Assembly: GCF_001571385.1 (NCBI RefSeq)
Contig: NZ_BCNW01000001.1
Coordinates: forward strand, 1,302,001 to 1,366,000
From: Methanofollis ethanolicus
Lineage (GTDB): Archaea > Halobacteriota > Methanomicrobia > Methanomicrobiales > Methanofollaceae
Reading direction: 5' to 3'
DNA: 64,000 nucleotides
This document shows positions 1 through 64,000 of this stretch, piece after piece. The first letter of the stretch is position 1. Every line of letters begins with the position of its first letter. Position numbers and translations under genes: made by a program. The notes below the pieces were generated by a model that saw only the letters and a list, made by a program, of their open reading frames with translations, was not told the DNA's origin and did not search any database.

Positions 1-1097
1 CCTTCGATCTTTGCCGAGACCTGCACCGCTTTGAGGACGAACTGGATGTCGATCTTCCTGCCCTCCCTGAACTCTGTCGAGAAAGCGTCGAAGTCGGTGA
101 GGAATCTGTCGATCTGGTCGGACTCGATGAGATCCTGATACCTCGCCGCCTCTTCGACCTCGCCGAGGATTTCGAGATAATAGGAGAGATAATAGATCCT
201 GCCTGCGATGACCGGAAACAACCGGTTTGCCTCGGCGAGCATGTCCTGCGCGTAATCGACCGATTCACGCAGTCGCTCGCTATCGAAGTTCCCGATCGCC
301 TTCATGCGCCCAAGGTCGTCCTCAAGTTTCCCGAGGGCACGCAAGGCGGCGGGCGCCGCGATCTCCCGCCCATGGCCGTTCCAGCAGAGGGTGATCCCGC
401 CGTCGGTCAGGACCTGGCGGACCCCCTGGATAGAGGTGAGCAGGGCATCGGGGTTCCAGCGGTGGAGACCTGCGATACCCGGGTTTGCCGAGAAGAGAAG
501 GTCGCCGATGAAGAGGTGTTCACCGACCTTTATGCAGATGGAGTCAGGGCTGTGCCCGGGGGTGGCGTAGACCGAGATCCGGTTTCCCGACGGAAAGGTG
601 AGGCGGTCAACCGGAATGGCGGCATGCTCGTCGTGTTCACAGGTGATCGTCTCACTGTTTCCGAGGGCCACCTCGCGTTCGTCCTGTGCATGGAGGTGTC
701 CATCGACCGGGAGGGGCTCGATCTCCCACCTGAAGATATTGGCGAGTGTCAGCATTTCATCTCCCGATTCGAGTGCTTCCGCCCCCTCGGCATGGGCGAA
801 GACACGCACGCCCTTTTCCTTGATCCAGGACCGCCGCCTGATCGCCTGGAGACAATGGTCGAGATGGCAGTGGGTGAGGAAGAGGCAGATCGGACGGGGC
901 CTTTCTGCGGTGAGTGCCTCGACCGTCGAGACGATGGTCTCCATCTGCGCCTCATCGGCCCCGGTGTCGATGATGACGATCTCGTGCTCTGTCGCTATCA
1001 GATAGGCGTTTGAGCAGCAAACGTCCGGTCTCCTCGTCAGGGGAAGGATGTGTGCTCCCTCAGTTCCCGGGATCTCCTGCCAGTCAGTTTCTGCCAT
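1..1097 (-). CDS. MBL-fold metallo-hydrolase, 3' end outside window
   Basis: Reading the minus strand from the ATG at 1097 gives about 365 residues with no stop before the left edge, so the C-terminus lies outside the window. The zinc-binding motif THCHLDH (about residues 79-85) is the HxHxDH signature of the metallo-beta-lactamase fold. It is followed by a GHSPDS segment (about residue 180), GDLLFS and NGHGRE, all typical metal-ligand blocks of glyoxalase II-like hydrolases. The remaining part is predicted to be largely helical, a C-terminal extension beyond the usual 220-280 residue domain. The substrate cannot be told from sequence. The gene stands alone upstream of a 575-bp gap. Confidence 0.85.
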   Translation of the reverse strand, partial: MAETDWQEIPGTEGAHILPLTRRPDVCCSNAYLIATEHEIVIIDTGADEAQMETIVSTVEALTAERPRPICLFLTHCHLDHCLQAIRRRSWIKEKGVRVFAHAEGAEALESGDEMLTLANIFRWEIEPLPVDGHLHAQDEREVALGNSETITCEHDEHAAIPVDRLTFPSGNRISVYATPGHSPDSICIKVGEHLFIGDLLFSANPGIAGLHRWNPDALLTSIQGVRQVLTDGGITLCWNGHGREIAAPAALRALGKLEDDLGRMKAIGNFDSERLRESVDYAQDMLAEANRLFPVIAGRIYYLSYYLEILGEVEEAARYQDLIESDQIDRFLTDFDAFSTEFREGRKIDIQFVLKAVQVSAKIE

Positions 1098-1672
1098 CCG
1101 CGTCGTCAACTCCTCTGATATTTCGTTGTTCCTGGTAATCTGGGCGTGCAGATGAATATATCTGCCTTTTTTCTCCTGATCACAAAAAGAATTTCCCGGG
1201 GTGAGAAAAGAGGGGGGACAGCGGGTGGTGCAGCAGTAACGGGTCTTCCCGGCCGGTGCGACGGCAGCGAACCCCCGGGCCTCGCCGCCCCGGCGCCGGG
1301 GGCGAACAGGCGATCGGCCGCCTGAAACCCCCACGATTCGCGCCGATTTCCGCCCCCTTTCCCGGGCCATATTTCCTCTCCTCCCGGCACTACCCCCCCT
1401 TACCCCTCATCCTGCCGGAAACGCCCTCCAGGTTCAGATGGAGCGTCACCATTTCTCATTGAATGCACACAATACCCGAGAAATAACAGATTTCAGAATG
1501 AAGCCCACTCCGCCTGGATCGAGGGCGGGGAAACGAAGAATAAAGGCCAGATTGCCCGGATACTGGGGGAGGGGTTCCTCCCCTTTTCTGCAGGTCCGGT
1601 CGGCGTCGCGCAGGGCGGGTGTGCCTCTGGCAAGAGAAAGAAAAATATAGAAAATTCGTACCAAAAATCGGA
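1098..1672. other. intergenic region, no gene seen
   Basis: This stretch separates the divergent-side promoter of the hydrolase gene from the tRNA-Glu gene. An AT-rich patch near 1150-1160 (ATGAATATATCT) could hold the hydrolase promoter. Short open frames here have no recognisable domain, no ribosome binding site and poor codon structure. Nothing else is supported. Confidence 0.5.
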
Positions 1673-1745
1673 TGCTGCCATGGGGATTCGAACCCCAGTC
1701 GTCGGCGTGAAAGGCCGACATGATTGGCCACTACACTATGGCAGC
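1673..1745 (-). tRNA. tRNA-Glu (UUC)
   Basis: The minus strand folds as a 73-nt tRNA: acceptor arms GCTGCCA and TGGCAGC, discriminator A, an anticodon stem TCGGC/GCCGA closing the loop CTTTCAC with anticodon TTC, and a T-arm GGGGTTCGAATCCCC. CCA is not encoded, as is common in archaea. No intron is visible. Confidence 0.95.
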
Positions 1746-1775
1746 AGAAGTGCCATACTCTATATCCAGATAATG

Positions 1776-1783
1776 GTACTTAA
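1776..1783 (-). promoter_or_regulatory. TATA box for tRNA-Glu
   Basis: TTTAAGTA on the minus strand lies about 30-38 nt upstream of the tRNA 5' end, the expected archaeal TATA/BRE distance. Confidence 0.5.
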
Positions 1784-1844
1784 ACCTTCGGCAGGGCCCG
1801 GCCTCTCCATATTTATATCGCGGCCGGCCCACCGGGCACTGCCG

Positions 1845-2621
1845 ATGATCTGGATCGCTCTCGCTCTCCTCAGGGCCCTCGCGCATGCGCTCTACTCCAT
1901 CGCCGTCAAGCGCTACCTCCAGGACTACCGGCCCGTCCATCTCGCCGGTCGGGCCTTCCTTGCAGGGGGACTGATCCTCCTCGCTCTCGCCTGCGTTCGG
2001 GGCCTGCCCGAGACCGGCCCCCTCTTCCTCCCGGCCCTCACCGCCTCCGCGATGCTCAACGCGGCGGCGGTCTGGCTCACCTACCGCGCGCTTGCCGAGA
2101 CCGATATCTTCCTTGCCGTCCCCATGCTCTCCCTCACCCCCATCTTCCTGATCGGGACGTCGTATCTCCTCCTCGGCGAGGTGCCGGGCGCGGGGGGTGT
2201 CGCCGGCATCGTCCTCATTGTCGCGGGTTCATATGTCCTCGGAACAGGAGGGGGAGAGGGTGGCGTCCTCGCCCCGGTCAGGGCGCTCTGGATGTGGCGG
2301 GGCACGGCGATAATGGCCTTCGTCGCCCTCATCTACAGCCTCACCGCCACCCCGGACAAAATTCTCATCCTCCAGTCAGACCCGTTCTTCGGCCTCGGCC
2401 TTGACCTCCTTGCCATCGGTGCGCTCTTCCAGGTCCTCACCCTCGCACGCGGTGGAACGCCTGCCGGCCCGCCGCCGATAGGGAGGGCCGTCGCCGTCCA
2501 GGTATGGGCGAGGAGAGGGCACCCTCACCCCACGAAGACAGCAAAAACCCGTGAAGACAGAGAGAAAAAAAAGAGAGGCCGAGACACCCTCAGTAGATGG
2601 GGGTGCCTTCCTTTCCGGTGA
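1845..2621 (+). pseudogene. truncated EamA/DMT-family permease
   Basis: The N-terminal about 200 residues are hydrophobic, with the helix pattern of the drug/metabolite transporter (EamA) family: first EamA half, then the beginning of the second half around the LIYSLTATPDKI segment. Intact members have ten helices in about 290 residues. Here membrane character stops after about residue 210 and is replaced by a charged, low-complexity tail (ARRGHPHPTKTAKTRE) that runs into the 3' end of ilvE on the opposite strand. I read this as a gene that lost its last helices, probably by deletion or frameshift, and infer it is non-functional. The start at 1845 is the first ATG that begins with the membrane domain. 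Confidence 0.6.
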
Positions 2622-3456
2622 CCGTGGAGAACCCGGCCATCAACTGCTTCGTGACCGGACCGGGGATGCCGTTCCCGATGACCCTGCCGTCGATCCGGGT
2701 GATCGGGCCGATCTCGGCGGCCGTGCCGGTGACGAAGACCTCGTCGGCCGTGTAGACATCGAAGTAACCGAGGTCGCGCTCCACGACGGTGAGGCCGAGG
2801 GAGGCGGCGACTTCGAGGACGACATGCCTGGTGACGCCACGCAGGTTGTTCAGGGTGTGCGGGGTGATGAGGGCGCCGTCCTTAATCAGGAAGAGGTTGT
2901 CGCCCGAGCCCTCGGTGATGTGGCCCTGGGGGTCGAGGAAGATTGCTTCGTCCCCGCCCTTGTAGTTGGCCTCGATCTTGGCGAGGATATTGTTCAGGTA
3001 GTTGAGGCTCTTGACATTGGGCGGGAGAGCGTCGCAGGCGTTCCTCCGGACCGAGACGGTGATCGCCGTCAGGCCCTTCTCGTAGAGGTCGCCGTACATC
3101 GCACCCCATCCGGTAGCGATGATGATCACGGTCGGCACGGCGCACTTGCGCGGGTCGAGGCCGAGGTCACCCTTGCCGCGGGTGACGATCGGTCTGATAT
3201 AGGCGTCCTTCAGGTTGTTCCGCCGCAGGACTTCAAGGAGCGCCTCCTTGAACTCCTCCTTCGTGATGGGAACCTTCAGGTCGATCGTCTTTGCCGAATC
3301 GTAGAGACGGTCGATGTGCTCATCCAGCCTGAAGACCCGGCCGTTGTAGGCGCGGATACCCTCGAAGACACCGTCCCCGTACAGGAGGCCGTGGTCGAAG
3401 ACCGAAACCTTCGCCTCAGACTCGGGGACAAACTTCCCGTCAAGATAAATGATCAT
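2590..3456 (-). CDS. ilvE: branched-chain amino acid aminotransferase
   Basis: This 288-residue protein is a fold-type IV PLP enzyme that transfers amino groups between glutamate and the keto acids of leucine, isoleucine and valine. It shows the family start ([10 protein letters not shown]), the [18 protein letters not shown] block, the [14 protein letters not shown] segment containing the PLP lysine, and the phosphate-binding EGSGDN and TGTAAEI motifs. Length matches archaeal IlvE. It is on the same strand as the F430 operon, 32 bp downstream of cfbB, so read-through is possible. D-amino acid transaminases share the fold, but the motif set favours IlvE. Confidence 0.93.
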
Positions 3457-3488
3457 AAATTTCTATTGGGCCGGGAAGGTATAGTCTT

Positions 3489-4877
3489 TTACGGTCCTTC
3501 CTCCCTGTCCCGGCACTGCCTGACAAATCCTCTGATGAAACCGGCGCTGGCGACCGGGTGGAGATGCGTGTAACTGGCAAGGGTCCGGGCCTTCGTTGCC
3601 CCGTCCTTCTGTCCCGCGATGCCGGTGCCCCGCGAGAGTGCGTAGGCGTAGCGGGTATCGAGGTCCAGGACGACCTCCGAGTAGTGGAACTCATGTCCCT
3701 TGAAAGGCCCGGCACCGAAGGGCGAGGCCTGGCCCGCGACCCCCTCGACATAGCCGAGGGTGCGACGGGACGGCATCAGGCTTTCCCCGGAGAAGACCCC
3801 GCACATCTCGTACGACTCCTCGCGGTCACTCTCCTGCCAGCCCTTCTTGAGGACCAGGCTATCGGTGAGGTACATCAGCCCGCCGCACTCGGCATAGATG
3901 GGGACGCCGTTCCTTGACACTTCGGCAAGGGCCTCCCGCGTCCGGGCGTTCGCCTCCAGGGCCGCGGCATGCATCTCAGGATAGCCGCCGCCCAGGATAT
4001 AGCCATCGGCCTCGGGAAGGGGGTCGTGAATGGGGCTGAAGGTGACGACCTCGGCGCCCTCGGCCCGCAGGACGTCGAAGAGGTCGTTGTAGTAGAAGGT
4101 GAAGGCCTCGTCGTAGGCGACGGCCACACGCACGTCGGTCTCGTGGGTCCGTGCAAACGGCCCGGCCTCGCCGGTGAAGCGATAGTCCTCCATCAGCCCC
4201 TTGAGGGCGTCAAGGTCGACGTAACCGCCGATCACCTCCTTCACCGCCTCGATGCGGTCGAGGAAGTCGCCGGTCTCCTGCCCCTCGCGGTAGGGGACGA
4301 GGCCGAGGTGGCGCATCGTCAGGCGCATACCCTCGCTCTTCGGGATCGCCCCGACGACAGGGACGCCGCAGAAGTGCTCCACCGCCCTGACCGTCTTCTC
4401 CCTGTGGCCGGGACTCGATATGTTGTTGAGGATCACGCCCCTGATCCGCACGCCGGGGTCGAAGGCGGCAAAGCCTTTCACGATCGCGGCGGCACTCCGG
4501 GTGATGCTCCGGGCGTCCACGACCAGGACGACAGGGAGGTCGAGGGCCTTTGCGACCGAGGCCGTGCTCCCGGCGTCGCCGATCGCCTCCGCGCCCTCGT
4601 ACAGGCCACGCACTCCCTCGACCAGGGCGATATCGGCACCCTTCGCCCCGTGCTCGAAGACGGCACGCATCTGTCCCGGCGTCATGACGAAACTGTCCAT
4701 GTTCCGGCAGGGGCGACCGGTGACTGCGGTGAGGTACGACGGGTCGATGTAGTCCATCGCCACCTTGCAGGTCTGGACGACGGCGTCCTTCGAGAGGAGG
4801 GCGGCAAGAGCGAGGGTGATGCTCGTCTTCCCGCTACCCGAGCGGTCGCCGGTGACGAGGAGGGCCTTCACGTTCAC
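3489..4877 (-). CDS. cfbB: Ni-sirohydrochlorin a,c-diamide synthase (CfbB)
   Basis: This is a glutamine- and ATP-dependent amidase of the CbiA/CobB family (462 aa). It has an N-terminal P-loop (GDRSGSGKT), the switch-like DYIDPSYLTAVTGRP segment, and a C-terminal class I glutaminase domain with the nucleophile-cysteine block YAECGGLMYL and a late His in a GHEFHYSE segment. CbiA serves cobalamin synthesis; the cfbA-cfbE-cfbD neighbours show the F430 role, amidating the acetate side chains of Ni-sirohydrochlorin. It begins with GTG at 4877 in a GTGA overlap with the cfbD stop, implying translational coupling. Confidence 0.93.
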   Translation of the reverse strand: MNVKALLVTGDRSGSGKTSITLALAALLSKDAVVQTCKVAMDYIDPSYLTAVTGRPCRNMDSFVMTPGQMRAVFEHGAKGADIALVEGVRGLYEGAEAIGDAGSTASVAKALDLPVVLVVDARSITRSAAAIVKGFAAFDPGVRIRGVILNNISSPGHREKTVRAVEHFCGVPVVGAIPKSEGMRLTMRHLGLVPYREGQETGDFLDRIEAVKEVIGGYVDLDALKGLMEDYRFTGEAGPFARTHETDVRVAVAYDEAFTFYYNDLFDVLRAEGAEVVTFSPIHDPLPEADGYILGGGYPEMHAAALEANARTREALAEVSRNGVPIYAECGGLMYLTDSLVLKKGWQESDREESYEMCGVFSGESLMPSRRTLGYVEGVAGQASPFGAGPFKGHEFHYSEVVLDLDTRYAYALSRGTGIAGQKDGATKARTLASYTHLHPVASAGFIRGFVRQCRDREEGP

Positions 4878-5947
4878 TCACCCCCGGCGACGCTCCGCAG
4901 GACGGCGCCGAACTCGCTCTCGACGATCGACCTGACGCCGAGGGTCTTCGGGTGGAGGTCCACCTCGACGACGACCATGGCGTGGCCGAGGTCTTTCAGG
5001 GGCGCCACCTGCCGCGGGCCGTTGGTGACAGAGATCGTCTCGATGCCGGCGGTGTACTCCTGCGGCACGGCATGGGGCACGCCGACCAGAAAGGCGAAGT
5101 CGGGTCTGATCTCCCGGAGGCGTTCGCCGACGGTGTCTCCGTTCGCCCCGTACTCGTCGAGGGCGCCGAGGAGGGCGGGGTCGAGGCCGCGGTCCCGCAT
5201 GCCCGCGAGGACGTTGGCGGCGTCTGTCCGCACCTTCGGGAGGCCGCGGTCTTCGAGGTTTGCGACGTAAGTGATCTCTGCCTCAGGGCAGGCGTCGTGG
5301 AGGGCGATGAGTTCGTCGGCAAACATGTACGCCGTCTCCTTCTTGGCGTTCATGACGGCGACGCCCTTCTTCCCGCTCCGGGCGAGGGCGACGAGGCGGC
5401 GGGCGGCGAGGTGTTTGAGGTCGCCGCGCGAGGGTTCGATGTACGGTTTCGAGGCGGCGCCCCGCAGGCGTTCGACCTCGTTTGCGGCCGCAAGCAACTG
5501 CTTCTGCCTCTCAAGTTCGTCGGCGCTGATCCACCCGGCCTCCGCGGCCGGTTCGAGGGCGGCGATCACCCCCTGGATGTTCTCCCTGAACCCGGCGTGA
5601 ACGTCGATCCCGATCGTCGGCGTCGTGACGCCGGAGGAGTCGATCGCCGCCTTCAGGTCTTCGCCGATGATCATCGAGACGCAGGTGCCGACGACCGCCA
5701 TCCTCTTCGGGTGAAACTCCTTCTCCGCCTCTCTCAGCACCCGTTCGAGAACGGTCTGGCCGCCGAAGATGAACTCGTTGTCGGCGAGCGAGGTGGTCAG
5801 GACCCGCATCCCGTCCTCTTCGAGGAGGCGGGCGTGCTTGAACGAGCACCCGGAGGGGCCGTGGAGAATGGCGACGTCCACCTCCAGGTCGCGGGCGGTG
5901 TACAGGGCCGCTACAATCGAACTGGGCCGTGGTTGAATATAGTGCAT
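4874..5947 (-). CDS. cfbD: Ni-sirohydrochlorin a,c-diamide reductive cyclase, catalytic subunit (CfbD)
   Basis: This is a nitrogenase NifD/NifK-like protein of 357 aa. With the NifH-like CfbC it carries out the six-electron reduction and cyclisation to 15,17(3)-seco-F430-17(3)-acid. Candidate cluster-ligand cysteines sit in GPSGCSFKHARL (about residue 34) and GTCVSMIIGEDL (about residue 88), matching the family. The start at 5947 is chosen because GGAGGTAA lies just upstream and the protein begins with the conserved MHYIQPRPSS. The ribosome-binding site overlaps the cfbE stop. No cfbC is present in the window, so the reductase partner must be encoded elsewhere. Confidence 0.93.
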   Translation of the reverse strand: MHYIQPRPSSIVAALYTARDLEVDVAILHGPSGCSFKHARLLEEDGMRVLTTSLADNEFIFGGQTVLERVLREAEKEFHPKRMAVVGTCVSMIIGEDLKAAIDSSGVTTPTIGIDVHAGFRENIQGVIAALEPAAEAGWISADELERQKQLLAAANEVERLRGAASKPYIEPSRGDLKHLAARRLVALARSGKKGVAVMNAKKETAYMFADELIALHDACPEAEITYVANLEDRGLPKVRTDAANVLAGMRDRGLDPALLGALDEYGANGDTVGERLREIRPDFAFLVGVPHAVPQEYTAGIETISVTNGPRQVAPLKDLGHAMVVVEVDLHPKTLGVRSIVESEFGAVLRSVAGGE

Positions 5948-5948
5948 C

Positions 5949-7118
5949 TTACCTCCATGTCTTGACGGCGAGGATGATGGTCCCTCCGTCTGCGCGTGTT
6001 TCTGCAATTGCATACCCCTCGTCCAGGTTCAGGGCAGGGGTGCCGGCAAGGTCGGGGTAGTCCCCGACAAGCACAACCTCGTCGGGACTGATCGCACGGA
6101 TCGCCGCCGCCACCTCCTTCTCGGGAAAACCCTCGCAGATGGTCTGCCCCTCTGTCCCGATGACCAGGACGAACGGGGCCCGACCACCGAGGGAGCGGGC
6201 ATAGGCGGCGGCGTCGACGGCGACTTCCCGGCACGCGCCGCTGCTCGCGACGTCGACGACCAGGGTGCCGCCCTTCCACGAGACTGCCATCCTGCCGGGC
6301 AGCGGCCGGAAGGACGCAAGCCCTGCCGGATCCGCGTCGAGGAGGCAGGCCGCCGCCGCGGCGATCTGGAGGGGCGTCCGGTAACCCCGGAGAGCGAGGA
6401 GGGGATTTTCGAACGACCCTTCGATGTCGCCGTATCTGTAGGTGCATACCGTTCCTTCGACCGCGGCGATCTCGCCGGCGTTGCGGGCGGACGGAACGCT
6501 CACTCCCGGCGGGACGAGCGCCTGCGGCGCCATCGCAAGGGAGCGCACCTTCTCAGCAAGGGCGTGTTTCGTCCCGGCGGCGAAGAGGTAGTCGTCCCCT
6601 GAGGTGAGGACTGCAAGGTCGCCCGCCCCGGAGACGCCGAGCGACTCCTCGGCGACGCACCATCCGCCGATCTTTTTTGCCTCCGCGGCGGCGGCGAGCG
6701 TCGAGGCAGGGGTGATCGAGCGTTTCCCGAGGGGGCGCCGCTCAGGATAGACAAAGGTACCCATCGAGGTGTGGAGGACGCCGGGGCCCGGGAGGACGTG
6801 GGCGAGGGCGGTTGCCGTCGTCGTCTTACCGCGCGTGCCGGTGATCTCAACGAAGGGCGACGGCCTCTTCCCTGCAAGGAGCATGGCCACCGCCTCGTGA
6901 TGGGTAACGGCCCGCGGCGCCGCCCTGAGAAGGGGGTGGGCCGGGTCGAGGTGGACCGGAGCGACGACGAGGTCGTAGCGCCTCCGCGCGGCCTCCTCCG
7001 CGGGTATCCCCTCGATCCCCCGGTAGACGTCCACCGCATCGACCTCGTGGCCTGCAACAGCAAGCGCCTCCGCAAGGACGGCGCCACCGTGGATGGTGTC
7101 GAGGACGAGTATCTTCAT
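5949..7118 (-). CDS. cfbE: coenzyme F430 synthase (CfbE)
   Basis: This Mur-ligase-like protein (389 aa) performs the last step of F430 synthesis, ATP-dependent closure of the six-membered carbocyclic ring F. It has the Mur P-loop ITGTRGKTTTATALAHV (about residues 93-110) and a C-terminal ligase lobe containing VDVASSGA and VLVIGTEGQTICEG segments. It starts at ATG 7118, 6 bp after cfbA, and ends where the cfbD ribosome-binding site begins. Other Mur ligases are typically 430-500 aa; the shorter length and operon position support CfbE. Confidence 0.92.
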   Translation of the reverse strand: MKILVLDTIHGGAVLAEALAVAGHEVDAVDVYRGIEGIPAEEAARRRYDLVVAPVHLDPAHPLLRAAPRAVTHHEAVAMLLAGKRPSPFVEITGTRGKTTTATALAHVLPGPGVLHTSMGTFVYPERRPLGKRSITPASTLAAAAEAKKIGGWCVAEESLGVSGAGDLAVLTSGDDYLFAAGTKHALAEKVRSLAMAPQALVPPGVSVPSARNAGEIAAVEGTVCTYRYGDIEGSFENPLLALRGYRTPLQIAAAAACLLDADPAGLASFRPLPGRMAVSWKGGTLVVDVASSGACREVAVDAAAYARSLGGRAPFVLVIGTEGQTICEGFPEKEVAAAIRAISPDEVVLVGDYPDLAGTPALNLDEGYAIAETRADGGTIILAVKTWR

Positions 7119-7124
7119 GCCATC

Positions 7125-7529
7125 TCAGGCTTTCGCGTTGAGCGCCACCTCGGCGTTCTTGACCATCAGGTCGGCGAGGAGGGGGTCGCCGCCGATCGGG
7201 TCGGCATAGAGGAGGGGGATGGCGCCGGAGGCGTGAGCGAAGCTGCCCTTCTTCCCGCCTTCAGGGAGGCCGAGGAGTTCGGGAATGTCCTGGAGGATGT
7301 GGACGCCCTTTGCGAGGAAGAGGGGGACGACGACGAGACGGTCGATTTCGTCCTCCTTGAAGAGGGCGAGGGTCTCCTCGACCGAGGGCTGGTTCATGCT
7401 CATGAAACCGGGGCGGACGAGGAACTCAGGGTGTTTTTCCGCGATGATCGCTGCTGTGCTCTCGATGAGTTCTTTGTTGTAGGGGAGTTTGCTGCCGTGG
7501 CCGACAAGTAACAATCCGGTTCTCTTCAT
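7125..7529 (-). CDS. cfbA: sirohydrochlorin nickelochelatase (CfbA)
   Basis: This is a short archaeal CbiX-type chelatase (134 aa) that inserts Ni(II) into sirohydrochlorin, the first committed step of F430 synthesis. The first metal-binding histidine is in LLVGHGSKLPYN and the second in LFLAKGVHILQDIP, the standard CbiX(S) pair. The single half-length domain is expected to act as a homodimer. The start at 7529 is the ATG beginning MKRTGLLLVGHG; longer frames upstream are unsupported. It is the first gene of a cfbA-cfbE-cfbD-cfbB operon. Confidence 0.93.
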   Translation of the reverse strand: MKRTGLLLVGHGSKLPYNKELIESTAAIIAEKHPEFLVRPGFMSMNQPSVEETLALFKEDEIDRLVVVPLFLAKGVHILQDIPELLGLPEGGKKGSFAHASGAIPLLYADPIGGDPLLADLMVKNAEVALNAKA

Positions 7530-7550
7530 ATGGTACTGTGTACTACCTTT

Positions 7551-7561
7551 ACTCTTTAAAA
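7551..7561 (-). promoter_or_regulatory. TATA box of the F430 operon
   Basis: The minus strand reads TTTTAAAGAGT about 27 nt before the cfbA ATG. At the usual archaeal spacing transcription would begin at or within a few bases of the ATG, so the operon message is probably leaderless. No Shine-Dalgarno sequence precedes cfbA, which fits. Confidence 0.5.
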
Positions 7562-7606
7562 GTATTACCGATTGGTTTTTCGCTGCCATGTCCACATTGA
7601 ATACAG

Positions 7607-7965
7607 ATGGGTGATTTCGAGCGGGACATTGTCCACTGCGTCAACGCATTTTTCGAGGGCCATGCCCTCCAGGGTTTTGCCTACCGCCTCAAACAGCACA
7701 AGTACTCGACGCAGTACGTCGACGTCCTCGTCGACTCCCTCGACCCGCGGTATTACTGCGCCATCGAGTGCAAGTTCCTCAAAGGGAAGAAGATCTACTT
7801 CTCCCGGCACTTCCACGAGGACAGATGCGGCGTCCACCAGGTCGATGCGATCACCGGCTTCCTCGGGCGGAAGGGCGACGGGGTTACCTCGCGGTGGAGT
7901 TTCGGGGCGGGAGCGGCCGGAAGAACGAGGCCTACCTGATGCCCTGGGAGACCCTCCTCACGTAA
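7607..7965 (+). pseudogene. Holliday-junction-resolvase-like nuclease, frameshifted
   Basis: The first frame gives about 90 residues that resemble small archaeal restriction/Hjc-fold nucleases: a VDVLVDS aspartate block, then the ExK-type CAIECKFLKGKK motif, then HQVDAITGFLGRKGDG. At about 7885-7895 the conserved continuation moves to the next frame (YLAVEFRGGSGRKNEAYLMP, ending at the TAA at 7965). A -1 (or +2) shift in the GGGG run rejoins a coherent protein of about 118 aa. It is either a real frameshift mutation, programmed recoding, or a sequencing error in the G run. The assignment rests on motif shape only. Confidence 0.6.
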
Positions 7966-8099
7966 TGGGGGTCGGAGGCCGGGATCGCCATCGGCGATTT
8001 TTCCTCAGGGATACAGCTGGAACGCCAGAGTGATGCCTATATTCTCAATAGTCTTTAACAAAAGGGCTTTGAGATGTGAGGGCAAATATTGAGGGAAGC

Positions 8100-9236
8100 A
8101 TGATCGAGTGTTACGAGCGCTGCGGACTGATCATCAACGACCAGGTGATGAAGACGCCGGTGGTCATCGCATCAATGGCCGGGGTGACCGACGCCGCCTA
8201 TGTGCTGGCCAGAAAGGAGCATATCGGCGCCGCGTTCATCGGCGGCTACTCTATCGACGAAGAGACGATGGAGGCGAGCAGGGCGATGGCGGCCGACGGA
8301 CGGCCCGAGTTCCTGTACGACGACCCCGTGGCAGAGTTGAAGGCACAGGTCGCCGCCCTGCAGGGAAGCGGGGTCGTCACCGGCCTGAACCTGCGGGGGA
8401 GCAGTCCCGCCTCTTATGCGGCCATCGCCGATGAGATCGGCGATGCGGTCGTGTACGAGGTCGACGCACACTGCCGCCAGCCTCCGATGACGGCGCTCGG
8501 GTGCGGTGAAGCACTGCTCAGGGAGCCCCGGCGCCTCGCGGAGATTATCAGGGCGCTCAAGGCGCGGGACGTGACGGTCTCGGTGAAGGTCAGGGCCGGG
8601 GTCGCCGCCGACGACCGCCGTCTTGCCCGCCTCCTCTGGAAGGCCGGGGCCGACATCATCCACGCCGACCTGATGGACTTCGGCTACGCCCGACTGCGGC
8701 AGATCAGGAATGCCTGTCCCCTTACGCTCATTGCGAACAACTCGATCACCTCCTTCGACCGTGCGATGGAGATGTTCGCCCACGGGGCCGATATGGTCTC
8801 TATGGCCAGGCGGTCCGACGAGCGGACCCTTGCCGGGATCGATGCCGCGATCCAGAGGAAGGCCGAGGAGAGCGGGTGGTACAACGCCCCGAAACAACTC
8901 TGCCGCGGCGGGGATGTGCGGTCCCTTGCTTTCTGCTGCATGCCGGTGAAGCACTGTCCCCTGATCCCCTTCCTGGAGAGTATAGGGCTCTCCCGCGAGG
9001 ACTACATGCAGATCAAGACAGAGGCGGTGGCAGGGACGCCGATCGCAGGGGGGAAGACAACGTGTTTCGGTTCCCTTGCCTTCTGCTGCAAGTCGAGCTC
9101 CCCCTGCATGCTCAGGGAACTCTCCATGAAGGAGGCAGGACTTTCCAGCGCGGAGTACATGCGGCAGAAGCGCCGGCTTGCCGGAGATATCATGGAGAGG
9201 GTCTTTGATGGAGTGCCGGACGAAGACGAGATCTGA
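8100..9236 (+). CDS. Dus-like TIM-barrel protein with methanogenesis marker 9 domain
   Basis: The first about 270 residues look like a dihydrouridine-synthase-type FMN barrel: TPVVIASMAGVTDAAYV at the start, the ALGCGEALL and KVRAGV blocks in the middle, and HGADMVSMAR near the phosphate-binding end. The C-terminal about 100 residues are cysteine-rich in two similar modules (FCCMPVKHCPL and FCCKSSSPCM, about residues 280-345), the signature I associate with methanogenesis marker domain 9. The actual reaction is unknown. ATG 8100 follows GAGGGA; a GTG at 8076 would add eight residues. It overlaps the next gene by 29 bp. Confidence 0.8.
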   Translation: MIECYERCGLIINDQVMKTPVVIASMAGVTDAAYVLARKEHIGAAFIGGYSIDEETMEASRAMAADGRPEFLYDDPVAELKAQVAALQGSGVVTGLNLRGSSPASYAAIADEIGDAVVYEVDAHCRQPPMTALGCGEALLREPRRLAEIIRALKARDVTVSVKVRAGVAADDRRLARLLWKAGADIIHADLMDFGYARLRQIRNACPLTLIANNSITSFDRAMEMFAHGADMVSMARRSDERTLAGIDAAIQRKAEESGWYNAPKQLCRGGDVRSLAFCCMPVKHCPLIPFLESIGLSREDYMQIKTEAVAGTPIAGGKTTCFGSLAFCCKSSSPCMLRELSMKEAGLSSAEYMRQKRRLAGDIMERVFDGVPDEDEI

Positions 9237-10029
9237 CCTCGCGCAGATGGCGATGATGCTCGAGGTCTCCGCATCCCCGAAGCCGGGGAATGTGGATCGC
9301 GGGCATGATTATCCCGACACCCGCCTGGAGCACTTCCTGGCCTCGACGATCTTTGCCCGCCCGGCCCTGGAGAGGGCCGAGAGAGGAGGTACAGAGCTCG
9401 GCGCCCTCATCGAGGAGGCGGTGGTGGATACGAACTGCCATACCGGCGGGAACACCCATTTTGGCGCCTTCATCCTGCTGATGCCCCTCGTCGCCGCGGG
9501 CGGCGCGGACGGGGCGGCGCAGGTGGTGCGGGAGACGACGGTGGAGGACGCCGTCGCCTTCTACCGGGCCTTCGGGGCGACAGAGGTGCGGGTGCTTGCG
9601 AAGGACGAGATCGACGTGAAAGACCCGTCGGCCGCGGCGACGCTCAGGGAAAGGGGCATGACCCTGTACGACGTGATGGCCTACTCGGCGGAGAGGGACA
9701 TGGTGGCGCGGGAGTGGACGAACGGTTTCGCTCTCTGCCGGGAGACGAAGAACCTCCTCGTCTCCCACGGCGCAGGGAAGGCGGCGATCGTTGCCGCGTT
9801 CCTCGACCTGCTCTGCACCTATCCCGACACCTTTGTCGCAAAGAAGTTCGGCCAGGCGAGGGCGGAGGAGACGATGCGCCGCGCCCGCGAGGTGAAGGCC
9901 GGGAAGGTCTCCCTCGACGCCTTCGACGAGGAGTGCCTTGCCGCGGGGGTGAACCCGGGGTCTCTTGCCGACATCATGATCGCGGGGATCTTCCTCGCCC
10001 TGCTGGAGGGGTGGTCATGGGATTCCTGA
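9208..10029 (+). CDS. CitG-like triphosphoribosyl-dephospho-CoA synthase family protein
   Basis: This 273-aa helical protein carries the family's start motif MLEVSASPKPGNVDRGHD, then TNCHTGGNTHFGAFILLMPL and later VSHGAGKAAIVAAFLDLL. Bacterial CitG makes the prosthetic-group precursor of citrate lyase. No citrate lyase or malonate decarboxylase gene is in this window, and methanogens generally lack them, so the true substrate is probably different. The start at 9208 gives 273 aa and a 29-bp overlap with the marker-9 gene. Its own end overlaps the DUF447 start, so the three genes form one coupled unit. Confidence 0.85.
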   Translation: MECRTKTRSDLAQMAMMLEVSASPKPGNVDRGHDYPDTRLEHFLASTIFARPALERAERGGTELGALIEEAVVDTNCHTGGNTHFGAFILLMPLVAAGGADGAAQVVRETTVEDAVAFYRAFGATEVRVLAKDEIDVKDPSAAATLRERGMTLYDVMAYSAERDMVAREWTNGFALCRETKNLLVSHGAGKAAIVAAFLDLLCTYPDTFVAKKFGQARAEETMRRAREVKAGKVSLDAFDEECLAAGVNPGSLADIMIAGIFLALLEGWSWDS

Positions 10030-10571
10030 ACGAGGGGATTAACGAGGTGATCGCGACGACAGGCGGGAATGCCGCGCCGATGGGGATCATCTGCCGGAAC
10101 GGCACCCTTTCAATGGTCCTCTTCAGGGGTTCGCACACGGAGGCGAATATCAGGACGAACGGGTGGGTGGTTGCAAACCTCACCCACGATCCTGTCGTCT
10201 GGGTGCGGACGGCCTTCGACGACCTTCCCCTCGACGCCTTCACGCCTCTGGAGGCGGGCGGGCGGCGGGTGGAGCGCCTGAAAGAGTGCGAGGCGTGGGC
10301 GGCCTTTGCCGCGACGGTGGAGCACGAGACGGCGGAGACGGCCTTTGTGACGCTCTCGCCCCTCGGGGAAGGGGTCGTCGGGCAGGTTCTCAGGGCCCAC
10401 AACCGGGGCTTCGCCGGGATCGTCGAGGCGGCGGTCCATGGCACGCGCTATGTGCTGAGCCGCGACCCCGCGCTGAAGGCCCTCATCGATCACCACCTTG
10501 CGATCGTGCGGAAGTGCGGCGGGCCGCGGGAGCGCGAGGCGGCGGCGGTGCTTGAGGAATACATCAGGTAG
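10017..10571 (+). CDS. DUF447 family protein
   Basis: This 184-aa protein matches the DUF447 family as I know it, with a split-barrel flavin-binding-like appearance: N-terminal INEVIATTGGNAAPMGIICR, a FRGSHTEANI strand pair, NLTHDPVVWVRTAF, and a C-terminal helical region. Function is not established. It starts at ATG 10017 inside the end of the CitG-like gene. DUF447 and CitG-like genes occur together in methanogens and, as I recall, near archaeal-type C1-transfer genes of methylotrophic bacteria, so a role in C1-cofactor metabolism is an inference. Confidence 0.8.
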   Translation: MGFLNEGINEVIATTGGNAAPMGIICRNGTLSMVLFRGSHTEANIRTNGWVVANLTHDPVVWVRTAFDDLPLDAFTPLEAGGRRVERLKECEAWAAFAATVEHETAETAFVTLSPLGEGVVGQVLRAHNRGFAGIVEAAVHGTRYVLSRDPALKALIDHHLAIVRKCGGPREREAAAVLEEYIR

Positions 10572-10573
10572 GA

Positions 10574-10585
10574 CTTTTCTTTTTT
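10574..10585 (+). terminator. T-rich terminator after the DUF447 operon
   Basis: A run reading CTTTTCTTTTTT begins a few bases after the DUF447 stop codon. Archaeal RNA polymerase stops at such T tracts. No strong hairpin precedes it. Confidence 0.45.
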
Positions 10586-10790
10586 CGTTGTCACCGTGCT
10601 GTTGCCGCAGGCACGGGGGACCAGGGGCGTGCCGGTGGCGGGGTTCTGACACTGACAGGACAGGAGGGAAGGGGAACCCTGCATCGAGACCGTTGCGGAT
10701 CACGATAATAGGGATAGGGCGAGATGCGGGCAGAAGAGGAGATCCAATCTCGGAGAAGTGATACCACCGTTGATAAAAAAAAGGAAAAGA

Positions 10791-11225
10791 TCAGTAGTAT
10801 GTTGACCCGCTCATTCCAAAGACAAATGCAGCCACGATAGCGGCCAGAATGAAGAATACTACTATTCCCACAAACCAGAGGACCACGAACAGGATCATAT
10901 GGAGAGCGTTCGTCTCCTGATAGGGGATCTCCCTGGCATTCATCCGTTTTGCCGTTGTGTATGCATCATAGATACCATAGGCCCACACGATCAGGCCCGG
11001 GATAAAGTAGAACATAGAACCAATCACGGTTCCTACAAGGATCAGAAATCCTCGACCAAAATCTCCGTTATAAACCTGCCCCAGACCGGCAAAGACAAAG
11101 GAAGAGATTGCTGCAATACCTGAACTTTTCTCAGGGTTTTTCTTGATCCTGACCCCACAGTTCGGACAGATCTCCGCGTTCTGGCTGATCTGTTCTTTTC
11201 CACATTCTTGACAGAATTTTGACAT
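10791..11225 (-). CDS. zinc-ribbon membrane protein
   Basis: This 144-aa protein begins with a zinc ribbon of two CxxC knuckles (FCQECG and CPNCG, residues 4-22). Three to four hydrophobic helices follow, with a TM2-like GLGQVYNGDFGRGF turn between the first two (about residues 45-60). Such proteins are common in archaea; the function is unknown. ATG 11225 is chosen over an upstream TTG because GGTGAT lies 5 nt before it. The gene is AT-richer than its neighbours and opens the accessory region. Confidence 0.75.
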   Translation of the reverse strand: MSKFCQECGKEQISQNAEICPNCGVRIKKNPEKSSGIAAISSFVFAGLGQVYNGDFGRGFLILVGTVIGSMFYFIPGLIVWAYGIYDAYTTAKRMNAREIPYQETNALHMILFVVLWFVGIVVFFILAAIVAAFVFGMSGSTYY

Positions 11226-11410
11226 TTGTATCACCAAAAGACGTTATGAAATATTACAGACGTAAAAATAGGCTTTTCCCTATTAATCTGGTATATTCAC
11301 CGCATTTTTTAAATATGGTCTCATGAATCCTCCTTGTGAAAATATATTGGATATGGGCCGCCCATTTTCATACCAAGCAGTATATCCTTCAGGGTGCCGA
11401 CTTCTCCTCC

Positions 11411-11846
11411 CTATGACAGGCATTGACAATGGCGATGACAGAAATGGCGGGACCACATGAACGGAATTATGTTATGGCCTCTGATCGGGCTGGAGATCCT
11501 GGCTTTTTTCTCGGCGTCGTTTGGCAAAAGGCCGTAATCTTTCATCAGTTCTCGCGCGGTTTCCTCTTCAGAATAGGTGATTGGAATGGTCCGGGCAAGG
11601 TCAAGAAGTTTCTCGATTTTCTGGAGTTCGGTTTTGATCCCGGCAATAATACCGGGGTTTATTTTTATTTCCCCGGGTTTCTTGCCGGCATATAAATCGT
11701 ATGAAGACATGAATGACCTCGCTCCCAACAATCGCATTTCGATAGAGGAGTTTCTTCTGGCTGAGCGCGAAAAAATGTCTATGGATCTCCTCGGCGCCCT
11801 CAAGGATTTTGAGGAAGACATTCGAATCAATAAAGATCCCATTCAT
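11411..11846 (-). pseudogene. PIN-domain toxin, frameshifted and truncated
   Basis: Frame one begins MNGIFIDSNVFLKILEG, the PIN-domain start with its first catalytic aspartate, and runs to SEVIHVFIR. The homologous continuation (AGKKPGEIKINP through YSEEETARELMKDYGLLPND) is in another frame, so a frameshift lies near 11695. After the NDA motif, where the last PIN acidic residues should follow, the sequence becomes unrelated, so the C-terminal strand and catalytic Asp are missing. The start overlaps the end of the antitoxin frame, as in intact pairs. It is a decayed VapC-type RNase. Confidence 0.75.
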
Positions 11847-12025
11847 CGTCCATCTTTTTCAGCGCTTCTGTTGTGTCCTTTCCTTTCAGAAGACCGAATG
11901 CATCTTCGATGACGGCGGATGGTTCTTCGATAGTGATCTTGACCTGCGTTCCCTCCTTCAGGTCGATCTTTTCGAGGGGGTTTGAGGACGCCGGATTCAT
12001 ACACTGCGTCGATCACTTTCGTCAT
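11827..12025 (-). pseudogene. DUF104-type antitoxin, frameshifted
   Basis: The first residues, MTKVIDAVYESGVLKP, match the DUF104 (AF2212-like) antitoxin start. At a run of five C residues (plus-strand GGGGG near 11979) the frame is lost. Removing one base restores PLEKIDLKEGTQVKITIEE and a C-terminal tail ending at a TGA at 11827 that overlaps the toxin ATG. Both partners of the module are therefore broken. A sequencing error in the homopolymer could explain this one but not the loss of the toxin C-terminus. Confidence 0.75.
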
Positions 12026-12079
12026 TGCCTTCCCCTGTCGGTTTCATTGCCATATCAAAACAGGCGATATACGCTCTGG

Positions 12080-12454
12080 TCACGGCGCCAGATTCCTATC
12101 ACTCTCAGATATCATGGTGGCCAGCAGACGTTCCAGATCGTCTATCATAGGTGGGAGGTCGGATTTCACGGTGTCCCAGACAACATCGTAGTTCACGTCA
12201 AAATATCCATGGATCAGACGGTTTCTCATGCCGACCATTGCACTCCATGGTATTTCGGGGTGCTTCTCTCGAAGTTCCGGTGAGACGAGTTTCGCAGCTT
12301 CTCCAATGATCTCAAGGAGGCGGACGACGGCAAAACCGAGCATCTCATCCGTTTCCAGATCCGTACGGGTTCGGTCATCGAGGAAAAACACTGCTTTTTT
12401 CGCGGCATCAAGGGCATGTCTGAGAGGAACGGTTTCATCCGTCTGCTTCTGCAT
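12080..12454 (-). CDS. hepT: HepT-like ribonuclease toxin
   Basis: This 124-aa all-helical protein of the DUF86/HEPN family has the RX4HxY active-site motif in MRNRLIHGYF (about residues 83-92), which defines HepT RNase toxins. In characterised pairs the partner MntA adds AMP to a tyrosine of this motif. The start at ATG 12454 gives a 20-bp overlap with mntA; a longer frame from 12481 is less likely. All key residues are present, so unlike the neighbouring PIN module this pair appears intact. Confidence 0.88.
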   Translation of the reverse strand: MQKQTDETVPLRHALDAAKKAVFFLDDRTRTDLETDEMLGFAVVRLLEIIGEAAKLVSPELREKHPEIPWSAMVGMRNRLIHGYFDVNYDVVWDTVKSDLPPMIDDLERLLATMISESDRNLAP

Positions 12455-12752
12455 AGCAGACCTCGGCGGCGGCAACGACATCGTCCCTGAAATATCGGCT
12501 CAGATCCTGCGGGGTGAGGAGGTCGATCGTCTTTCCTCCGAACGCACGGGAGAGTTCCTCGGCGATCTCATGGAGACGGAAAAATCCGGGAATATGACCT
12601 TCGTCGAACTCGACAAGGAGATCTATGTCGCTCTCTGGCCCGAAGTCGTCCCGCAGCACCGACCCGAAGAGAGAGAGTTTTCTGATATGATGCTTTCTGC
12701 ATATCACCCTGATGGCGTCGTACGGAACGAGAACGTGCGGCGTGCCGACCAT
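12435..12752 (-). CDS. mntA: MntA-like minimal nucleotidyltransferase antitoxin
   Basis: This 105-aa minimal nucleotidyltransferase has the polymerase-beta-type motif GSVLRDDFGPESDIDLLVEF (about residues 30-49), giving GSx10DxD and two metal-binding aspartates. Proteins like this neutralise HepT by transferring AMP to it. The gene precedes and overlaps hepT. Start at ATG 12752. Confidence 0.88.
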   Translation of the reverse strand: MVGTPHVLVPYDAIRVICRKHHIRKLSLFGSVLRDDFGPESDIDLLVEFDEGHIPGFFRLHEIAEELSRAFGGKTIDLLTPQDLSRYFRDDVVAAAEVCYAEADG

Positions 12753-12831
12753 GTTTCATCCCTCGTGTTTCCCTTTGCAGTATCTCCTGATAAGTGTTCT
12801 CCGGGAAAGGACGTGGTGCCGGTGTCCACTC

Positions 12832-14601
12832 TCAGAGCGGGAAGATCCAGTACTGGATGTACCACACATACTGCACCGCGGGGATCCAGAAGTGATACCC
12901 GTCCCAGCAGAGGGTGGCAAACCTGAAGTCCACCACGAGTTCCCAGGCGAGGGTGCAGAGCATGAGCACGGGGACGGCATGGGCGAGGGCGGAGGGCCTG
13001 ACCTTCCCGAGGACGACGGCGAGGTAGAGCGCCGCCGCACAGGCGAGGAAGAGGTAGGTGAGGTACATCATGAAGGAGACCTGCCCGGCCTCCCCCCTGC
13101 CGGAGAGGGCCTGCAGGACGACGTAGATGAGGGGGAGGTCGGCGAGGACGAGCCAGAAGAGGGTCCGCAGCGACTCCCGCACCTCGGCAGCGCCGAAACC
13201 GGCATACTTCAGGGCGTAGACGCCGAGGACGAGCATCGGGAGGTACGCCGGCGAGAGGTAGCGCATGTCAGGGACGATGCCCGGACTCGCCGGTATCCAG
13301 GGGAGGGACCGGAGGTACGTCGCCATGACGAGGAGGGTCGCCATGACGAGGAGGGTCGCCATGGCGAAGAAGGCAAGGAACCTGGCGTCCCTGAGAGAGA
13401 TGCCGGGCGTCCCGCGTTTATAGATGGCATAGCCGACGGCAAAGAGAAGAAGCAGGACAAAGAGAGAGAGGGGAGAGACCTGGAGAATGCCGGCGGCACG
13501 GGCGTACACCGGATTGACGAAGGTACCGTAGAGGCCGGAGAGGAGGTCTCCTGCGGGAAGGGCGAACTGCCTGACGATCGTGGCCTGAAGTGTCTCTGTC
13601 CCGGCGGAGATGTTGGAATATACCTGCGACGAGTACCCGGCCACCCAGGGGAGGACGAGAGGGTTGCCGGAGAGGCCCAGGTTGTTCACGAAGAGGGGAA
13701 GGGCGCCGAAAGGGACGCCGAGGACGGCGAGGGCCGCCGTCCCGGTCCTGCGCCACCCCTGCCGCACCGAGACCGCGAGGGCGAAGAGGAAGAACCCGGC
13801 GGCGAGGGCTGGCCCGAGTTCCGGGCGGGCCCAGGCCGTCCACCCGACGGCGATGAAGGAGGCGAAGAGCCAGAGGGGGTCGTCGCGGGAGAGGTAGAGG
13901 GTGAAGAGGTAGAGGGCCGCCGCAAAGAAGAGGGCGACGAGCATGTGGTCCTTCGCGTTCCCTGCCCAGAAGAGGTAGGACGAGGAGGTGACGACGGCGA
14001 CAAGACCGAAGAGGCCCCAGCGCTCGCTCTCGAAGATCTCCCTGAAGATCAGGTAGGCTACGACGCCGAAGAGGGCGAAGGCCACCCCGCCGGTGAAGAC
14101 GATGGCGGCGACCTCGGGGTAGACCTGGAGGTCGCCGGGCTGCACGCCCCGCACGAACCAGAACGGTCGGTACAGCGCCATGTTCAGGACGAAGAGGACG
14201 CCCCACGAGATGATCGCCGCATAGGTCCAGGGGATGCCCCGCCAGCGGGCGTAGTGCGGGTACCACACCTCGACCATCACGGGGATAGAAAGGAGGAGGG
14301 CAGACCAGAGGAGGAGCACGGCGAGGCGGAATGAGTCGCCAAAGAAAGAGAAGAGGTAGTACGCCGGGAGAGAGACGACGGGGAGGGCGAGGGTGTAGCA
14401 GAGGACGTTGTGGTGGGACTCGGCATAGGCGCTGTAGCCGTACGGTTCATAGGTGTGGAGGGGGGAGGTGCCCTCGACAAGGTGGTTGAGCTGGTTTGCC
14501 GAGATGAACTCGTCGTTCAGATAGATGGAGGGATAGGAGATCAGAGTTGCAAGAACGAACAATACTGCAAACAGGAGGATACAGTCCCTGCAATTCCCCA
14601 T
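12832..14601 (-). CDS. polytopic membrane protein, possibly a GT-C-type glycosyltransferase
   Basis: This 589-aa protein has about 12-13 hydrophobic helices. It starts with a short basic/cysteine stretch (MGNCRDC), then a helix and a loop with YLNDEFISANQL, an acidic first extracytoplasmic loop as in PMT/ArnT-like GT-C transferases, where a DE-type pair is catalytic. The rest has no motif I can assign. A tandem 18-bp repeat adds a duplicated MATLLV unit in one helix. It stands between the MntA-HepT and HicAB modules. A sugar-transfer role to lipid or surface protein is an inference. Confidence 0.65.
   Translation of the reverse strand: MGNCRDCILLFAVLFVLATLISYPSIYLNDEFISANQLNHLVEGTSPLHTYEPYGYSAYAESHHNVLCYTLALPVVSLPAYYLFSFFGDSFRLAVLLLWSALLLSIPVMVEVWYPHYARWRGIPWTYAAIISWGVLFVLNMALYRPFWFVRGVQPGDLQVYPEVAAIVFTGGVAFALFGVVAYLIFREIFESERWGLFGLVAVVTSSSYLFWAGNAKDHMLVALFFAAALYLFTLYLSRDDPLWLFASFIAVGWTAWARPELGPALAAGFFLFALAVSVRQGWRRTGTAALAVLGVPFGALPLFVNNLGLSGNPLVLPWVAGYSSQVYSNISAGTETLQATIVRQFALPAGDLLSGLYGTFVNPVYARAAGILQVSPLSLFVLLLLFAVGYAIYKRGTPGISLRDARFLAFFAMATLLVMATLLVMATYLRSLPWIPASPGIVPDMRYLSPAYLPMLVLGVYALKYAGFGAAEVRESLRTLFWLVLADLPLIYVVLQALSGRGEAGQVSFMMYLTYLFLACAAALYLAVVLGKVRPSALAHAVPVLMLCTLAWELVVDFRFATLCWDGYHFWIPAVQYVWYIQYWIFPL
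13321..13363. repeat. 18-bp tandem repeat inside the membrane-protein gene
   Basis: Two exact copies of an 18-bp unit (13321-13338 and 13339-13356) are followed by a 7-base partial third. The unit is a multiple of three and encodes MATLLV repeated in a membrane helix, so copy-number change keeps the frame. Confidence 0.85.
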
Positions 14602-14714
14602 GGCAGGAGGATGGGATTAGTGACTATAAGAAAAGATACGATTTGAGTTCTGATGCAGGTGACGAAAGAAGAGGGGACCGGGGTCGGTGTCACACCAGTT
14701 ACCTGTCCTCTTCA

Positions 14715-14774
14715 GATTCATCGTCTTCCCCGGCAATTGTACGCCCACCATGCGACCCCGAAGATCAGGGGCAC
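14715..14774. repeat. direct repeat copy 1 (remnant of a membrane-gene 3' region)
   Basis: This 60-bp stretch is nearly identical (one indel, one or two substitutions) to 15461-15519, which lies inside the membrane-protein gene downstream of HicB. The two copies bracket the hicA-hicB pair in the same orientation. Copy 1 is non-coding. Confidence 0.85.
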
Positions 14775-14840
14775 GCAATGAGGACAGCGACACATGAGAG
14801 AAGTCTCCTGCGGGCCCTTACAGCCTGATCTCCGGGCGGT

Positions 14841-15062
14841 TCAGAGCATCGCCACAAATTCATCGGCGGTGAGACCTGCATCTTTGATGAGGTTTCGTAG
14901 TGTCCCTCTTTTTAATTCGGTATGGAGAGGGACGGAGAGGGTGACGTCCAGCCCGGCCTTCTCCAGGATCATGTGGCTTCCCGTCTGCCGGGACGTGGTG
15001 AAACCGAATTTATGAAAGGTCTTGACTGCCGCTGAACCGGATATGACAGGGAGTTTCGCCAT
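14841..15062 (-). CDS. hicA: HicA-type mRNA interferase toxin
   Basis: This 73-aa double-stranded-RNA-binding-fold protein has the catalytic histidine in TGSHMIL (about residues 28-34) and the PLHTELKRGTLRNLIKDAGL block that ends the domain. HicA toxins cleave mRNA independently of ribosomes. The gene lies 6 bp downstream of hicB on the same strand, so it is the second gene of the pair. Confidence 0.9.
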   Translation of the reverse strand: MAKLPVISGSAAVKTFHKFGFTTSRQTGSHMILEKAGLDVTLSVPLHTELKRGTLRNLIKDAGLTADEFVAML

Positions 15063-15068
15063 GGTCTG

Positions 15069-15275
15069 TTACACAGACACATCGATAACTCTGCTGCCCT
15101 GCTGTCTCCGGGCACGGTCGTTGAGCGCGGCGACACATCCCCGAATGGCGTCCCTGATATTTTCCAGCGCCTCTTCCAGGGTTTCCCCTTCCGAGTGGCA
15201 ACCGGGAAGCGCGGGGCAACTGACGATAAACCCGCCGTCTTCAGGATCGGGAGTAACGACGACTTTGAATATCAT
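15069..15275 (-). CDS. hicB: HicB-type antitoxin
   Basis: This 68-aa protein has the partial RNase-H-like fold of HicB: FKVVVTPDPEDGGFIVSCPALPGCHSEG split over its first strands, then TLEEALENIRDAI, the family's conserved helix. No C-terminal DNA-binding domain is present, so self-regulation may require another factor. The start at ATG 15275 follows from the family's usual N-terminus. Confidence 0.88.
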   Translation of the reverse strand: MIFKVVVTPDPEDGGFIVSCPALPGCHSEGETLEEALENIRDAIRGCVAALNDRARRQQGSRVIDVSV

Positions 15276-15396
15276 AATCGGACGATTATTATTATCGCCG
15301 TATCGTCTGATAATAGTTTGGAAGCACCTGACCAGGAGAGAGTGTCCGGGCAGAGAGTGGCGAACACCGGGTCCGCCTCCTCGCCGCCGCCACGGG

Positions 15397-15936
15397 TTAT
15401 CTGGAATCTCCAGATGGGACTTCATCACTTTCAGGTTCCGGAAGATCGCCGGCCCCGCCGGATTCATCGTCTTCCCCGGCATTGTATGCCCACCATGCGA
15501 CCCCGAAGATCAGGGGCACACCGATCGGGATGCAGAACCCTGCGGGGCCGTGGAAGAGGGGGCCGTACTGGGCGACGCATGACGCGAGGTACGCAACGCC
15601 GGCGCCGGCGAGGAGAAGGGAAAGAATTTTTCTGGCGGCTTCATACTCCTCCTGCCACCTGATGATGAGAAAGGTGATAGCGGCGATGAGGAGGAGGGTG
15701 CCGACGACCCCGAGACAGATGGAGAGGGCGGTGCGACCTGCGAGGATGCCTGTGGTCACATAGTCGAGGTCGCGGGTGAGGAAGATGAGGCTTGTCCCGA
15801 GGTAGGTCTGCTGGTACCGGAAGAGGGGGAACTGGAGGCCTGCACCCAGGACGTTCCCGATACAATAAATGTTTACAGGCAGGACGAGGGTAAGGGCGAG
15901 GAGGGAGGCGAGAAAGGGCCGGTTGATCCTGTACAT
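15397..15936 (-). CDS. four-helix membrane protein of unknown function
   Basis: This 179-aa protein has four hydrophobic segments (about residues 7-30, 60-85, 100-125 and 135-155) and an acidic C-terminal tail rich in Asp, Glu and Ser. I do not recognise the family. The start MYRINRP at 15936 precedes the first helix and follows GGAGATGTGAT. Part of its 3' half (15461-15519) is duplicated beyond the hicAB pair. Confidence 0.65.
   Translation of the reverse strand: MYRINRPFLASLLALTLVLPVNIYCIGNVLGAGLQFPLFRYQQTYLGTSLIFLTRDLDYVTTGILAGRTALSICLGVVGTLLLIAAITFLIIRWQEEYEAARKILSLLLAGAGVAYLASCVAQYGPLFHGPAGFCIPIGVPLIFGVAWWAYNAGEDDESGGAGDLPEPESDEVPSGDSR
15461..15519. repeat. direct repeat copy 2 (within membrane-protein gene)
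   Basis: This is the source copy of the repeat at 14715-14774. It encodes the segment around IPLIFGVAWWAYNAGEDDE (read on the minus strand) of the membrane protein. Confidence 0.85.
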
Positions 15937-16053
15937 ATCACATCTCCACATGGTTCGAGGCATAGGTTTCACGCTGTTCACTGAAACAATCATCCAATCA
16001 TTTTTTTGAGGGGAGAAATGCGCAGGGGAGGATACCGGCCCCATATCCCCTGC

Positions 16054-16449
16054 TCAGACCATGGCGTCCAGGACGACCTGCGACGACCCGTCGCTGTATG
16101 TCGCGACGACCATGACCCGGTGTTTCTTCCCGGGATCCGCGGATACCGTTGTATTGACGGCCGACGACCCGACAGTGGCGTCGAGACGGTCGGTCTGTTC
16201 CGTGCCGTCGATCGTCCAGTTCAGGTGGTCGACTGCGTCGGCACCGTCGCCGCCGACATAGGTGACCAGGACCGCACCGTCATCCATCCTGACGGCCTTC
16301 GCCCCGACGATACCGTTGTCGGGGATGCCCCCCATGGTGCCGAGGGAGAAGGAAGCGACAAGGGCGGCGAGGATCACGGTGACGGCGACCATGAGAACGG
16401 TGGCGACGGTCGCGGAGACCGCATCTTCGTGCTCATTGGATTGGACCAT
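16054..16449 (-). CDS. archaeal type IV pilin-like protein
   Basis: This 131-aa protein has a short charged leader (MVQSNEHED) followed by AVSATVATVLMVAVTVILAA, the class III signal and hydrophobic stalk helix of the archaeal pilin N-terminal family (PF07790, DUF1628). The rest is a small beta-rich head. It should be cut by an EppA/PibD-type prepilin peptidase and assembled into surface filaments. It follows the other pilin gene by 37 bp on the same strand. Confidence 0.85.
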   Translation of the reverse strand: MVQSNEHEDAVSATVATVLMVAVTVILAALVASFSLGTMGGIPDNGIVGAKAVRMDDGAVLVTYVGGDGADAVDHLNWTIDGTEQTDRLDATVGSSAVNTTVSADPGKKHRVMVVATYSDGSSQVVLDAMV

Positions 16450-16486
16450 AGGTCTCCGTCCTCAAAAAGAAAAAGGAGATTGGGGT

Positions 16487-16894
16487 TCAGACGTAGGTGT
16501 CCAGGATGACCTGAGAACCGCCGTCGGTGAACGTTGCCGTGACAACGACGTGGTTCCTGTTGCCGGTATCGACACTCGAATTAATCTTCAAAGAGTCACC
16601 AACGGTAACATTACCGGGGAACACAGCCTTTTTCTTACCGTCATTGACGTTTACACTGACGTTCTCGACAAGGCCTGAATCCTTGCCACCCTGGTATGTG
16701 ACGGAGATCACCTGCTTGTCTCCATCAACGGTGTGAGTTGCCGTGGCGGCAACACTCTTGGAGGACGACATGTTGCCGGCCATACCGAAGACGAATGCGG
16801 CGATGACGGCCGCGAGGATCACCGTGATGGCGACCATGAGGATGACGCCGATGACCGGCGACACTGCTTCTTCATTCTGTGCGAACTGTTTCAT
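16487..16894 (-). CDS. archaeal type IV pilin-like protein
   Basis: This 135-aa pilin has the canonical leader and stalk NEEAVSPVIGVILMVAITVI, then a beta-rich head with several Asn-x-Thr/Ser sites. The end (QVILDTYV) matches that of the downstream pilin (QVVLDAMV), so the two arose by duplication. ATG 16894 is preferred over GTG 16903 because GGAGGTGA sits 5 nt upstream. It is probably the more abundant, first gene of a two-gene pilin operon. Confidence 0.88.
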   Translation of the reverse strand: MKQFAQNEEAVSPVIGVILMVAITVILAAVIAAFVFGMAGNMSSSKSVAATATHTVDGDKQVISVTYQGGKDSGLVENVSVNVNDGKKKAVFPGNVTVGDSLKINSSVDTGNRNHVVVTATFTDGGSQVILDTYV

Positions 16895-16950
16895 CGTTTT
16901 CACCTCCAGACCTCATCTGAGGCTGGATATCATAAGGTGTCAGGATTGAG

Positions 16951-16960
16951 GATATAAACA
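16951..16960 (-). promoter_or_regulatory. TATA box of the pilin operon
   Basis: TGTTTATATC on the minus strand lies about 60 nt upstream of the pilin ATG, which would give a leader of about 30-35 nt carrying the strong GGAGGTGA site. The rest of the 16895-17320 gap shows no gene. Confidence 0.45.
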
Positions 16961-17273
16961 TTCCGATTCTTATCTAGAGACATGGACCGGTTATATTGAT
17001 ATTCAGGCGATAAATACCGGGATATTGGGCCAGAATTCCCGGGAGGGCACGGGCATATCGGCTCCCCTGGGCCGGGCAGGACGGGGGGAGAAAAACCTGG
17101 CTCCATTTCCGGATCAGGGATAGATATGCGGGATACAGGGCAGACCCGATCCTGCGGCGGATCGATCGCTCTCGCAAAATCCGGGTGAAGGGAAGGGGGG
17201 AGACGGCATCATCATTGCACCACGATATATAATGGTATGTATTTCCGTGTGGACACTATAATATCCAGAAATC

Positions 17274-17283
17274 GAAAAAAGAT
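17274..17283 (-). terminator. T-rich terminator after thiD
   Basis: The minus strand reads TCTTTTTTCG within an AT-rich stretch about 40 nt after the thiD stop, a likely archaeal terminator. Confidence 0.4.
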
Positions 17284-17320
17284 ATAATTATAATCAAATT
17301 ATGTTTTTCAAAGGTTATTG

Positions 17321-18130
17321 TCACACATACGGGAAGTCTCCCTTGCCGCACTCCCACAGGGGGTTCACCGACCGGCGACCCCGGAGGTCGGGGACGGCAT
17401 GGGCGATGGCACCGTCGATGAAAGTCTTTGCCGCGACAAAGGCGTCCCGGAGAGGCATGCCGCGGGCGAGTCCCGCCGCAAGGGCCGCGGAGAAAGAGCA
17501 CCCCGTACCGTGGACGGCATAGGGGTGACGGAGACCGGAGAGGACGACCTCCCCTGTCGCATCGATGAAGATGTCGGTCGGGTCGCCCGGGAGGTGGCCG
17601 CCCTTCACGACCACGGCCCCGGCACCCATCGCGAGGATCGCCCGCCCCGCCTCTCGCATCCCGTCCGGTCCCTCGACCGGGAAACCCGCCAGCACCTCAG
17701 CCTCGGGGAGGTTCGGCGTCACCACCGCCGCGCGGGGGATCAGGGCGGCGACCAGGGCGGCGACCGCGTCCTCTTCAAGGAGACGTGAACCGGACGTCGC
17801 CACCATCACCGGGTCGATGACGAGCGGGACACCGAAGGGGAGGGCGGCGGCCACCGCGTGAATGACCCCGGCATCCGCGAGAATCCCGGTCTTCACGGCG
17901 CCGACAGGGAACGCCTCGAAGACCGCCCTCACCTGGGCGGCAACGGCGTCGGGAGAGAGGGGCCACACCCCGGCCACGCCACCGGGGTTCTGCGCCGTCA
18001 CCGCCGCGATCGCCGACGTCCCCCAGACGCCGTACGCGGCGAAAGTCTTGAGATCGGCCTGGATACCGGCACCTCCCCCCGAGTCGGAACCGGCGATCGT
18101 GCATGCACAGACGGGAAGATCCATCACCAT
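17321..18130 (-). CDS. thiD: hydroxymethylpyrimidine/phosphomethylpyrimidine kinase
   Basis: This 269-aa ribokinase-fold enzyme phosphorylates HMP and HMP-P for thiamine synthesis. Motifs are the N-terminal [20 protein letters not shown], the VKTGIL and DPVMVATSG blocks, [10 protein letters not shown], and the anion-hole/catalytic-base motif [16 protein letters not shown] with its Asp/Cys region. No ThiE or ThiN fusion is present. The start may be ATG 18130 or ATG 18124. It lies 35 bp after the hicA-like gene on the same strand and could be cotranscribed with it. Confidence 0.93.
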
Positions 18131-18164
18131 CTATGGAGACGACATCCCACGAATACCTTCCCGC

Positions 18165-18422
18165 TCACGAGACCGGCGCGGCCTCGCTGACGAGGAGGAC
18201 AAAACGCTCTTTCTGGATGTTCGCCTGCTGCAGGATGCAGAGGAGCGTTCCCACCGGTAGAACGCTCCTCTTCGGCAGGATCACAAGGAGACGCCGCCCG
18301 ACCTCGTCGACACGGTACAGGGCGACCTGCCTCCCCTTGCTCCGCCGCGGCGCATAGTCGAAGCCCGCCCTCTTCAGCGCCCTGAAGACCGTGTCGGAGG
18401 AGAGGACAGGGAGACGACTCAC
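18165..18422 (-). CDS. HicA-like protein lacking the catalytic histidine
   Basis: This 85-aa protein has the HicA outline: [18 protein letters not shown] at the start, a central [13 protein letters not shown] where the GSH histidine normally sits, and [21 protein letters not shown] at the end. The catalytic His is replaced (GRQ instead of GSH), and the usual PxH is PKRS. It begins with GTG at 18422, overlapping the hicB-like stop. It may be an inactive toxin, an RNA-binding regulator, or a divergent active form. Confidence 0.75.
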
Positions 18423-18655
18423 TCGATCACCTCGAAAGTCGCCGCAAACTTGCGCGGCGACCGCAGTGCCGGGGCGATGTCCTCCATCATGCCAAGCGCC
18501 CTCGCATTCTCCAGATAGAGCTCGACCGCCTCCTTGAGGTGGACCAGGGCCTCGTCAGGCGTGTCCCCGCAACTCGCGACACCGATCTCCGGGCATTTCG
18601 AAACATAACTCCTCTCTTCCTCCCAGAGCGCTGCAGTCAGGGTATATTTTCTCAT
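18419..18655 (-). CDS. HicB-like protein
   Basis: This 78-aa protein has the HicB pattern: YTLTAALWEEERSYVSKCPE, then GVASCGDTPDEALVHLKEAV and a C-terminal helix plus strand. It precedes the HicA-like gene and overlaps its GTG start by 4 bp. The start at ATG 18655 is preferred to ATG 18664. It reads antisense towards the divergent AIR-synthase-related gene, leaving a shared promoter region at 18656-18787. Confidence 0.8.
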   Translation of the reverse strand: MRKYTLTAALWEEERSYVSKCPEIGVASCGDTPDEALVHLKEAVELYLENARALGMMEDIAPALRSPRKFAATFEVIE

Positions 18656-18787
18656 ACTTCGTACTCCCCCGTGCCGGGCGACGCTGACCGCCCACCCCAC
18701 CCTTGCGCTCCAGAAATATGAATCCTCGTGCAGGCCGGGGAGGACACCCATCACTGCCTTTAACACCCTTCCCGTCGATCCTTTTCT

Positions 18788-20116
18788 ATGGATATCGAGG
18801 GATTTGTCCGCAGGGAACTCTCTGCGGGCAGGGGCGAAGACGACGTCGTCGCAGCCCTCAAATGTGAGATCCTCAGGATCAAGACAGACGCTTCCCCTGA
18901 ATATGTCGAGACATTCGCAAAAGCCGTCCTCGAAGAGGTGAAAAATACCACCGGCCTTACCGGCGATCTCTTCGCCTTCGAACATGCCGGTGTCACCATG
19001 GGAGAGTTCGGCGTCGGGTCCCGCGGGAAGGGCGACTTTTTCGCCCACAGGCAGTTCCCGCGGATCATCGGGAAGGCCGCAGCCACGGTCGGCGTCGACG
19101 AGATGGACGACGCGGGGGCCGTTGCGGCGAACGGGAAATATATCATCACCACCGTCGACGGCATGCACTCCCGCCTCTCCGACTTCCCCTTCCTCGCCGG
19201 TTTCCATGTGACGCGGGCGACCCTGCGTGACGCCTACGTGATGGGGGCAAAACCCGTCGCCCTCCTCTCCGACATCCATGTCGCGGACGACGGCGACGTC
19301 GCCAAGATCTTCGACTACACCGCCGGGATCGCCGCCGTCGCCGAGGCGATGAACGTTCCCCTGGTCACCGGGTCGACCCTCCGCATCGGCGGGGACATGG
19401 TCCTCGGCGACCGCATGACCGGGTGCGTCGGGGCCGTCGGCGTCGCCGACCACCTCACCGCCAGGAAAGAGACGCGGCCCGGCGACGTCCTCCTCATGAC
19501 CGCGGGCGCGGGCGGCGGCACCATCGCAACGACGGCGCTCTACTTCGGCTACCACGAGGTCGTCGAGGAGACGATCAACCTCCACTTCCTCAAGGCCTGT
19601 GAGGCCCTCCTGAAGAGCCCCGTCCTCGCCCACATCCACACCATGACCGACGTCACCAACGGCGGACTGCGGGGCGACGTCTATGAGATGGCCGAGACCG
19701 CAGACTGCCGGATCGTCGTCGACGAGGAAAACCTCAGGAAACTTGTCGAGCCGAAGGTGCTCGCCATGCTCGACGCCCTCCAGATCGACTACCTCGGCGT
19801 CTCCCTGGACGCCCTCCTCATCGTCGTGCCGCCGGAGCACGCGGAGGAGGTCATGGCCGTCGTCCGCTCGGCCGGCGTCCCGATCGAGCCGATCGGCCAC
19901 GTCGAGGAGGGGCCGGCCACCTCGGTCCTCATATCTGGCGGTGAAGAGCGCGACTTCCAGCCGCGGTTCAGGGAATCGGCCTACACCCCAGTGAAGAAGG
20001 TCGTGGACACGGAACCCCGCGACTTCGACGAGATGAAGGAGAAGGTCAGGGCCGCCGCGGACGCGGCGATAGAAAAGAAGATGCGGGTCATCGCCCGGCT
20101 CCGGAAGAGCGAGTGA
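18788..20116 (+). CDS. AIR-synthase-related (PurM/HypE-superfamily) protein
   Basis: This 442-aa protein belongs to the ATP-binding PurM/SelD/HypE superfamily. The N-terminal AIRS domain includes GDFFAHRQFPRIIG, DDAGAV and TTVDGMHSRLSDFPFLAG; the C-terminal domain includes PGDVLLMTAGAGGG, HTMTDVTNGGLRGDVYEM and GVSLDALLIVVP. These motifs form the phosphate/ATP cleft in relatives. An extra N-terminal helical region (about 80 aa) and a C-terminal tail set it apart from HypE. Methanogens carry several such paralogues, including methanogenesis marker 2; the exact substrate is unknown. Confidence 0.8.
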   Translation: MDIEGFVRRELSAGRGEDDVVAALKCEILRIKTDASPEYVETFAKAVLEEVKNTTGLTGDLFAFEHAGVTMGEFGVGSRGKGDFFAHRQFPRIIGKAAATVGVDEMDDAGAVAANGKYIITTVDGMHSRLSDFPFLAGFHVTRATLRDAYVMGAKPVALLSDIHVADDGDVAKIFDYTAGIAAVAEAMNVPLVTGSTLRIGGDMVLGDRMTGCVGAVGVADHLTARKETRPGDVLLMTAGAGGGTIATTALYFGYHEVVEETINLHFLKACEALLKSPVLAHIHTMTDVTNGGLRGDVYEMAETADCRIVVDEENLRKLVEPKVLAMLDALQIDYLGVSLDALLIVVPPEHAEEVMAVVRSAGVPIEPIGHVEEGPATSVLISGGEERDFQPRFRESAYTPVKKVVDTEPRDFDEMKEKVRAAADAAIEKKMRVIARLRKSE

Positions 20117-20559
20117 AGGGTACCCCCTTCCTCTTCGGAGTTTCCCGTTCACTCTTCTTCGGCTCCATTGGGAGCAACGAGCACTAACTAACTTAAGAGG
20201 TTCTTCAGGTCTTCGCTGTGCGAACGAAGTGAGCAGGAGAGAGCCATTAGGCTTCCCCGAGTAGTCCCGCGGCGGGCCAGAGGGGAAGGCAAGGGTCCGC
20301 ACATCCTCTCAGAGAACTTGGAGGACACATCCACCAGAGGGATTCTCCAGGGCCGAAGGAGGATATAACTCGATCTCTTTTGTTCGAAATAAGCGAACAT
20401 TTTAAGTATGGTTTTCTGCGTGTGTGGATACTCTCTATTTGCCCACTAAGAAGCCAAAATTGGGAACACGCCATTCAAGTTGCGATTGTGCCCGATATTT
20501 GTCGTAATATCTTCCGGAATAGGATGAGTGGTGGGAAATATCAGCAAATGGTGATGTGA
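20117..20559. other. intergenic region with a dispersed-repeat copy
   Basis: No gene is seen. The part 20190-20375 carries a copy of the dispersed family (GTGCGAACGAAGTGAGCA near 20218). An inverted repeat TGTTCG-N7-CGAACA at 20381-20399 followed by TTTT could be a terminator or an operator. The end holds the ribosome-binding site of the exported-protein gene (GGTGATGTGA). Confidence 0.5.
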
Positions 20560-21294
20560 ATGGATCATACGAGAATGAAAATTTTCATGGCGACTCTGCT
20601 GTTAGTAAGCAGTTTATGTTTGCCAGCATCTGCGTGGAGTTACAGCATAACCAACATCATGAACTATGATGATCCCGGGACAACGGATCTTACGAACGGA
20701 AACGCCGTCTGTGGCATTGTCAGTCAACGCCTGCAGGGGGCGGGATGGACAGAGTTTTTCTCGCATAGTGATGCAAGCGCCGTACGGGCCGATTTTGGAA
20801 CAGATAGTGGAGGATATCAGGGTCTAGACGGTGCACATTTCCACTGGCATTATGGGCATGGAGTTATGCCAGGCACCATGTCAAGCATCTGCCTCTCGAA
20901 CTATCCCTACGGATATGTGAATCGAGATCATGTGTACAAGAAATGGGATAATGCCAATAAATGGACGGTCATATATTCGTGTCTGGTCCTCAAGGATCGC
21001 CAATGGGGCAACGCTCTCAAGACAGCGCACGGGATACTGGGTTTTGAAACAACCGTCACGGGGACAACGTCACTTCCGACCAGTTTCTTTTCATACGCGA
21101 TTGATAACGATTACTGCATGTCAAGCGCGTGGTATTACAGCACGCTTAACTCGTTCGGATCTTCTGTGACGGCAGTTGCCATCGCCGACACCCAGCTGCA
21201 AATGACAAGCGATCAGTTGCCGGGGCAGGGTCATCTTGAGCCTGACGAGGATCCGGATGACAACAATGGGTATTACAGTTCCTGGGCATGCTAG
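20560..21294 (+). CDS. exported protein, DUF6345-like
   Basis: This 244-aa protein has a signal peptide (MKIFMATLLLVSSLCLPASA, about residues 6-25) and a mature domain with several cysteines and a striking HFHWHYGHG motif (about residue 96), followed by VNRDHVYKKW. The HxHxHxxH-like block could bind a metal. It resembles secreted proteins annotated DUF6345 in archaea, but I hold this loosely. It is first of four same-strand genes ending with a membrane-anchored regulator. Codon use is AT-richer than the core genes. Confidence 0.65.
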   Translation: MDHTRMKIFMATLLLVSSLCLPASAWSYSITNIMNYDDPGTTDLTNGNAVCGIVSQRLQGAGWTEFFSHSDASAVRADFGTDSGGYQGLDGAHFHWHYGHGVMPGTMSSICLSNYPYGYVNRDHVYKKWDNANKWTVIYSCLVLKDRQWGNALKTAHGILGFETTVTGTTSLPTSFFSYAIDNDYCMSSAWYYSTLNSFGSSVTAVAIADTQLQMTSDQLPGQGHLEPDEDPDDNNGYYSSWAC

Positions 21295-21308
21295 GGAGGA
21301 GATGAAAC

Positions 21309-22070
21309 ATGAAGTATCTGGGAGTTTTAATTTTTGGAATCATTGTATGCAGCGTGGGCCTCGGTCTCTTTGCGGAGGTAGCCCATTCGAGTTTGCATCC
21401 TGCAGAGTCACTTCAGGGACAGGATCTGAATATTGTTATGGCGAGTGCCCTCCCCTCCGGCCCCGAAACTGCGCCGAATTACAGGGTGATCGACTGCGAG
21501 ACCTTCCAGGAGATCAAGGAACCCAACATCATGGCAGCAAGAGAAAACCTGCCAACTGAGCAGGAGGGTCTGACCATTGCAGAGAAAATTCTTGGTGCAT
21601 ACAGCGGCATCCCCGACGATGCCGTCGTTACCCACGCGGAAACGATATATCTTCGAGAGTATAACACGACGAGTCTTGAAGAGACCAGAAAAACACCCAT
21701 GTGGGTGCACATAATCTTCGGGCAGGAACTGGACGGTATGCCTGTTGTCGGGCCCGGGGCAGAGATCATCGTCGATCTCGGTGAAAATGGCAAGGTGCTC
21801 CATGTCCAGAAGATATGGCGGACGGTAGAAAAGGCTGAAAATGTCCCGCTCATCACTGCGGGTGCTGCGCTCGAAAAACTCAGGAAGGGAGAAACCATCA
21901 ACAGACCACTATCGCTGACAGGAACTATCGAGATCAACCGGGTCACGCTGGGCTATTATGCTGAAGAACCAGACATAACCCAGGAGTATCTCACCCCGGC
22001 ATGGATATTCTACGGAACAGATGGTGCAAATGCCTCCGAAGTTCTCTGTGTGAGTGCCATCGATGGATAA
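21309..22070 (+). CDS. exported or membrane-anchored protein of unknown function
   Basis: This 253-aa protein starts with one hydrophobic segment (residues 4-24) acting as signal or anchor, followed by an extracytoplasmic domain of alternating strands. The segment GMPVVGPGAEIIVDLGENGKVL is like the conserved strand-turn of PepSY/YycI-type inhibitory domains. GGAGGA 7 nt upstream supports the ATG at 21309, and the gene lies 14 bp after the DUF6345-like gene. It could be a chaperone or inhibitor of the neighbouring secreted products; that is inference from fold resemblance only. Confidence 0.6.
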   Translation: MKYLGVLIFGIIVCSVGLGLFAEVAHSSLHPAESLQGQDLNIVMASALPSGPETAPNYRVIDCETFQEIKEPNIMAARENLPTEQEGLTIAEKILGAYSGIPDDAVVTHAETIYLREYNTTSLEETRKTPMWVHIIFGQELDGMPVVGPGAEIIVDLGENGKVLHVQKIWRTVEKAENVPLITAGAALEKLRKGETINRPLSLTGTIEINRVTLGYYAEEPDITQEYLTPAWIFYGTDGANASEVLCVSAIDG

Positions 22071-22389
22071 ACTCCTCTCTCTTCTTTTTGAACTGCGGGA
22101 AATGACGCTCCCGCAGGCAGGGGTGCTTCTGGGTGCCCTTTGGGGTTTTCTGGGAGTCATATGGCTTGACTTCTTTATTATGGATCCGTCGCCATTTTCG
22201 GAAGGGGGGTACTTCCTCGCGCTACCTATCACACGCTCTGTCGAGATCTTCTATGCATCTGTAGACCTGTTCATGCCGGGAATGCATATCCCGTTCATCA
22301 TGAACAACATTCTCTACCCCGTCATAGGTGCGTTCATCGGCGGTATCGCAGGTCTCGTTCTCGATATCTTCTCGGGCAGACACCCATGA
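22063..22389 (+). CDS. small membrane protein, two to three helices
   Basis: This 108-aa protein has hydrophobic stretches at about residues 17-38, 45-60 and 80-100 and no recognised family. The ATG at 22063 lies inside the last codons of the preceding gene (ATGGATAA overlap), so translation is coupled. Conservation with this cassette would support a joint role. Confidence 0.6.
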   Translation: MDKLLSLLFELREMTLPQAGVLLGALWGFLGVIWLDFFIMDPSPFSEGGYFLALPITRSVEIFYASVDLFMPGMHIPFIMNNILYPVIGAFIGGIAGLVLDIFSGRHP

Positions 22390-22426
22390 CAGATATTTTT
22401 TCAGACATTAGGGATTATTTCGCAAA

Positions 22427-22975
22427 ATGTATATGCAGAGCAGGTTTAATCGAACAGATCGAGGCATACTATTGTCAGATGAGATTCTCCTGGACATCAC
22501 CACATTTGAAGCACTATCGTCCGAGACTCGCATATCTATCCTGAAAAATCTCGAAGCACGCCCTATGACGGTCTCCGAGATTTCAAAAATCCTCAATATC
22601 CCGAAGTCCTCTGCCTACACCCACCTTGCAAAAATGCTTGCATCAAACCTCGTAAGGCGCAAAGAAAACGATCACAAGTGGGTTTATTATGAGATATCGT
22701 ATAAAGGGTATGCGCTCCTGCATCCATCGAAAATACAGCAGGTGAAGATCATCCTCACCACCGCACTCGGGATAGGGGCGTGTGGACTCGCCGTACTGGG
22801 TGTCGATATTCTCAGCAATCTTCCGTCTCCTGAGGCCGGTGTCGCTCTGGGATCTCTTGCCGCTTCATCTCTCTTTACGACAGGTCTCATGCTCCTTGCG
22901 ACAGGATCGTTGCTCTTTGTTCTTGCCGTGTTCCTTTTGATGTCACGGTCTGACTTTATCCCGATCGGTGATTAG
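22427..22975 (+). CDS. membrane-anchored winged-helix (ArsR-like) regulator
   Basis: This 182-aa protein has an N-terminal winged helix (FEALSSETRISILKNLE, then MTVSEISKILNIPKSSAYTH as helix-turn-helix, then HKWVYYEISYKGYALLHP as the wing). Two membrane helices follow (about residues 107-130 and 143-175). A second protein of the same design is at 43128-43658. DNA binding with membrane tethering suggests direct sensing of an envelope or extracellular signal. A TATA-like TATTTTTTC about 30 nt before the ATG and no Shine-Dalgarno suggest a leaderless message. Confidence 0.8.
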   Translation: MYMQSRFNRTDRGILLSDEILLDITTFEALSSETRISILKNLEARPMTVSEISKILNIPKSSAYTHLAKMLASNLVRRKENDHKWVYYEISYKGYALLHPSKIQQVKIILTTALGIGACGLAVLGVDILSNLPSPEAGVALGSLAASSLFTTGLMLLATGSLLFVLAVFLLMSRSDFIPIGD

Positions 22976-23457
22976 GAAGACGGGGATAGGGTTTGCACAC
23001 AGGACCGCACCCAGAGGTCTCTGGAGAATCAAGAACAGATCCGGCCAATACTATGAAAGCAGTTCAAAATTGTGATCGAGGAACTCTCCAGAATTATTAT
23101 CCTTTGTCCCTTGATTGGCAAAAGGCTGCAACAACGACATTGAAAAATCAACTCTGGAGAGATGTTGAATGTTCGATGGCGACGGCCCCCTGATCATTCT
23201 CCTGAAATCTCCCGCAAGAGTTCGCACCTCCACCCCCTGACAGATAAACGATCTGCTCAGAAACCACAAATATATTATGCACCATATTTAGTGGTGGTGA
23301 TGCAAAATTCAGGGGCTTGCCTCGATGCGATGCCGGGAATTATCGATGAGATGTTCCCGGCACTAAACCCCCCCATAGGGAGTATTTCCCCACTCTAAAG
23401 GGAAATCATCCTTTTTGAGTTTGGCATCCCGGAACAAAAATTGCAGAGGTGAAGAAA
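22976..23457. other. intergenic region upstream of the secreted protease
   Basis: No convincing gene is seen; short open frames lack domains and ribosome binding sites. The stretch contains an AT-rich promoter-like patch near 23270-23290 (AAATATATTATGC) and a GAGGTGA ribosome-binding site at 23446-23452. Its unusual length before a regulated-looking gene leaves room for operators. Confidence 0.45.
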
Positions 23458-24648
23458 ATGAAAAGATTAACCGGAATTCTGTCGGTCCTGTTTATCCTGG
23501 CCTTGCTGGCCTCGGCATTTGTGGGACCTGCCGCAGCGAAACAGAATGACAGTGAACAGAACTACGTAGATGAACGTACAGATCTGACACCTGAAGAACG
23601 TGCTGATGTCATTGAGGAACTGAGATCCCATGAAAAAATTCTGGGTATTTATGGAAGTCTTCCGGACTTTAGCGATACAAAGACCTCACACCCCTGGATC
23701 TCATGGTATAGTCAGTTGGATCACTTTACTGACGATAACTTTGATTCTTTTGCAAAACCTCGCCTGTATCCCAAGGGACCGGTTATCGGCTATGGATATG
23801 ACGTTGAAGGATACATCGATGTAGGTATTCCGGAAGACTGGCCCGAAGATAACATTACGGCCACCATGGAGGAACTGTACGAAATCCTCGACAAAAAGGG
23901 GAAAGATGCAGGCTTCGAGAGTATCCCCGTAAAATTCAGGAGTGTCTCTGTCCGTCCGGACAGTCTTGTCCTCTACAGTGCGAGTAACAAATCTCGACCG
24001 ATAACTGGGGATATACAGATTCAGACAATCTTAGACAGAATTCGACCATTAATTGGAGGTATGCAGATTCAGACACTCTTAGGGAGTGATATAGCAAGTT
24101 CAACACTCGGGTGGGCTGCACAGACCTCTTCTGGCACGCGGGGTTATGTTATTTCAGCGCATTGTTCGGATGGGAGTGGAGAAACTGTCTATCAACCGAC
24201 GACCGGTTCTTCAAATGCCTGTGGGTCTGTAGGCGCTGATCCAGGATGGCCATATTCATCTTCTTACGCTGATGCAGCCTGGGTGCCATACAGCAACGTT
24301 GCAGCAAAAATTCACTCGCAGGGTGTGGATCAGAGTGTAAAAGGACATTATGACCCTTGGCCTGGCCTAACTGTTTTCAAATCCGGAAGAACAACGGGCA
24401 CGACCTCTGGATCAGTCCAAAGAAAGGATATTGTATTCTATCCATCTACACAGCGTTACTTGTATGATCAGTACTTTGCTTCATACACTGCTGAGCCTGG
24501 AGACAGCGGATCACCGGTTTATCACGTTGAGTCCGACCACGATAGGATAATTGTGGGAATTCTTTCTGGTAGTTTTTGTGGCGAAGAGTATTTTTCACCG
24601 GTATCCGGAGTGGAAACAGAACTGGGTGTCCTGCCCTTAACCAGTTGA
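23458..24648 (+). CDS. secreted chymotrypsin-like (S1-family) serine protease
   Basis: This 396-aa exported protein has a signal peptide ending near PAAA (about residue 27), a pro-region of about 180 residues, and a trypsin-like domain. The triad is visible: His235 in VISAHC, Asp272 in SYADAAWVPY and Ser350 in AEPGDSGSPVY. The order and the short catalytic domain resemble streptogrisin-like proteases. Residues 180-208 hold a duplicated RPxxGxxQIQTxL unit near the pro/mature boundary. ATG 23458 is chosen for its GAGGTGA site. Codon use is AT-rich, suggesting acquisition. Cysteines at about 236, 255 and 374 could form disulfides. Confidence 0.85.
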   Translation: MKRLTGILSVLFILALLASAFVGPAAAKQNDSEQNYVDERTDLTPEERADVIEELRSHEKILGIYGSLPDFSDTKTSHPWISWYSQLDHFTDDNFDSFAKPRLYPKGPVIGYGYDVEGYIDVGIPEDWPEDNITATMEELYEILDKKGKDAGFESIPVKFRSVSVRPDSLVLYSASNKSRPITGDIQIQTILDRIRPLIGGMQIQTLLGSDIASSTLGWAAQTSSGTRGYVISAHCSDGSGETVYQPTTGSSNACGSVGADPGWPYSSSYADAAWVPYSNVAAKIHSQGVDQSVKGHYDPWPGLTVFKSGRTTGTTSGSVQRKDIVFYPSTQRYLYDQYFASYTAEPGDSGSPVYHVESDHDRIIVGILSGSFCGEEYFSPVSGVETELGVLPLTS

Positions 24649-24955
24649 GAAAACTCATATCACTTAAAAATTGGCTCTGCTTATCATCCTGCGTTATTCA
24701 GAGGAGAAGTATTCAGGTCCAGAAGAGTAAGCACAGATCCTTCATCCTACCACGATCCTACGCAGGTATCACTCATGGAGAGCAGAAGCCCTGATCACCC
24801 CAGAGGGCCCGCGCATCCCTCGCCGGGCAGGAGGGTTTTTCCAGGGCCATCGACGCCCTGATCTTTGCGCCACTCCGGAAATGGCGCTATTATGAGCGTT
24901 ATTCTGGATATCATTTCCGAAGAAATATATACAATCCTGACATGCAGGGAATTGT
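24649..24955. other. intergenic region, no gene seen
   Basis: This 307-bp stretch holds no supported ORF. Its end carries the TATA region of the 42-residue protein. Confidence 0.4.
24921..24931 (+). promoter_or_regulatory. TATA/BRE-like element before the 42-residue gene
   Basis: CCGAAGAAATATATAC matches an archaeal purine-rich BRE followed by a TATA box about 25-35 nt before the ATG at 24956, predicting a very short leader that still includes AGGGA. Confidence 0.5.
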
Positions 24956-25084
24956 ATGGCGAAGAACCAGTGTGCAGATGCAAAGAACCCCAACAACCCG
25001 GCGCAGAAAGCGGCAGCGGACAACAGGGCGAATCAACTCAACCCGAACAACAAGGCCACGAAGTCGGGCAAGGACAAGAAGTGA
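24956..25084 (+). CDS. small Asn/Ala/Lys-rich protein (42 aa)
   Basis: ATG 24956 to TGA 25084 encodes 42 residues. Two similar NPNN units (KNPNNPAQKAAADNRA and NQLNPNNKATKSGKDKK) form an internal repeat, and the protein is basic, hydrophilic and predicted disordered or helical. AGGGA lies about 6 nt upstream and a good TATA box stands at about -30. The clean repeat, codon use and promoter make it more than a chance frame. It looks like an abundant small structural or nucleic-acid-binding protein, but I know no established function. Confidence 0.65.
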   Translation: MAKNQCADAKNPNNPAQKAAADNRANQLNPNNKATKSGKDKK

Positions 25085-25509
25085 GCAGGGGAAAAAACAC
25101 AATCCATTTCTCAAAAAATCGCAAAAATCCTCCATTTTTGGTACGGGGATGAGGGATCATCCCCGAACCCTCCGTCATACCATGCAGGGATCGGGAGAGA
25201 ATATCATGTTCGGGTTGATATCTTCTTGAATTCCCTGAAGCATAGTGCGAAACCCCCGCCTTCCCCTACCTCTCTGCCGGGGGACTGACGCCCCCGGACC
25301 CCCGAAACAGGATAGGGTCATGGAAGAGAAACCAGAGATCCTGACGAAGGAGATTGCCCTCCACCCCCTCTCGCAATGAGGGGGGATCGGGGGGTGAAAC
25401 CCCCCGGACAAGACGCCAGAACAGAATTTTTCAGAACCGAATGTGAGTCCTTTCATCGGCGTGCATGAAGGTTCGGATCAGTTTTGGGATGACCCCATGA
25501 ATAAAAAAA
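25085..25509. other. intergenic region with GC-rich inverted repeats
   Basis: No gene is seen. Strong stems are CCGGGGG-N7-CCCCCGG at 25277-25297 and GGGGGGT-GAA-ACCCCCC at 25389-25405. They resemble GC-rich palindromes in the other repeat-bearing gaps (e.g. near 59915-59945) and may be terminators for the converging genes or members of a dispersed repeat family. Confidence 0.5.
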
Positions 25510-26238
25510 TCATCTCTCCTTCTTCCCGCTCGCGCAGACATTGAAGGCAAGGTACGAGAGTTTCTTCTCGACGAAAGGCTCCGCCTTCCTGACGGCATCG
25601 AAGATGGGCTTTTTCATGTTGACGTGGGCGAAGGAGCAGCGGTGGACCTTCAGATCGGTAAACCCGGCCGCCGAAAGGAGTTCACGCATCTGCTGATCCG
25701 AGTAGTAGTGCTCGCCAAAGCTCCCGACCCCGATCCGACTCCAGTGCGCTTTCTCGCCGAGACGGTAGATCGCGGGAAGGATCGACGTGAAGACATTGTG
25801 GCCGAGGGTGCAGATAGCGATGCGGCCGCCGGGACGGAGGACGCGGTACGCCTCGGAGAGCATCGCCTCCGGGTCGGGGACATAACTGAAGGCAAGGATG
25901 CTCGATACCGCATCGAAGGACGCGTCCCTGAAAGGAAGACGGTCGGCCGTCCCTGCCACGACATCGTCGAGGTGGTTCTGGTGACGGGCCGCCTTTACCA
26001 TCTCAGGCGAGAGGTCGAGCCCTACCGCCGTCCCGCCGCCGGCGTTGAGATAGTGCTGCATGAACAGGCCCGTCCCGCAACCGAGGTCGAGGAGGGCGCC
26101 CCCCTTCGGAAGGCAGTTCATCACGTGGTCCCTGATATGGCCGTGGTACCGGTTCCCGACGTCGCCACCATAGCGGCTGTCATAGATCTCGGCCACACCG
26201 TCGTAGTGTTTCTGAATCTTCTCATAATCGCGCTTCAG
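25510..26238 (-). CDS. class I SAM-dependent methyltransferase, probable CTG start
   Basis: This is a UbiE/Methyltransf_11-type protein: LLDLGCGTGLFMQHY is the SAM-binding motif I, GLDLSPEMVKAA motif II, and LPFRDASFDAVSSILAFSYV motif post-I. No ATG begins the homologous N-terminus; an internal GTG at 26196 would remove KRDYEKIQKHYDGV, which looks like natural sequence. A CTG at 26238 is placed 5 nt after a perfect GGAGGTG and overlaps the stop of the upstream RFC-like gene (CTGA), giving 242 aa. The substrate is unknown. This is the last gene of the long operon. Confidence 0.75.
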   Translation of the reverse strand: MKRDYEKIQKHYDGVAEIYDSRYGGDVGNRYHGHIRDHVMNCLPKGGALLDLGCGTGLFMQHYLNAGGGTAVGLDLSPEMVKAARHQNHLDDVVAGTADRLPFRDASFDAVSSILAFSYVPDPEAMLSEAYRVLRPGGRIAICTLGHNVFTSILPAIYRLGEKAHWSRIGVGSFGEHYYSDQQMRELLSAAGFTDLKVHRCSFAHVNMKKPIFDAVRKAEPFVEKKLSYLAFNVCASGKKER

Positions 26239-27233
26239 GAAAACACCTCCTGTGAAATTCGTGCAAGAAGGGCATTTATCTGGATAAATTCATTGCCGCC
26301 CCTCCGTATCAGGAGATCGGCATCGGCAAGGGCGACGGCGATCCGCGGGTCATTATAGGTGCGGTCGGCCGCCCGTGCAAGTTCCCTGACCACTTCTTCG
26401 CCGGTCAGACCATAGTCAATGAGCAGTGCCTCGGTGCGCGCCTTTGCCCCGGCAAGGTCGCCCTTCATCAGGGCCCCGAAGGCCGAGGCTGCCACGTTCT
26501 CTGTCTCGGACGCAGCCGTATCGGCGAGGTCGATGTGTCCCTCAGACTCAGCGGAGAGCTGGAGGAGGAGGATCGCACGTCGCAGGTCGCCGGCTGCCGC
26601 CGGGACGATGAGGTCGAGGTCGTCGGCCGATACTTTTCCGGCAGGGACGCCTTCGGCCTTCAGGATCTCTTCGAGACGCCGCCTGACCAGGGGGTCGGGG
26701 ACAGGGCCGAAGGTGAGAGGGAGACACCTTGAAGCGATCGCGGGGATGATCGCGCTCCCGTTCGTCGTGAGGAAGACAAACCGGCACGTCCCCGAGTAGC
26801 GCTCCATGAGCCGGCGGAGCCCCTGCTGGGCTTCCCTGGTCAGTGCAGCCGCCCCTTCGAAGACCACCAGCCTGAATACCGCGTCGAGTGGCCTGATCCC
26901 GGCATACCACTTCACGATATGCTTGAAGTTCGAGAGGACGCTCTCATCCTTCCGGTAGAGATGCGCAAAGCGCTCTTCGGCCTCCAGGTACTTCCTCCCC
27001 TGCTCGAAGATGTCGGCAGTGGGAAAGACCGTGGTGTTCTCCTGCCAGTGCGTGCCGTACAGCCTCCGTGCTAGGGCTTCAACGGCGATGCTTTTCCCCG
27101 TGCCGGGCCTGCCGACGACGAGGAGGTGAGGGACGTTCCCATCGTCGGCAGCCGACCTGAGGGTCTGCACCACGCTCTCCTGCCCCAGGATCCCGGAGAA
27201 ATCGGTCGGTCGATATTTTTCACTCCAGAGCAT
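26235..27233 (-). CDS. RFC small-subunit paralogue with degenerate Walker B
   Basis: This 332-aa AAA+ protein follows the clamp-loader small-subunit plan: MLWSEKYRPTDFSGILGQ, Walker A in VGRPGTGKSIAVEAL, and the SRC arginine-finger motif in IASRCLPL. The Walker B segment reads VVFEGAAAL where active RFC has FLDEADAL (compare the subunit at 49169-50140), losing the Mg-binding aspartate. It may be a non-hydrolysing subunit of a heteromeric loader, as in other Methanomicrobia with two small subunits. It overlaps the pantothenate gene upstream by 14 bp. Confidence 0.82.
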   Translation of the reverse strand: MLWSEKYRPTDFSGILGQESVVQTLRSAADDGNVPHLLVVGRPGTGKSIAVEALARRLYGTHWQENTTVFPTADIFEQGRKYLEAEERFAHLYRKDESVLSNFKHIVKWYAGIRPLDAVFRLVVFEGAAALTREAQQGLRRLMERYSGTCRFVFLTTNGSAIIPAIASRCLPLTFGPVPDPLVRRRLEEILKAEGVPAGKVSADDLDLIVPAAAGDLRRAILLLQLSAESEGHIDLADTAASETENVAASAFGALMKGDLAGAKARTEALLIDYGLTGEEVVRELARAADRTYNDPRIAVALADADLLIRRGGNEFIQINALLARISQEVFS

Positions 27234-27966
27234 CGTTGATCACCTCAAGGTGCCGCATCATCGCGGCAAGCGCCTCCTTCAGGAAGGGAGTGTTATCAAC
27301 AGACGAGGCGATCTGCCTCGCTTCGCCAGCCGAGAGAACGCGGCAGTGACCGGTGATCGCGGGGACTGCCCGCGTCACCTCGTCCACGACCGCGAGGGTC
27401 GCGGTCCGCGCAGTCCGGGAGAGGGGGTTCAGGTCGATGGCGATGACGTCCTTGCCCATCGCCCTCAGGGCCTCGCACCGGTCGCCATCTTCAAGGGGGA
27501 CGAGGACGAGATCCGCGACCCCGATGCCGTCCCGGAGGCAGAGCGCCCGGTCGTGGGCGAGGGGGATGAGACGTTCGGACTCGCCGGTGAGGACGTCCAC
27601 GCCGTTGGCGCGGAGAAGGGCCGTGATCTTTTCCATCCTCTCCTCTGTCCTGTGGAAGAGGTTCACCTCGACGGCCGCACCGCTCGCCTCCTGGAGGGCG
27701 GCGATCTGGTGGGCACAGAGAGCGGCCGTGTTCCCGTTCACCGAGATGACCGGCCGTCTGGCAGAGAGGAGCATCGCCGCGGCGACCCTCTCGGCACGGG
27801 CGGCGCTCTCCGTCGTCTTCTCCCCGAGGAGATAGTCGAAGGCCTCGCCGCGGCCCTGGGCGATCAGGCCCTCCGGGGCGAGGACGCCCTCCCGCATAGC
27901 CGCGGCAAGGCGGTCGCGGAGGAGAAGGGCGGCGTACCTGGGGTGGTCCTTCGGTATGGTCGTCAT
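27220..27966 (-). CDS. 4-phosphopantoate-beta-alanine ligase (phosphopantothenate synthetase)
   Basis: This 248-aa archaeal enzyme (former DUF137) joins 4-phosphopantoate to beta-alanine in the archaeal CoA pathway. Family blocks include IPKDHPRYAALLLRDRL, LIAQGRGEAFDYLLGEKTT, RPVISVNGNTAAL, VEVNLFHRTEERMEKI and DLNPLSRTARTATLAVVDE. It starts at ATG 27966 in an ATGA overlap with the pantoate kinase gene, the preceding step of the pathway. Assignment is firm. Confidence 0.93.
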   Translation of the reverse strand: MTTIPKDHPRYAALLLRDRLAAAMREGVLAPEGLIAQGRGEAFDYLLGEKTTESAARAERVAAAMLLSARRPVISVNGNTAALCAHQIAALQEASGAAVEVNLFHRTEERMEKITALLRANGVDVLTGESERLIPLAHDRALCLRDGIGVADLVLVPLEDGDRCEALRAMGKDVIAIDLNPLSRTARTATLAVVDEVTRAVPAITGHCRVLSAGEARQIASSVDNTPFLKEALAAMMRHLEVINDALE

Positions 27967-28823
27967 GGCCGCACCTCAAGAAGGCGGAAGCCCTCGCGTG
28001 CCACCCTGAGGGGGATCGGGTCGCCGAATGCGGCGAGCACCTCGTCTGCCCCCTCCCCGGTGGCAAAGACGCCGAGGCCGAGCATCGTCATGCTCGCGGG
28101 AACGCCCGCAGCGTCGCACGCTGCAAGGGCCGCCCGGACTTCAGGCCTGACAAGACCGCTTTTCTCGGCAAAAGAACGCGAAAGACGGAAAAAATCATGG
28201 AGGTCGGTCGGGCAGGTGTCCGGACAGGCCGCGGCGACCTGCGCCAGCCTTTCGGCCGAGCCAAGCACCTCGGGCGTCGGCAGGGGGCCGAAGGAGAGGG
28301 CCCAGACAGTCTCGTCGAGAGGAACCCGCGTGATCGTCCCGGTCGTACCCGGCGTCTGCCTGCAGACAAGCCCACCCCCCTGACACGCGGCGACGTCGCC
28401 AAGGCCGGTGTTGTGAACGACCTCCGCACGGTGGGCAAGGGCGGCGATCGCAGGCCTGTCCATGCCGAGGTCGAAGAGAGCGTTGAGGGCGGTGATCGAG
28501 GAGAGAAGAGCGGCTGCGGAGAGGCCGAAGCCGGCGCCGATAGGGAGACGGCAGGCCGTCTCCACTCTCGCCGTCACCCCGAGTTCGTGCATCACATATT
28601 CAAGCGGGGCAGAACCCGCGGATTCGGATATGACCTCTCCGTGGGCGCCGAGGCACCTGACCACCACCGCCGACGTACCGGCGGCCGAGGCCTCGGCTCT
28701 CACACCCTCGTCGATGACAAGGCCAGCGCCGAGACTGCCTGTCGTCTCCGGCGTTGTCCCGGCAACCTTTCTGAAATATCCCGAGATGTGTCCGGGCGAG
28801 AAGGCTACAGCAGTGCGGACCAT
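27963..28823 (-). CDS. pantoate kinase
   Basis: This 286-aa GHMP-superfamily kinase phosphorylates pantoate, the archaeal alternative to pantothenate kinase. It begins with AVAFSPGHISGYF and carries the GHMP glycine loop PIGAGFGLSAAAL. The C-terminal TMLGLGVFATG matches the third GHMP motif. ATG 28823 follows GAGGCGAT and lies 19 bp inside the end of coaBC. It forms a CoA sub-cluster with coaBC and the ligase. Confidence 0.92.
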   Translation of the reverse strand: MVRTAVAFSPGHISGYFRKVAGTTPETTGSLGAGLVIDEGVRAEASAAGTSAVVVRCLGAHGEVISESAGSAPLEYVMHELGVTARVETACRLPIGAGFGLSAAALLSSITALNALFDLGMDRPAIAALAHRAEVVHNTGLGDVAACQGGGLVCRQTPGTTGTITRVPLDETVWALSFGPLPTPEVLGSAERLAQVAAACPDTCPTDLHDFFRLSRSFAEKSGLVRPEVRAALAACDAAGVPASMTMLGLGVFATGEGADEVLAAFGDPIPLRVAREGFRLLEVRP

Positions 28824-29941
28824 ATCGCCTCTGCCACCTCTTCCTTCGTTCCTGTAACAGTTCTCCTCGAATCCTTTCTCATAAGCACAAACTCCCCGCC
28901 CGCGGCCCCCATCGCCGGCGGTGTATTCACAACGACCATGGCGACGCCGGCGTCGAGCATTGCCGCGGCCCTGGCCTCCTCGTCCCACCCGAGTTTGAAG
29001 GCGACGACCGTCCCGGAAAAAATCCGGAGGACAGCGTCGAGCACCTTGGGGAGGGGGCGGAGTGCGATCTCCACAGGCGCACCGCTCGGTATCTTCCCCG
29101 CCGCCCGTGCGGGGGCGAAGTCGGAGACCGCCGCCGCCGAGAGATAGTAGTCGGCCCCCTTTCCGACCCCGGCGAGCACCGCCTCCATCATCTCGCCTGC
29201 CGTCTCCACATGCACATTCTCGACGCAGGGGACGTGTCCCGCATGGACGACCGTCACCGAGGCCCCGAGGCGGTAGGCTTCAAGGGCCAGGGCCCGGCCC
29301 ATCTGCCCGGTGGAGCGGGTGGTGAGCACCCGCACGTCGTCGACGGGTTCAGCGCAGGCGCCGCTCGTAATTACGACACGTTTTCCCGCAAGGGGACGGC
29401 CAAGGAGGGCGCGCTCGACGTGGAGGGCGATCTCTTCGATACCGGCGATCTTCGCCTTCTCCTCCTCGATCCGCGGGGGGACGACGTCGATTCCCCAGGA
29501 CTCCAGTTTTGCCAGGTTCTCGACGACGCCGGGGTGGCGGTACATCGACTCGTGCATCGCGGGCACGACGACCACCGGCATACCCCGACCAAGGGCGGTC
29601 GTCGCAAAGGTGGTGACAGGCGTGTCGTCGATGCCGTGGGCGATCTTCCCGATCGTGTTCGCGGTGCACGGGGCGACGAGGAGGAGGTCGGCGCACCCCC
29701 CCTCCCCGCAGTAGAGGACGTGCTCGACCATGCCGGTGCACCGGGTGATCGCTTCCCGGCCCGTGGCATAGGTGAGGGCGTCGGGGTGGACGATCCCGCA
29801 GGCGGCCGCGCTCATGACGGCCTGCACGACGGCACCCCGCCGCCGGAGTTCGTGGGCGAGCCGCACCGTCTCGACAACGGCGATGCTGCCTGTTACCGCC
29901 AGAACAACCGTTTTTCCTTCAAGCCTTTGTCCGCCGCTCAT
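28805..29941 (-). CDS. coaBC: bifunctional phosphopantothenoylcysteine decarboxylase/phosphopantothenate-cysteine ligase
   Basis: This is a two-domain enzyme (378 aa). The N-terminal flavoprotein decarboxylase has VLAVTGSIAVVETVRLA, the ADLLLVAPCTANTIGKIA block and the PAMHESMYRHP substrate motif. The C-terminal ligase begins about residue 180 with KRVVITSGACAEPVDDVR and TTRSTGQMGRALA. It forms 4'-phosphopantothenoylcysteine and decarboxylates it. The start at ATG 29941 is inside the end of the taw2 gene, so coupling is likely. Upstream in-frame ATGs are probably not used. Confidence 0.93.
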   Translation of the reverse strand: MSGGQRLEGKTVVLAVTGSIAVVETVRLAHELRRRGAVVQAVMSAAACGIVHPDALTYATGREAITRCTGMVEHVLYCGEGGCADLLLVAPCTANTIGKIAHGIDDTPVTTFATTALGRGMPVVVVPAMHESMYRHPGVVENLAKLESWGIDVVPPRIEEEKAKIAGIEEIALHVERALLGRPLAGKRVVITSGACAEPVDDVRVLTTRSTGQMGRALALEAYRLGASVTVVHAGHVPCVENVHVETAGEMMEAVLAGVGKGADYYLSAAAVSDFAPARAAGKIPSGAPVEIALRPLPKVLDAVLRIFSGTVVAFKLGWDEEARAAAMLDAGVAMVVVNTPPAMGAAGGEFVLMRKDSRRTVTGTKEEVAEAIWSALL

Positions 29942-30812
29942 CGAGCACCACGTCATGTACGACATGCCATATATGCGGCCCATATTTCTTTACTTTGCGG
30001 GTGGCGACCGATGCGGAGAATCCTGCCGCAGCAGTTGCCGTGTCGATCGCGGCCCCGGCGTCACCGAGGGCGTGGAGATGGAGGACAGTGCCCGGCCCTG
30101 CATGGGCCAGGGCGTCGGGGAGGAAGGACGGGGCCTCGAAATGACCCATCACGATCCGGTCGTAGGTGCCGAAGAGGAGGTCGCGGCAGTCGCCACACTC
30201 GGGCCCGACCCGCCCATCCAGACCATTTTCCTCCACGTTCCGCCTCAGGTAGCCGAAAGAGACCGGGTTGATCTCCAGTGCATGCACCGACGCTCCGGCT
30301 GCGGCCATCGGGAGGGTGAAGTAGCCGATCCCCGCAAACATGTCTGCCACCCTCTCGCCGGGACGCACCGCCCTCCCCATGCGGGCGCGTTCCTCCAGGT
30401 TTCCCTGCGCGAACATCACCTCCGCGGGGTTGAGCCAGTAGCAGAGGCCGTTCTCGTGGTTACGGACGGGATGGGGCTCGCCATGGAGCACCTCGACGCC
30501 GGGGAGCCGTTTCACTCCGTCGATCGTTCGCAGGTACAGGACGCAGGCAGGGCGACGCCATGCGAGGATCTCCTCCACCTCTGCCGGCGTCGGGCGGGCA
30601 CCATGGAGGACGGCGGTGTCGCCGATCATCTGGAAGGGGCGGCCGCGGTATGGCTGTCGCTCAGGAAGGTCGAGGTCGGCGGGCCAGCCGTCACGCACCG
30701 GCACATACGCGACGCCTCCCTCGACATAGGGGCGGCGACAGGGGTCGGCCCACGCCTCCCGCACTGCCGCGGCGAGGTCGCCAGGGGAGACCTTCCGCAC
30801 CCGCATGCTCAT
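29919..30812 (-). CDS. taw2: Trm5-superfamily wyosine enzyme, probable Taw2
   Basis: This 297-aa SAM-binding protein has the Trm5/Taw2 core: NPAEVMFAQGNLEER, the DMFAGIGYFTLPMAA motif I, and ALEINPVS. Trm5 methyltransferases have an NPPY motif for N1-guanosine methylation; here the corresponding place reads DRIVMGHFEAPSFL, as in the 3-amino-3-carboxypropyl-transferring Taw2/TYW2 branch. It would act on tRNA-Phe position 37. ATG 30812 overlaps the NMD3 stop (ATGA). Trm5a remains a possible alternative. Confidence 0.82.
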   Translation of the reverse strand: MSMRVRKVSPGDLAAAVREAWADPCRRPYVEGGVAYVPVRDGWPADLDLPERQPYRGRPFQMIGDTAVLHGARPTPAEVEEILAWRRPACVLYLRTIDGVKRLPGVEVLHGEPHPVRNHENGLCYWLNPAEVMFAQGNLEERARMGRAVRPGERVADMFAGIGYFTLPMAAAGASVHALEINPVSFGYLRRNVEENGLDGRVGPECGDCRDLLFGTYDRIVMGHFEAPSFLPDALAHAGPGTVLHLHALGDAGAAIDTATAAAGFSASVATRKVKKYGPHIWHVVHDVVLDERRTKA

Positions 30813-31852
30813 CCGACAAGGACGAACAGTCTGGTCTCGGGGTCGCGGAGCACCAGGACCGTCCCGCCTTCTTCGGGGTGCAGCCAGGGGACGACCCGGC
30901 ACTCCACCGCGCCCTGCGTCTTCGGGTCCAGGATACCGACGATGTCGTCGTACAGGTACGCGACAAGAGCAGTCTCGGCCTCGCCGACATTGCCGACAAG
31001 CCTTTCCGCTTCATCTTCGGCGATGAACCTGTTCGTGCCGTCCTGGAGGTCGAAGACCTGGAGCTGACCGTGCCCGGTCTGGCGCACTTCGACGTACCGG
31101 CCCCTCTGGACGACCACGTCTCCTTTCTGGTACCTCGGCAGGCGGACAAGGAACGTGATCCGAAAGAGCCTCTTCCCCTCCTTCTCGCCGACGAGTTTCG
31201 GGTGGGTGGTGAGGCGCCCGCCGAGGGCCGCGGTGATGTCGCTCGCAATTGCCTGCCCCATCTGGTTGGAGCCGACGACGATGTCGAGGCCGTCCTTCGT
31301 CTCGTCGATCTTCGAGACAAAGGAGAGGCGGGCCCCGCCTTCCTGGAGGACGTCCTCGGTCTGCTCGGCGATCCGTGCCGCAGTCTCCATTTCACGGCCG
31401 CTCAACTTCCGGTCGGTCGCCCGCACCTGGATGATCCCCTCGTAGTACCCGCCGCTGATCCGGTTGCACCGGTCGCACTGCTCCTTGCGCCAGACAATTT
31501 TCGTCGTGCACTCTCCCGAGACCGGGACGCCGTACAGGGTGCCTGAGACATCCATACGGGCGATCGTCCGGTTCGGGCTCGGGTCATAGGAGGAGATGAC
31601 AATCTCCGATCCCCGCACGTCGGCGTGGAGGTGGAGGGCCGAGACCGCGAGTTCCCGGATGAGGGTCTCGCGATCGACCATCGTGTCGCTCCAGGTCTTC
31701 CCGTGCTTCTGCGAGTCGCAGACCGGGCAGTAGATGCTCTCCACCCGGGGGTCGCAGATGAGCCACGCGGTTTCCGCGGCACGGCACTCCCTGCAGAGCC
31801 CGACAGAGGGCTTTCCGCAGCGGGGGCAGACACTTGGCAGTATGTCGACCAT
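30809..31852 (-). CDS. archaeal NMD3 homologue
   Basis: This 347-aa protein has the N-terminal zinc-binding region of NMD3: CPRCGKPSVGLCREC (about residues 9-23) and a second pair in YCPVCDSQ and CDRCNRISGGYYEG. The last is the family hallmark. In eukaryotes Nmd3 is the 60S export adaptor; archaeal forms presumably act in large-subunit maturation. It lies between DUF424 and Taw2, both linked to translation. Start at ATG 31852, 4 bp after the DUF424 stop. Confidence 0.9.
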   Translation of the reverse strand: MVDILPSVCPRCGKPSVGLCRECRAAETAWLICDPRVESIYCPVCDSQKHGKTWSDTMVDRETLIRELAVSALHLHADVRGSEIVISSYDPSPNRTIARMDVSGTLYGVPVSGECTTKIVWRKEQCDRCNRISGGYYEGIIQVRATDRKLSGREMETAARIAEQTEDVLQEGGARLSFVSKIDETKDGLDIVVGSNQMGQAIASDITAALGGRLTTHPKLVGEKEGKRLFRITFLVRLPRYQKGDVVVQRGRYVEVRQTGHGQLQVFDLQDGTNRFIAEDEAERLVGNVGEAETALVAYLYDDIVGILDPKTQGAVECRVVPWLHPEEGGTVLVLRDPETRLFVLVG

Positions 31853-31856
31853 TGTT

Positions 31857-32147
31857 CTAGACCGCAATGATAAGGGCGTGCGGGACGCCGCAGATGGTCA
31901 TAAAGGTGTTCTCGGAAACCAGTCCCATCGCGACGGCGATGCCGACCGATTCCTTTCCGATCAGGTTTGCGTTGGCGGTGTGGCTGAGGGCGGCACGCAC
32001 ATCATCCCCGGTGGCGTGCGTCGTTCCGTAGAAATCCCCGTTGATGCAGATGCAGAGATCACCGTCGCGGAGGGTGGTGTTGAGCAGGTCGTCGTCGCAG
32101 ACCGCCACCACCTCGCCACTGGGTGTCCGGTGGATCTTGAGGTACAT
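31857..32147 (-). CDS. DUF424 family protein
   Basis: This 96-aa protein matches the small archaeal DUF424 family: MYLKIHRTPSGEVVAVCDDD at the start, then ANLIGKESVGIAVAMGLV and FMTICGVPHALI at the end. Function is not established. Adjacent NMD3 and Taw2 suggest a translation or ribosome-maturation context. Confidence 0.85.
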   Translation of the reverse strand: MYLKIHRTPSGEVVAVCDDDLLNTTLRDGDLCICINGDFYGTTHATGDDVRAALSHTANANLIGKESVGIAVAMGLVSENTFMTICGVPHALIIAV

Positions 32148-32191
32148 TGTGTACTGTATTGGCGGGGTCGGATAAAAAAGGGAGGCTGGAG

Positions 32192-33022
32192 TCAGAGGGT
32201 GATCTCGACGCCATACACGGCGGCGGGTGTTTCGGCGTGGATCCGCCAGGCGTCGTCTTCAGTGATCGCACCGGTCTCAAGGAGGTGGCGTGTGACCCTC
32301 GGCACGGATTTCGGGCCGAGGACGGCACCGGGCCTGCTGTTCTCGTCCATATAGTCTGTCTCCAGGGTGAAGCGCCGGCCTGCCCTTGCCATATCCGCGA
32401 GCCCTTCCTGCTTTGCAAGGAAAGAGGGCATGAGAGGTGTGTCGGGGGTGGCATAGTGCTTGACGACCCGGCCGGGGTCCATGCCTGCCTTCTTCGCGAG
32501 GTCGACGATGTCGGCGCACGGCCCGCTCTCGGCGTGGACCTGGAGGGCGCACCCGAGGTCGGCCGCGAGTTCGAGGGCATGGACGAGCACCCGCTCCGAG
32601 GCGGCGGCGACGTCCCCGGTGACAGGGAAGTGGGGGCGGCCGCTCTTCAGGCCGACGGCCCGGCCTCCGGCGACGAGGCGGGAGGCGACGTCGAGGCCGG
32701 CGCAGGCGAGCGCCTCCGCGGCCGGAAGGCCGAGGCGGTCGGCGTACTTCAGTACCTCGATCGGATGGACGCCGAGGATGGGGAAGACGGTGATCCCGGC
32801 GCCTGTCCTGACGAGGTCGGCGATCCGCAGGGTCTCCTCGAAGGAGGCGGCGAAGTCGTCGGCGGTCGTCGGGCAGATGCCGAGGGAGTAGGCGGGCAGG
32901 GAGACGTAGAAGACGTGCGTCCCGCCGGCCCTCTTGAAGTCCTTCGCCGCCTCCACGCCCCGGCCCCGGTGGGGATTGAAGTGGATGTGGTCGTCGGTGA
33001 TCGGGGTTTCAGGGAGTTTCAT
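32192..33022 (-). CDS. TatD-related metal-dependent hydrolase
   Basis: This 276-aa TIM-barrel hydrolase has the N-terminal DDHIHFNP metal motif, VFPILGVHP, a conserved VHAESG block, VVKHYA and TLETDYMDE near the end, as in archaeal TatD/MJ-type hydrolases. DNase activity is possible but unproven. ATG 33022 lies 14 bp inside the MptD fusion gene. Confidence 0.85.
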   Translation of the reverse strand: MKLPETPITDDHIHFNPHRGRGVEAAKDFKRAGGTHVFYVSLPAYSLGICPTTADDFAASFEETLRIADLVRTGAGITVFPILGVHPIEVLKYADRLGLPAAEALACAGLDVASRLVAGGRAVGLKSGRPHFPVTGDVAAASERVLVHALELAADLGCALQVHAESGPCADIVDLAKKAGMDPGRVVKHYATPDTPLMPSFLAKQEGLADMARAGRRFTLETDYMDENSRPGAVLGPKSVPRVTRHLLETGAITEDDAWRIHAETPAAVYGVEITL

Positions 33023-33854
33023 CGATGGACCTGATGGACATGAGGGGGTACTCGCCGGTGTATGCGAGGGCGGCGACGCACCGGGCCTTCCCGTAGACGG
33101 TGGTGATCTCCGCGGAGAACATCGCACCGGTGAGTTCCGAGTAGCCGAAGGGGTTCTCGGTCATGAGGTCGCGGTTCAGCCGCACCCTGATCGCCGTCAC
33201 ATACGGCTGGAGGCCGACAGCCCCTTCGATCGCTGTCTCGACGCTCGACGCCGTCGCTCGCGAGATCGGGGTGCCGACCCACTGGTGGTACAGGGCGCCG
33301 AGTTTGATCCCGGCCTCGAAGACCGCCTGTTCACGATCCGAAATCATGGAGAAGAATGGGAGGGGAGGGGGGATGAGAGTTTCGACCGGGGCAGGTGAGG
33401 AGGGACCCGGAGAAATCCCCCGACGCACCAGCGGCGGGGAATGGGGTGCAGACGCCTGCCCCGCCTGCCCCGCCTCCCCGACGACGCACCTGTCGAGTGC
33501 CGTGATCATGCGGTGCAGTTCGCCGGCGATGCCGTCCAGCCCGGCGGCGGCGATATCTGCGGCGACAAGTGCGGTGTGGACGGCGCGGGAGGCAGGTATG
33601 GCCACCGCCGCATCGCCGGGGACCCCGCAGGTGTCCAGCACCCGGAGAAGTTCTTTCCTGACCTGCACGACGGAGTCCTCAATGGTGCGGCGCTCTGAGG
33701 GGGTGATGTCGGATACGTACCGGGGAAACGCCGCCCCGGACTCCGTGGCGTGCAGGACACTCTCGATATCGCAGAGAAGGCTGTCGATATGGCGGCAGGT
33801 GACACGGAGGCGGCGTGCCTGATCTTTGTTCAGAGGGAGGCGTTCAGGAGGCAT
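33009..33854 (-). CDS. mptD: archaeal dihydroneopterin aldolase (MptD) fused to an N-terminal helical domain
   Basis: The last 112 residues, from 33347, are a complete MptD: SDREQAVFEAGIKLGALYHQ through AMFSAEITTVYGK, the enzyme that cleaves 7,8-dihydroneopterin in methanopterin synthesis. In the same frame and without a stop, about 169 residues precede it: a helical domain (KDQARRLRVTCRHIDSLL, SERRTIEDSVVQVRKELL) and a Pro/Ser-rich linker. No Shine-Dalgarno precedes the internal ATG, so a single fused protein is more likely than two genes. Start at ATG 33854 or 33866. Confidence 0.8.
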   Translation of the reverse strand: MPPERLPLNKDQARRLRVTCRHIDSLLCDIESVLHATESGAAFPRYVSDITPSERRTIEDSVVQVRKELLRVLDTCGVPGDAAVAIPASRAVHTALVAADIAAAGLDGIAGELHRMITALDRCVVGEAGQAGQASAPHSPPLVRRGISPGPSSPAPVETLIPPPLPFFSMISDREQAVFEAGIKLGALYHQWVGTPISRATASSVETAIEGAVGLQPYVTAIRVRLNRDLMTENPFGYSELTGAMFSAEITTVYGKARCVAALAYTGEYPLMSIRSIDETP

Positions 33855-33880
33855 GGCAGACCTCATCGCAGAACCGCCAT

Positions 33881-34060
33881 TTACCACATGCCCCACATGG
33901 CGTCGCAGTACAGGGCGTCGGTTTCGTCGCACAGGCGTGTGACCTCCTCGGTGAGGGCGGCGAGTTCTTCCTCCGCGTCGAAACCTGCGGCGATCTTCCA
34001 GCGGGTCTCGTCGATCCGGGCAAGGATCTCGCCTTTCAGGGCAACGATCATCGAGGTCAT
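33881..34060 (-). CDS. small coiled-coil protein (59 aa)
   Basis: This short acidic protein is nearly all helix (ALKGEILARIDETRWKIAAG, EEELAALTEEVTRLCDE) with heptad-like spacing, ending in aromatic WGMW. Its ATG overlaps the stop of the prenyltransferase-like gene (ATGA), which supports real translation. It may form a complex with that protein or with the MptD-fusion's helical domain. Not a known family to me. Confidence 0.65.
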   Translation of the reverse strand: MTSMIVALKGEILARIDETRWKIAAGFDAEEELAALTEEVTRLCDETDALYCDAMWGMW

Positions 34061-34878
34061 TGCATCTCCTCCCGGCCGTCGGCGAGCAGGAGAGTCCTGA
34101 CCGCCATCCATGTCGTCTCCAGGGTCGCCGTGCCCCCGAAGACCGAGCGGGAGAACCCGCCGGAGGGCGTCAGGCACCTGAGGACGAAAGTTCCGGCCGC
34201 AGGGGAGGGTGAGATGCCCAGGACCCGTGCGGCGGCGACGCCGGCGGCGACGTGCTCCAAGTAGGCGGGCGAGGTGCCGGGCACGTTCACGTAGCCGTAC
34301 TCCGGGTGCGTACACCTCTGAAGGAAGGCCGCCGCCTCTTTGCCGTCGGGAAAAGCACCGAGGGCGGTGCAGATGGCCATGGCGTGAAATGCCTCGACAA
34401 GTGTGGGGTATCCGCCATCCGGCGTGCGCGACGCGCGGACAGCCGCGAGAAGGCCGGACCTGACCTGCGGCGGGACAGCGATCCCGAGGCTCCGGCAGAG
34501 GTGCGCATAGAGGTACTGGCGGGTGAGCGCGCTCTCCGACTCCACCGGTTTCTCCGCTCCAGATAGCGCAGGTGCGGCCGACCGTATCCAGGGAAGGGGG
34601 TCATGCCGGGGCGGGGTGCCAAGGGCCGCAAGGGCGAGGAGAGCATAATACCCGGTCCCAAAGAACTGGTACGACCCGTCTTCCTGCTGGCGGGTGCGCA
34701 ACCATCGGGCGGTCGCCGGGTCGCCGGTCCCGGCACCGAGGGTACGGAGGGTGTCGAGTGCAAAGAAGGTGTCCGCAACATTTGGTTCGTTCAGGCGGTA
34801 GAAACAGTAGCCACCGTCCGGGCAGCGCCGGTCGGCGATATAACGGATGTAGGGTTCGGTGATAGCGTTCTCGGTCAT
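34057..34878 (-). CDS. prenyltransferase/terpene-cyclase-like alpha-alpha-barrel protein
   Basis: This 273-aa protein has repeated DGGY/DGSY units (CPDGGYCFYRL, EDGSYQFFGTG, PDGGYPTLVEA) each followed by an alanine/leucine-rich helix pair, the pattern of the PF00432 repeat found in protein prenyltransferase beta subunits and squalene cyclases. Strict zinc-ligand residues of protein prenyltransferases cannot be assigned with confidence. It is first in the long operon, coupled to the 59-aa protein. Function unknown; isoprenoid or protein modification is an inference. Confidence 0.7.
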   Translation of the reverse strand: MTENAITEPYIRYIADRRCPDGGYCFYRLNEPNVADTFFALDTLRTLGAGTGDPATARWLRTRQQEDGSYQFFGTGYYALLALAALGTPPRHDPLPWIRSAAPALSGAEKPVESESALTRQYLYAHLCRSLGIAVPPQVRSGLLAAVRASRTPDGGYPTLVEAFHAMAICTALGAFPDGKEAAAFLQRCTHPEYGYVNVPGTSPAYLEHVAAGVAAARVLGISPSPAAGTFVLRCLTPSGGFSRSVFGGTATLETTWMAVRTLLLADGREEMQ

Positions 34879-35066
34879 ACGGCAGAGTCCATGCAGAAGT
34901 CATCAGCCCTGGTGGGGCGGTTGACGGCGGACTTCATCGCCTGTACGCAGTTTTTGATCACATCACTCTGGACACGCCGTCGACATTAGTTTTTCCACGC
35001 CGTGGAGAGAATGCACCGGCGGTCGGGAGAAAAAAAAGAGGGGCTGAGGACTGAAATACCCGGCCT

Positions 35067-36689
<1,623 letters not shown>

Positions 36690-36965
36690 TCACTCCACCT
36701 TCGCAAGAATGTCTTTCCACCCGACAAAGAGGTGCTTCTCGCCGTCGATCTCAATCTCTTCGGCCGAATAGCCTCCGTAGATGACATGGTCCCCGGCGGC
36801 GACGGGGAGAGGGCGTCCGTCTTCAAAGGTACCGACAGCAACGACTGTCCCTTCTTTCCGCTTCTCCCGTGCAGAGTCAGGGAGATATATCCCGGTTATC
36901 GTCTTTTCCTCGGACCTCTCCTGTTTCATGAGAACTCTCTCACCGATAGGCTGAATTTTTGTCAT
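36690..36965 (-). CDS. groS: bacterial-type co-chaperonin GroES
   Basis: This 91-aa protein caps the GroEL ring. It shows IQPIGERVLMKQ at the start, a mobile loop (SEEKTITGIYLPDSA) and the C-terminal EKHLFVGWKDILAKVE. It lies immediately upstream of groL, the standard bacterial order. Confidence 0.96.
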   Translation of the reverse strand: MTKIQPIGERVLMKQERSEEKTITGIYLPDSAREKRKEGTVVAVGTFEDGRPLPVAAGDHVIYGGYSAEEIEIDGEKHLFVGWKDILAKVE

Positions 36966-37018
36966 TCTATCACTTCAGGGATCCGTGTTGAAGGATCGAT
37001 TAATACTGTGGTTTGCAG

Positions 37019-37080
37019 TTCTATATATATGTGTCGCATTTACGTTGAAATGATATCAATTTACTATATATGATATCGGT
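37019..37080. promoter_or_regulatory. groES/HTH divergent promoter with TGATATC repeats
   Basis: Between groES and the divergent HTH gene lie a TATA-like run (CTATATATATG, 37021-37031) suited to groES and a second (TACTATATATG, 37062-37072) suited to the HTH gene. TGATATCA at 37051-37058 and TGATATC at 37071-37077 repeat 20 bp apart and flank the second TATA box, so they could be operators, perhaps for the divergent HTH protein. Confidence 0.55.
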
Positions 37081-37116
37081 TCAAACGGGATGGTACATGT
37101 TCTTCAGGGTGTTACC

Positions 37117-37521
37117 ATGATCGACCAGCGCATCTCCCTCAGGGCCGTCGAAAGGCCGCAGGTACCGGGGACAGAAGAGAAATTTTCGTGGTTCTGCGAG
37201 AGTCTCGGCCTCACCCACGGGCGCGACCTCGACACGACGGCAGAGAGGGTCGTCCTCCAGATCCTGGAGGAGGTCGCGGAGGAACCCGGCGTCTCGTCGG
37301 CGAGGATCGCGGAGAAACTTGCGGTCACGCCGGCGCGGGTGAACCACCACGTGCGAAACCTCGTCGCCACCGGCCTCCTGTACCGCAGAAAAAAACTCAT
37401 TTACCTGCGGGGCGGGAGTCTTGCGGCCGCGGTCGTGGAGATGAAGAAGGATGCCGACCGGATCTTCGACGAACTCGTTGCGGTTGCGGAGGTCCTCGAC
37501 AGGGAAATAGTTCGACACTGA
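37117..37521 (+). CDS. winged-helix regulator divergent from groES-groEL
   Basis: This 134-aa protein has a helix-turn-helix in PGVSSARIAEKLAVTPARVN followed by HHVRNLVATGLLYRRKKLIY, an ArsR-like wing. The upstream helix TTAERVVLQILEEVA fits the first helix of the fold. Position opposite groES and the shared promoter repeats suggest control of the chaperonin operon, an inference. The ATG at 37117 follows GGTG 5 nt away; ATG 37090 would add nine residues. Confidence 0.75.
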   Translation: MIDQRISLRAVERPQVPGTEEKFSWFCESLGLTHGRDLDTTAERVVLQILEEVAEEPGVSSARIAEKLAVTPARVNHHVRNLVATGLLYRRKKLIYLRGGSLAAAVVEMKKDADRIFDELVAVAEVLDREIVRH

Positions 37522-37528
37522 TAGAGGG

Positions 37529-38557
37529 TCATGAGAAGGTTTCGACCGACGCCGAGACCCGCACCATTTCGTCCTCCCCGGCGACGCCGGTGAGCGTGAA
37601 CCTGGTCTCTCCCTCCGTCCAGACGAGGATGTCGGACCCATTGTCCCGGTACAGTCGTCCGGAAAAATTCCCGGCAGGCACCTCTTCAGGCGTGCCGCGG
37701 GGAGGGGCAGGGTCAGGGAGGTCGGCGGGACGGGCAACGAGGGTGAGGGTGTCCCCGGCGATGTCCGTGAAGGTGAGCACCGCATACCTGCCGGGCAGGA
37801 GAGCCCCCTCGCGGAAGGCATAGCCCGGAGGGAGGTACGAGGGGACTGGCACCTCTTCGGGGATCTCGGCACGCTCGAAGAAGACCATCGGCGTGACAGC
37901 AACGGTCTGCGCCAGCGTCACGTCCGTCCCTGGCGGCGGGACGAAGGAGAAAGTGCCGGGCGGGACCTCAGGGTCGGCGACCATGTCCTTGAAGGTGAAC
38001 CGCACCAGTTCCCGCCCGTCCCGGCCATAGAAGGTCGCACCGACAAGGACGCCGGTTTTTGCATCGGCCGACGCCCTGATCCGGTACACAGGGTCCCTGA
38101 AGCGGGTCGGAGCCTCGCCGAGGGACTCGTTCCCTGCGATCCCGACGACCCTGACGGTGCGGCCGTCTTCTGTTTCCATGCCCTCGTACGTGAGGTCCCC
38201 CTTTTCATAGGCACCTTCGAGCACTCTCCGTGCCTCGAAGACATTCCAGATCAACCAGGTACGCTCGTCCAGGACGGTGCCCCTGTATTCTGATGGGACC
38301 ACCGAGATCTCTCCCTCGACCGGGTCGGAGGTCCAGAAGCGACGACCGTCGTCGGTGAAAAGGGTGCCGTCGGGGAATGTGGCACGGAAACGTCCGTCCC
38401 CGGCGACGACCATGGCGATGGTGACGATGGCGCCCTCACTCTCGACCGTGACGTTTGCAGACCAGTTCTCCGGGACGACCGGGGGCGCGGCATCCCCGAC
38501 GCATCCTGCGGCAAGGACTGTCGGCAGGAGGAGGAGAAACAGATACTCAGGCCGCAT
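37529..38557 (-). CDS. exported lipoprotein of LolA/DUF4367-like outline
   Basis: This 342-aa protein has a lipoprotein signal (LFLLLLPTVLAAGC, cysteine at about 19). The first half reads like a LolA-type beta sandwich (VTIAMVVAGDGRFRATFPDG, then FTDDGRRFWTSD), the second like DUF4367 (VPSYLPPGYAF). It would be attached to the outer face of the membrane. It is third of three overlapping minus-strand genes. The function is unknown; such proteins often accompany sigma- or regulator-linked envelope systems. Confidence 0.65.
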   Translation of the reverse strand: MRPEYLFLLLLPTVLAAGCVGDAAPPVVPENWSANVTVESEGAIVTIAMVVAGDGRFRATFPDGTLFTDDGRRFWTSDPVEGEISVVPSEYRGTVLDERTWLIWNVFEARRVLEGAYEKGDLTYEGMETEDGRTVRVVGIAGNESLGEAPTRFRDPVYRIRASADAKTGVLVGATFYGRDGRELVRFTFKDMVADPEVPPGTFSFVPPPGTDVTLAQTVAVTPMVFFERAEIPEEVPVPSYLPPGYAFREGALLPGRYAVLTFTDIAGDTLTLVARPADLPDPAPPRGTPEEVPAGNFSGRLYRDNGSDILVWTEGETRFTLTGVAGEDEMVRVSASVETFS

Positions 38558-39194
38558 GGCCGTCACCTCCCGGGAAGGCGTATGCCGTCGCCTTCAGGAG
38601 GTCGTCGCGGAGGAAGGCGGTGAGGAAGGGGCGGACGTCGCCCGGTCTCAGGAACGTGACCGGACAGACAGTCGTCTCCGCAGGAAAGGCGACAGAATCA
38701 AAGGCTCGAAAAGACCCATTCTCCAGCAGGGCGACCTCGCGGTCATAGGTCTTCTCTTTCCGCGCCGGTCCGGCCCGGATCAGGAGTGAGTCATCGACAG
38801 CGTTGAGTTTGTCCAGGGCGCTGAGGAGAAGGAGAGGATGGAGACCGGGGCCTGCGGGAGCGGCAGGAGAGAGAGACGTCTCCATGCCGGGGTTCTGTTG
38901 CCATGCGACCGCATAACTCATCGGCGTCCCTTCCCTGTCGCGCCCCTGGAACCTGAGGGTGACCGTCTCGGGAACGCCACGGTCCGTCCTGATCTCCAGG
39001 CCGGAGAGGACGGTCGTCTCGTTCACGCAGTCGAGGCGGCCCATCGCCTCCTCCCAGAGGGAGGAGAGGGAGACGCCGGGCGATGCAGCCTCCTCCGAGG
39101 GCCCGATCCCCGATGCAATGGCAAAGAGAAGGAGGAGAGCGCCATAGACCAGCACGACGACCACGGCAACCGCGAATGCCGCGGGCCTCATCAT
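38547..39194 (-). CDS. exported or membrane-anchored protein of unknown function
   Basis: This 215-aa protein has one N-terminal membrane segment (AAFAVAVVVVLVYGALLLLF) and an extracytoplasmic domain without a family I recognise. It shares an ATGA overlap with the upstream gene and its end overlaps the lipoprotein gene by 11 bp, so the three are one operon. Confidence 0.6.
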   Translation of the reverse strand: MMRPAAFAVAVVVVLVYGALLLLFAIASGIGPSEEAASPGVSLSSLWEEAMGRLDCVNETTVLSGLEIRTDRGVPETVTLRFQGRDREGTPMSYAVAWQQNPGMETSLSPAAPAGPGLHPLLLLSALDKLNAVDDSLLIRAGPARKEKTYDREVALLENGSFRAFDSVAFPAETTVCPVTFLRPGDVRPFLTAFLRDDLLKATAYAFPGGDGHAA

Positions 39195-40006
39195 ACAGGC
39201 ACCCACTCCCCGCTCTCGCCCGGATCTCCGGGTTGGTATCTGCTGACAGTCGCCGTCACCGTTACTGGCCCGGCCCCTGCCGGCACGGTCTCGTCGACTC
39301 CGGTCAGGTAATAGTCTTCGGGTATGCCATGGTAGAGGCCACCGCCGGTGGAGAGTCTGAGGTCGAAGGAGACCTGCGCCGGCGCCGCAAGGCCGTCGAC
39401 CGCCACCACCGTCAGGTAACCGCTGTCGACCTCCCCAACGACCGGCGAGAGGTGTTCCCGCAGCGGGCGGTGCGTCCCGTTGATCTCCGTCTCGAAACGG
39501 TAAAACCCGGCGTCGATGTCTGTGAGGTTCTCCTCGTTCGTGGTGAAGGCGAGCATGTCGCCGCGGTCTGTCCCGGTGATCGCCGTCGTCCAGGCGCCGA
39601 AGGTCTGGTTTTCAAGAGAGGACGCGGGGTAGAGGAGTTCCTCGTCGGTCACTGGCAGGGGGACGAGGACTGTCGTGGCCACGGTGCCGGTGTGGCCTGC
39701 AAGCCCGGTGATGGCGACGGTGTAGGCGAGAGAACCGGGGTGCACCTCGGGCCATGCGGCGAGGAGGAGGACGCCTGAGTATGCGGCGACGCAGAGAACG
39801 ACACCGACGAAAAGGGAGACAGCGATCAGACGCACCGGTTGTCCCTGCCTGTATGCGAGCACGGCAAGGACCGCCGCCGCACCGCTCCCGCAGAGGAGGG
39901 AGAATTGTGCGGCGGCAGGGAGAGCGCCCGCGAAAAAGAGGAGGTAGCCGAGAGCGGCGAGGGCGAGGACGGCACCGGGGGCCCATGCAGGGACCGTCCG
40001 CTCCAC
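39191..40006 (-). CDS. membrane protein with three N-terminal helices and an exported domain
   Basis: This 271-aa protein has hydrophobic helices at about residues 8-33, 38-56 and 58-88, then an extracytoplasmic beta-rich domain with several Asn-x-Ser/Thr sites. I recognise no family. It is the first gene of the three-gene exported operon 40006-37529. Confidence 0.6.
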   Translation of the reverse strand: MERTVPAWAPGAVLALAALGYLLFFAGALPAAAQFSLLCGSGAAAVLAVLAYRQGQPVRLIAVSLFVGVVLCVAAYSGVLLLAAWPEVHPGSLAYTVAITGLAGHTGTVATTVLVPLPVTDEELLYPASSLENQTFGAWTTAITGTDRGDMLAFTTNEENLTDIDAGFYRFETEINGTHRPLREHLSPVVGEVDSGYLTVVAVDGLAAPAQVSFDLRLSTGGGLYHGIPEDYYLTGVDETVPAGAGPVTVTATVSRYQPGDPGESGEWVPV

Positions 40007-41028
40007 TCAGCGCCTCCTACCGGGGCAATAGACGGTCAAAACCTTCTCAATTGCCGATCTGCCACGCATACGCGAGACATCGGCATGGGATTATAAAAGT
40101 CTTCTGTGCAGATCGTCTATCTGTCGACACGCGGGACTCTTTTCACGGCGGATCGAACCTCAGGAAGCGGACACAGGCATAGGAAGAGATAAGACGAAGA
40201 GGTGAGGTGACGACGTTCATCCATACACAGGTCGATGTATCCCCCCGCCCTGGAGAGAAGGCAAAAGGATCGCAACAGTTATATCTGGCGGCACCGAACA
40301 TTCCGATCGTCTCCGGGCAGACGGGAGGCCGGGTTGCGTGCAGAACGAACATGCCCGGCCTCCCGGGGGACACTCACCAGCAAGACGTCCCCGACGACAG
40401 GCACTCTTCTTGGATAATGACTTTGTAGAATCGCACAGGAACCCCCGGTTCAAGCATACCCCATGAAAAATTGTTCCAGGGCATTTTCTGATCGACGTGC
40501 CTTCCCCCACGCTCGCGCCGGGGTCTCCCTCGAAAATCATAGATTTTCTCAAGCTCCTTGCAGTCGCATCCCCCGGACAGCGAAGGTCTTCGACCTTATC
40601 GAGCTCCCTCCGGTCGCCCCCCAGAATTGCGATAGGGTCCGGAAGGCAAAATCTATGAGCATGAAGGGAGAGTTGCCATCCCCGGTTCTATCCTGATGCA
40701 GGGTGCGAACGAAGTGAGCATGATAAAGCCAGAGGCTTTCGAGGGTTCGGGGGATGCGAGCGAAGCGAGCTTGAGAACACAGAGAATCAAAGATTCTCTG
40801 AGCAGGCAAATGTTTCATTTGCCATGAACGGAAAATCGAAGATTTTCTTGTTCTGGCAAATCTCTGATGTGCCGTTGACCGCAGGTCTTCGAGCGGCCAG
40901 CCCCCCGCAGAGATGGCTATCCAGAGAATTTCGACAGAGCCATTATAATAGAAATCTGTCACGATCATCCCCAGAGATGCCATACCTGATAGGCATGCGC
41001 TGTTGTATTGTTCACGTACAACTGGCAT
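40007..41028. repeat. 1-kb gene-free region packed with dispersed palindromic repeats
   Basis: No coding gene is supported; open frames here derive from the repeats. Copies of the family include GTGCGAACGAAGTGAGCA near 40700, the hairpins GAAAATC-ATA-GATTTTC near 40533-40549, GAATC-AAA-GATTC near 40786-40798 and AAAATC-GAA-GATTTT near 40829-40843, and a TCTCTGATGTGCCGTTGACCG block at 40862-40882. The same blocks recur near 20220, 54490-54700 and 59820-59870. Confidence 0.6.
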
Positions 41029-41658
41029 TCACCCCCCTGCTTTCGTCTTCGGCGTGACTGTCGTGTACACCCTGACCCAGTCGTCGTAGCGGTCATAGCC
41101 GACGTACACTGTCTCCCCCGTCTCTTTCCCGAACTCCCAGAAGTACGGCCCGATCGGTTGCTCAGAGTTCATCTCCACCCAGCGGGCGGTCCAGTTCCCG
41201 TCGCGGTACCCCGCACTGCGGAGGGCGTCCTCTGCATCGGCAAGGGACGGGCGCCGCCATGCCGTCAGGTCGTCGGCACCCAGCGTCCAGGACCCGATCT
41301 TCGGACCCCCGTCGTCCCGGAGATACACCCGCGCGATCGCAACGGCACCGCCGTCCCGGGTGAGCGGGACAAGGTAATAGCGCGGGGCGCCGTCGGTCAG
41401 GGACCGGACGGTCGCCACGTCCCCCGCGACGGCACCTGAAAGGTCGGGGGCCCGGTCTGGAGGGACGGGTGGGTCCGGCGGTGTGAGAGCCGCATCGACG
41501 ACCGCGGGAATCTCTTCGGAGGGGAGGGTCTCGAAGGAAACGTCAAGTCCCTCTCCGGCCTGAGGGTATGGGAGGAGAAACAGCGTCGCTCCCCCAACCG
41601 TGCACAGCACAGCGATGAACACGGTCGCAAGGGCATAAAAAACTTTTTTTTCGGTCAT
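41029..41658 (-). CDS. exported protein related to the C-terminal domain of the C39-like peptidase
   Basis: This 209-aa protein has an N-terminal membrane or signal segment (VFYALATVFIAVLCTVGGATLF, residues 6-27), a Pro-rich spacer and a domain that matches the last about 200 residues of the adjacent peptidase: YYLVPL versus YYLIPF, ARVYLRDDGG versus ASVFIKNNGT, and FWEFGKETGETVYVGYDR versus FWEFETTTGKTVYVGYNR. The shared domain is therefore a separable unit, perhaps a binding or inhibitory module. A GAGGTGGG site precedes the ATG. Confidence 0.65.
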   Translation of the reverse strand: MTEKKVFYALATVFIAVLCTVGGATLFLLPYPQAGEGLDVSFETLPSEEIPAVVDAALTPPDPPVPPDRAPDLSGAVAGDVATVRSLTDGAPRYYLVPLTRDGGAVAIARVYLRDDGGPKIGSWTLGADDLTAWRRPSLADAEDALRSAGYRDGNWTARWVEMNSEQPIGPYFWEFGKETGETVYVGYDRYDDWVRVYTTVTPKTKAGG

Positions 41659-41688
41659 GGCCCCACCTCAAAAAATAATCAGAGGGTA

Positions 41689-42891
41689 TTAACTCCCTCC
41701 CCCCCGTGTTGGCTGGGTTAACTCATCATAGACCTGAATCCCGGTCCGGTTGTAGCCGACATAGACGGTCTTTCCGGTCGTTGTTTCGAACTCCCAGAAC
41801 GGATGACACTCCGACCAGCTCTGAACGCATGGTTTCCAGACCACGCGTGGGTGTTCGGGGATGACACCCTGATACTCTTTTTCATCCAGGGCTTTCAGGG
41901 CCTCCTCCCGGGTCGGAAGGAACCGGAATGAACCGGAATAATCAGAAGGCAGCCCGACGCATCCGCCGAAATCGGCGATGGTGCCGTTGTTCTTAATGAA
42001 GACGGAAGCGATCACCCTGGTCGTACCGTCTTTTTCAAAAGGTATCAGGTAGTAATCGCGCCACCCATTCAGTGAATGAACGTAGATCATCTCTCCGGCC
42101 TTGCAGCCTTCAAGTTCTTCCTGGAAACAACCCCACCTTTTCATCTGGTCCCATGCAAATCCAGAGATGTCCGTGTCTTCTGTGAGAGGGATGTCGTCCT
42201 CAGAATCGTCCATCAAACGCCAGTTCTCTGTTTCACCGGCATAATTCGGAGTCGATCTCTCCCAGTATCCCTGTACTGTGATATATCGGTCATACCACCG
42301 GCTCTGTTCAGAACCGGTGAAAGATACGGGTGTGAAATTGTTCATCCAGTCGTCGACAGTGAGATATCCATTGATAGGCTGAAGCAGCCAACTATCCGGG
42401 TCATGAACCCATAACCCGTTGACCGAGTAGACATGTCCCCCATATTCAAAATAATTGACACCCTTCACCAGCATCCAGTGATTACCGTTTTCTGTTAAAG
42501 AAGCAGACGGAATACCACGGTTGACAATGTCAATCGCCTGCCCTATTATGGCAGCATCTGCATGATCCCATGAATGCTCGTCGACTACAAGGTTACTCAC
42601 ATAGTGTTGTACACAATTTGCCAGTCCCACTGGATCAGTGTACCACACAGACCCCTCAAGATTGTGACTTCGGATATACTGATATAACGTATCCTGACTG
42701 ATCAAATCTCCGTGATAGTCAATCCACATCTGAGCCGATGCAGGACCACAATACCACTCTGTTTCCTGTCCATGGTAGGGAACTGCAAGGTTTACGGCAG
42801 TGTCCGCTGCCAGGACCGGATAGACCAGGAAACTTCCAGCAAGAAGAGCAAAACAGAGTATGCATGATTCTTTCTTCCATGATTGTTTCAT
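41689..42891 (-). CDS. secreted C39-like cysteine peptidase
   Basis: This 400-aa exported protein has a signal peptide ending near VLAA (about residue 29) and a papain-fold domain: Cys48 in TEWYCGPASAQMW, His138 in NGNHWMLVKGV and Asp164 in LWVHDPD. These match the catalytic triad of peptidase C39-like proteins. The C-terminal 200 residues form a second domain shared with the neighbouring 209-aa protein. ATG 42891 follows GGAGGT by 7 nt. The gene is AT-richer than the flanking core genes. Confidence 0.8.
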   Translation of the reverse strand: MKQSWKKESCILCFALLAGSFLVYPVLAADTAVNLAVPYHGQETEWYCGPASAQMWIDYHGDLISQDTLYQYIRSHNLEGSVWYTDPVGLANCVQHYVSNLVVDEHSWDHADAAIIGQAIDIVNRGIPSASLTENGNHWMLVKGVNYFEYGGHVYSVNGLWVHDPDSWLLQPINGYLTVDDWMNNFTPVSFTGSEQSRWYDRYITVQGYWERSTPNYAGETENWRLMDDSEDDIPLTEDTDISGFAWDQMKRWGCFQEELEGCKAGEMIYVHSLNGWRDYYLIPFEKDGTTRVIASVFIKNNGTIADFGGCVGLPSDYSGSFRFLPTREEALKALDEKEYQGVIPEHPRVVWKPCVQSWSECHPFWEFETTTGKTVYVGYNRTGIQVYDELTQPTRGGGS

Positions 42892-43127
42892 GAACCATAC
42901 CTCCCAAACACCCCGAACGATCGTTTGCAACGGCTGCCCCCGGCACACCCGATCATCTCCAGGGATCTGCAAAGGTCACTCGGCCCGCACGTTCAGGGGC
43001 AGACACGACCCGCGCAGATTTCGGATGCCATCCGGGCATCCTCACCGATGGTTCGGTCTTTGAATGCCATGAAATCGGGGAAAGTGTTCGATCCCGATCG
43101 AACGGATTCGAAAAATATATATTAGAA

Positions 43128-43658
43128 CTATGAAATGTCCTGATCGATCCTACGGCGCTTTCGCCACCGGAGATATGCATACCCCACGAGGACGCTGCCG
43201 ATCAGCGTCAGTGCGAGCCCGAGGATCAGCAGATCCCACGGCGGGGCCTCCTGTACCTGAGCGCCTCCGCCCCCCAACATGGGGATTCCGGGGGTTTCAT
43301 CGGACAACAACACAACCAGAAACTTCGCCAGGGCAGCGATTCCCCCGACGAATGTCACCAGTGCGGTGGCGAGGAGTATCCTGATCCTGACGCCGTCGTG
43401 TGGATACAGGAGAGCATGCCCCTCCGGGGTGAGGGCGTAGTATACCCAGGCATGCCCGTCATCCTCGGCGGCGACAAAACCGGCGTCGACGAGAACACGG
43501 AGGTGATGGTGGACCGTGGACTTTGCCAGGTCAAGGTCGGCGGCCAGTTCGGCGATCGTCATCCTGCGTACATTCAGGTCTTTCAGCATCCTGAGCCTGG
43601 ACTCAGATGCGAGAGCCGTGAATGCGTCCTTCGTCAGGACGACGTCAACCGGGTCCAT
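43128..43658 (-). CDS. membrane-anchored winged-helix (ArsR-like) regulator
   Basis: This 176-aa protein has the same plan as the one at 22427-22975: an N-terminal winged helix (ALASESRLRMLKDLN, MTIAELAADLDLAKSTVHHH, HAWVYYALTPEGHALLYP) and two C-terminal membrane helices (about residues 88-115 and 138-162), ending in a basic RWRKRRR tail. It lies 236 bp upstream of the C39-like peptidase gene on the same strand. AGATATATTA about 25-30 nt before the ATG and no Shine-Dalgarno indicate a leaderless message. Confidence 0.8.
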   Translation of the reverse strand: MDPVDVVLTKDAFTALASESRLRMLKDLNVRRMTIAELAADLDLAKSTVHHHLRVLVDAGFVAAEDDGHAWVYYALTPEGHALLYPHDGVRIRILLATALVTFVGGIAALAKFLVVLLSDETPGIPMLGGGGAQVQEAPPWDLLILGLALTLIGSVLVGYAYLRWRKRRRIDQDIS

Positions 43659-43821
43659 CAAGCAATTGATGAGATCGGTGTAATATATCTATTCCGTTAT
43701 CTTCCGGCAGTCTTCCTGCATATTTTTGCTGGACTGTTCTGGTGATGGTGCATTCTAAACCAATATGCGCGATTTATGACCGATTCATATACGCGTCGGA
43801 AAAAAGAGAGGGGCTCGATCC

Positions 43822-45915
43822 TCAGATCAACCGCACGATCCCCCGCCGCGGCTGCATCGCCTCGCCGAAGCGGACCATCTTGTCGAGGTTCTCCTGCACC
43901 TCGTCGCGGTCAAAACCCTGCTGGACCAGAATCTCGACGACCTCCTCGGTCTTTGCGGTGCCGTCATCGCCGCCGAGCGCCTTTATCGTCTCCCTGATGG
44001 TGCGAATGATGTCCCTCTTCTTCTTTGTGATCCCGGTCGTCCACTTGTCGATGTCCAGGGTGCCGGTCTCGGCATCGTAGGCGACCTGCCGCAGGCAGGC
44101 GTCCACGATCATGATCACACGCTCCGCGTCCTCGGGCTCGACCGTCCGCGAGAGCCGCATCCTGGCGCTCGCCTCGCCGAGGCGGATCAGCGCTTCGAGT
44201 TGCCGGGCCGTCACCGGCACCGGCTTGTTCTCGTCGGCGAGGTCGCGGAGCCGGAGATAATACGTGATGAGCATCTCCTTTGCGCCGTCGGTGATGAGGG
44301 GCGTCACATGTCTCTTCGCGTACGCGATATATTTCCGCAGGAGTTCGGGCGCGATCGGCGGCTCCACCACCGTGCTCTCGCTCGCCAGGAGGTCGATATG
44401 CGCCGGGGTGAGGGGGCCCTCCTGCTTCTGCATGATCAGTTCCCCGACCCGGTGGGCCGAGATGATGTGCCGGGCGATCGCCGTGTCCCGCGTATGATCG
44501 GGCTTGTCTGTCAGGACGAAGATGAGGTCGAAACGGGAGAGGAGGGAGGGCGGCATGTTGATCTGCTCGGCGATCGGGACGAAGGCGTCGAACCGCCCGA
44601 GTTTCGGGTTTGCCGCGCCGAGGAGGGCGCAGCGGGAGCGGAGGGTCGCCGTGATCCCGGCTTTTGCGACCGAAATACTCTGCTGCTCCATCGCCTCGTG
44701 GAGGGCCGACCGGTCCTCCTTCTGCATCTTGTCCATCTCGTCCACCGCGGCGAGCCCCATATCCGCGAGGACAAGGGCCCCGGCCTCCAGGGTCCAGCTC
44801 CCGTCGCCGAAGTCGTCCTTCACCGCGGTCGCCGTGAGACCTGCCGAGGTCGAGGACTTGCCCGAGGTGTACACGCCCCTGGGAGAGATCTGCACGACGT
44901 ACCTGAGGATCTGGGACTTCGCGATTCCCGGATCTCCGACAAGGAGGACATGGATGTCGCCGCGGAGACGGGAGCCGTCAGGGAGGTCCTTCGCCACCCC
45001 GCCGAAGAGCTGGAGAGCGATCGCCTCCTTCACCTCGGTGTTCCCGTAGATCGAGGGTGCGATCGAGCCGGTGATCTTCCCGTACAGTCCCGTGTCCCGG
45101 GAGAGTTCGTGGATCTCGGCCTCGTCCTCATCGGAGATGTTCACCTCTTCAAATTCCCTCTCCGGCGCCTCGATCGAGGAGCACTCCAGGGAGATGTCGA
45201 AGAGGGTGGACTTTGTCCCGTAGTTCACCCTCTGCCTGGAGCGGGGGATGCCGTTGAGGACCACCCTGTCACCGGGTGCGATCGCCCCGGTGAGGTCGTC
45301 GGTCACCTCGACGTCGAGAGTCTGGGGCCGGGCGCCGCCCCTCAGGCCCTCGGGCGACTCCTGGATCCGCACCTTTTGCGAGTCCACGTACCGGGACTTT
45401 GCCTGGAGGAGTTTCAGTTTGCGCCGGTTGCACTCCGGGTTCGGACACTCCTCGGGCTCCTCGAAGTTCCCGTAGCCCTGCCGCACCGTCGTCGTTGAGC
45501 CGCAGCCCGGACACTGAAAGACAGCCTCGACGATCCTCGGCCGCACCTCGGTCGTCTTCCTGATGATCCCCTTCAGCGAGACAAAGCGATTGATGTGGTA
45601 GGCCCTGATGTCCCTGATGCCGGTGACACGCTCGATATGGTGGAAGCGGACATTGACCTTCCCGGCCTTCTCCTCGCCTATGGCGGTGAGCTGGCGGAGG
45701 GCGTCCCTGATGTCGCCTGTCGCTTTGCCGGGGCGTTCGATCACCTCGTCCGCGAGGCGCAGGCCGGACCTGCCCGAGGCCTGCAGGGTCCGGTAGTCGA
45801 TGTACAGGGAACGCTTGAAGGGGAACTCCCTCTCGATCTCGGCGAGTTCGCGCCGGCAGTACCGGGAGAGGAAGTTTACCCATTCCCCGACCACGTCGGT
45901 GACGCCGTCTTCCAT
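43822..45915 (-). CDS. mcm: MCM replicative helicase paralogue, intein-free
   Basis: This 697-aa MCM protein has an N-terminal domain with a zinc-binding CPGC...CPNPEC pair (about residues 150-175), then the AAA+ core: Walker A VGDPGIAKSQILRY, Walker B VLADMGLAAVDEMDKM, the pre-sensor hairpin ISVAKAGITATL, and arginine finger SRFDLIF. The C-terminal winged helix is present. It starts 2 bp after the stop of the upstream MCM and is about 60-65% alike by eye, so the two are tandem duplicates. Confidence 0.93.
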   Translation of the reverse strand: MEDGVTDVVGEWVNFLSRYCRRELAEIEREFPFKRSLYIDYRTLQASGRSGLRLADEVIERPGKATGDIRDALRQLTAIGEEKAGKVNVRFHHIERVTGIRDIRAYHINRFVSLKGIIRKTTEVRPRIVEAVFQCPGCGSTTTVRQGYGNFEEPEECPNPECNRRKLKLLQAKSRYVDSQKVRIQESPEGLRGGARPQTLDVEVTDDLTGAIAPGDRVVLNGIPRSRQRVNYGTKSTLFDISLECSSIEAPEREFEEVNISDEDEAEIHELSRDTGLYGKITGSIAPSIYGNTEVKEAIALQLFGGVAKDLPDGSRLRGDIHVLLVGDPGIAKSQILRYVVQISPRGVYTSGKSSTSAGLTATAVKDDFGDGSWTLEAGALVLADMGLAAVDEMDKMQKEDRSALHEAMEQQSISVAKAGITATLRSRCALLGAANPKLGRFDAFVPIAEQINMPPSLLSRFDLIFVLTDKPDHTRDTAIARHIISAHRVGELIMQKQEGPLTPAHIDLLASESTVVEPPIAPELLRKYIAYAKRHVTPLITDGAKEMLITYYLRLRDLADENKPVPVTARQLEALIRLGEASARMRLSRTVEPEDAERVIMIVDACLRQVAYDAETGTLDIDKWTTGITKKKRDIIRTIRETIKALGGDDGTAKTEEVVEILVQQGFDRDEVQENLDKMVRFGEAMQPRRGIVRLI

Positions 45916-45917
45916 CG

Positions 45918-48900
45918 TCAGTACTCCCGTGCGAAGAGTTTGATGATGCCCGGCCGGAGTTCGACCACCTCGCCCTCGTTCTTGAGCATCTTGATAGTCG
46001 CCTCGACCTTGTCCTTTGCAAAGCCCTGCCTGGTCATCTCCTCGATCACCTGCTCGACGTTTGCGGAACCGTCGTCGCCGCCGACGTCCTTGATGACCTC
46101 CTTCACCGTTCTGATGATGTCCCGCTGCCTCTTCGAGATCCCGGTCGTCCACTTGTCGATGTCGAAGGTACCCGACTCGGCGTCATAGGCCACCTGACGG
46201 AGACAGGTGTCCACGATCTTGATCACTCTCTGGGCGTCCTCGATATCCACGGTCGGCGAGAGCCTGATCCTGGCGCTCGCCTCGCCGAGGCGGACCAGTG
46301 CCTCAAGTTGCCGCGCCGTCACCGGCACAGGCTTGTTGTTGTCGGCGAGTTTACGGAGCTGGAGATAGTAGTCCCGCAGCGCCTCTCGCGCCTCCGGGAC
46401 GATCGTGGGGAAGCAGGTCCGCTTCGCGTACGCGATGTACTTGCGGAAGAGGAGGGGCTCGATGTCGGGCGTCACCGGCTTGAGCTGCTGCTGGATATAG
46501 GCGTCGTCCACCCCTTCGACCGGCATCCGCCTCTTTTTCTCGATCAGTTCGCCGACCGCGTGGGACTTGAGGATGTGCTCCGCGATCGCAAGGTCGCGGG
46601 CTGCGTCCGGCTTGTCTGTCATGATGAAGATGAGGTCGAAACGGGAGAGGAGGGAGGGAGGCATGTTGATCTGCTCGGAGATGGGAGCGTACTCGTCGAA
46701 GCGGCCCATCTTCGGGTTTGCGGCACCGAGGAGGGCGCATCTGGAGCGGAGGGTCGCCGTGATGCCGGCTTTCGCAATAGACACCGTGTTCCCGCACCAG
46801 ACCGGCTTCCCATGCCGCCGAACATAGATGACGTGGTCAGGCACCTCCACGCAGTAAATCATGCCGGCATAATGGCCCTTCGTGATATGCCTGAGGCCAT
46901 TGGTGTTGATGCTCGGCCTGTTCTGCCCCTCCCTGATGAAGGAGACCTGATAGATGTCATGGGACAGGATCGCACGCCGACCCTCGGGAACGCGCACCTC
47001 ATCCCCCTGTCTGTGGACCACGGTGGCGTTGCCCGAGATCCCTGCCTTGAGGAGGAGCTCGGTCATATCGTCTGCCAGCTGCCGCGAGGAGGTGACATAC
47101 GCGGTCTGGCCTGTCCCCTTCCTGACCCAGCCGTCGCCGAGGACGAGGGCGTCGAGGAGGATTCGGATCTGTTCGGGGCACACCTCCTTCGCGTACTGCG
47201 GGACATATTTTTCATGGCACTTCCCGAACACTGCCAGATGGGTCGCCAGCTGCTTCGAGGAGATGGCGATGTTCTGGCCGTTATAACTCCACCTGAATCC
47301 CAGACGGTTAGTACACGCCGTCATCTTCGCAGCACGTACTCCGTCTCTCTGGGATATGTGGACGCGATACGGGACGCCGTTTGTGTACTGGACAGAGCCC
47401 TCGGAGAGATAATAACCGAGGAACTCCAGCCAGTCGTTCATCTTCAGGGCGATGGCGCCCGACTCCTCTCCGCCATGGTTCTGGTTCTTGTAAATGGTCA
47501 CCGACGGCAGTTCATAGGTCTCGACATATCTCCCCTCCCAGATGGCGTCCTTCTTGAAGCGCATCCTCCTCTGGACAGGCAGGGACTCCATCCGCCTGAG
47601 GCCGAAGCCCTCCCACTCGTTGGCACGCCTGTTCAGGTCCACGTACATGTTGTGGTTGGGTGTGACCGCGAGGTCGACCTGCCTGGAGGCGATGAAGTAC
47701 ATGTCGTCGTCGTATTCGGCAGCCACATAGGCCGTCGGCACGGCGTACGCCAACCTGCCGTCCGGCGTGAGCGTCGCCACACGCTCGCCCTCTTCAACGT
47801 CCCTGAAGAGCCGCCAGCCGTGCTCGGTGAGGATCTCGGTCTGGTCATCATAGCACTGCTGCTCCATCGCCTCGTGGAGGGCCGATCTGTCCTCCTTGTC
47901 CATCTTGTCCAGTTCGTCGACCGCGGCCATACCCATATCCGCGAGCACGAGGGCGCCCGCCTCCAGGGTCCAGCGGCCGTCGCCGAACTCGTCTTTCACC
48001 GCGGTCGCGGTCAGGCCCGCCGAGGTCGAGGACTTGCCCGAGGTGTAGATGCCGCGGGGAGAGAGTTGCACGATATACCTGAGGAGCTGGGACTTTGCGA
48101 TACCCGGGTCGCCGACCAGAAGGATGTGGATGTCGCCGCGGAGACGGGAACTGTCAGGCATCTCCTTCGGGATCCCGCCGAAGAGCTGGAGGGCGACTGC
48201 CTCCTTTACGTCCGTGTTTCCGTAGATCGTCGGGGCGATGGACCGGGCGATCTTCGAGTAGATCTTCGGGTCATTTGAGAGTTCCTGGATCTCGGCCTCG
48301 TCCTCCTCGGAGATATTCACTTCCTCGAACTCCTTCTCGGCCACCTCGATCGCGTTGCACTCCAGGTAGATGTCGAAGAGAGTGGACTTCGTGCCCGCGT
48401 TGATCCGCTGGAAAGACCTGAGGATGCCGGTGATCACCACCCTGTCGCCGGGCGCGGAACTGCCTGTCAGGTCGTCGGTCACGTCCACGTCGATGGTCTG
48501 CGGCTGCTCGCCGCCCCGCAGGCCCTCGGGCGACTCCTGGATCCGCAGTTTCTGGGCGTCCAGAAACTCGGACTTCTCGGGCACAAGTTCGAGGGGAGTC
48601 TTCTTCTGGCAGGTGGCGCAGACCCGGAAGGGGTCCTGGAACCGGCCGTAGGTCTGGGAGTACGGCGGGGTGAGTTGCCCGCACTCCAGGCATTTGAAGA
48701 CCGCCGCGACGATCCTCGGCCTGACCTCGGTCGTCTTCCTGAGGATCCCTTCCACGGCGACGAAGGTGTTGATCTGGTTTGCCCTGATGTCCCGGATCTT
48801 CGTCTTCCTGGTGAGGTTCATGAACCTGACGTGGACGAGGCGCCTGTCCTTCTCCTCGATGATGCCGAGGCGGACGAGGGCGTCCTTGACGTCGTTCATC

Positions 48901-49118
48901 ACCTTTTCGGGTCGTTCGATGAGTTCGTCGGCGAGAGCGAGACCGCGCTTCCCGAATGCTTCGAGGTTCCTGTAATCGATGTAGAATGAGCGCTTGTGCG
49001 GGAATTCCTTCGAGAGTTCGACCCGCTCTTTCCGGTTGTACTGCCGCTTGAGGAATGTCTCCCAGTCGCTGACGACATCGGTCACTTCAGTGTTCTGGCG
49101 GGGTGACATTGATACCAT
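45918..49118 (-). CDS. mcm: MCM replicative helicase with intein
   Basis: This 1066-aa precursor contains a full MCM protein of 710 aa interrupted by a 356-aa intein (residues 422-777). The MCM part has Walker A VGDPGIAKSQLLRY, Walker B LADMGMAAVDELDKM and arginine finger SRFDLIF, plus an N-terminal zinc site (CLEC...CATC). Splicing would rejoin EAMEQQ with TVSIAKAGI, exactly matching the intact paralogue. Gene order RFC small subunit-MCM-MCM on one strand suggests a replication operon. Start may be ATG 49118 or 49109. Confidence 0.95.
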   Translation of the reverse strand: MVSMSPRQNTEVTDVVSDWETFLKRQYNRKERVELSKEFPHKRSFYIDYRNLEAFGKRGLALADELIERPEKVMNDVKDALVRLGIIEEKDRRLVHVRFMNLTRKTKIRDIRANQINTFVAVEGILRKTTEVRPRIVAAVFKCLECGQLTPPYSQTYGRFQDPFRVCATCQKKTPLELVPEKSEFLDAQKLRIQESPEGLRGGEQPQTIDVDVTDDLTGSSAPGDRVVITGILRSFQRINAGTKSTLFDIYLECNAIEVAEKEFEEVNISEEDEAEIQELSNDPKIYSKIARSIAPTIYGNTDVKEAVALQLFGGIPKEMPDSSRLRGDIHILLVGDPGIAKSQLLRYIVQLSPRGIYTSGKSSTSAGLTATAVKDEFGDGRWTLEAGALVLADMGMAAVDELDKMDKEDRSALHEAMEQQCYDDQTEILTEHGWRLFRDVEEGERVATLTPDGRLAYAVPTAYVAAEYDDDMYFIASRQVDLAVTPNHNMYVDLNRRANEWEGFGLRRMESLPVQRRMRFKKDAIWEGRYVETYELPSVTIYKNQNHGGEESGAIALKMNDWLEFLGYYLSEGSVQYTNGVPYRVHISQRDGVRAAKMTACTNRLGFRWSYNGQNIAISSKQLATHLAVFGKCHEKYVPQYAKEVCPEQIRILLDALVLGDGWVRKGTGQTAYVTSSRQLADDMTELLLKAGISGNATVVHRQGDEVRVPEGRRAILSHDIYQVSFIREGQNRPSINTNGLRHITKGHYAGMIYCVEVPDHVIYVRRHGKPVWCGNTVSIAKAGITATLRSRCALLGAANPKMGRFDEYAPISEQINMPPSLLSRFDLIFIMTDKPDAARDLAIAEHILKSHAVGELIEKKRRMPVEGVDDAYIQQQLKPVTPDIEPLLFRKYIAYAKRTCFPTIVPEAREALRDYYLQLRKLADNNKPVPVTARQLEALVRLGEASARIRLSPTVDIEDAQRVIKIVDTCLRQVAYDAESGTFDIDKWTTGISKRQRDIIRTVKEVIKDVGGDDGSANVEQVIEEMTRQGFAKDKVEATIKMLKNEGEVVELRPGIIKLFAREY
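46788..47855 (-). mobile_element. LAGLIDADG-type intein in MCM
   Basis: The insert encodes 356 residues starting with Cys (CYDDQTEI) and ending in Gly-Asn before an extein Thr. Block B (VTPNHNMYV) carries the TxxH-like motif, and two LAGLIDADG-like helices are LGYYLSEG (about 147-154) and LLDALVLGDG (about 233-242), so a homing endonuclease is present and looks intact. The penultimate residue is Gly rather than the usual His, a known but less common variant. It sits between the helix ending EAMEQQ and the pre-sensor beta hairpin. Confidence 0.93.
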
Positions 49119-49168
49119 ATATGAGGGGGCTCCTCCATCAAGGTGGTTGTCCGGGGGGTGAAAATATT

Positions 49169-50140
49169 TTATTCGTTTTTCCGGGCGGCAAGGACAAAGA
49201 GGGCAATCAGTGCCTCCATCTGGATGGCGGCGTCCGCTCCTTCCGAAATCCTGAAGTCGGCCTCGCCGAGGTGGTCGATGAAGGCGACCTTGAGGCCGGT
49301 TTCCATATCAGAACGGACGACTTCCCTGAAGCACTGGTTGATCAGTTCGTTCGGGGCGATCCCCCGGTCGCGCATCAGGCGGCGGAGCGCTCCTTCGGCC
49401 GCGGGGAAGTCGCCCTGCATCGAGAGGTCGAGGAGGTTCCTGATCTCGTCGGGCCGCGCCGTCGAGGTCGTCTCATACACCATACCCGCGTCGATCTCCC
49501 GCGAGATGATCGCCGCACCCTGCAGGGCGTTGAGCGCTTTTCTCATATCGCCCTCGGCGATATAGACGATCGCCTGCACGGCGTCGTCGGTGAGGGTCAC
49601 GCCCTCGGTCACGGCGACACGCCGCACCTGCTCCGCGACCGCCGCGTCGTCGAGGGGCCTGAAGCGGTAGATGGCGCACCGGCTCTGGATGGGGTCGATG
49701 ATCTTCGAGGAATAATTACAGGAGAGAATGAACCGGCAGTTCTGGGCATAGTTCTCCATGGTCCGGCGGAGTGCGGCCTGGGCATCGGTCGTGAGGGCAT
49801 CGGCTTCGTCCAGAAAGAGGATCTTGAAACTTGCGCCGCCGAGCGGGGATGTCCGGGCGAAACCCTTGATCTGGTTCCTGACCACGTCTATCCCGCGCTC
49901 GTCGGAGGCATTCATCTCCCTGAAATTTATCTGCCAGGTATCGCCGAAGAACTCCTTTGCAAGCGCGACTGCTGCGGTGGTCTTGCCGACGCCGGCAGGA
50001 CCTGTGAAGAGGAGATGGGGGAGAGTGCCGCTCTTCACGTATGACCGGAGACGCTCGACGATCTCCGGGTGTCCGACCATGTCCGCAAGTTTTTGCGGCC
50101 GGTATTTCTCGATCCAGATGGTGTTGTTGCCCTCCATCAC
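49169..50140 (-). CDS. rfcS: replication factor C small subunit
   Basis: This 323-aa AAA+ clamp-loader subunit has all catalytic motifs: [16 protein letters not shown], Walker [17 protein letters not shown], Walker [12 protein letters not shown], sensor 1 SCNYSSKII and arginine finger QSRCAIYRF. With the large subunit it loads PCNA. It lies 50 bp upstream of the intein-bearing MCM. Start at ATG 50140 or 50137. Confidence 0.96.
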
Positions 50141-50214
50141 AGAGTGGTTGTTTCTCCAGACATGAATATGCTGTCATCCTGATCTTTATGTGGGCAGGGA
50201 GTACACGCTACGGT

Positions 50215-50922
50215 ATGGATGCGTCGAATGGTCGGGCTGTCTCTCTCCCCGCGGCAGTCAGACTGTTTGCCGGGGAGATGGCGCGGACGACCGTTTTTGA
50301 CGGCGAGACCTTCCTTTCACCGACAGGTGCGCGGGGGCGGCGGGTCTTCTTCACAGGCGCCCTGACGGCGGTCAGGGCCGCGGGTGGCCGGGTCACCGCC
50401 CGCGTCGCCGACCCGACGGGCACGGTCACTGTCGCCGCGAAGTGGCGCGGCGATGCTGCCGATGCCCTCCGTTCGATCGAGCCGCCGGCATTTGTCGCGG
50501 TGAGCGGGGCCCTCGCCGTCTCGGGAGGGGAGGTCACGCTGGTACCCGAGGCGGTGGTGCGGGTGGAAAAGCCGGTGCGGGACCTCTGGGTGCTCCGGAC
50601 GGCAGACCTCACTCTCGGCCGGATCGAGGCGCGTGCCGCCGCCGACGGCGCTGGCGGGGAGGTCACTGCGATGGCCCGGATGGTCAGGACGGCGCTTTCG
50701 AGCGTGCCGGAGGGTCAGGCAGGCGGCGCCCCCCAGGATGCGCGGGCCCTGCTCCTCTCCCTTCTCGAAGAGTGTCCGGGCCGGCGGGGCAGCGAAGAGG
50801 ACCTCTTTGCCCGGGCCGGGGAGAGGGGCATAGGCCGGGCTGCGGCCGAAGCGGCCCTCTATGCCCTGCTGGAGGAGGGGGAGTGTTATACCCCCTCGAC
50901 CGGGCAGGTGAGGCTGATCTGA
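50215..50922 (+). CDS. RPA-associated OB-fold protein
   Basis: This 235-aa protein resembles archaeal RPA-associated proteins (COG3390): an OB-fold (RRVFFTGALTAVRAAGG, VADPTGTVTVAAKW) and a C-terminal helical domain that resembles a winged helix (AAAEAALYALLEEGECYTPS). It is divergent from rfcS across a 74-bp shared promoter region. Its stop overlaps the next ATG (TGATG). A role in single-strand DNA binding is the family expectation. An ATG at 50188 is an alternative start. Confidence 0.78.
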   Translation: MDASNGRAVSLPAAVRLFAGEMARTTVFDGETFLSPTGARGRRVFFTGALTAVRAAGGRVTARVADPTGTVTVAAKWRGDAADALRSIEPPAFVAVSGALAVSGGEVTLVPEAVVRVEKPVRDLWVLRTADLTLGRIEARAAADGAGGEVTAMARMVRTALSSVPEGQAGGAPQDARALLLSLLEECPGRRGSEEDLFARAGERGIGRAAAEAALYALLEEGECYTPSTGQVRLI

Positions 50923-51659
50923 TGCACCCGGAATTCCTCCCGGACGTCCCGGCCCTCCTGATGGAGAACACGATGCGCGTGCTCGTCGTCGCAGACCTCC
51001 ACTTCGGGATCGAGTCCGGCCTTGCCCGCGCCGGCGTGCATGTGCAGAGCAGGAGCAGAGAGAGAGCGACGCGGGTCCTTGCCGCCGTCAGGGAGACAGA
51101 GTCCGACCTGCTCCTCCTCCTCGGCGACGTGAAGCACACGGTGCCCGTGACGAGCAGGCAGGAGTACGACGAACTCCCGACGATCCTCGACTCCTTCAGG
51201 GATCTGACCGAGGTGAAGGTGCTGCCCGGCAACCATGACGGCGGGATCGCACGTTTTCTGAAGGACGGCGAACTCCTCCCTGCGGCGGGCGCCAGGATCG
51301 ACGGGGCCGGCTATCTCCATGGCCATACAAACCCTGCTCCCGACCTCGCCGGCGGCCTCCTCGTGATCGGCCACCTTCACCCGGTTGTCTCCCTCTCCGA
51401 CGAGGTGGGGTGCTCCTTGCGGGCAGAACCCGCCTACCTGTACTCGCCCCTCACCGGCGAGGGATGGGGGGACGGGACGAGAGTCCTTGCCGTGCCCGCG
51501 GCCTGCGAGTTTTCCGGCGGCGTGGACGTGCTCGAACTGAAAGAGAGCGGCCTCGGGCCGCTCGTGCGGTGTATCGACGACGACGATGCCGAGGTGTGGC
51601 TGCGTGACGGGACCTACATCGGAACCCTTGCAGAGATCAGGGAACAGCGCGGCGCTTGA
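50922..51659 (+). CDS. metallophosphoesterase (archaeal Lhr/RPA-linked type)
   Basis: This 245-aa calcineurin-like phosphoesterase has the motif series VVADLHFGIE, LLGDVKHTVP, PGNHDGGI and LVIGHLHP, giving all five metal-binding blocks. Family members next to Lhr and DNA-repair genes are thought to be phosphodiesterases acting on nucleic acid. Coupling to the RPA-associated protein upstream and an overlap with lhr downstream point to a joint role in DNA processing. Confidence 0.9.
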   Translation: MHPEFLPDVPALLMENTMRVLVVADLHFGIESGLARAGVHVQSRSRERATRVLAAVRETESDLLLLLGDVKHTVPVTSRQEYDELPTILDSFRDLTEVKVLPGNHDGGIARFLKDGELLPAAGARIDGAGYLHGHTNPAPDLAGGLLVIGHLHPVVSLSDEVGCSLRAEPAYLYSPLTGEGWGDGTRVLAVPAACEFSGGVDVLELKESGLGPLVRCIDDDDAEVWLRDGTYIGTLAEIREQRGA

Positions 51660-54348
51660 CCTCCTCGACCCGCGGGTGCGGGCGCTCATTGACGAGCGGG
51701 GCTTTGCCGAACTCTCCGAGGCGCAGGAACGGGCGATCCCCCACCTCCTCGCCGGCGACAACCTGGTCCTGATCGCCCCGACAGGCACGGGCAAGACGGA
51801 GAGCGCCATGTTCCCGGTCTTCAACGCCCTGCTCACAGAGGATGGACCCGGCATCAGGGCGCTGTACATCACGCCCCTGCGCGCCCTCAACCGCGACATT
51901 CTGGAGCGCCTCCAGTGGTGGTGCGGGAGGCTCGGCCTCACCGTCGGGGTGCGGCACGGCGACACCCCCCAGACGGTCCGCCGCAAGCAGGCCCTCTCGC
52001 CGCCAGACCTCCTGATCACGACCCCCGAGACCGTGCAGGCTCTCTTCATGGGTAAGAGGCTGCGGCAGCACCTCGCGCATGTCGGTCACGTGATCGTCGA
52101 CGAGGTCCACGAACTCGCCGGGAGCAAGCGCGGCGCTCAACTCGCCGTCGCCCTCGAAAGGATACAGGAGTACGCGGGTGAGTTCCAGAGGATCGGCCTC
52201 TCGGCGACGGTCGGCAACCCCGACGATATCGGCCGGTACCTCTGCGGCGCACGCCCCTTCACCCTTGTCGAGGTGCCGGTCGCGAAGCAACTCGACCTCT
52301 CGGTCCGCTTCTGCGGCGGCGAGTTCTCGAAGCAGACGGCCTGTGTCGGGGAGATGATCGACGCCGAACCCTCCTCCCTCGTCTTCGTGAACACCCGCGT
52401 CACCGCGGAGGCCCTCGGCCACGCTCTCATGGAGAGGGGCGATGTCGAGGTCCACCACGGTTCTCTCTCGAAGGAGGTGCGTGTCGATGCCGAGGACAGG
52501 TTCCGGGCCGGCGCGGTGCGGAGCCTCATCTGCACCTCCTCGATGGAACTCGGCATCGATATCGGACATATCGGGCATGTGGTCCAGTTCGGGAGCCCCC
52601 GCGAGGTGGCCCGCCTGGTCCAGAGGGTCGGGAGGGCCGGTCACCAGTTGTACGCGGTCTCGCGGGGGACGGTGCTTGCGACAGGTTTCGACGACCTCCT
52701 CGAATCTCTCGTGATCATGCGGCGGGCGCGGGCCGGCGAGATCGAGGTGATCGCTCCCTACCTGAATGCCGCGGACGTCTGCGCCAATGCCGTCGCCGCC
52801 CTTGCGGTGGAGTACGGCGAGATCGCGGTGGAGAAGGTCCACACCATCCTCGAACGCTCGGGGTGCTTCGCGGACGCCGGCACCCTCCTCGACGCCGTCT
52901 GCACGCAGCTTGAAGAGCACAGGCTGATCAGGCTGGACGGGGAGGGTCAGGCCCGCCATATCGTCACCACCTCCCGCGCCCGCCGGTACCTCTCCGCGAA
53001 CCTCTCGATGATCCATGACGAGAGGAAGGTGCCTGTCTACGACCTGGTCGCCAGGCGGACGGTCGGCACCCTGGACGAGTCTTTTGTCGTCGGTTTCGTC
53101 CACACGGGTGCGGTCTTCATCACGCGGGGGAAACTCTGGCGGGTGCTCGACTTCGAGGACGGCCGCCTCACTGTGGAACCGGCGCGCGAGGCGAAGGGCG
53201 AACTCCCCTCCTGGGAGGGGGAGCAGATCCCCGTCCCCTTTGCCGTGGCCGACGAGGTCGGCCGCCTGCGCCGGACGCGCGACCTCGCCGCCTACACCGA
53301 CGACGGGGATGCGCTCGCCTTCGCCGACGCCTATCTCAGGGAGATGGACAGGAACAGGACGCCGGTGCCGACTGACCGCCTGATCACCCTGGAGAACTCG
53401 GACGAGGGCGTGGTCTGCAACATCTGCGCCGGCCACCGGGCGAACGAGGCGATTGCACGCGTGCTCTCCGTCCTGATCTCGGCACGCTACGGGACGACGG
53501 TCGGGATCGAGAGCGGTGCCTACCGCGCGATGCTCCGCCTCCCGAAGACCGTCCGCGCCGCGGAGGTGCGGGAGTTCCTCCTCACCACCGACCCGACGCA
53601 TGTCGGCGGCATCCTCCGCCTCGCCCTCCGCCACACATCCCTCTTCAAGTGGAAACTCGTGCAGGTCGCGAAGAAGTTCGGGGCGATCGACGCCGACGCC
53701 GACTACGAGAAGATCAGCCTCCACCGCCTGATCGAGACCTTCGAAGGGACGGTGGTGGCCGACGAGGCGTACACCGAACTCTTCCGCGCCACCATGGACG
53801 TGGAAGGGGCGCAGAAGGTCTTCGCCGCGGTGCAGGCCGGCGAGGTCGCCCTCCATATCGGTCCCCTCTCCAGCCTCGGCGCCGACGGCCTTTCCTCCTC
53901 CCGCGACATGGTCCCGCCGCCGACCGCCGATCAGGCGGTGATCTCGACCCTGAAACGCCGCCTTGCCGGGGACAAGGTCGTGCTCTTCTGCATGCACTGC
54001 AAGACGTGGACGAGTCGGACCCATGTCGAGAGGGTTCCCGACCGCCCGCAGTGCCCCCTCTGCTCGGCACGCCTGATCGCCGCCCTCAAACCCTGGGAAG
54101 AGGAGCAGATCGGCGTGATCAAGAAAGCGAAGAAGAGTGCCGAAGACCGGACCGTCGAGGCGCGTGTCCTGCGGAATGCCAATCTTGTCCTCAGTTACGG
54201 GAAGCCCGCGGTGATCGCCCTTGCTGCCCGGGGCGTCGGCCCGGAGACTGCCGCCCGGGTCCTTGGAAAAAGCAGGGACGAGGATGCGATGTACAGGGAG
54301 ATCTTGAAGGCGGAGAGGAACTACGTCCTCACCCGCCGGTTCTGGTGA
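51586..54348 (+). CDS. Lhr-family superfamily 2 DEAD/DEAH helicase
   Basis: This up to 920-aa protein has LIAPTGTGKTESAM (Walker A), VIVDEVHEL (motif II, DEVH), GLSATV (motif III), and QRVGRAGHQ (motif VI), plus the long Lhr-type C-terminal region and a terminal zinc-like pair (CMHCKTW and CPLCSARL, about residues 803-828). Lhr helicases act on DNA-RNA hybrids and in repair. The frame opens at ATG 51586, but the homologous start is DLLDPRVRAL, so GTG 51604 or TTG 51628 may be the true start; the first residues overlap the phosphoesterase gene. Confidence 0.9.
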   Translation: MPRCGCVTGPTSEPLQRSGNSAALDLLDPRVRALIDERGFAELSEAQERAIPHLLAGDNLVLIAPTGTGKTESAMFPVFNALLTEDGPGIRALYITPLRALNRDILERLQWWCGRLGLTVGVRHGDTPQTVRRKQALSPPDLLITTPETVQALFMGKRLRQHLAHVGHVIVDEVHELAGSKRGAQLAVALERIQEYAGEFQRIGLSATVGNPDDIGRYLCGARPFTLVEVPVAKQLDLSVRFCGGEFSKQTACVGEMIDAEPSSLVFVNTRVTAEALGHALMERGDVEVHHGSLSKEVRVDAEDRFRAGAVRSLICTSSMELGIDIGHIGHVVQFGSPREVARLVQRVGRAGHQLYAVSRGTVLATGFDDLLESLVIMRRARAGEIEVIAPYLNAADVCANAVAALAVEYGEIAVEKVHTILERSGCFADAGTLLDAVCTQLEEHRLIRLDGEGQARHIVTTSRARRYLSANLSMIHDERKVPVYDLVARRTVGTLDESFVVGFVHTGAVFITRGKLWRVLDFEDGRLTVEPAREAKGELPSWEGEQIPVPFAVADEVGRLRRTRDLAAYTDDGDALAFADAYLREMDRNRTPVPTDRLITLENSDEGVVCNICAGHRANEAIARVLSVLISARYGTTVGIESGAYRAMLRLPKTVRAAEVREFLLTTDPTHVGGILRLALRHTSLFKWKLVQVAKKFGAIDADADYEKISLHRLIETFEGTVVADEAYTELFRATMDVEGAQKVFAAVQAGEVALHIGPLSSLGADGLSSSRDMVPPPTADQAVISTLKRRLAGDKVVLFCMHCKTWTSRTHVERVPDRPQCPLCSARLIAALKPWEEEQIGVIKKAKKSAEDRTVEARVLRNANLVLSYGKPAVIALAARGVGPETAARVLGKSRDEDAMYREILKAERNYVLTRRFW

Positions 54349-54888
54349 GAAGGGGCGGGAAGAAGCCTCGCACTCCCCAACAGATGTGCCCTTCTGATCG
54401 TGGAGTGAAGGAGTCCGTTGTCTTATCCATACTCTAGTCTGGAGAACGCCGGTCCACCGCCTTCCCCTCACTCTCCGCTGGGGGACTACTCGAAGACTTC
54501 GTCTTCTCGACTCCCTCCGGTCGTCACTCGAAAATCAAAGATTTTCTCGAACTCGCTGACGCTCGTTCCCTGCTCGGGATTGGTCCCGGGAAGAAAAGGC
54601 CGGAGTTCTGGAGGATTATGCCACCCCTGCCTCTATCGTAATGGCAGGGGGTACGGGGTGAGGGAGAGATAGCGGCCGTGAGGTCTTCGAGCGGCAGCCC
54701 CCCCAGCCCAGGCACTTCTGAACAGAATTTTTCTCCCTATCGCTTCAGGAAGTACTTTCCCGCGAGGGTTTCTACAGGGCCGTTAAACCGGAAATTTACA
54801 CGTTGCACGCGCCGGCGAGCATAACAGAACGGGAAATCATCCCGCCTGCGCCACTCAAAAAAGGAGAATTTTTACAGGGCCTATAAAA
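54349..54888. repeat. gene-free region with dispersed palindromic repeats
   Basis: No gene is seen between the convergent lhr and tbp. Palindromes are GAAGAC-TTC-GTCTTC (54492-54506) and GAAAATC-AAA-GATTTTC (54530-54546), with GGTCTTCGAGCGG and a CAGCCCCCC block near 54680-54705. These blocks recur at 40540-40910 and 59820-59870. Confidence 0.55.
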
Positions 54889-55443
54889 TCACATTATGCT
54901 TTCGAGCTTCTGCTCGAGGAAGTCGAGGCCACGCTTGATGTCCTCGAGGTTCTTCCCGCCGGTGAGGATGATCTTGCCTGAGGAGAAGAGGAGAGCCACA
55001 ATCTTCGGGTCCTTGATCCGGTAGACGAGGCCGGGGAACTGCTCGGGTTCGTACTCGATGTTCTCCAGGTTAAGGGTGATCACGACCTTGTTGAGGTTGA
55101 TGTACCGTCCGATGTCGTACGAGCAGACGATATTGGTGATCCCGACCCTCGGTTCGTCGTAGGTGTCGACCCCTGCCTCCTTGAGGGACTGGACGATAAT
55201 ATTGAGGCCGTCGTAAAGATCCTGCTTGTTCCGGATCCCGGTAAGGACGACCTTGCCCGAGGAGAAGATCAGGGAGGCGATCTTCGGTTTTTCGATCCGG
55301 TAGACTGCGCCGGGGAAGCGCTTCGTGTTCAACTCGCAGTTCGGAACCTTTTTCGAGACCTCCCCGAGATCGATGGAATCGGCTATGACACCGGATGCAA
55401 CAATATTTTCGATCTTCAGTGACTCGTACCTTGAATCATCCAT
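54889..55443 (-). CDS. tbp: TATA-box-binding protein
   Basis: This 184-aa protein is made of two TBP repeats. Each holds an FPGxVYRI/xKPKIASLIFSSGKVVLTG-like core (FPGAVYRIEKPKIASLIFSS and FPGLVYRIKDPKIVALLFSS). It recruits TFB and RNA polymerase to the many TATA boxes seen in this window. It is convergent with lhr across a repeat-bearing gap. A TATA-like ATAAATATTT about 50 nt upstream gives a leader of about 20-25 nt with no Shine-Dalgarno sequence. Confidence 0.97.
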   Translation of the reverse strand: MDDSRYESLKIENIVASGVIADSIDLGEVSKKVPNCELNTKRFPGAVYRIEKPKIASLIFSSGKVVLTGIRNKQDLYDGLNIIVQSLKEAGVDTYDEPRVGITNIVCSYDIGRYINLNKVVITLNLENIEYEPEQFPGLVYRIKDPKIVALLFSSGKIILTGGKNLEDIKRGLDFLEQKLESIM

Positions 55444-55647
55444 TAATATATGTGTGCATCCGCCGGCACTATAATACTAACGGGAAATATTTATGATACA
55501 AAGCACCCTCCCGGCATTGGAGAAGAATTTGGCGGTTTTTTCGGCTGACAGGAGTCCGTATCCATACCCTCATGTCCCTTCCTGCGAGGCCCCGCCTATC
55601 ACCCCTCATCTTGCCTTTGTGAGGCGGCCGGGAGGCAGGGGCAAGGC

Positions 55648-55657
55648 ATATCTTTAT
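55648..55657 (+). promoter_or_regulatory. TATA box of tRNA-Leu
   Basis: CATATCTTTA lies about 28-37 nt upstream of the tRNA-Leu 5' end, the expected archaeal promoter position. Confidence 0.5.
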
Positions 55658-55684
55658 TTCAGTTGAGTGAGAACAGTTATTAGC

Positions 55685-55769
55685 GCGAGGGTAGCCAAGC
55701 CAGGTCAAAGGCGTTAGGTTCAGGGCCTAATTGCGCAGGCATTCGAGGGTTCGAATCCCTTCCCTCGCA
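55685..55769 (+). tRNA. tRNA-Leu (CAG)
   Basis: This 85-nt class II tRNA has acceptor arms GCGAGGG and CCCTCGC with discriminator A, a TTAGG/CCTAA anticodon stem closing TTCAGGG with anticodon CAG, a long variable arm (TTGCGCAGGCATTC region), and T-arm GAGGGTTCGAATCCCTT. CCA is not encoded. Confidence 0.95.
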
Positions 55770-55908
55770 TTCGTTTTTATCGCCTTTCATGGTGTTTGAT
55801 TGCCTTATCCTGTTCTGTCTTTTCAATTCAGTCGTCCATGTCCTGCCACAGGGGGTGGGTATAAATATAAAAGTCGTGATATATGCGCCTGCTCGGAGGG
55901 GGTTTTCG

Positions 55909-57120
55909 ATGGATTTCGATCAGGGGCCGATCACGACGATCCATGATTTTGGGTATGAAAAGTCGAGAACCCTGAGGTTTCTCGAGGATCTCAAGGAGGA
56001 GAGGCCAATCAACCTGGTTTTGCCACTGGCCTACGGCGACCTCAGTCATGGCGCGTTGCCCGGCATCGTCGCCGAACTGAACAAGGCGACATTCCTGAAC
56101 AATGTGCTGGTGGCGCTCTATGCCCGGTCAGAGGAGGAGTTCAGGTCGGCGACACACTTCTTCGACTTGCTGGAACTTCCTCACCGGGTTATGTGGTGCA
56201 ACAGCCCGGGCATCGAAGCAATCATCGGTGACCTCGGGAAGGAAGGGATAGACCTCAGTCTTCAGGGCAAGGGGCGGGACACCTGGTTGGCCCTTGGCGC
56301 CGCATCGGTGGACGCCCATGCCGTCGTCATGCACGACGCCGACATCCTGAACTATTCCTGCGAGATCCCGATGAAACTCGCCTTCCCCCTGGTGGACCCT
56401 GACCTGGATTACTTCTTCAACAAGGGGTATTATGCCCGCCTGGGCGACGGCCGCGCCACCTTCTATGGGCGGGTGACGCGCCTCTTCCTCCACCCCCTGA
56501 TCGATTCCCTCCAGGTAAAAACCGGTCATCAGTCCGATATCCTGCGGTACCTGCGTAGTTTCCGGTACCCTCTTGCCGGGGAGATCGCCCTCACCTCAGA
56601 CCTGGCCCTGAACATCAGGATCCCCATGGACTGGGGGCTTGAGATCGGCACCCTCTACGAGGTGTACAGGTCGGTGGTGAAGAAACGGATCTGCCAGACC
56701 GACCTCGGCTATTATGACCACAAACACAAACTGATCGGCGCCAGCAGGACCGAGGGACTGCTGAAGATGGCCGGGGATATCCTGGTCACTCTCCTGCGGG
56801 CGATGACCGAAGTCGACGGCTACGAGATCTCGCCGGCTTTTCTCACCAGCCTCAGGGTGCTGTATAAGAGGACGGCGCAGGACCGCTTGCGGCAGTACCA
56901 CACCGATGCGATCTGCAACCAGATCCGGTACAACCGGCACGAAGAGGAGCATTACATCGACCGTTTCGAGAGGGTCATCGTGGAGGCCGGGAACGAGTAT
57001 CTGGTCTCACCTGCACATGCGCAGATCCCTGACTGGCTCAGGGCCAGTTCGGCCATACCGCGGCTCAGGCACAAGTTGATCAGGACGATCATCGAGGATG
57101 AGCATATCATCAGGGAGTAG
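55909..57120 (+). CDS. gpgS: glucosyl-3-phosphoglycerate synthase-like glycosyltransferase
   Basis: This 403-aa GT81-type enzyme transfers glucose from an NDP-glucose to 3-phosphoglycerate, the first step to the compatible solute glucosylglycerate. The DXD-like metal motif is VVMHDADILNY, and the LVLPLAYGDLSHGALPGIV and YDHKHKLIG blocks are characteristic. The start at ATG 55909 follows GGAGGGGG; an upstream open frame runs through the region after tRNA-Leu and is not coding. The phosphatase follows 9 bp downstream, completing the pathway. Confidence 0.88.
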   Translation: MDFDQGPITTIHDFGYEKSRTLRFLEDLKEERPINLVLPLAYGDLSHGALPGIVAELNKATFLNNVLVALYARSEEEFRSATHFFDLLELPHRVMWCNSPGIEAIIGDLGKEGIDLSLQGKGRDTWLALGAASVDAHAVVMHDADILNYSCEIPMKLAFPLVDPDLDYFFNKGYYARLGDGRATFYGRVTRLFLHPLIDSLQVKTGHQSDILRYLRSFRYPLAGEIALTSDLALNIRIPMDWGLEIGTLYEVYRSVVKKRICQTDLGYYDHKHKLIGASRTEGLLKMAGDILVTLLRAMTEVDGYEISPAFLTSLRVLYKRTAQDRLRQYHTDAICNQIRYNRHEEEHYIDRFERVIVEAGNEYLVSPAHAQIPDWLRASSAIPRLRHKLIRTIIEDEHIIRE

Positions 57121-57129
57121 GGGCCGGAG

Positions 57130-57936
57130 ATGGAGAGCATCTGCGTCATATTCACCGACCTGGACGGGACACTCCTGGACCACGATACCTATTCCTTTGC
57201 CGCCGCGGCCCCGGCACTCCGCCTCCTCTCCCTGAAGAGGTGCCCTCTTGTCATCTGCACGAGCAAGACGAGGGCCGAGATCGAGGTCGTCAGGGATAAA
57301 CTGGGTGTTGCGGACCCGTTCATCAGCGAGAACGGGGGAGCGGTCTTCATCCCCCGCGGCTACTTCACCGTGCCTGTCGGCCGCACCCGCGAGACCGGTG
57401 ACTACCTGGCGATCGAACTCGGCGCGCCCTATGATAATCTGCGGGCGGCCATCAGGGACATTCGGTCGAAGACCGGGTGCAAAGTCGTCGGGTTCGGGGA
57501 CATGTCCGTCGAGGAGGTCGCCCGGGATGCGGGACTGGACCATGCATCGGCACGTCTGGCCAGGATGCGGGAGTACGACGAACCCTTCGTCGTCCCCGAT
57601 CCCGCCTGTGTCGATAGAGTTCTTGCGGAGATCGAGGCCCGGGGTTTCAGGCACACGCGAGGCGGCCGGTACTTCCACCTGACCGGGGACAGTGACAAGG
57701 GCAGGGCTGTCTCTCTCCTTGCCGCTCTCTTCAGGGAGGAGTATGGGACGGTGACGACTGTCGGCCTTGGCGACAGCAGAAATGATCTTCCCATGCTTGC
57801 GGCGATGGACATTCCCATTCTGGTGCAGAAATCCGACGGTTCATACGAAAAAACTGGTCCGGAGGTGGTGCATGCCAACGGCGTCGGCCCTGAGGGCTGG
57901 AACCGGGCGGTCGTAAAGATACTGAAAAAAATATAA
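57130..57936 (+). CDS. gpgP: mannosyl/glucosyl-3-phosphoglycerate phosphatase (HAD)
   Basis: This 268-aa HAD-superfamily phosphatase of the MpgP type has DLDGTLLDHDTY (motif I nucleophile Asp), ICTSKTRAEIE (motif II), and GLGDSRNDLPML (motif IV), with the SENGGAVFIP cap segment. It removes the phosphate from glucosyl-3-phosphoglycerate. Position after gpgS supports the glucosyl rather than mannosyl substrate. Confidence 0.9.
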   Translation: MESICVIFTDLDGTLLDHDTYSFAAAAPALRLLSLKRCPLVICTSKTRAEIEVVRDKLGVADPFISENGGAVFIPRGYFTVPVGRTRETGDYLAIELGAPYDNLRAAIRDIRSKTGCKVVGFGDMSVEEVARDAGLDHASARLARMREYDEPFVVPDPACVDRVLAEIEARGFRHTRGGRYFHLTGDSDKGRAVSLLAALFREEYGTVTTVGLGDSRNDLPMLAAMDIPILVQKSDGSYEKTGPEVVHANGVGPEGWNRAVVKILKKI

Positions 57937-57978
57937 AATCAATGCAATCCCTGATGGGATGCACCCCGGGGTATCGTG

Positions 57979-58461
57979 ATGGATGTGAAACAGGTTCTGG
58001 TGACGTCGTTTCTTCTGGCAATTGTCGAGAGTGTCAGGTCGCAGGGGCCTGAAAAGACGATCGCCTGGATAGAAGCCATCGCCTCGGCGCTCGGTGAACG
58101 GGAGGGGGCAGGCCTTGAAGGGGACCCGATGGGCGGGGTGAACGTCCTCCATATCTGTCCGTTCTTCAGTGTTGTCCAGGAGTTCGTCGAGGAGTTCGGG
58201 GAAGAACCCGAGGAGTTCGGAATGCTCATCGAGATGCGGAGGAGCCTTGCAGTCTCCAACATCTTCTGTCTCTTTCACCACTGCCTGCGAGCGAAGCGTG
58301 CCGAGATGGCCGGCAAGAAGACCTCGCTCCACCTTGCAAGCGATGCCAATCCCGCTGGGGCGACCGTCTACAACGACGACGCCATCGTCAATGCAGGCCT
58401 CGAAAGAGCTGAAGTGGACGAGATGATGAAGAAGGTGGCCTGTATTTTCAAGTTCCAGTGA
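57979..58461 (+). CDS. unknown protein in the glucosylglycerate cluster
   Basis: This 160-aa protein is soluble and mixed alpha/beta with a cysteine/histidine-containing stretch (VNVLHICPFFSVVQEF and FCLFHHCLRAK) that could bind a metal or flavin. I recognise no family. It sits between gpgP and the glucoamylase-like gene with short gaps. Start at ATG 57979, or GTG 57976. Confidence 0.65.
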   Translation: MDVKQVLVTSFLLAIVESVRSQGPEKTIAWIEAIASALGEREGAGLEGDPMGGVNVLHICPFFSVVQEFVEEFGEEPEEFGMLIEMRRSLAVSNIFCLFHHCLRAKRAEMAGKKTSLHLASDANPAGATVYNDDAIVNAGLERAEVDEMMKKVACIFKFQ

Positions 58462-58470
58462 TGGTGGCGT

Positions 58471-59688
58471 ATGAATTTGCAGGAAGCCGGGAAGCTGTGC
58501 CAGTCGAGCATCGAGGTTATAAAGAAGAACCAGCATGCGAACGGTGGTTTTTATGCCAGCCCGCCTGGAACGCGCTATCCTTTCATCTACGTGCGGGACC
58601 ACTCGATCGTCACGCTTGGGGCGTTGCGGGCCGGTCTTGTCGAGGAGAGCAGGAGGGCCCTGAGGTTCATTCTCTCGACCCAGAAGCCGACAGGCGAGTT
58701 CCCCCAGCGGTGCAATGTAGACGGCATGGACACCAGTTACAAGGAACTCCAGATCGACTGCAATGGTGTCGCCCTCTACACACTCGGCAAATATTCCGAA
58801 CTCCACGGCTACGATATCGCCGAAGAGTTCTGGAAGAATGTGGTCGACGCTGTCACCTTCATCCTGCGGAACAAGAACGACGAGATCCACCTGGTCCACA
58901 CGATCAACAGCATCCATGAGTACCCTGCCTACGAGCACGGGTTTGAGATCTATGCGAATTCGGCCTGCTGCGCCGGCATCCTCGAAGCGGTGAAGATGGG
59001 CCAGCACCTCGGGAAAGAGGTGGGGGACTGGGCGCGGCAGGCCGAGTTGATCAAGCAGAGCATCCTCCGGTGCCTGTACAGCGCGAGGAGGCGCACCTTT
59101 GTCAAGGCGATCCGGATCAAGGAGAAGGGGAGCAAGCCCCTTGGCTACGACCCCTTTGCCTCGGTGATCTTTGAGCCTGATGTGGCCGAGTACGCACCGG
59201 CCTATTTCGGGCTGCTGAAAAACCGTGACCTGCGGGTGATCAACACGGTCAGGAGGCTGGACGCCGCCCTCTGGGACCGCGAGCTGGGCGGCCTCAACCG
59301 TTACCCCGAGTCATGGGACCGCAACAACGGCGGTTACGGCCCCTGGCCGCACTTCACCTGCCAGCTGGCGCGCCACTTTATCCATATCGGCGACTATGAC
59401 CGGGCCGAGGTGTACCTCGGCTGGGTCCTGGACATCGCCCACGAGTACATGTTTCCCGAGCACATCTCCACCATCGCACGCTTTGAAGAGTGGGTCGACC
59501 TCTTCCGTTCTTCAGGCATCCTGCGGGACGACAAGATGGTGATGATCGACGGGATCAAGGGCCACCCGAAGTGGTCGGAGGGTTTCGCCTATGTGGTCTA
59601 CCCCCTCATCTGGCCCCATGCCGAGTATATCATGGCCTACAAGGATTACGAGGAATTTTTCCTGAAACGCGGGATGCAGTGGAGTTGA
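58471..59688 (+). CDS. glucoamylase-like (alpha/alpha)6 glycosidase
   Basis: This 405-aa protein has the fold of GH15-type or related glycoside hydrolases: FIYVRDHSIVTLGALRAGL (about residues 38-56) is the substrate-binding RD block, followed by a series of paired helices and GLNRYPESWDRNNGGYGPWP late. It could hydrolyse glucosylglycerate or a glucan and thereby recycle the osmolyte. GGTGGCGT precedes the ATG. Fourth gene of the gpgS cluster. Confidence 0.78.
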   Translation: MNLQEAGKLCQSSIEVIKKNQHANGGFYASPPGTRYPFIYVRDHSIVTLGALRAGLVEESRRALRFILSTQKPTGEFPQRCNVDGMDTSYKELQIDCNGVALYTLGKYSELHGYDIAEEFWKNVVDAVTFILRNKNDEIHLVHTINSIHEYPAYEHGFEIYANSACCAGILEAVKMGQHLGKEVGDWARQAELIKQSILRCLYSARRRTFVKAIRIKEKGSKPLGYDPFASVIFEPDVAEYAPAYFGLLKNRDLRVINTVRRLDAALWDRELGGLNRYPESWDRNNGGYGPWPHFTCQLARHFIHIGDYDRAEVYLGWVLDIAHEYMFPEHISTIARFEEWVDLFRSSGILRDDKMVMIDGIKGHPKWSEGFAYVVYPLIWPHAEYIMAYKDYEEFFLKRGMQWS

Positions 59689-60128
59689 GGAACGCTTGCA
59701 TCGGCTTTGAAGGACCGCTCAAGATCAGATCGATGTCTCTTCCTTGATATCACAGAGGGATGTGCGGATCCGCCGCCTTCCCCACACTCTCCGCCGGGGG
59801 ACTACTCGAAGACCTTCGGTCCATGACAAATCTCTGATTTTCCGTTGACCGTGGATTTTCGAGCGATGCCCCCCGGAGAAGGACGGCGACCACCTGCCTT
59901 CCCCGAGGAGTGGACCGGGGGCAAGTCCCCGGACTATTCTGGTGACCGGGTATCTCCCGGCACAGGCACCAGAACGGGAATTCTCCCTGACCTTTCCATC
60001 CTCTCCTCCTGTACGTATTAGAGGGTGAAGGAGGTTCCTGTGTTCTCCGCCATACATTGTTGTCTTGATCGCAACAAATGGTATATCTGTACTCCGGGAC
60101 AATATCTGAGCATGACGGAGGTTTCGGT
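59689..60128. repeat. gene-free region with a dispersed-repeat copy
   Basis: No gene is seen. The block ACAAATCTCTGATTTTCCGTTGACCG near 59826-59850 and the following TTCGAGCGATGCCCCCC match those at 40855-40905 and 54680-54705. A stem CCGGGG-N5-CCCCGG-like lies near 59918-59935. A promoter for the exporter gene likely occupies 60075-60110 (GGTATATCTGTAC). Confidence 0.5.
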
Positions 60129-62363
60129 GTGAAATCGCCCTATCAGAGTATTGCGAATATGATTGTCAGGCATCCTGCCATTGTCGCCGGTCTCTTCGTC
60201 GCGGTCCTGCTCCTTGCTTTCTACGGCACGGGCATCGTCTCGATGGAGACCGGGTCAGATACCTATCTGGACAAGACCACCCCCCGCGGGATGCTTTTCG
60301 ACAAATATTCCGATGCGTTCATGTCGGACAAAATCATGCTCCTCTTCGAGGCCGACAATGTCCTCAATCCAGACGTGCTCGCCTATATGGACAGGGTCCA
60401 GACAGACATCGCTGGCGAGCGTTATGTCGACTCGACGACGAGCATCGTCGATGTGGTCAAACAGGTGAACGGCGGCGCCCTGCCGACGTCTGCCGCAGAG
60501 GTGCAGAGGGCTAAGGCCCTTGTCCCGCCCGAGATGTTGGAGCGCTATCTCCCCTCGAATATGATGACCATCGGGATCGTCACCCTCGAACCGGGTGTCT
60601 CTTCGGATGTCAGGGAAAGCGTGCTCAATTCCATCTCGTCGACCGTTTCAATCTCCAATCCCCCGCCGGGCGTCAAGGTGAAACTCAGCGGAGACCCGGC
60701 CTTTGCCAAGCAGATGAAAGAGGAGATGGGCGCCTCGATGGGCGTCCTCATCGGGGCCGCGATGCTCCTCATGGTCCTTGCCGTCGGCCTCCTCTTCTCC
60801 CATGTCAGGTACCGCCTCCTCCCGGTGGCGGTCGTGGCCACCGGCCTCATTCTCACCTTCGGGCTGATGGGGATCGCCGGGATCCACATCAACATGGCGA
60901 CCATCGGTGCCTTTCCCGTGCTCATCGGGATCGGGATCGACTATGCGATCCAGTTCCACTCTCGCTTCGAGGAGGAGCGGCGCCGCGCCTCGATCGACGA
61001 GTCAGTGATCACGACGATCACGAAGACCGGCCCGTCCGTCCTCTATGCGATGCTCGCCACCTCCATGGGCTTTATCGCGATGGGGATCTCGCCTGTTCCC
61101 ATGGTGCGGAGTTTTGGGATGGTCTGCGTCATCGGTGTGGTGATGTGCTATCTTGCCGCCCTCATCGCTGTCCCGACCTTTGGCGTTCTGGTGAAGTACA
61201 GGCCGAAGAAGGAGGATAGTGCCGCCAAAGGCGGGGCGACCGAGAGATACAACCAGTTCCTCGGCAACCTCGCCGTGAAGATCGCAAAGAATCCCATTCC
61301 TATCCTCCTCATTCTCGGTCTCGTCGCCGTCGTCGGCGTCGAGATGGACAACGAGATCAGGATCAGCACGGACGAACAGACTTTCGTCCCCTCGGACATG
61401 CCGGCTGTCGTGGACCTGAAAAAGATCACCCGAACCATGGGTTCGACCCAGACATTGCCGATCTATATCCGGGGTGATGGCGTCACCTCCCCCGAAAGCC
61501 TGCGATGGATGCAGGATTTCTCAGAGTATGAGGTGAAGGAAAATGCCAGGATCACCGGCGCCACAAGTATCGTCACCGAGATACTGCGGTACAATAATGA
61601 CATGATGCCGCAGACCGATGCCGAGGCACGTGCCGTCCTCGACCGGATCCCCGAGGATACCAAGAGAAAATATCTTGCCGGGAACACGGAGGCGATTGTC
61701 CAGTTCTCCCTCACCAAGATGGAGATGGAACAGGCCAAGGACCTGATCACGACGATTCAGAGGGACATCACCTGGGATAAACCGCCTGTCGGAACTGTTG
61801 CCGAACCGACGGGCAGCCTGGAGTTGTTCTCATCCCTGATCGACGATATCGAAAAAGGGAAGACGCAGATGACAATCCTCGGCTTCGGGCTGATCCTGGC
61901 CTTCCTCTTCTTCGTATACCGGAAGATCGGGAAGGCCGTGTCGCCGCTGGTCCCGATCATCATGATCGTCGGCTGGAACGGGCTGATCATGTACGCTCTC
62001 GGGATCGACTACACTCCGCTGACGGCCTGCCTGGGCTCGATGACTATCGGCGTGGCCTCGGAGTACACCATCCTGATCATGGAGCGGTATTATGAGGAAC
62101 GTGAGAAGGGGAGAGAGCTCTATGATGCGATCCAGCAGAGTGTCTCCCAGATAGGGACGGCGATCACCGTCTCCGGCATGACCACGGTCTTTGGCTTCTC
62201 GGCGCTCATCCTTTCGACCTTTAATATCATCCAGAACTTCGGCGTGGTCACCGTGATCACGGTGGGTTTCTCTCTCATCGGTGCGATCATCGTGATGCCT
62301 GCCGTGCTCTCCCTGATAGGGCGTTCGTCCCGTAATCCTGCATCTAAGGCCGCGAATGAGTAA
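60129..62363 (+). CDS. RND/MMPL-family exporter
   Basis: This 744-aa protein has the two-fold RND plan: helix 1, a large extracytoplasmic loop, five helices (about residues 190-375), helix 7, a second loop, and five helices to the end. Motifs such as GIGIDYAIQFHSRFEEE and its counterpart GVASEYTILIMERYYEE mark the repeated helix pair that carries the proton-relay region. Length fits archaeal MMPL/hopanoid-type lipid exporters. GTG 60129 is preceded by GGAGG, 7 nt away; the ATG at 60078 has no such site. Confidence 0.87.
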   Translation: MKSPYQSIANMIVRHPAIVAGLFVAVLLLAFYGTGIVSMETGSDTYLDKTTPRGMLFDKYSDAFMSDKIMLLFEADNVLNPDVLAYMDRVQTDIAGERYVDSTTSIVDVVKQVNGGALPTSAAEVQRAKALVPPEMLERYLPSNMMTIGIVTLEPGVSSDVRESVLNSISSTVSISNPPPGVKVKLSGDPAFAKQMKEEMGASMGVLIGAAMLLMVLAVGLLFSHVRYRLLPVAVVATGLILTFGLMGIAGIHINMATIGAFPVLIGIGIDYAIQFHSRFEEERRRASIDESVITTITKTGPSVLYAMLATSMGFIAMGISPVPMVRSFGMVCVIGVVMCYLAALIAVPTFGVLVKYRPKKEDSAAKGGATERYNQFLGNLAVKIAKNPIPILLILGLVAVVGVEMDNEIRISTDEQTFVPSDMPAVVDLKKITRTMGSTQTLPIYIRGDGVTSPESLRWMQDFSEYEVKENARITGATSIVTEILRYNNDMMPQTDAEARAVLDRIPEDTKRKYLAGNTEAIVQFSLTKMEMEQAKDLITTIQRDITWDKPPVGTVAEPTGSLELFSSLIDDIEKGKTQMTILGFGLILAFLFFVYRKIGKAVSPLVPIIMIVGWNGLIMYALGIDYTPLTACLGSMTIGVASEYTILIMERYYEEREKGRELYDAIQQSVSQIGTAITVSGMTTVFGFSALILSTFNIIQNFGVVTVITVGFSLIGAIIVMPAVLSLIGRSSRNPASKAANE

Positions 62364-62369
62364 TCTCCC

Positions 62370-62384
62370 GTTTTCCTTTTTTCC
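62370..62384 (+). terminator. T-rich terminator after the exporter gene
   Basis: CGTTTTCCTTTTTTCC starts a few bases after the exporter stop codon, a typical archaeal T-tract terminator. Confidence 0.4.
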
Positions 62385-62487
62385 TGAGCCGTATTTTTAT
62401 CATTACGTCTTTTGATACCTGCTTACGTCGAGCAAATACTTATTAATTTATAATTTGGTAAAAAATGCATCAAACACAAAATCAAAA

Positions 62488-62497
62488 TATTTAAATT
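62488..62497 (+). promoter_or_regulatory. TATA box of the HAMP-protein gene
   Basis: TATTTAAATT lies about 28 nt (centre) before the ATG at 62520. No Shine-Dalgarno is placed properly, so a leaderless transcript is predicted. Confidence 0.55.
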
Positions 62498-62519
62498 TGG
62501 AGCACGTAAATATCTGAGT

Positions 62520-62942
62520 ATGGAAGGTTCGATCAAGTCCGGCACGACGGGGCGGAGCATCACCCTCCAGATCCCGATCTTCTACAAACTCTTCGTGAGC
62601 ATGCTCTTTGTGGCAGTGCTCCCGATCGCGCTCATCGGCCTCATTTCCATGGGCGACACCGAGGGTATCGTGGCAGCAATCGGCCTGCCTGCGACTGTCT
62701 TTCTCCTCACTCTCGTGACTCTCGGCCTTGTGGTGATGTGGAGTTTCTTCCTTGCAACAAGCATCACAAGTCCCATCACTCAGCTCTCCGAGGTGGCGAG
62801 GAGCGTCTCCATGGGCGACCTGCGGAACTCTGAGGTGAAGATCATGACCAACGACGAGATTGGCGAACTTGCCACCTCATTCAACAGGATGCTCAACTCG
62901 TACAAGATCCTTGACGCCCTCTCGCGTGAAGACGGCAAATGA
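62520..62942 (+). CDS. HAMP-domain membrane protein
   Basis: This 140-aa protein has two membrane helices (about residues 22-43 and 52-78) with only a very short extracytoplasmic loop, then a HAMP domain (SITSPITQLSEVARSVSMGD, then NDEIGELATSFNRMLNSYK). No output kinase or methyl-accepting domain follows, so it must signal through other proteins. It heads a run that includes a Roadblock/LC7 protein. Confidence 0.85.
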   Translation: MEGSIKSGTTGRSITLQIPIFYKLFVSMLFVAVLPIALIGLISMGDTEGIVAAIGLPATVFLLTLVTLGLVVMWSFFLATSITSPITQLSEVARSVSMGDLRNSEVKIMTNDEIGELATSFNRMLNSYKILDALSREDGK

Positions 62943-62951
62943 GTGGAGGTT

Positions 62952-63116
62952 ATGCCGCTCTGCGACATCGCCGCTCTGGCGTCGAAGGAGAGATCCGGTT
63001 ATTTTGCCGGGTTCCTCCTCCCGGCACGGGCCCGTGCCCGTGTCCGGGCGATCGGTCAGACCCCCGACAAGGGGGTCGCCGGGTGGGTGAGGGAGAGGAC
63101 CCTTTCCCCGGAATAA
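62952..63116 (+). CDS. possible small protein (54 aa)
   Basis: ATG 62952 to TAA 63116 encodes 54 residues (MPLCDIAALASKERSGYFAG start). GGAGG ends 2 nt before the ATG, which is close, but the codon use is strongly GC-third-position, as in real genes here. The alternative frame (ATGA overlap at 62939) has no such bias. No family known. The gap to the HAMP gene is only 9 bp. Confidence 0.4.
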   Translation: MPLCDIAALASKERSGYFAGFLLPARARARVRAIGQTPDKGVAGWVRERTLSPE

Positions 63117-63140
63117 TGAAGATGACTGGAGGGAGATACT

Positions 63141-63482
63141 CTGCTGATTAACTTTACCCTGAGCAAACTGCTCGTCGCCGGGGCCGTTGCCGCCTGCGTA
63201 GCGGGGCCTGACGGCGAAGTTCTCGGCGAGGCCGGGACTGCCGACTGGGAAACAGCGGCATCTCTTGTCCCCACGGTGCGGGACGTCTGGGAACGCCTCT
63301 CCGCGGGGATCGGTGCCGACGGCTACGAAGACGCAATGCTCGAAGCGGACGGCGGGAACATCCTTGCCACGCCTCTCGGGAACGGTCCTGTGCTGATGGT
63401 GCTCCTTGAGCCCGGTGCGAATGCCGGGCGCGTCAGGTATGAGATGAAGAAGAACCGCGATCTTATCGAATCTGTGCTATGA
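63141..63482 (+). CDS. Roadblock/LC7-domain protein, non-standard start
   Basis: The frame encodes about 113 residues: FTLSKLLVAGAVAACVAGPD, EVLGEAG, VRDVWERLSAG, NILATPLGNGPVLMVLLEP and a final helix, the Roadblock (MglB-like) alpha-beta-alpha layout. An internal GTG at 63276 would cut off the first strands and helix. No ATG, GTG or TTG opens the homologous N-terminus; CTG at 63141 follows GGAGGGAG at a good distance and is the most likely start. The stop overlaps the next ATG (ATGA). Such proteins regulate small GTPases. Confidence 0.7.
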   Translation: MLINFTLSKLLVAGAVAACVAGPDGEVLGEAGTADWETAASLVPTVRDVWERLSAGIGADGYEDAMLEADGGNILATPLGNGPVLMVLLEPGANAGRVRYEMKKNRDLIESVL

Positions 63483-64000
63483 TCGACGATCTGCCTGAAG
63501 GAACCAGCCTTGGAACGATGCAAGCCCCCCTGTCCTGGGTTTACTCACATACGGTGCGTTTTCTCGGGGCGGTGAAGGTCGCCGTCAGGGACGGCAGGGG
63601 TTTTGTCCTGATCAGGAGGGGTGACGTGGTCGCGTACTTCTTCAGGTACGGCGGCATCACGCTGAGGGGAAATGCGGCGCGTGAATATCTCTCCTCCATG
63701 GAGGTTCTCGAACTGACTCTCTGCAAGTACGACGACGAGGAGTTCGCCGCCGCCGTCGCCTGGTGTCAGGCAGAGGACGTGCCTGTCCACGACGAAGAGA
63801 AAGAGGATACTTCGGCGGGTCTTTCCCGGAGCGAGGCGGCCGGAGTGCCGGTCTCCTCTCCCCTCTCTCGTGAGGAAGACGGCGTCCGCCTGGTGGCACG
63901 GTGCACCGAGGAGGAGATGACCATTCTTGCGGGCACCTGTCCGGAAGGGCTTGCATGTGCCGATATTGAGGCCTCTCTCTGGGAATCCGATTCCCTCCTC
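63479..64000 (+). CDS. unknown protein, cut by window end
   Basis: An open frame from ATG 63479 to the right edge gives 174 residues. The first about 105 residues look like a mixed alpha/beta domain (DDLPEGTSLGTMQAPLS, FVLIRRGDVVAYFFRYGGI), perhaps related to the DUF2226-like domains found next to Roadblock proteins in Euryarchaeota; this is tentative. An acidic linker follows, then a further domain that runs off the window. Coupled to the Roadblock gene by a 4-bp overlap. Confidence 0.65.
   Translation, partial: MIDDLPEGTSLGTMQAPLSWVYSHTVRFLGAVKVAVRDGRGFVLIRRGDVVAYFFRYGGITLRGNAAREYLSSMEVLELTLCKYDDEEFAAAVAWCQAEDVPVHDEEKEDTSAGLSRSEAAGVPVSSPLSREEDGVRLVARCTEEEMTILAGTCPEGLACADIEASLWESDSLL

Follow-up and report, generated by a model that had tools for sequence, protein, structure and literature searches.

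What a winged-helix regulator carried on membrane helices might control, when it is encoded among genes for exported proteins and ahead of a secreted serine protease, is the question raised by positions 20560-24648 of a 64,000-nucleotide stretch of the Methanofollis ethanolicus genome (contig NZ_BCNW01000001.1; the whole of this stretch is referred to as the window). The cassette found there is, with fair probability, a copy of a recurrent archaeal arrangement in which such a regulator controls changeable exported-proteolysis neighbours from the membrane. Control of exported proteins is little known in archaea, and the pairing of this regulator with protease or inhibitor genes in dozens of genomes offers a direct handle on it. 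The features concerned are:

18788-20116, + strand: core gene on the left flank, related to AIR synthase; 177 of the order's 199 genomes have it
20117-25512, strand not applicable: insertion interval with two convergent core genes at its ends (flank coordinates, 101 genomes)
20560-21294, + strand: exported DUF6345 protein, 244 aa (Pfam PF19872, E-value 8e-14; two alignments, AlphaFold2 model and fold search)
21309-22070, + strand: YycI/PepSY-like partner, membrane-anchored and exported, 253 aa (YycI match under the cut-off; adjoins DUF6345 throughout)
22054-22389, + strand: small membrane protein, 111 aa (hydropathy; short relatives beside DUF6345/partner)
22427-22975, + strand: transmembrane winged-helix regulator, 182 aa, with an ArsR-like domain and a two-helix membrane hairpin (HTH_20, HTH_5, hydropathy, homologues)
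23449-24648, + strand: secreted S1 serine protease, 399 aa, with signal peptide, N-domain and alpha-lytic-type catalytic domain (alignment, profile match to PDB sequences)
25510-26196, - strand: core gene on the right flank, for a methyltransferase; 146 of the order's 199 genomes have it
41689-42972, - strand: exported C39-like peptidase adjoining the second regulator, 427 aa (Peptidase_C39_2, E-value 3.6e-7)
43128-43661, - strand: second regulator of the same family, 177 aa (HTH_5, E-value 9e-12; G000:C1:1345281-1345646)

An open-reading-frame check in the window showed that all five cassette genes are open. Hydropathy analysis identified an N-terminal signal or anchor in the products of genes 1, 2 and 5 (20560, 21309 and 23449), a signal peptide in the case of gene 1 and a membrane anchor in that of gene 2, and gave the small membrane protein at least two membrane segments, in agreement with the original prediction of exported proteins, a small membrane protein, a regulator and a protease. 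That prediction began the protease gene at 23458, where an ATG start is possible, but the GTG at 23449 is the start used here. The first four genes are separated by a 14-bp gap, a 17-bp overlap (21309/22054) and a 37-bp gap, and the protease gene begins 473 bp downstream of the regulator gene; this spacing suggests that genes 1-4 form one operon and that the protease gene is a separate unit. The GC content is 47-53% across 20-25 kb, whereas most values for the core genes on either side lie at 60-68%, so that the region is AT-richer than the core, as had been claimed.

Both flanking genes were located on one contig in 101 genomes of the order, and in 100 of these they are convergent. The gap between them is under 50 bp in 39 of the 101 (for example, 12-25 bp in G022, G003, G009 and G027) and 5.4 kb in the window. 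It exceeds 2 kb in 20 genomes, all of which carry a homologue of the regulator at this site (20/20, compared with 0/81 of the others), and most of these long sites hold the regulator with a serpin; they do not represent 20 independent events, as most belong to relatives within a single genus (g4). Members of this genus, which belongs to a different family, have at the same site the regulator, mostly with a serpin and in some cases with a C39-like peptidase. The nearest relative of the window (G051) shares this cassette but has lost about 510 bp of the DUF6345 gene, and G039 retains a decayed copy. The full five-gene set is confined to this genus (the window, G051 with its deletion and the decayed G039), and outside it the regulator accompanies the DUF6345 set, a serine protease or other cargo, one kind each. 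The empty sites in sister genomes support the earlier suggestion that the region was acquired. AU tests asked whether the shared-site regulators of the two genera have common descent; grouping of the window regulator with the serpin/C39, S1 or DUF6345 clades was in no case rejected (p 0.64, 0.51 and 0.65, respectively).

The patchy distribution, with empty sites, decaying copies in close relatives and alternative cargo at one site, could also fit a microbial conflict in which the predicted exported caspase-like peptidase (DUF6345, see below) and the serine protease attack neighbours while the producer is shielded by the YycI-like partner or the small membrane protein. Families associated with delivery or immunity were not recognised, however, and serpins and PepSY proteins are a poor fit to a pure weapon; we consider such a conflict improbable.

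The regulator matches HTH_20 (E-value 1e-11) and HTH_5 (E-value 9e-11), with the domain at residues 30-77. Two hydrophobic blocks (about residues 105-132 and 139-181) lie C-terminal to it, as was originally described for a DNA-binding domain placed directly on two membrane helices; about 10-25 residues lead from the HTH domain to the first helix, and no Pfam match was obtained outside the HTH region. The hairpin has an outside loop of about 10-20 residues, with both protein ends predicted from hydropathy to be inside. A defence-system reading of the cassette was set aside, the matches to Csa3/CARF models being generic winged-helix ones only. According to PMC10269533, membrane-bound one-component regulators (TTRs) are an established class that is enriched in Methanomicrobia; their DNA-binding domain sits on the same polypeptide as the membrane segments, with no kinase or receiver. 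The regulator at 22427 shares this layout, a single protein joining a DNA-binding domain to at least one membrane segment. Its family differs from TTRs in being a bare two-helix hairpin devoid of an outside sensor domain and in being paired with exported proteolysis genes, a pairing absent from the available text of PMC10269533. The archaeal regulators ArnR and ArnR1 of Sulfolobus acidocaldarius (PMC6396743) are also similar, each with an N-terminal HTH domain and two C-terminal membrane helices, although ArnR possesses a HAMP-like and a sensor part and governs the archaellum and pili. The regulator at 22427 is not ArnR-like in these parts, because its 182 residues leave no space for them.

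Regulators of the TTR/ArnR class act from the membrane (PMC10269533 and PMC6396743). The encoding of a protease together with a membrane-tethered factor could alternatively mean that the regulator itself is cleaved, an exported or membrane protease cutting the hairpin and freeing the winged helix to the cytoplasm as in regulated intramembrane proteolysis; PMC10269533 cites regulated proteolysis of the membrane-bound regulator TcpP. The very short outside loop and the inside location predicted for both ends argue against cleavage, as does cargo that is sometimes an inhibitor such as serpin, and we regard this alternative as highly improbable.

Support for the proposal that the regulator acts from the membrane on exported proteolysis genes comes in part from its neighbours. 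Searches of the 199 genomes of the order gave 82 matches to the regulator at an E-value of 1e-12, in 57 genomes; 76 of the regulators were followed up in fetched loci, where genes more than 2.5 kb away served for comparison. An unbiased Pfam tally of near proteins (n=146) identified serpin 14 times, C39-like peptidase nine times and PepSY six times, compared with none of these three among the same number of distant proteins (n=146), where M12 occurred twice. A protease, inhibitor or PepSY-type gene lies within 1.5 kb of 66 of the 76 regulators, whereas control points taken from these loci give 21%; the count is partly circular because the family profiles were built from the regulator neighbours themselves. 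The association of the regulator with its neighbouring genes is well supported and extends to several families of the order. The original prediction had named two outcomes that would speak against it, namely the lack of a conserved neighbourhood and a preponderance of unrelated neighbours, and neither occurred. Of the roughly 150 serpins in the order, the majority are encoded without a regulator alongside, and the association therefore runs from regulator to cargo and not from serpin to regulator. The same genome encodes three further regulators of this family, including the one at 43128-43661, which adjoins the exported C39-like peptidase.

The interval between the flanking core genes is variable, and it could be argued that the regulator controls itself and travels as a passenger on variable islands rich in secreted proteins, its pairing with proteases reflecting shared hitch-hiking and not control. 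In the available text of a 2014 survey of archaeal dark-matter islands, secreted proteins are described as plentiful in such islands, C39 and PepSY/M4 proteases being among the abundant families listed (PMC4158269); no mention of a regulator of the 22427 type was found in that text. Against hitch-hiking, distant genes in the same loci have no excess of serpin, C39 or PepSY, and cargo type follows regulator clade, cargo types being clustered on the regulator tree far more than in shuffles. In addition, regulator-cargo contacts are predominantly direct and divergent, and the link to DUF6345 persists in other orders (see below). Hitch-hiking is considered unlikely, and control of the neighbouring genes by the regulator is the reading followed here.

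The serine protease has the triad H238/D275/S353, in S1 order and within conserved blocks of the family alignment. A profile of 18 relatives compared with PDB sequences matched alpha-lytic protease (E-value 5.5e-10) and streptogrisin B (E-value 1e-6), and the secreted S1 protease with an intact triad that was first predicted is borne out. The earlier statement that such proteases are uncommon in methanogens roughly holds, the catalytic part being present in about 20 of the 199 genomes as judged by eye. The presumed mature start, around R199-P-L-I-G-G, is conserved in the alignment. The protein resembles alpha-lytic protease and streptogrisin (S1) in its catalytic domain, its triad and the possession of an N-terminal region ahead of the mature start. 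It differs from them in that its N-domain occurs also separately from the protease domain; no Pfam match was obtained for this N-domain, which appears not to belong to a recognised pro-region family. Such free-standing N-domains were identified in many genomes, sometimes adjoining the regulator, and could be pro-regions or inhibitors. A single-sequence structure model of the protease (pTM 0.19) was set aside.

The first gene of the cassette encodes a DUF6345 protein, in which H100 and C141 are invariant across the family alignments. These residues belong to the blocks H-x-H-x-G-H-G and W-V-x-x-x-x-C, which we take to resemble the clan CD motifs around His and Cys. An AlphaFold2 model built from ten sequences (pLDDT 77.7, pTM 0.80) has H100 following strand 94-98 and C141 following strand 135-139. 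Foldseek searches with this model returned a SAVED-CHAT protease first and caspases next (E-values 4e-5 and 3e-4), and comparison with clan CD structures gave DALI-like Z scores of 13-17 over 170-190 residues (CHAT 17.1, gingipain RgpB 14.8, caspase-7 14.2, metacaspase 13.9 and legumain 13.2). On the basis of the model, a role as an exported cysteine peptidase of the caspase-like type (clan CD) is predicted for DUF6345, hitherto a domain of unknown function. It has in common with CHAT, RgpB, caspases, metacaspase and legumain the predicted fold, with His and Cys following two successive strands, but differs from them in its sequence (about 10% identity), its export and its pairing with a YycI-like protein. 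In genus g4 the regulator adjoins a second exported family, which could be aligned with DUF6345 so that its His and Cys coincide with those of DUF6345 (profile comparison, P 4e-5, probability 70%). No mention of DUF6345, and no assignment of it to clan CD, was found in the literature searched (subscription journals and preprints being outside its scope).

The partner protein at 21309 matches YycI (PF09648) with an E-value of 1e-5 and 25.7 bits, where the curated cut-off is 29.7; eight of 11 homologues of the partner also match YycI, the best with an E-value of 1.6e-9. It resembles YycI of Firmicutes in its C-terminal domain and in being an outside protein anchored in the membrane, but it scores below the Pfam cut-off and is encoded here with no WalK-type kinase. 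Firmicutes YycI acts on a membrane kinase. Profile comparison detected no kinship between the partner family and the PepSY family from regulator loci. Short relatives of the small membrane protein were found beside DUF6345 or the partner in G009, G008, G057, L209 and L211. The original prediction was made without the assignment of gene 1 to Pfam DUF6345 and of gene 2 to a YycI/PepSY-like family.

DUF6345 was sought beyond the order by scanning named genomes with the narrower of the two alignments and by searching across the phylum; a control search also detected the domain in Methanosarcina acetivorans. In Archaeoglobales- and Methanophagales-type genomes DUF6345 adjoins a YycI-like partner. 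A two-helix regulator of the 22427 family was identified near 15 of the 28 DUF6345 loci beyond the order (16 with a weak one), mostly within 1 kb, and several contigs end too near DUF6345 for the presence of a regulator to be decided. In family f5, many DUF6345 loci lack such a regulator in their vicinity. At one locus (L211) the regulator, an exported protein, DUF6345, the partner and the small membrane protein are encoded in a row, with the same gene layout as L233.

These arrangements allow a plausible mechanism to be proposed from gene content and order. The regulator would bind DNA while in the membrane and would control its own operon as well as the neighbouring protease or inhibitor gene. 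As it possesses no outside sensor domain, the YycI-like partner and the small membrane protein would probably signal to it through the membrane, reporting on the state of the exported protease or the envelope of the cell. By analogy with Firmicutes YycI, it is the partner that may relay this state to the regulator. DNA binding, the targets, the sign of regulation and the signal path are all steps that we infer, because the window itself holds no common motif. It is possible, and is put forward tentatively, that DUF6345 peptidase, YycI-like partner and bare regulator constitute a new archaeal signalling module that senses surface proteolysis or damage, with the regulator family re-used for many exported proteases and inhibitors across methanogens and the DUF6345 version present also in Archaeoglobales and ANME-1-type archaea. 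The arrangement suggests a simple, built-in control of digestion outside the archaeal cell. No link between the 22427 regulator family and exported proteolysis was found in the literature searched (within the same scope as for DUF6345), and the coupling of membrane-bound regulators to extracellular proteolysis appears to be unreported.

The pairing predicts targets of the regulator in genetically tractable relatives. Within the window, the shared motif sought on the original prediction between the regions upstream of 20560 and of the protease gene (23449) did not materialise: they have no common 9-mers (0, compared with 0.66 expected from shuffling) and contain unrelated single dyads only. At loci where the regulator and an S1 protease are divergent, five genomes have an inverted repeat resembling TGAAGACA/TGTCTTCA, placed 35-44 bp ahead of the start codon of the protease gene. 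Three of these repeats are perfect over at least 6 bp and two have one mismatch; from its position, the repeat could be a place for repressor action.

In one genome (L206 and G042:C1:1400000-1462000), ten matches resembling DUF6345, a family predicted to be exported and caspase-like, occur within approximately 60 kb, some of them with an internal stop codon; this cluster is a local expansion. Locus L247 of genome G015 (3512-8664) encodes a single DUF6345 protein followed by four tandem YycI-like partners. In genomes of family f5 (L250, L251, L252, L254 and L255), DUF6345 and the YycI-like partner form part of long proteins of up to 1370 aa, and no regulator was found near them in these five loci. 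A second exported family, possessing an FNGHG motif and a conserved Cys, was identified in genus g4 (L142:3649-4338 and relatives): it aligns distantly with DUF6345 and is followed by a PepSY protein.

In the nearest relative, G051 (locus L147, near 8331-8356), the DUF6345 gene lacks approximately 510 bp, and the remainder of the cassette is intact. The gene matches in two pieces whose ends overlap by 17 bp, as they would if short direct repeats had flanked a deleted segment. A small frame of the cassette region was also identified:

24956-25084, plus strand, 42-codon frame between the protease and the methyltransferase, MAKNQCADAKNPNNPAQKAAADNRANQLNPNNKATKSGKDKK

Its counterpart in L147 shows 94% identity across 32 residues, and it is absent from all other retrieved loci.

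The window contains a second regulator, of the same family as that of the cassette:

41029-43661, minus strand, regulator, exported C39-like peptidase and 209-aa exported protein

No Pfam match was obtained for the 209-aa protein. This locus lies in a further AT-rich stretch, with a GC content of 0.49 at 42-43 kb.

Follow-up and report, generated by a model that had tools for sequence, protein, structure and literature searches.

Membrane-anchored ArsR-like regulators paired with exported proteases and a candidate palindromic operator in Methanomicrobiales

Regulator loci in the window

The window is a 64,000-nucleotide stretch of the Methanofollis ethanolicus genome and contains two paralogous regulators, A (43128–43658, minus strand) and B (22427–22975, plus strand, with the true start possibly at 22472). 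Both score above cut-off with the HTH_5 and HTH_20 profiles (winged helix of the ArsR type) and Foldseek matches the regulator to ArsR-family chains; the family cut-offs together with the ArsR structure match place them in the ArsR-like winged-helix class. With the HTH_metalloreg profile (cut-off 55), A is above (61.1) and B below (50.5). A sequence-only reading of this DNA had described the two as alike in the order of their motifs and in two C-terminal helices, and comparison agrees (36% identity over 106 residues, E 8e-25, the quoted motifs included). Hydropathy identifies the C-terminal hydrophobic helices in A and in B. In the AlphaFold model of A, the winged helix spans residues 10–76 and, with a short helix, ends at 84; long helices follow at 88–119 and 141–175, joined by a loop of about 20 residues of low confidence (pLDDT near 55). 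No sensor domain is found in the regulators, A consisting beyond the winged helix of the two modelled helices and this loop. Among the roughly 70 family members, hydropathy shows the two-helix design in nearly every one, with membrane insertion predicted.

Regulator A is followed by an exported C39_2 peptidase (41689–42891, minus strand) and then by a smaller exported protein (41029–41658, minus strand). The C39_2 profile gives 31.3 bits against a cut-off of 24, and Q42, C48 and H138 are invariant in the alignment, the Cys and the His as the class demands; activity is predicted. The start is ATG 42891, preceded by GGAGGT; an upstream TTG was considered and rejected. The AlphaFold model of the C39 protein is poor (mean 48.6, with the C39 half below 40), so the fold was read for the C-terminal domain alone. 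This domain weakly resembles PepSY and cystatin folds (the vibriolysin propeptide, YpmB, YpeB, YycI and cystatin-like chains), matches that are suggestive at most (best Foldseek E 5e-3, VIA Z 5–6). The 41029–41658 product was considered as a second peptidase and rejected; it is a relative of the C-terminal domain of the C39 protein (E 2e-13) and may be an inhibitor or propeptide-like partner.

At the second locus, an exported DUF6345 protein with GHG and Cys motifs, possibly of clan CD (20560–21294), an exported protein whose YycI (PepSY-like) similarity is under the Pfam cut-off (21309–22070) and a small protein with two predicted membrane helices (22063–22389) precede B, and an exported serine protease (23449–24648) follows it, all on the plus strand. 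The family profile of the protease matches alpha-lytic protease and streptogrisin B (E 1e-8 to 1e-7), and H238, D275 and S353 (GDSG) are invariant; the His-Asp-Ser triad and this similarity assign the class, with the Pfam Trypsin profile below cut-off. The peptidases at the two loci are thus of different catalytic class, C39 at one and alpha-lytic/streptogrisin-type serine protease at the other, as the earlier reading had stated.

The genome (2.71 Mb) encodes four full-length paralogous regulators, A to D, each adjoining exported genes: a C39 peptidase for A, an alpha-lytic-type serine protease for B, a candidate clan-CD-like protein for C and a broken C39 gene for D. After regulator C come an exported protein with SHG and AGAC motifs, which matches the profile of a family that we call c8 (GHG/C motif), and then a PepSY/YcdB-like exported protein; L012:7802–8497 matches the c8 profile (92%). 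GHG and C are invariant within the DUF6345 family and likewise within the c8 family. The two profiles gave no convincing alignment with each other, and the sole PDB match of c8 is a CHAT-domain protein (E 0.13). Clan CD is defined by a caspase-like fold with His-Gly and Cys; judged by these motifs, both families are possibly clan CD peptidases. Literature searches on DUF6345, or on Methanoculleus with serpin, found nothing. Regulator D is followed by a frameshifted gene, in which a signal peptide and the N-terminal portion of a C39b protein survive but the peptidase domain is missing. This partner gene is broken (L013:9664–10361, plus strand), yet regulator D and its operator (about L013:9539–9556) persist.

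The window holds three further features. A fluoride riboswitch (34887–34950, minus strand; 56.8 bits, gathering threshold 34) directly precedes a gene with a prenyltransferase alpha-alpha toroid domain (34057–34878), an unexpected partner. Two tandem MCM helicase genes lie at 43822–49118 (minus strand); one, of 1066 residues, has a LAGLIDADG-containing insert in its P-loop domain, probably an intein. A Cpn10 gene followed by a 538-residue gene resembling a GroEL-type chaperonin is present, in an archaeon, at 35067–36929 (minus strand).

Association with exported proteases across Methanomicrobiales

Regulator matches are present in 51 of 120 genomes of Methanomicrobiales. A simple codon model served to predict genes around the strong matches, as well as in 13 control stretches, and the neighbouring genes were then clustered; Pfam supplied names for the partner families (serpin, C39_2, PepSY, YycI, DUF6345 and M12 reprolysin). 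The regulators are paired with exported peptidases far beyond chance. Within 5 kb of a C39, S1-like, DUF6345, c8 or serpin gene lie 59 of 74 regulators (46 genomes), compared with one of 93 other HTH_5 regulators, the best-scoring among the matches listed; the partner families were picked after the neighbours had been seen, those neighbours supplied the sequences for the c8 and S1 profiles, and the counts overstate the number of independent cases because many of the 74 are close orthologues (Methanoculleus). Each of the five families is 37–120 times above uniform expectation near regulators. An exported gene is directly adjacent to 50 of 57 regulators and to 27 of 198 control genes (Fisher p 1e-25), by a signal-peptide rule that is crude, though identical for both. 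The enrichment of exported peptidases near these regulators relative to other genes, on which the sequence-only reading had staked its proposal, is therefore present.

Seven genera have S1-like genes next to regulators, six have c8, three DUF6345 and one serpin; C39 is found there in four genera and one Methanoregula record. Since the partners include serpins and PepSY/YycI-like proteins, the theme goes beyond peptidases to proteases and their likely inhibitors. Judging from gene content, a protease and a likely inhibitor or propeptide seem to occur together at many loci (PepSY/YycI-like neighbours, or serpins elsewhere).

In the tree, regulator clades track partner class: the S1 clade has 8 rows (support 99), C39b 4 rows (99) and c8 with relatives 28 rows (96), while support is lower for the clade with C39 and serpin partners (clade A). 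At one conserved Methanoculleus site, some loci have a serpin gene as partner, others a C39 peptidase gene, and others the two in series.

Candidate operator

Aligning the gaps between regulators and partners revealed the palindrome GTTCGA-N6-TCGAAC in clade A loci, before C39 and serpin partners alike; where the two stand in series, each gene has a site of its own. In the window it lies in the C39 promoter region (43086–43103). It has only one other exact copy in the source genome (2.7 Mb), beside regulator D. A reading as a tRNA T-arm was rejected, as no tRNA lies there and the genome has only the two exact sites. The gap from operator to C39 start (42892–43085, minus strand) is about 195 bases, similar to the roughly 200 at Methanoculleus C39 loci, and this leader matched no RNA family. 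A second form, GTTCGG-N6-CCGAAC, precedes c8 genes and also M12 genes, and in Methanoculleus it lies some 300 bases 5' of DUF6345 genes. At regulator C, TTCGGAAATTTCCGAA precedes the partner gene, and the genome has just one other site of this kind. The common pattern, TTCG-N8-CGAA, does not occur in 260 kb of control sequence, and reversed control patterns gave no site for the GTTCGA type and one for the GTTCGG type. We propose this palindrome, new here and present in the promoters of most partner genes, as a candidate operator and a very probable binding site of the regulator.

The two forms follow the recognition helix. Residue 51 agrees with operator base 6 in 68 of 68 cases: an A at this base goes with His (38/38) and a G with Glu, Gln or Asp (30/30). 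The match is consistent and not statistically independent, because residue and base have each switched only twice in the tree. Across 46 genomes there are 30 exact GTTCGA-N6-TCGAAC sites, 26 within 4 kb of His-type regulators and none near the Glu/Gln type; of the 47 sites of GTTCGG-N6-CCGAAC, 35 have a Glu/Gln-type regulator within 8 kb, and none is near the His type.

The TTCG operator is missing at DUF6345-linked regulators (0/5 have it) and at most S1-linked ones (2/10 have it); these clade members probably read other operators. ATTAG-N8-CTAAT near S1-linked regulators is a possible operator, found at two loci only, and we place no weight on it. A variant, GTTCG-N7-CGAAC, lies 5' of the DUF6345 gene of the window (20382–20398) and was left uncounted because the same pattern occurs once in the 260 kb of control sequence. 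At L111:2584–4039 (plus strand), a distant archaeal relative of the regulator has a GTTCGG-type site nearby (G at base 6), and the gene after this relative encodes an exported DUF4349 protein and no peptidase.

The sign of control is ambiguous. Among 38 non-redundant sites, most have an A/T-rich element 11–13 bases 3' of the operator, which would suit an activator. A TATA-like element 5' of the operator, about 20 bases away in clade A and otherwise about 10, would suit a repressor. At the A locus, the TATA-like or T-rich element 5' of the operator (43111–43124, minus strand) may be a promoter or the end of the regulator transcript.

Proposed mechanism and alternatives

The regulators are, we think probably, membrane-anchored ArsR-like one-component proteins that read a palindrome and control their exported protease and inhibitor neighbours. 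A regulator dimer would read TTCG-N8-CGAA in neighbouring promoters, and the targets would be exported proteases and likely inhibitors (C39 peptidases, GHG/C-motif proteins, M12 metalloproteases and serpins). The two C-terminal helices would tether the regulator and let it respond to a cue at the membrane or beyond it. Direct control of the partner genes appears well supported, because the conserved candidate operator precedes them. The architecture (in its predicted form), the gene association, the candidate operator and its match to the recognition helix can be established from sequence; envelope sensing we infer from the membrane helices alone.

The last step has the strongest competitor. 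The helices might only hold the regulator at the membrane, with an intracellular cue or the amount of regulator in control. The lack of a sensor domain suits this, as does the short, poorly modelled and weakly conserved loop; on the other side, a two-helix design in nearly all members and partners that are nearly always exported suggest, without proving, an outward-facing signal, and we judge tethering without sensing to be rather unlikely. The sequence-only reading had envisaged envelope-sensing regulators tied to extracellular proteolysis. The tie to proteolysis is supported, through the survey and the candidate operator; the envelope-sensing part is conjectural, there being no sensor domain.

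It is also conceivable that a different soluble protein reads the palindrome and that the membrane regulator acts on other targets or on itself alone. Binding of the palindrome by the regulator is a prediction and some regulators of the same architecture have no operator. Against this, each operator variant adjoins the matching recognition-helix type and never the other, even where both variants occur within a single genome, and exact copies are nearly confined to regulator loci. A separate reader is therefore very improbable. We give equally little credit to a mere co-accumulation of regulators and exported genes in fast-evolving islands rich in secreted proteins, without control of neighbours: membrane and secreted proteins are over-represented in archaeal dark-matter islands, where C39 and PepSY/M4 families are frequent (PMC4158269), and several of our loci have long runs of exported genes, but the operator sits in partner promoters and is almost absent elsewhere, regulator clades follow partner class, the Methanoculleus clade A site lies among conserved housekeeping-like genes, and other HTH_5 regulators have no such association.

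Beyond direct control by a tethered regulator, we tentatively envisage a modular kit, in which a regulator whose operator code depends partly on one recognition-helix residue is combined with exchangeable C39, S1, GHG/C, M12 and serpin cassettes and senses extracellular proteolysis or its products directly. This is a bolder proposal, and we hold it as possible.

To our knowledge, little is known about archaeal control of exported proteolysis or about how membrane-tethered archaeal regulators reach DNA. The loci would offer a simple, testable circuit for extracellular proteolysis in methane-producing archaea, with natural regulator pairs of different specificity in one genome, exchangeable partners and a single specificity residue. 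They also place the exported DUF6345, c8 and PepSY/YycI-like families, whose role is obscure, in one probable regulated set.

Comparison with known systems

ArnR and ArnR1 of Sulfolobus acidocaldarius are membrane-bound one-component regulators with an N-terminal HTH and two C-terminal transmembrane helices (PMC6396743). The present regulators share the HTH and the two-helix tether. ArnR and ArnR1, however, have a HAMP-like and sensor domain between the HTH and the membrane helices and have archaellum and pili targets, whereas in the model of A the first long helix begins at residue 88, just after the short helix that ends at 84, leaving no such domain, and the genes next to the present regulators encode exported proteases and inhibitors. 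Transmembrane transcription regulators (TTRs) are enriched in Methanomicrobia and combine a DNA-binding domain and a transmembrane region in one chain, as the present regulators are predicted to do; they are a descriptive class, mostly single-pass, and the available part of its description does not contain the present family, operator or partners (PMC10269533). We found no description of the family or its operator in the literature searched, of which coverage was partial.

The ArsR/SmtB regulators CzrA, SmtB, HlyU and BigR share the winged-helix fold and sequence similarity with the present family. They are soluble, whereas the present family has a two-helix membrane domain and is called ArsR-like for its winged helix. 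In the SdpI/SdpR system of Bacillus subtilis, the activity of an ArsR-like autorepressor is set at the membrane. That system consists of two proteins and the present regulator of one fused protein, so that the likeness is one of analogy, not membership (profile match below cut-off). As read from its genes and promoters, the family would be a new one with a defined regulon, within the known membrane-bound one-component regulators.
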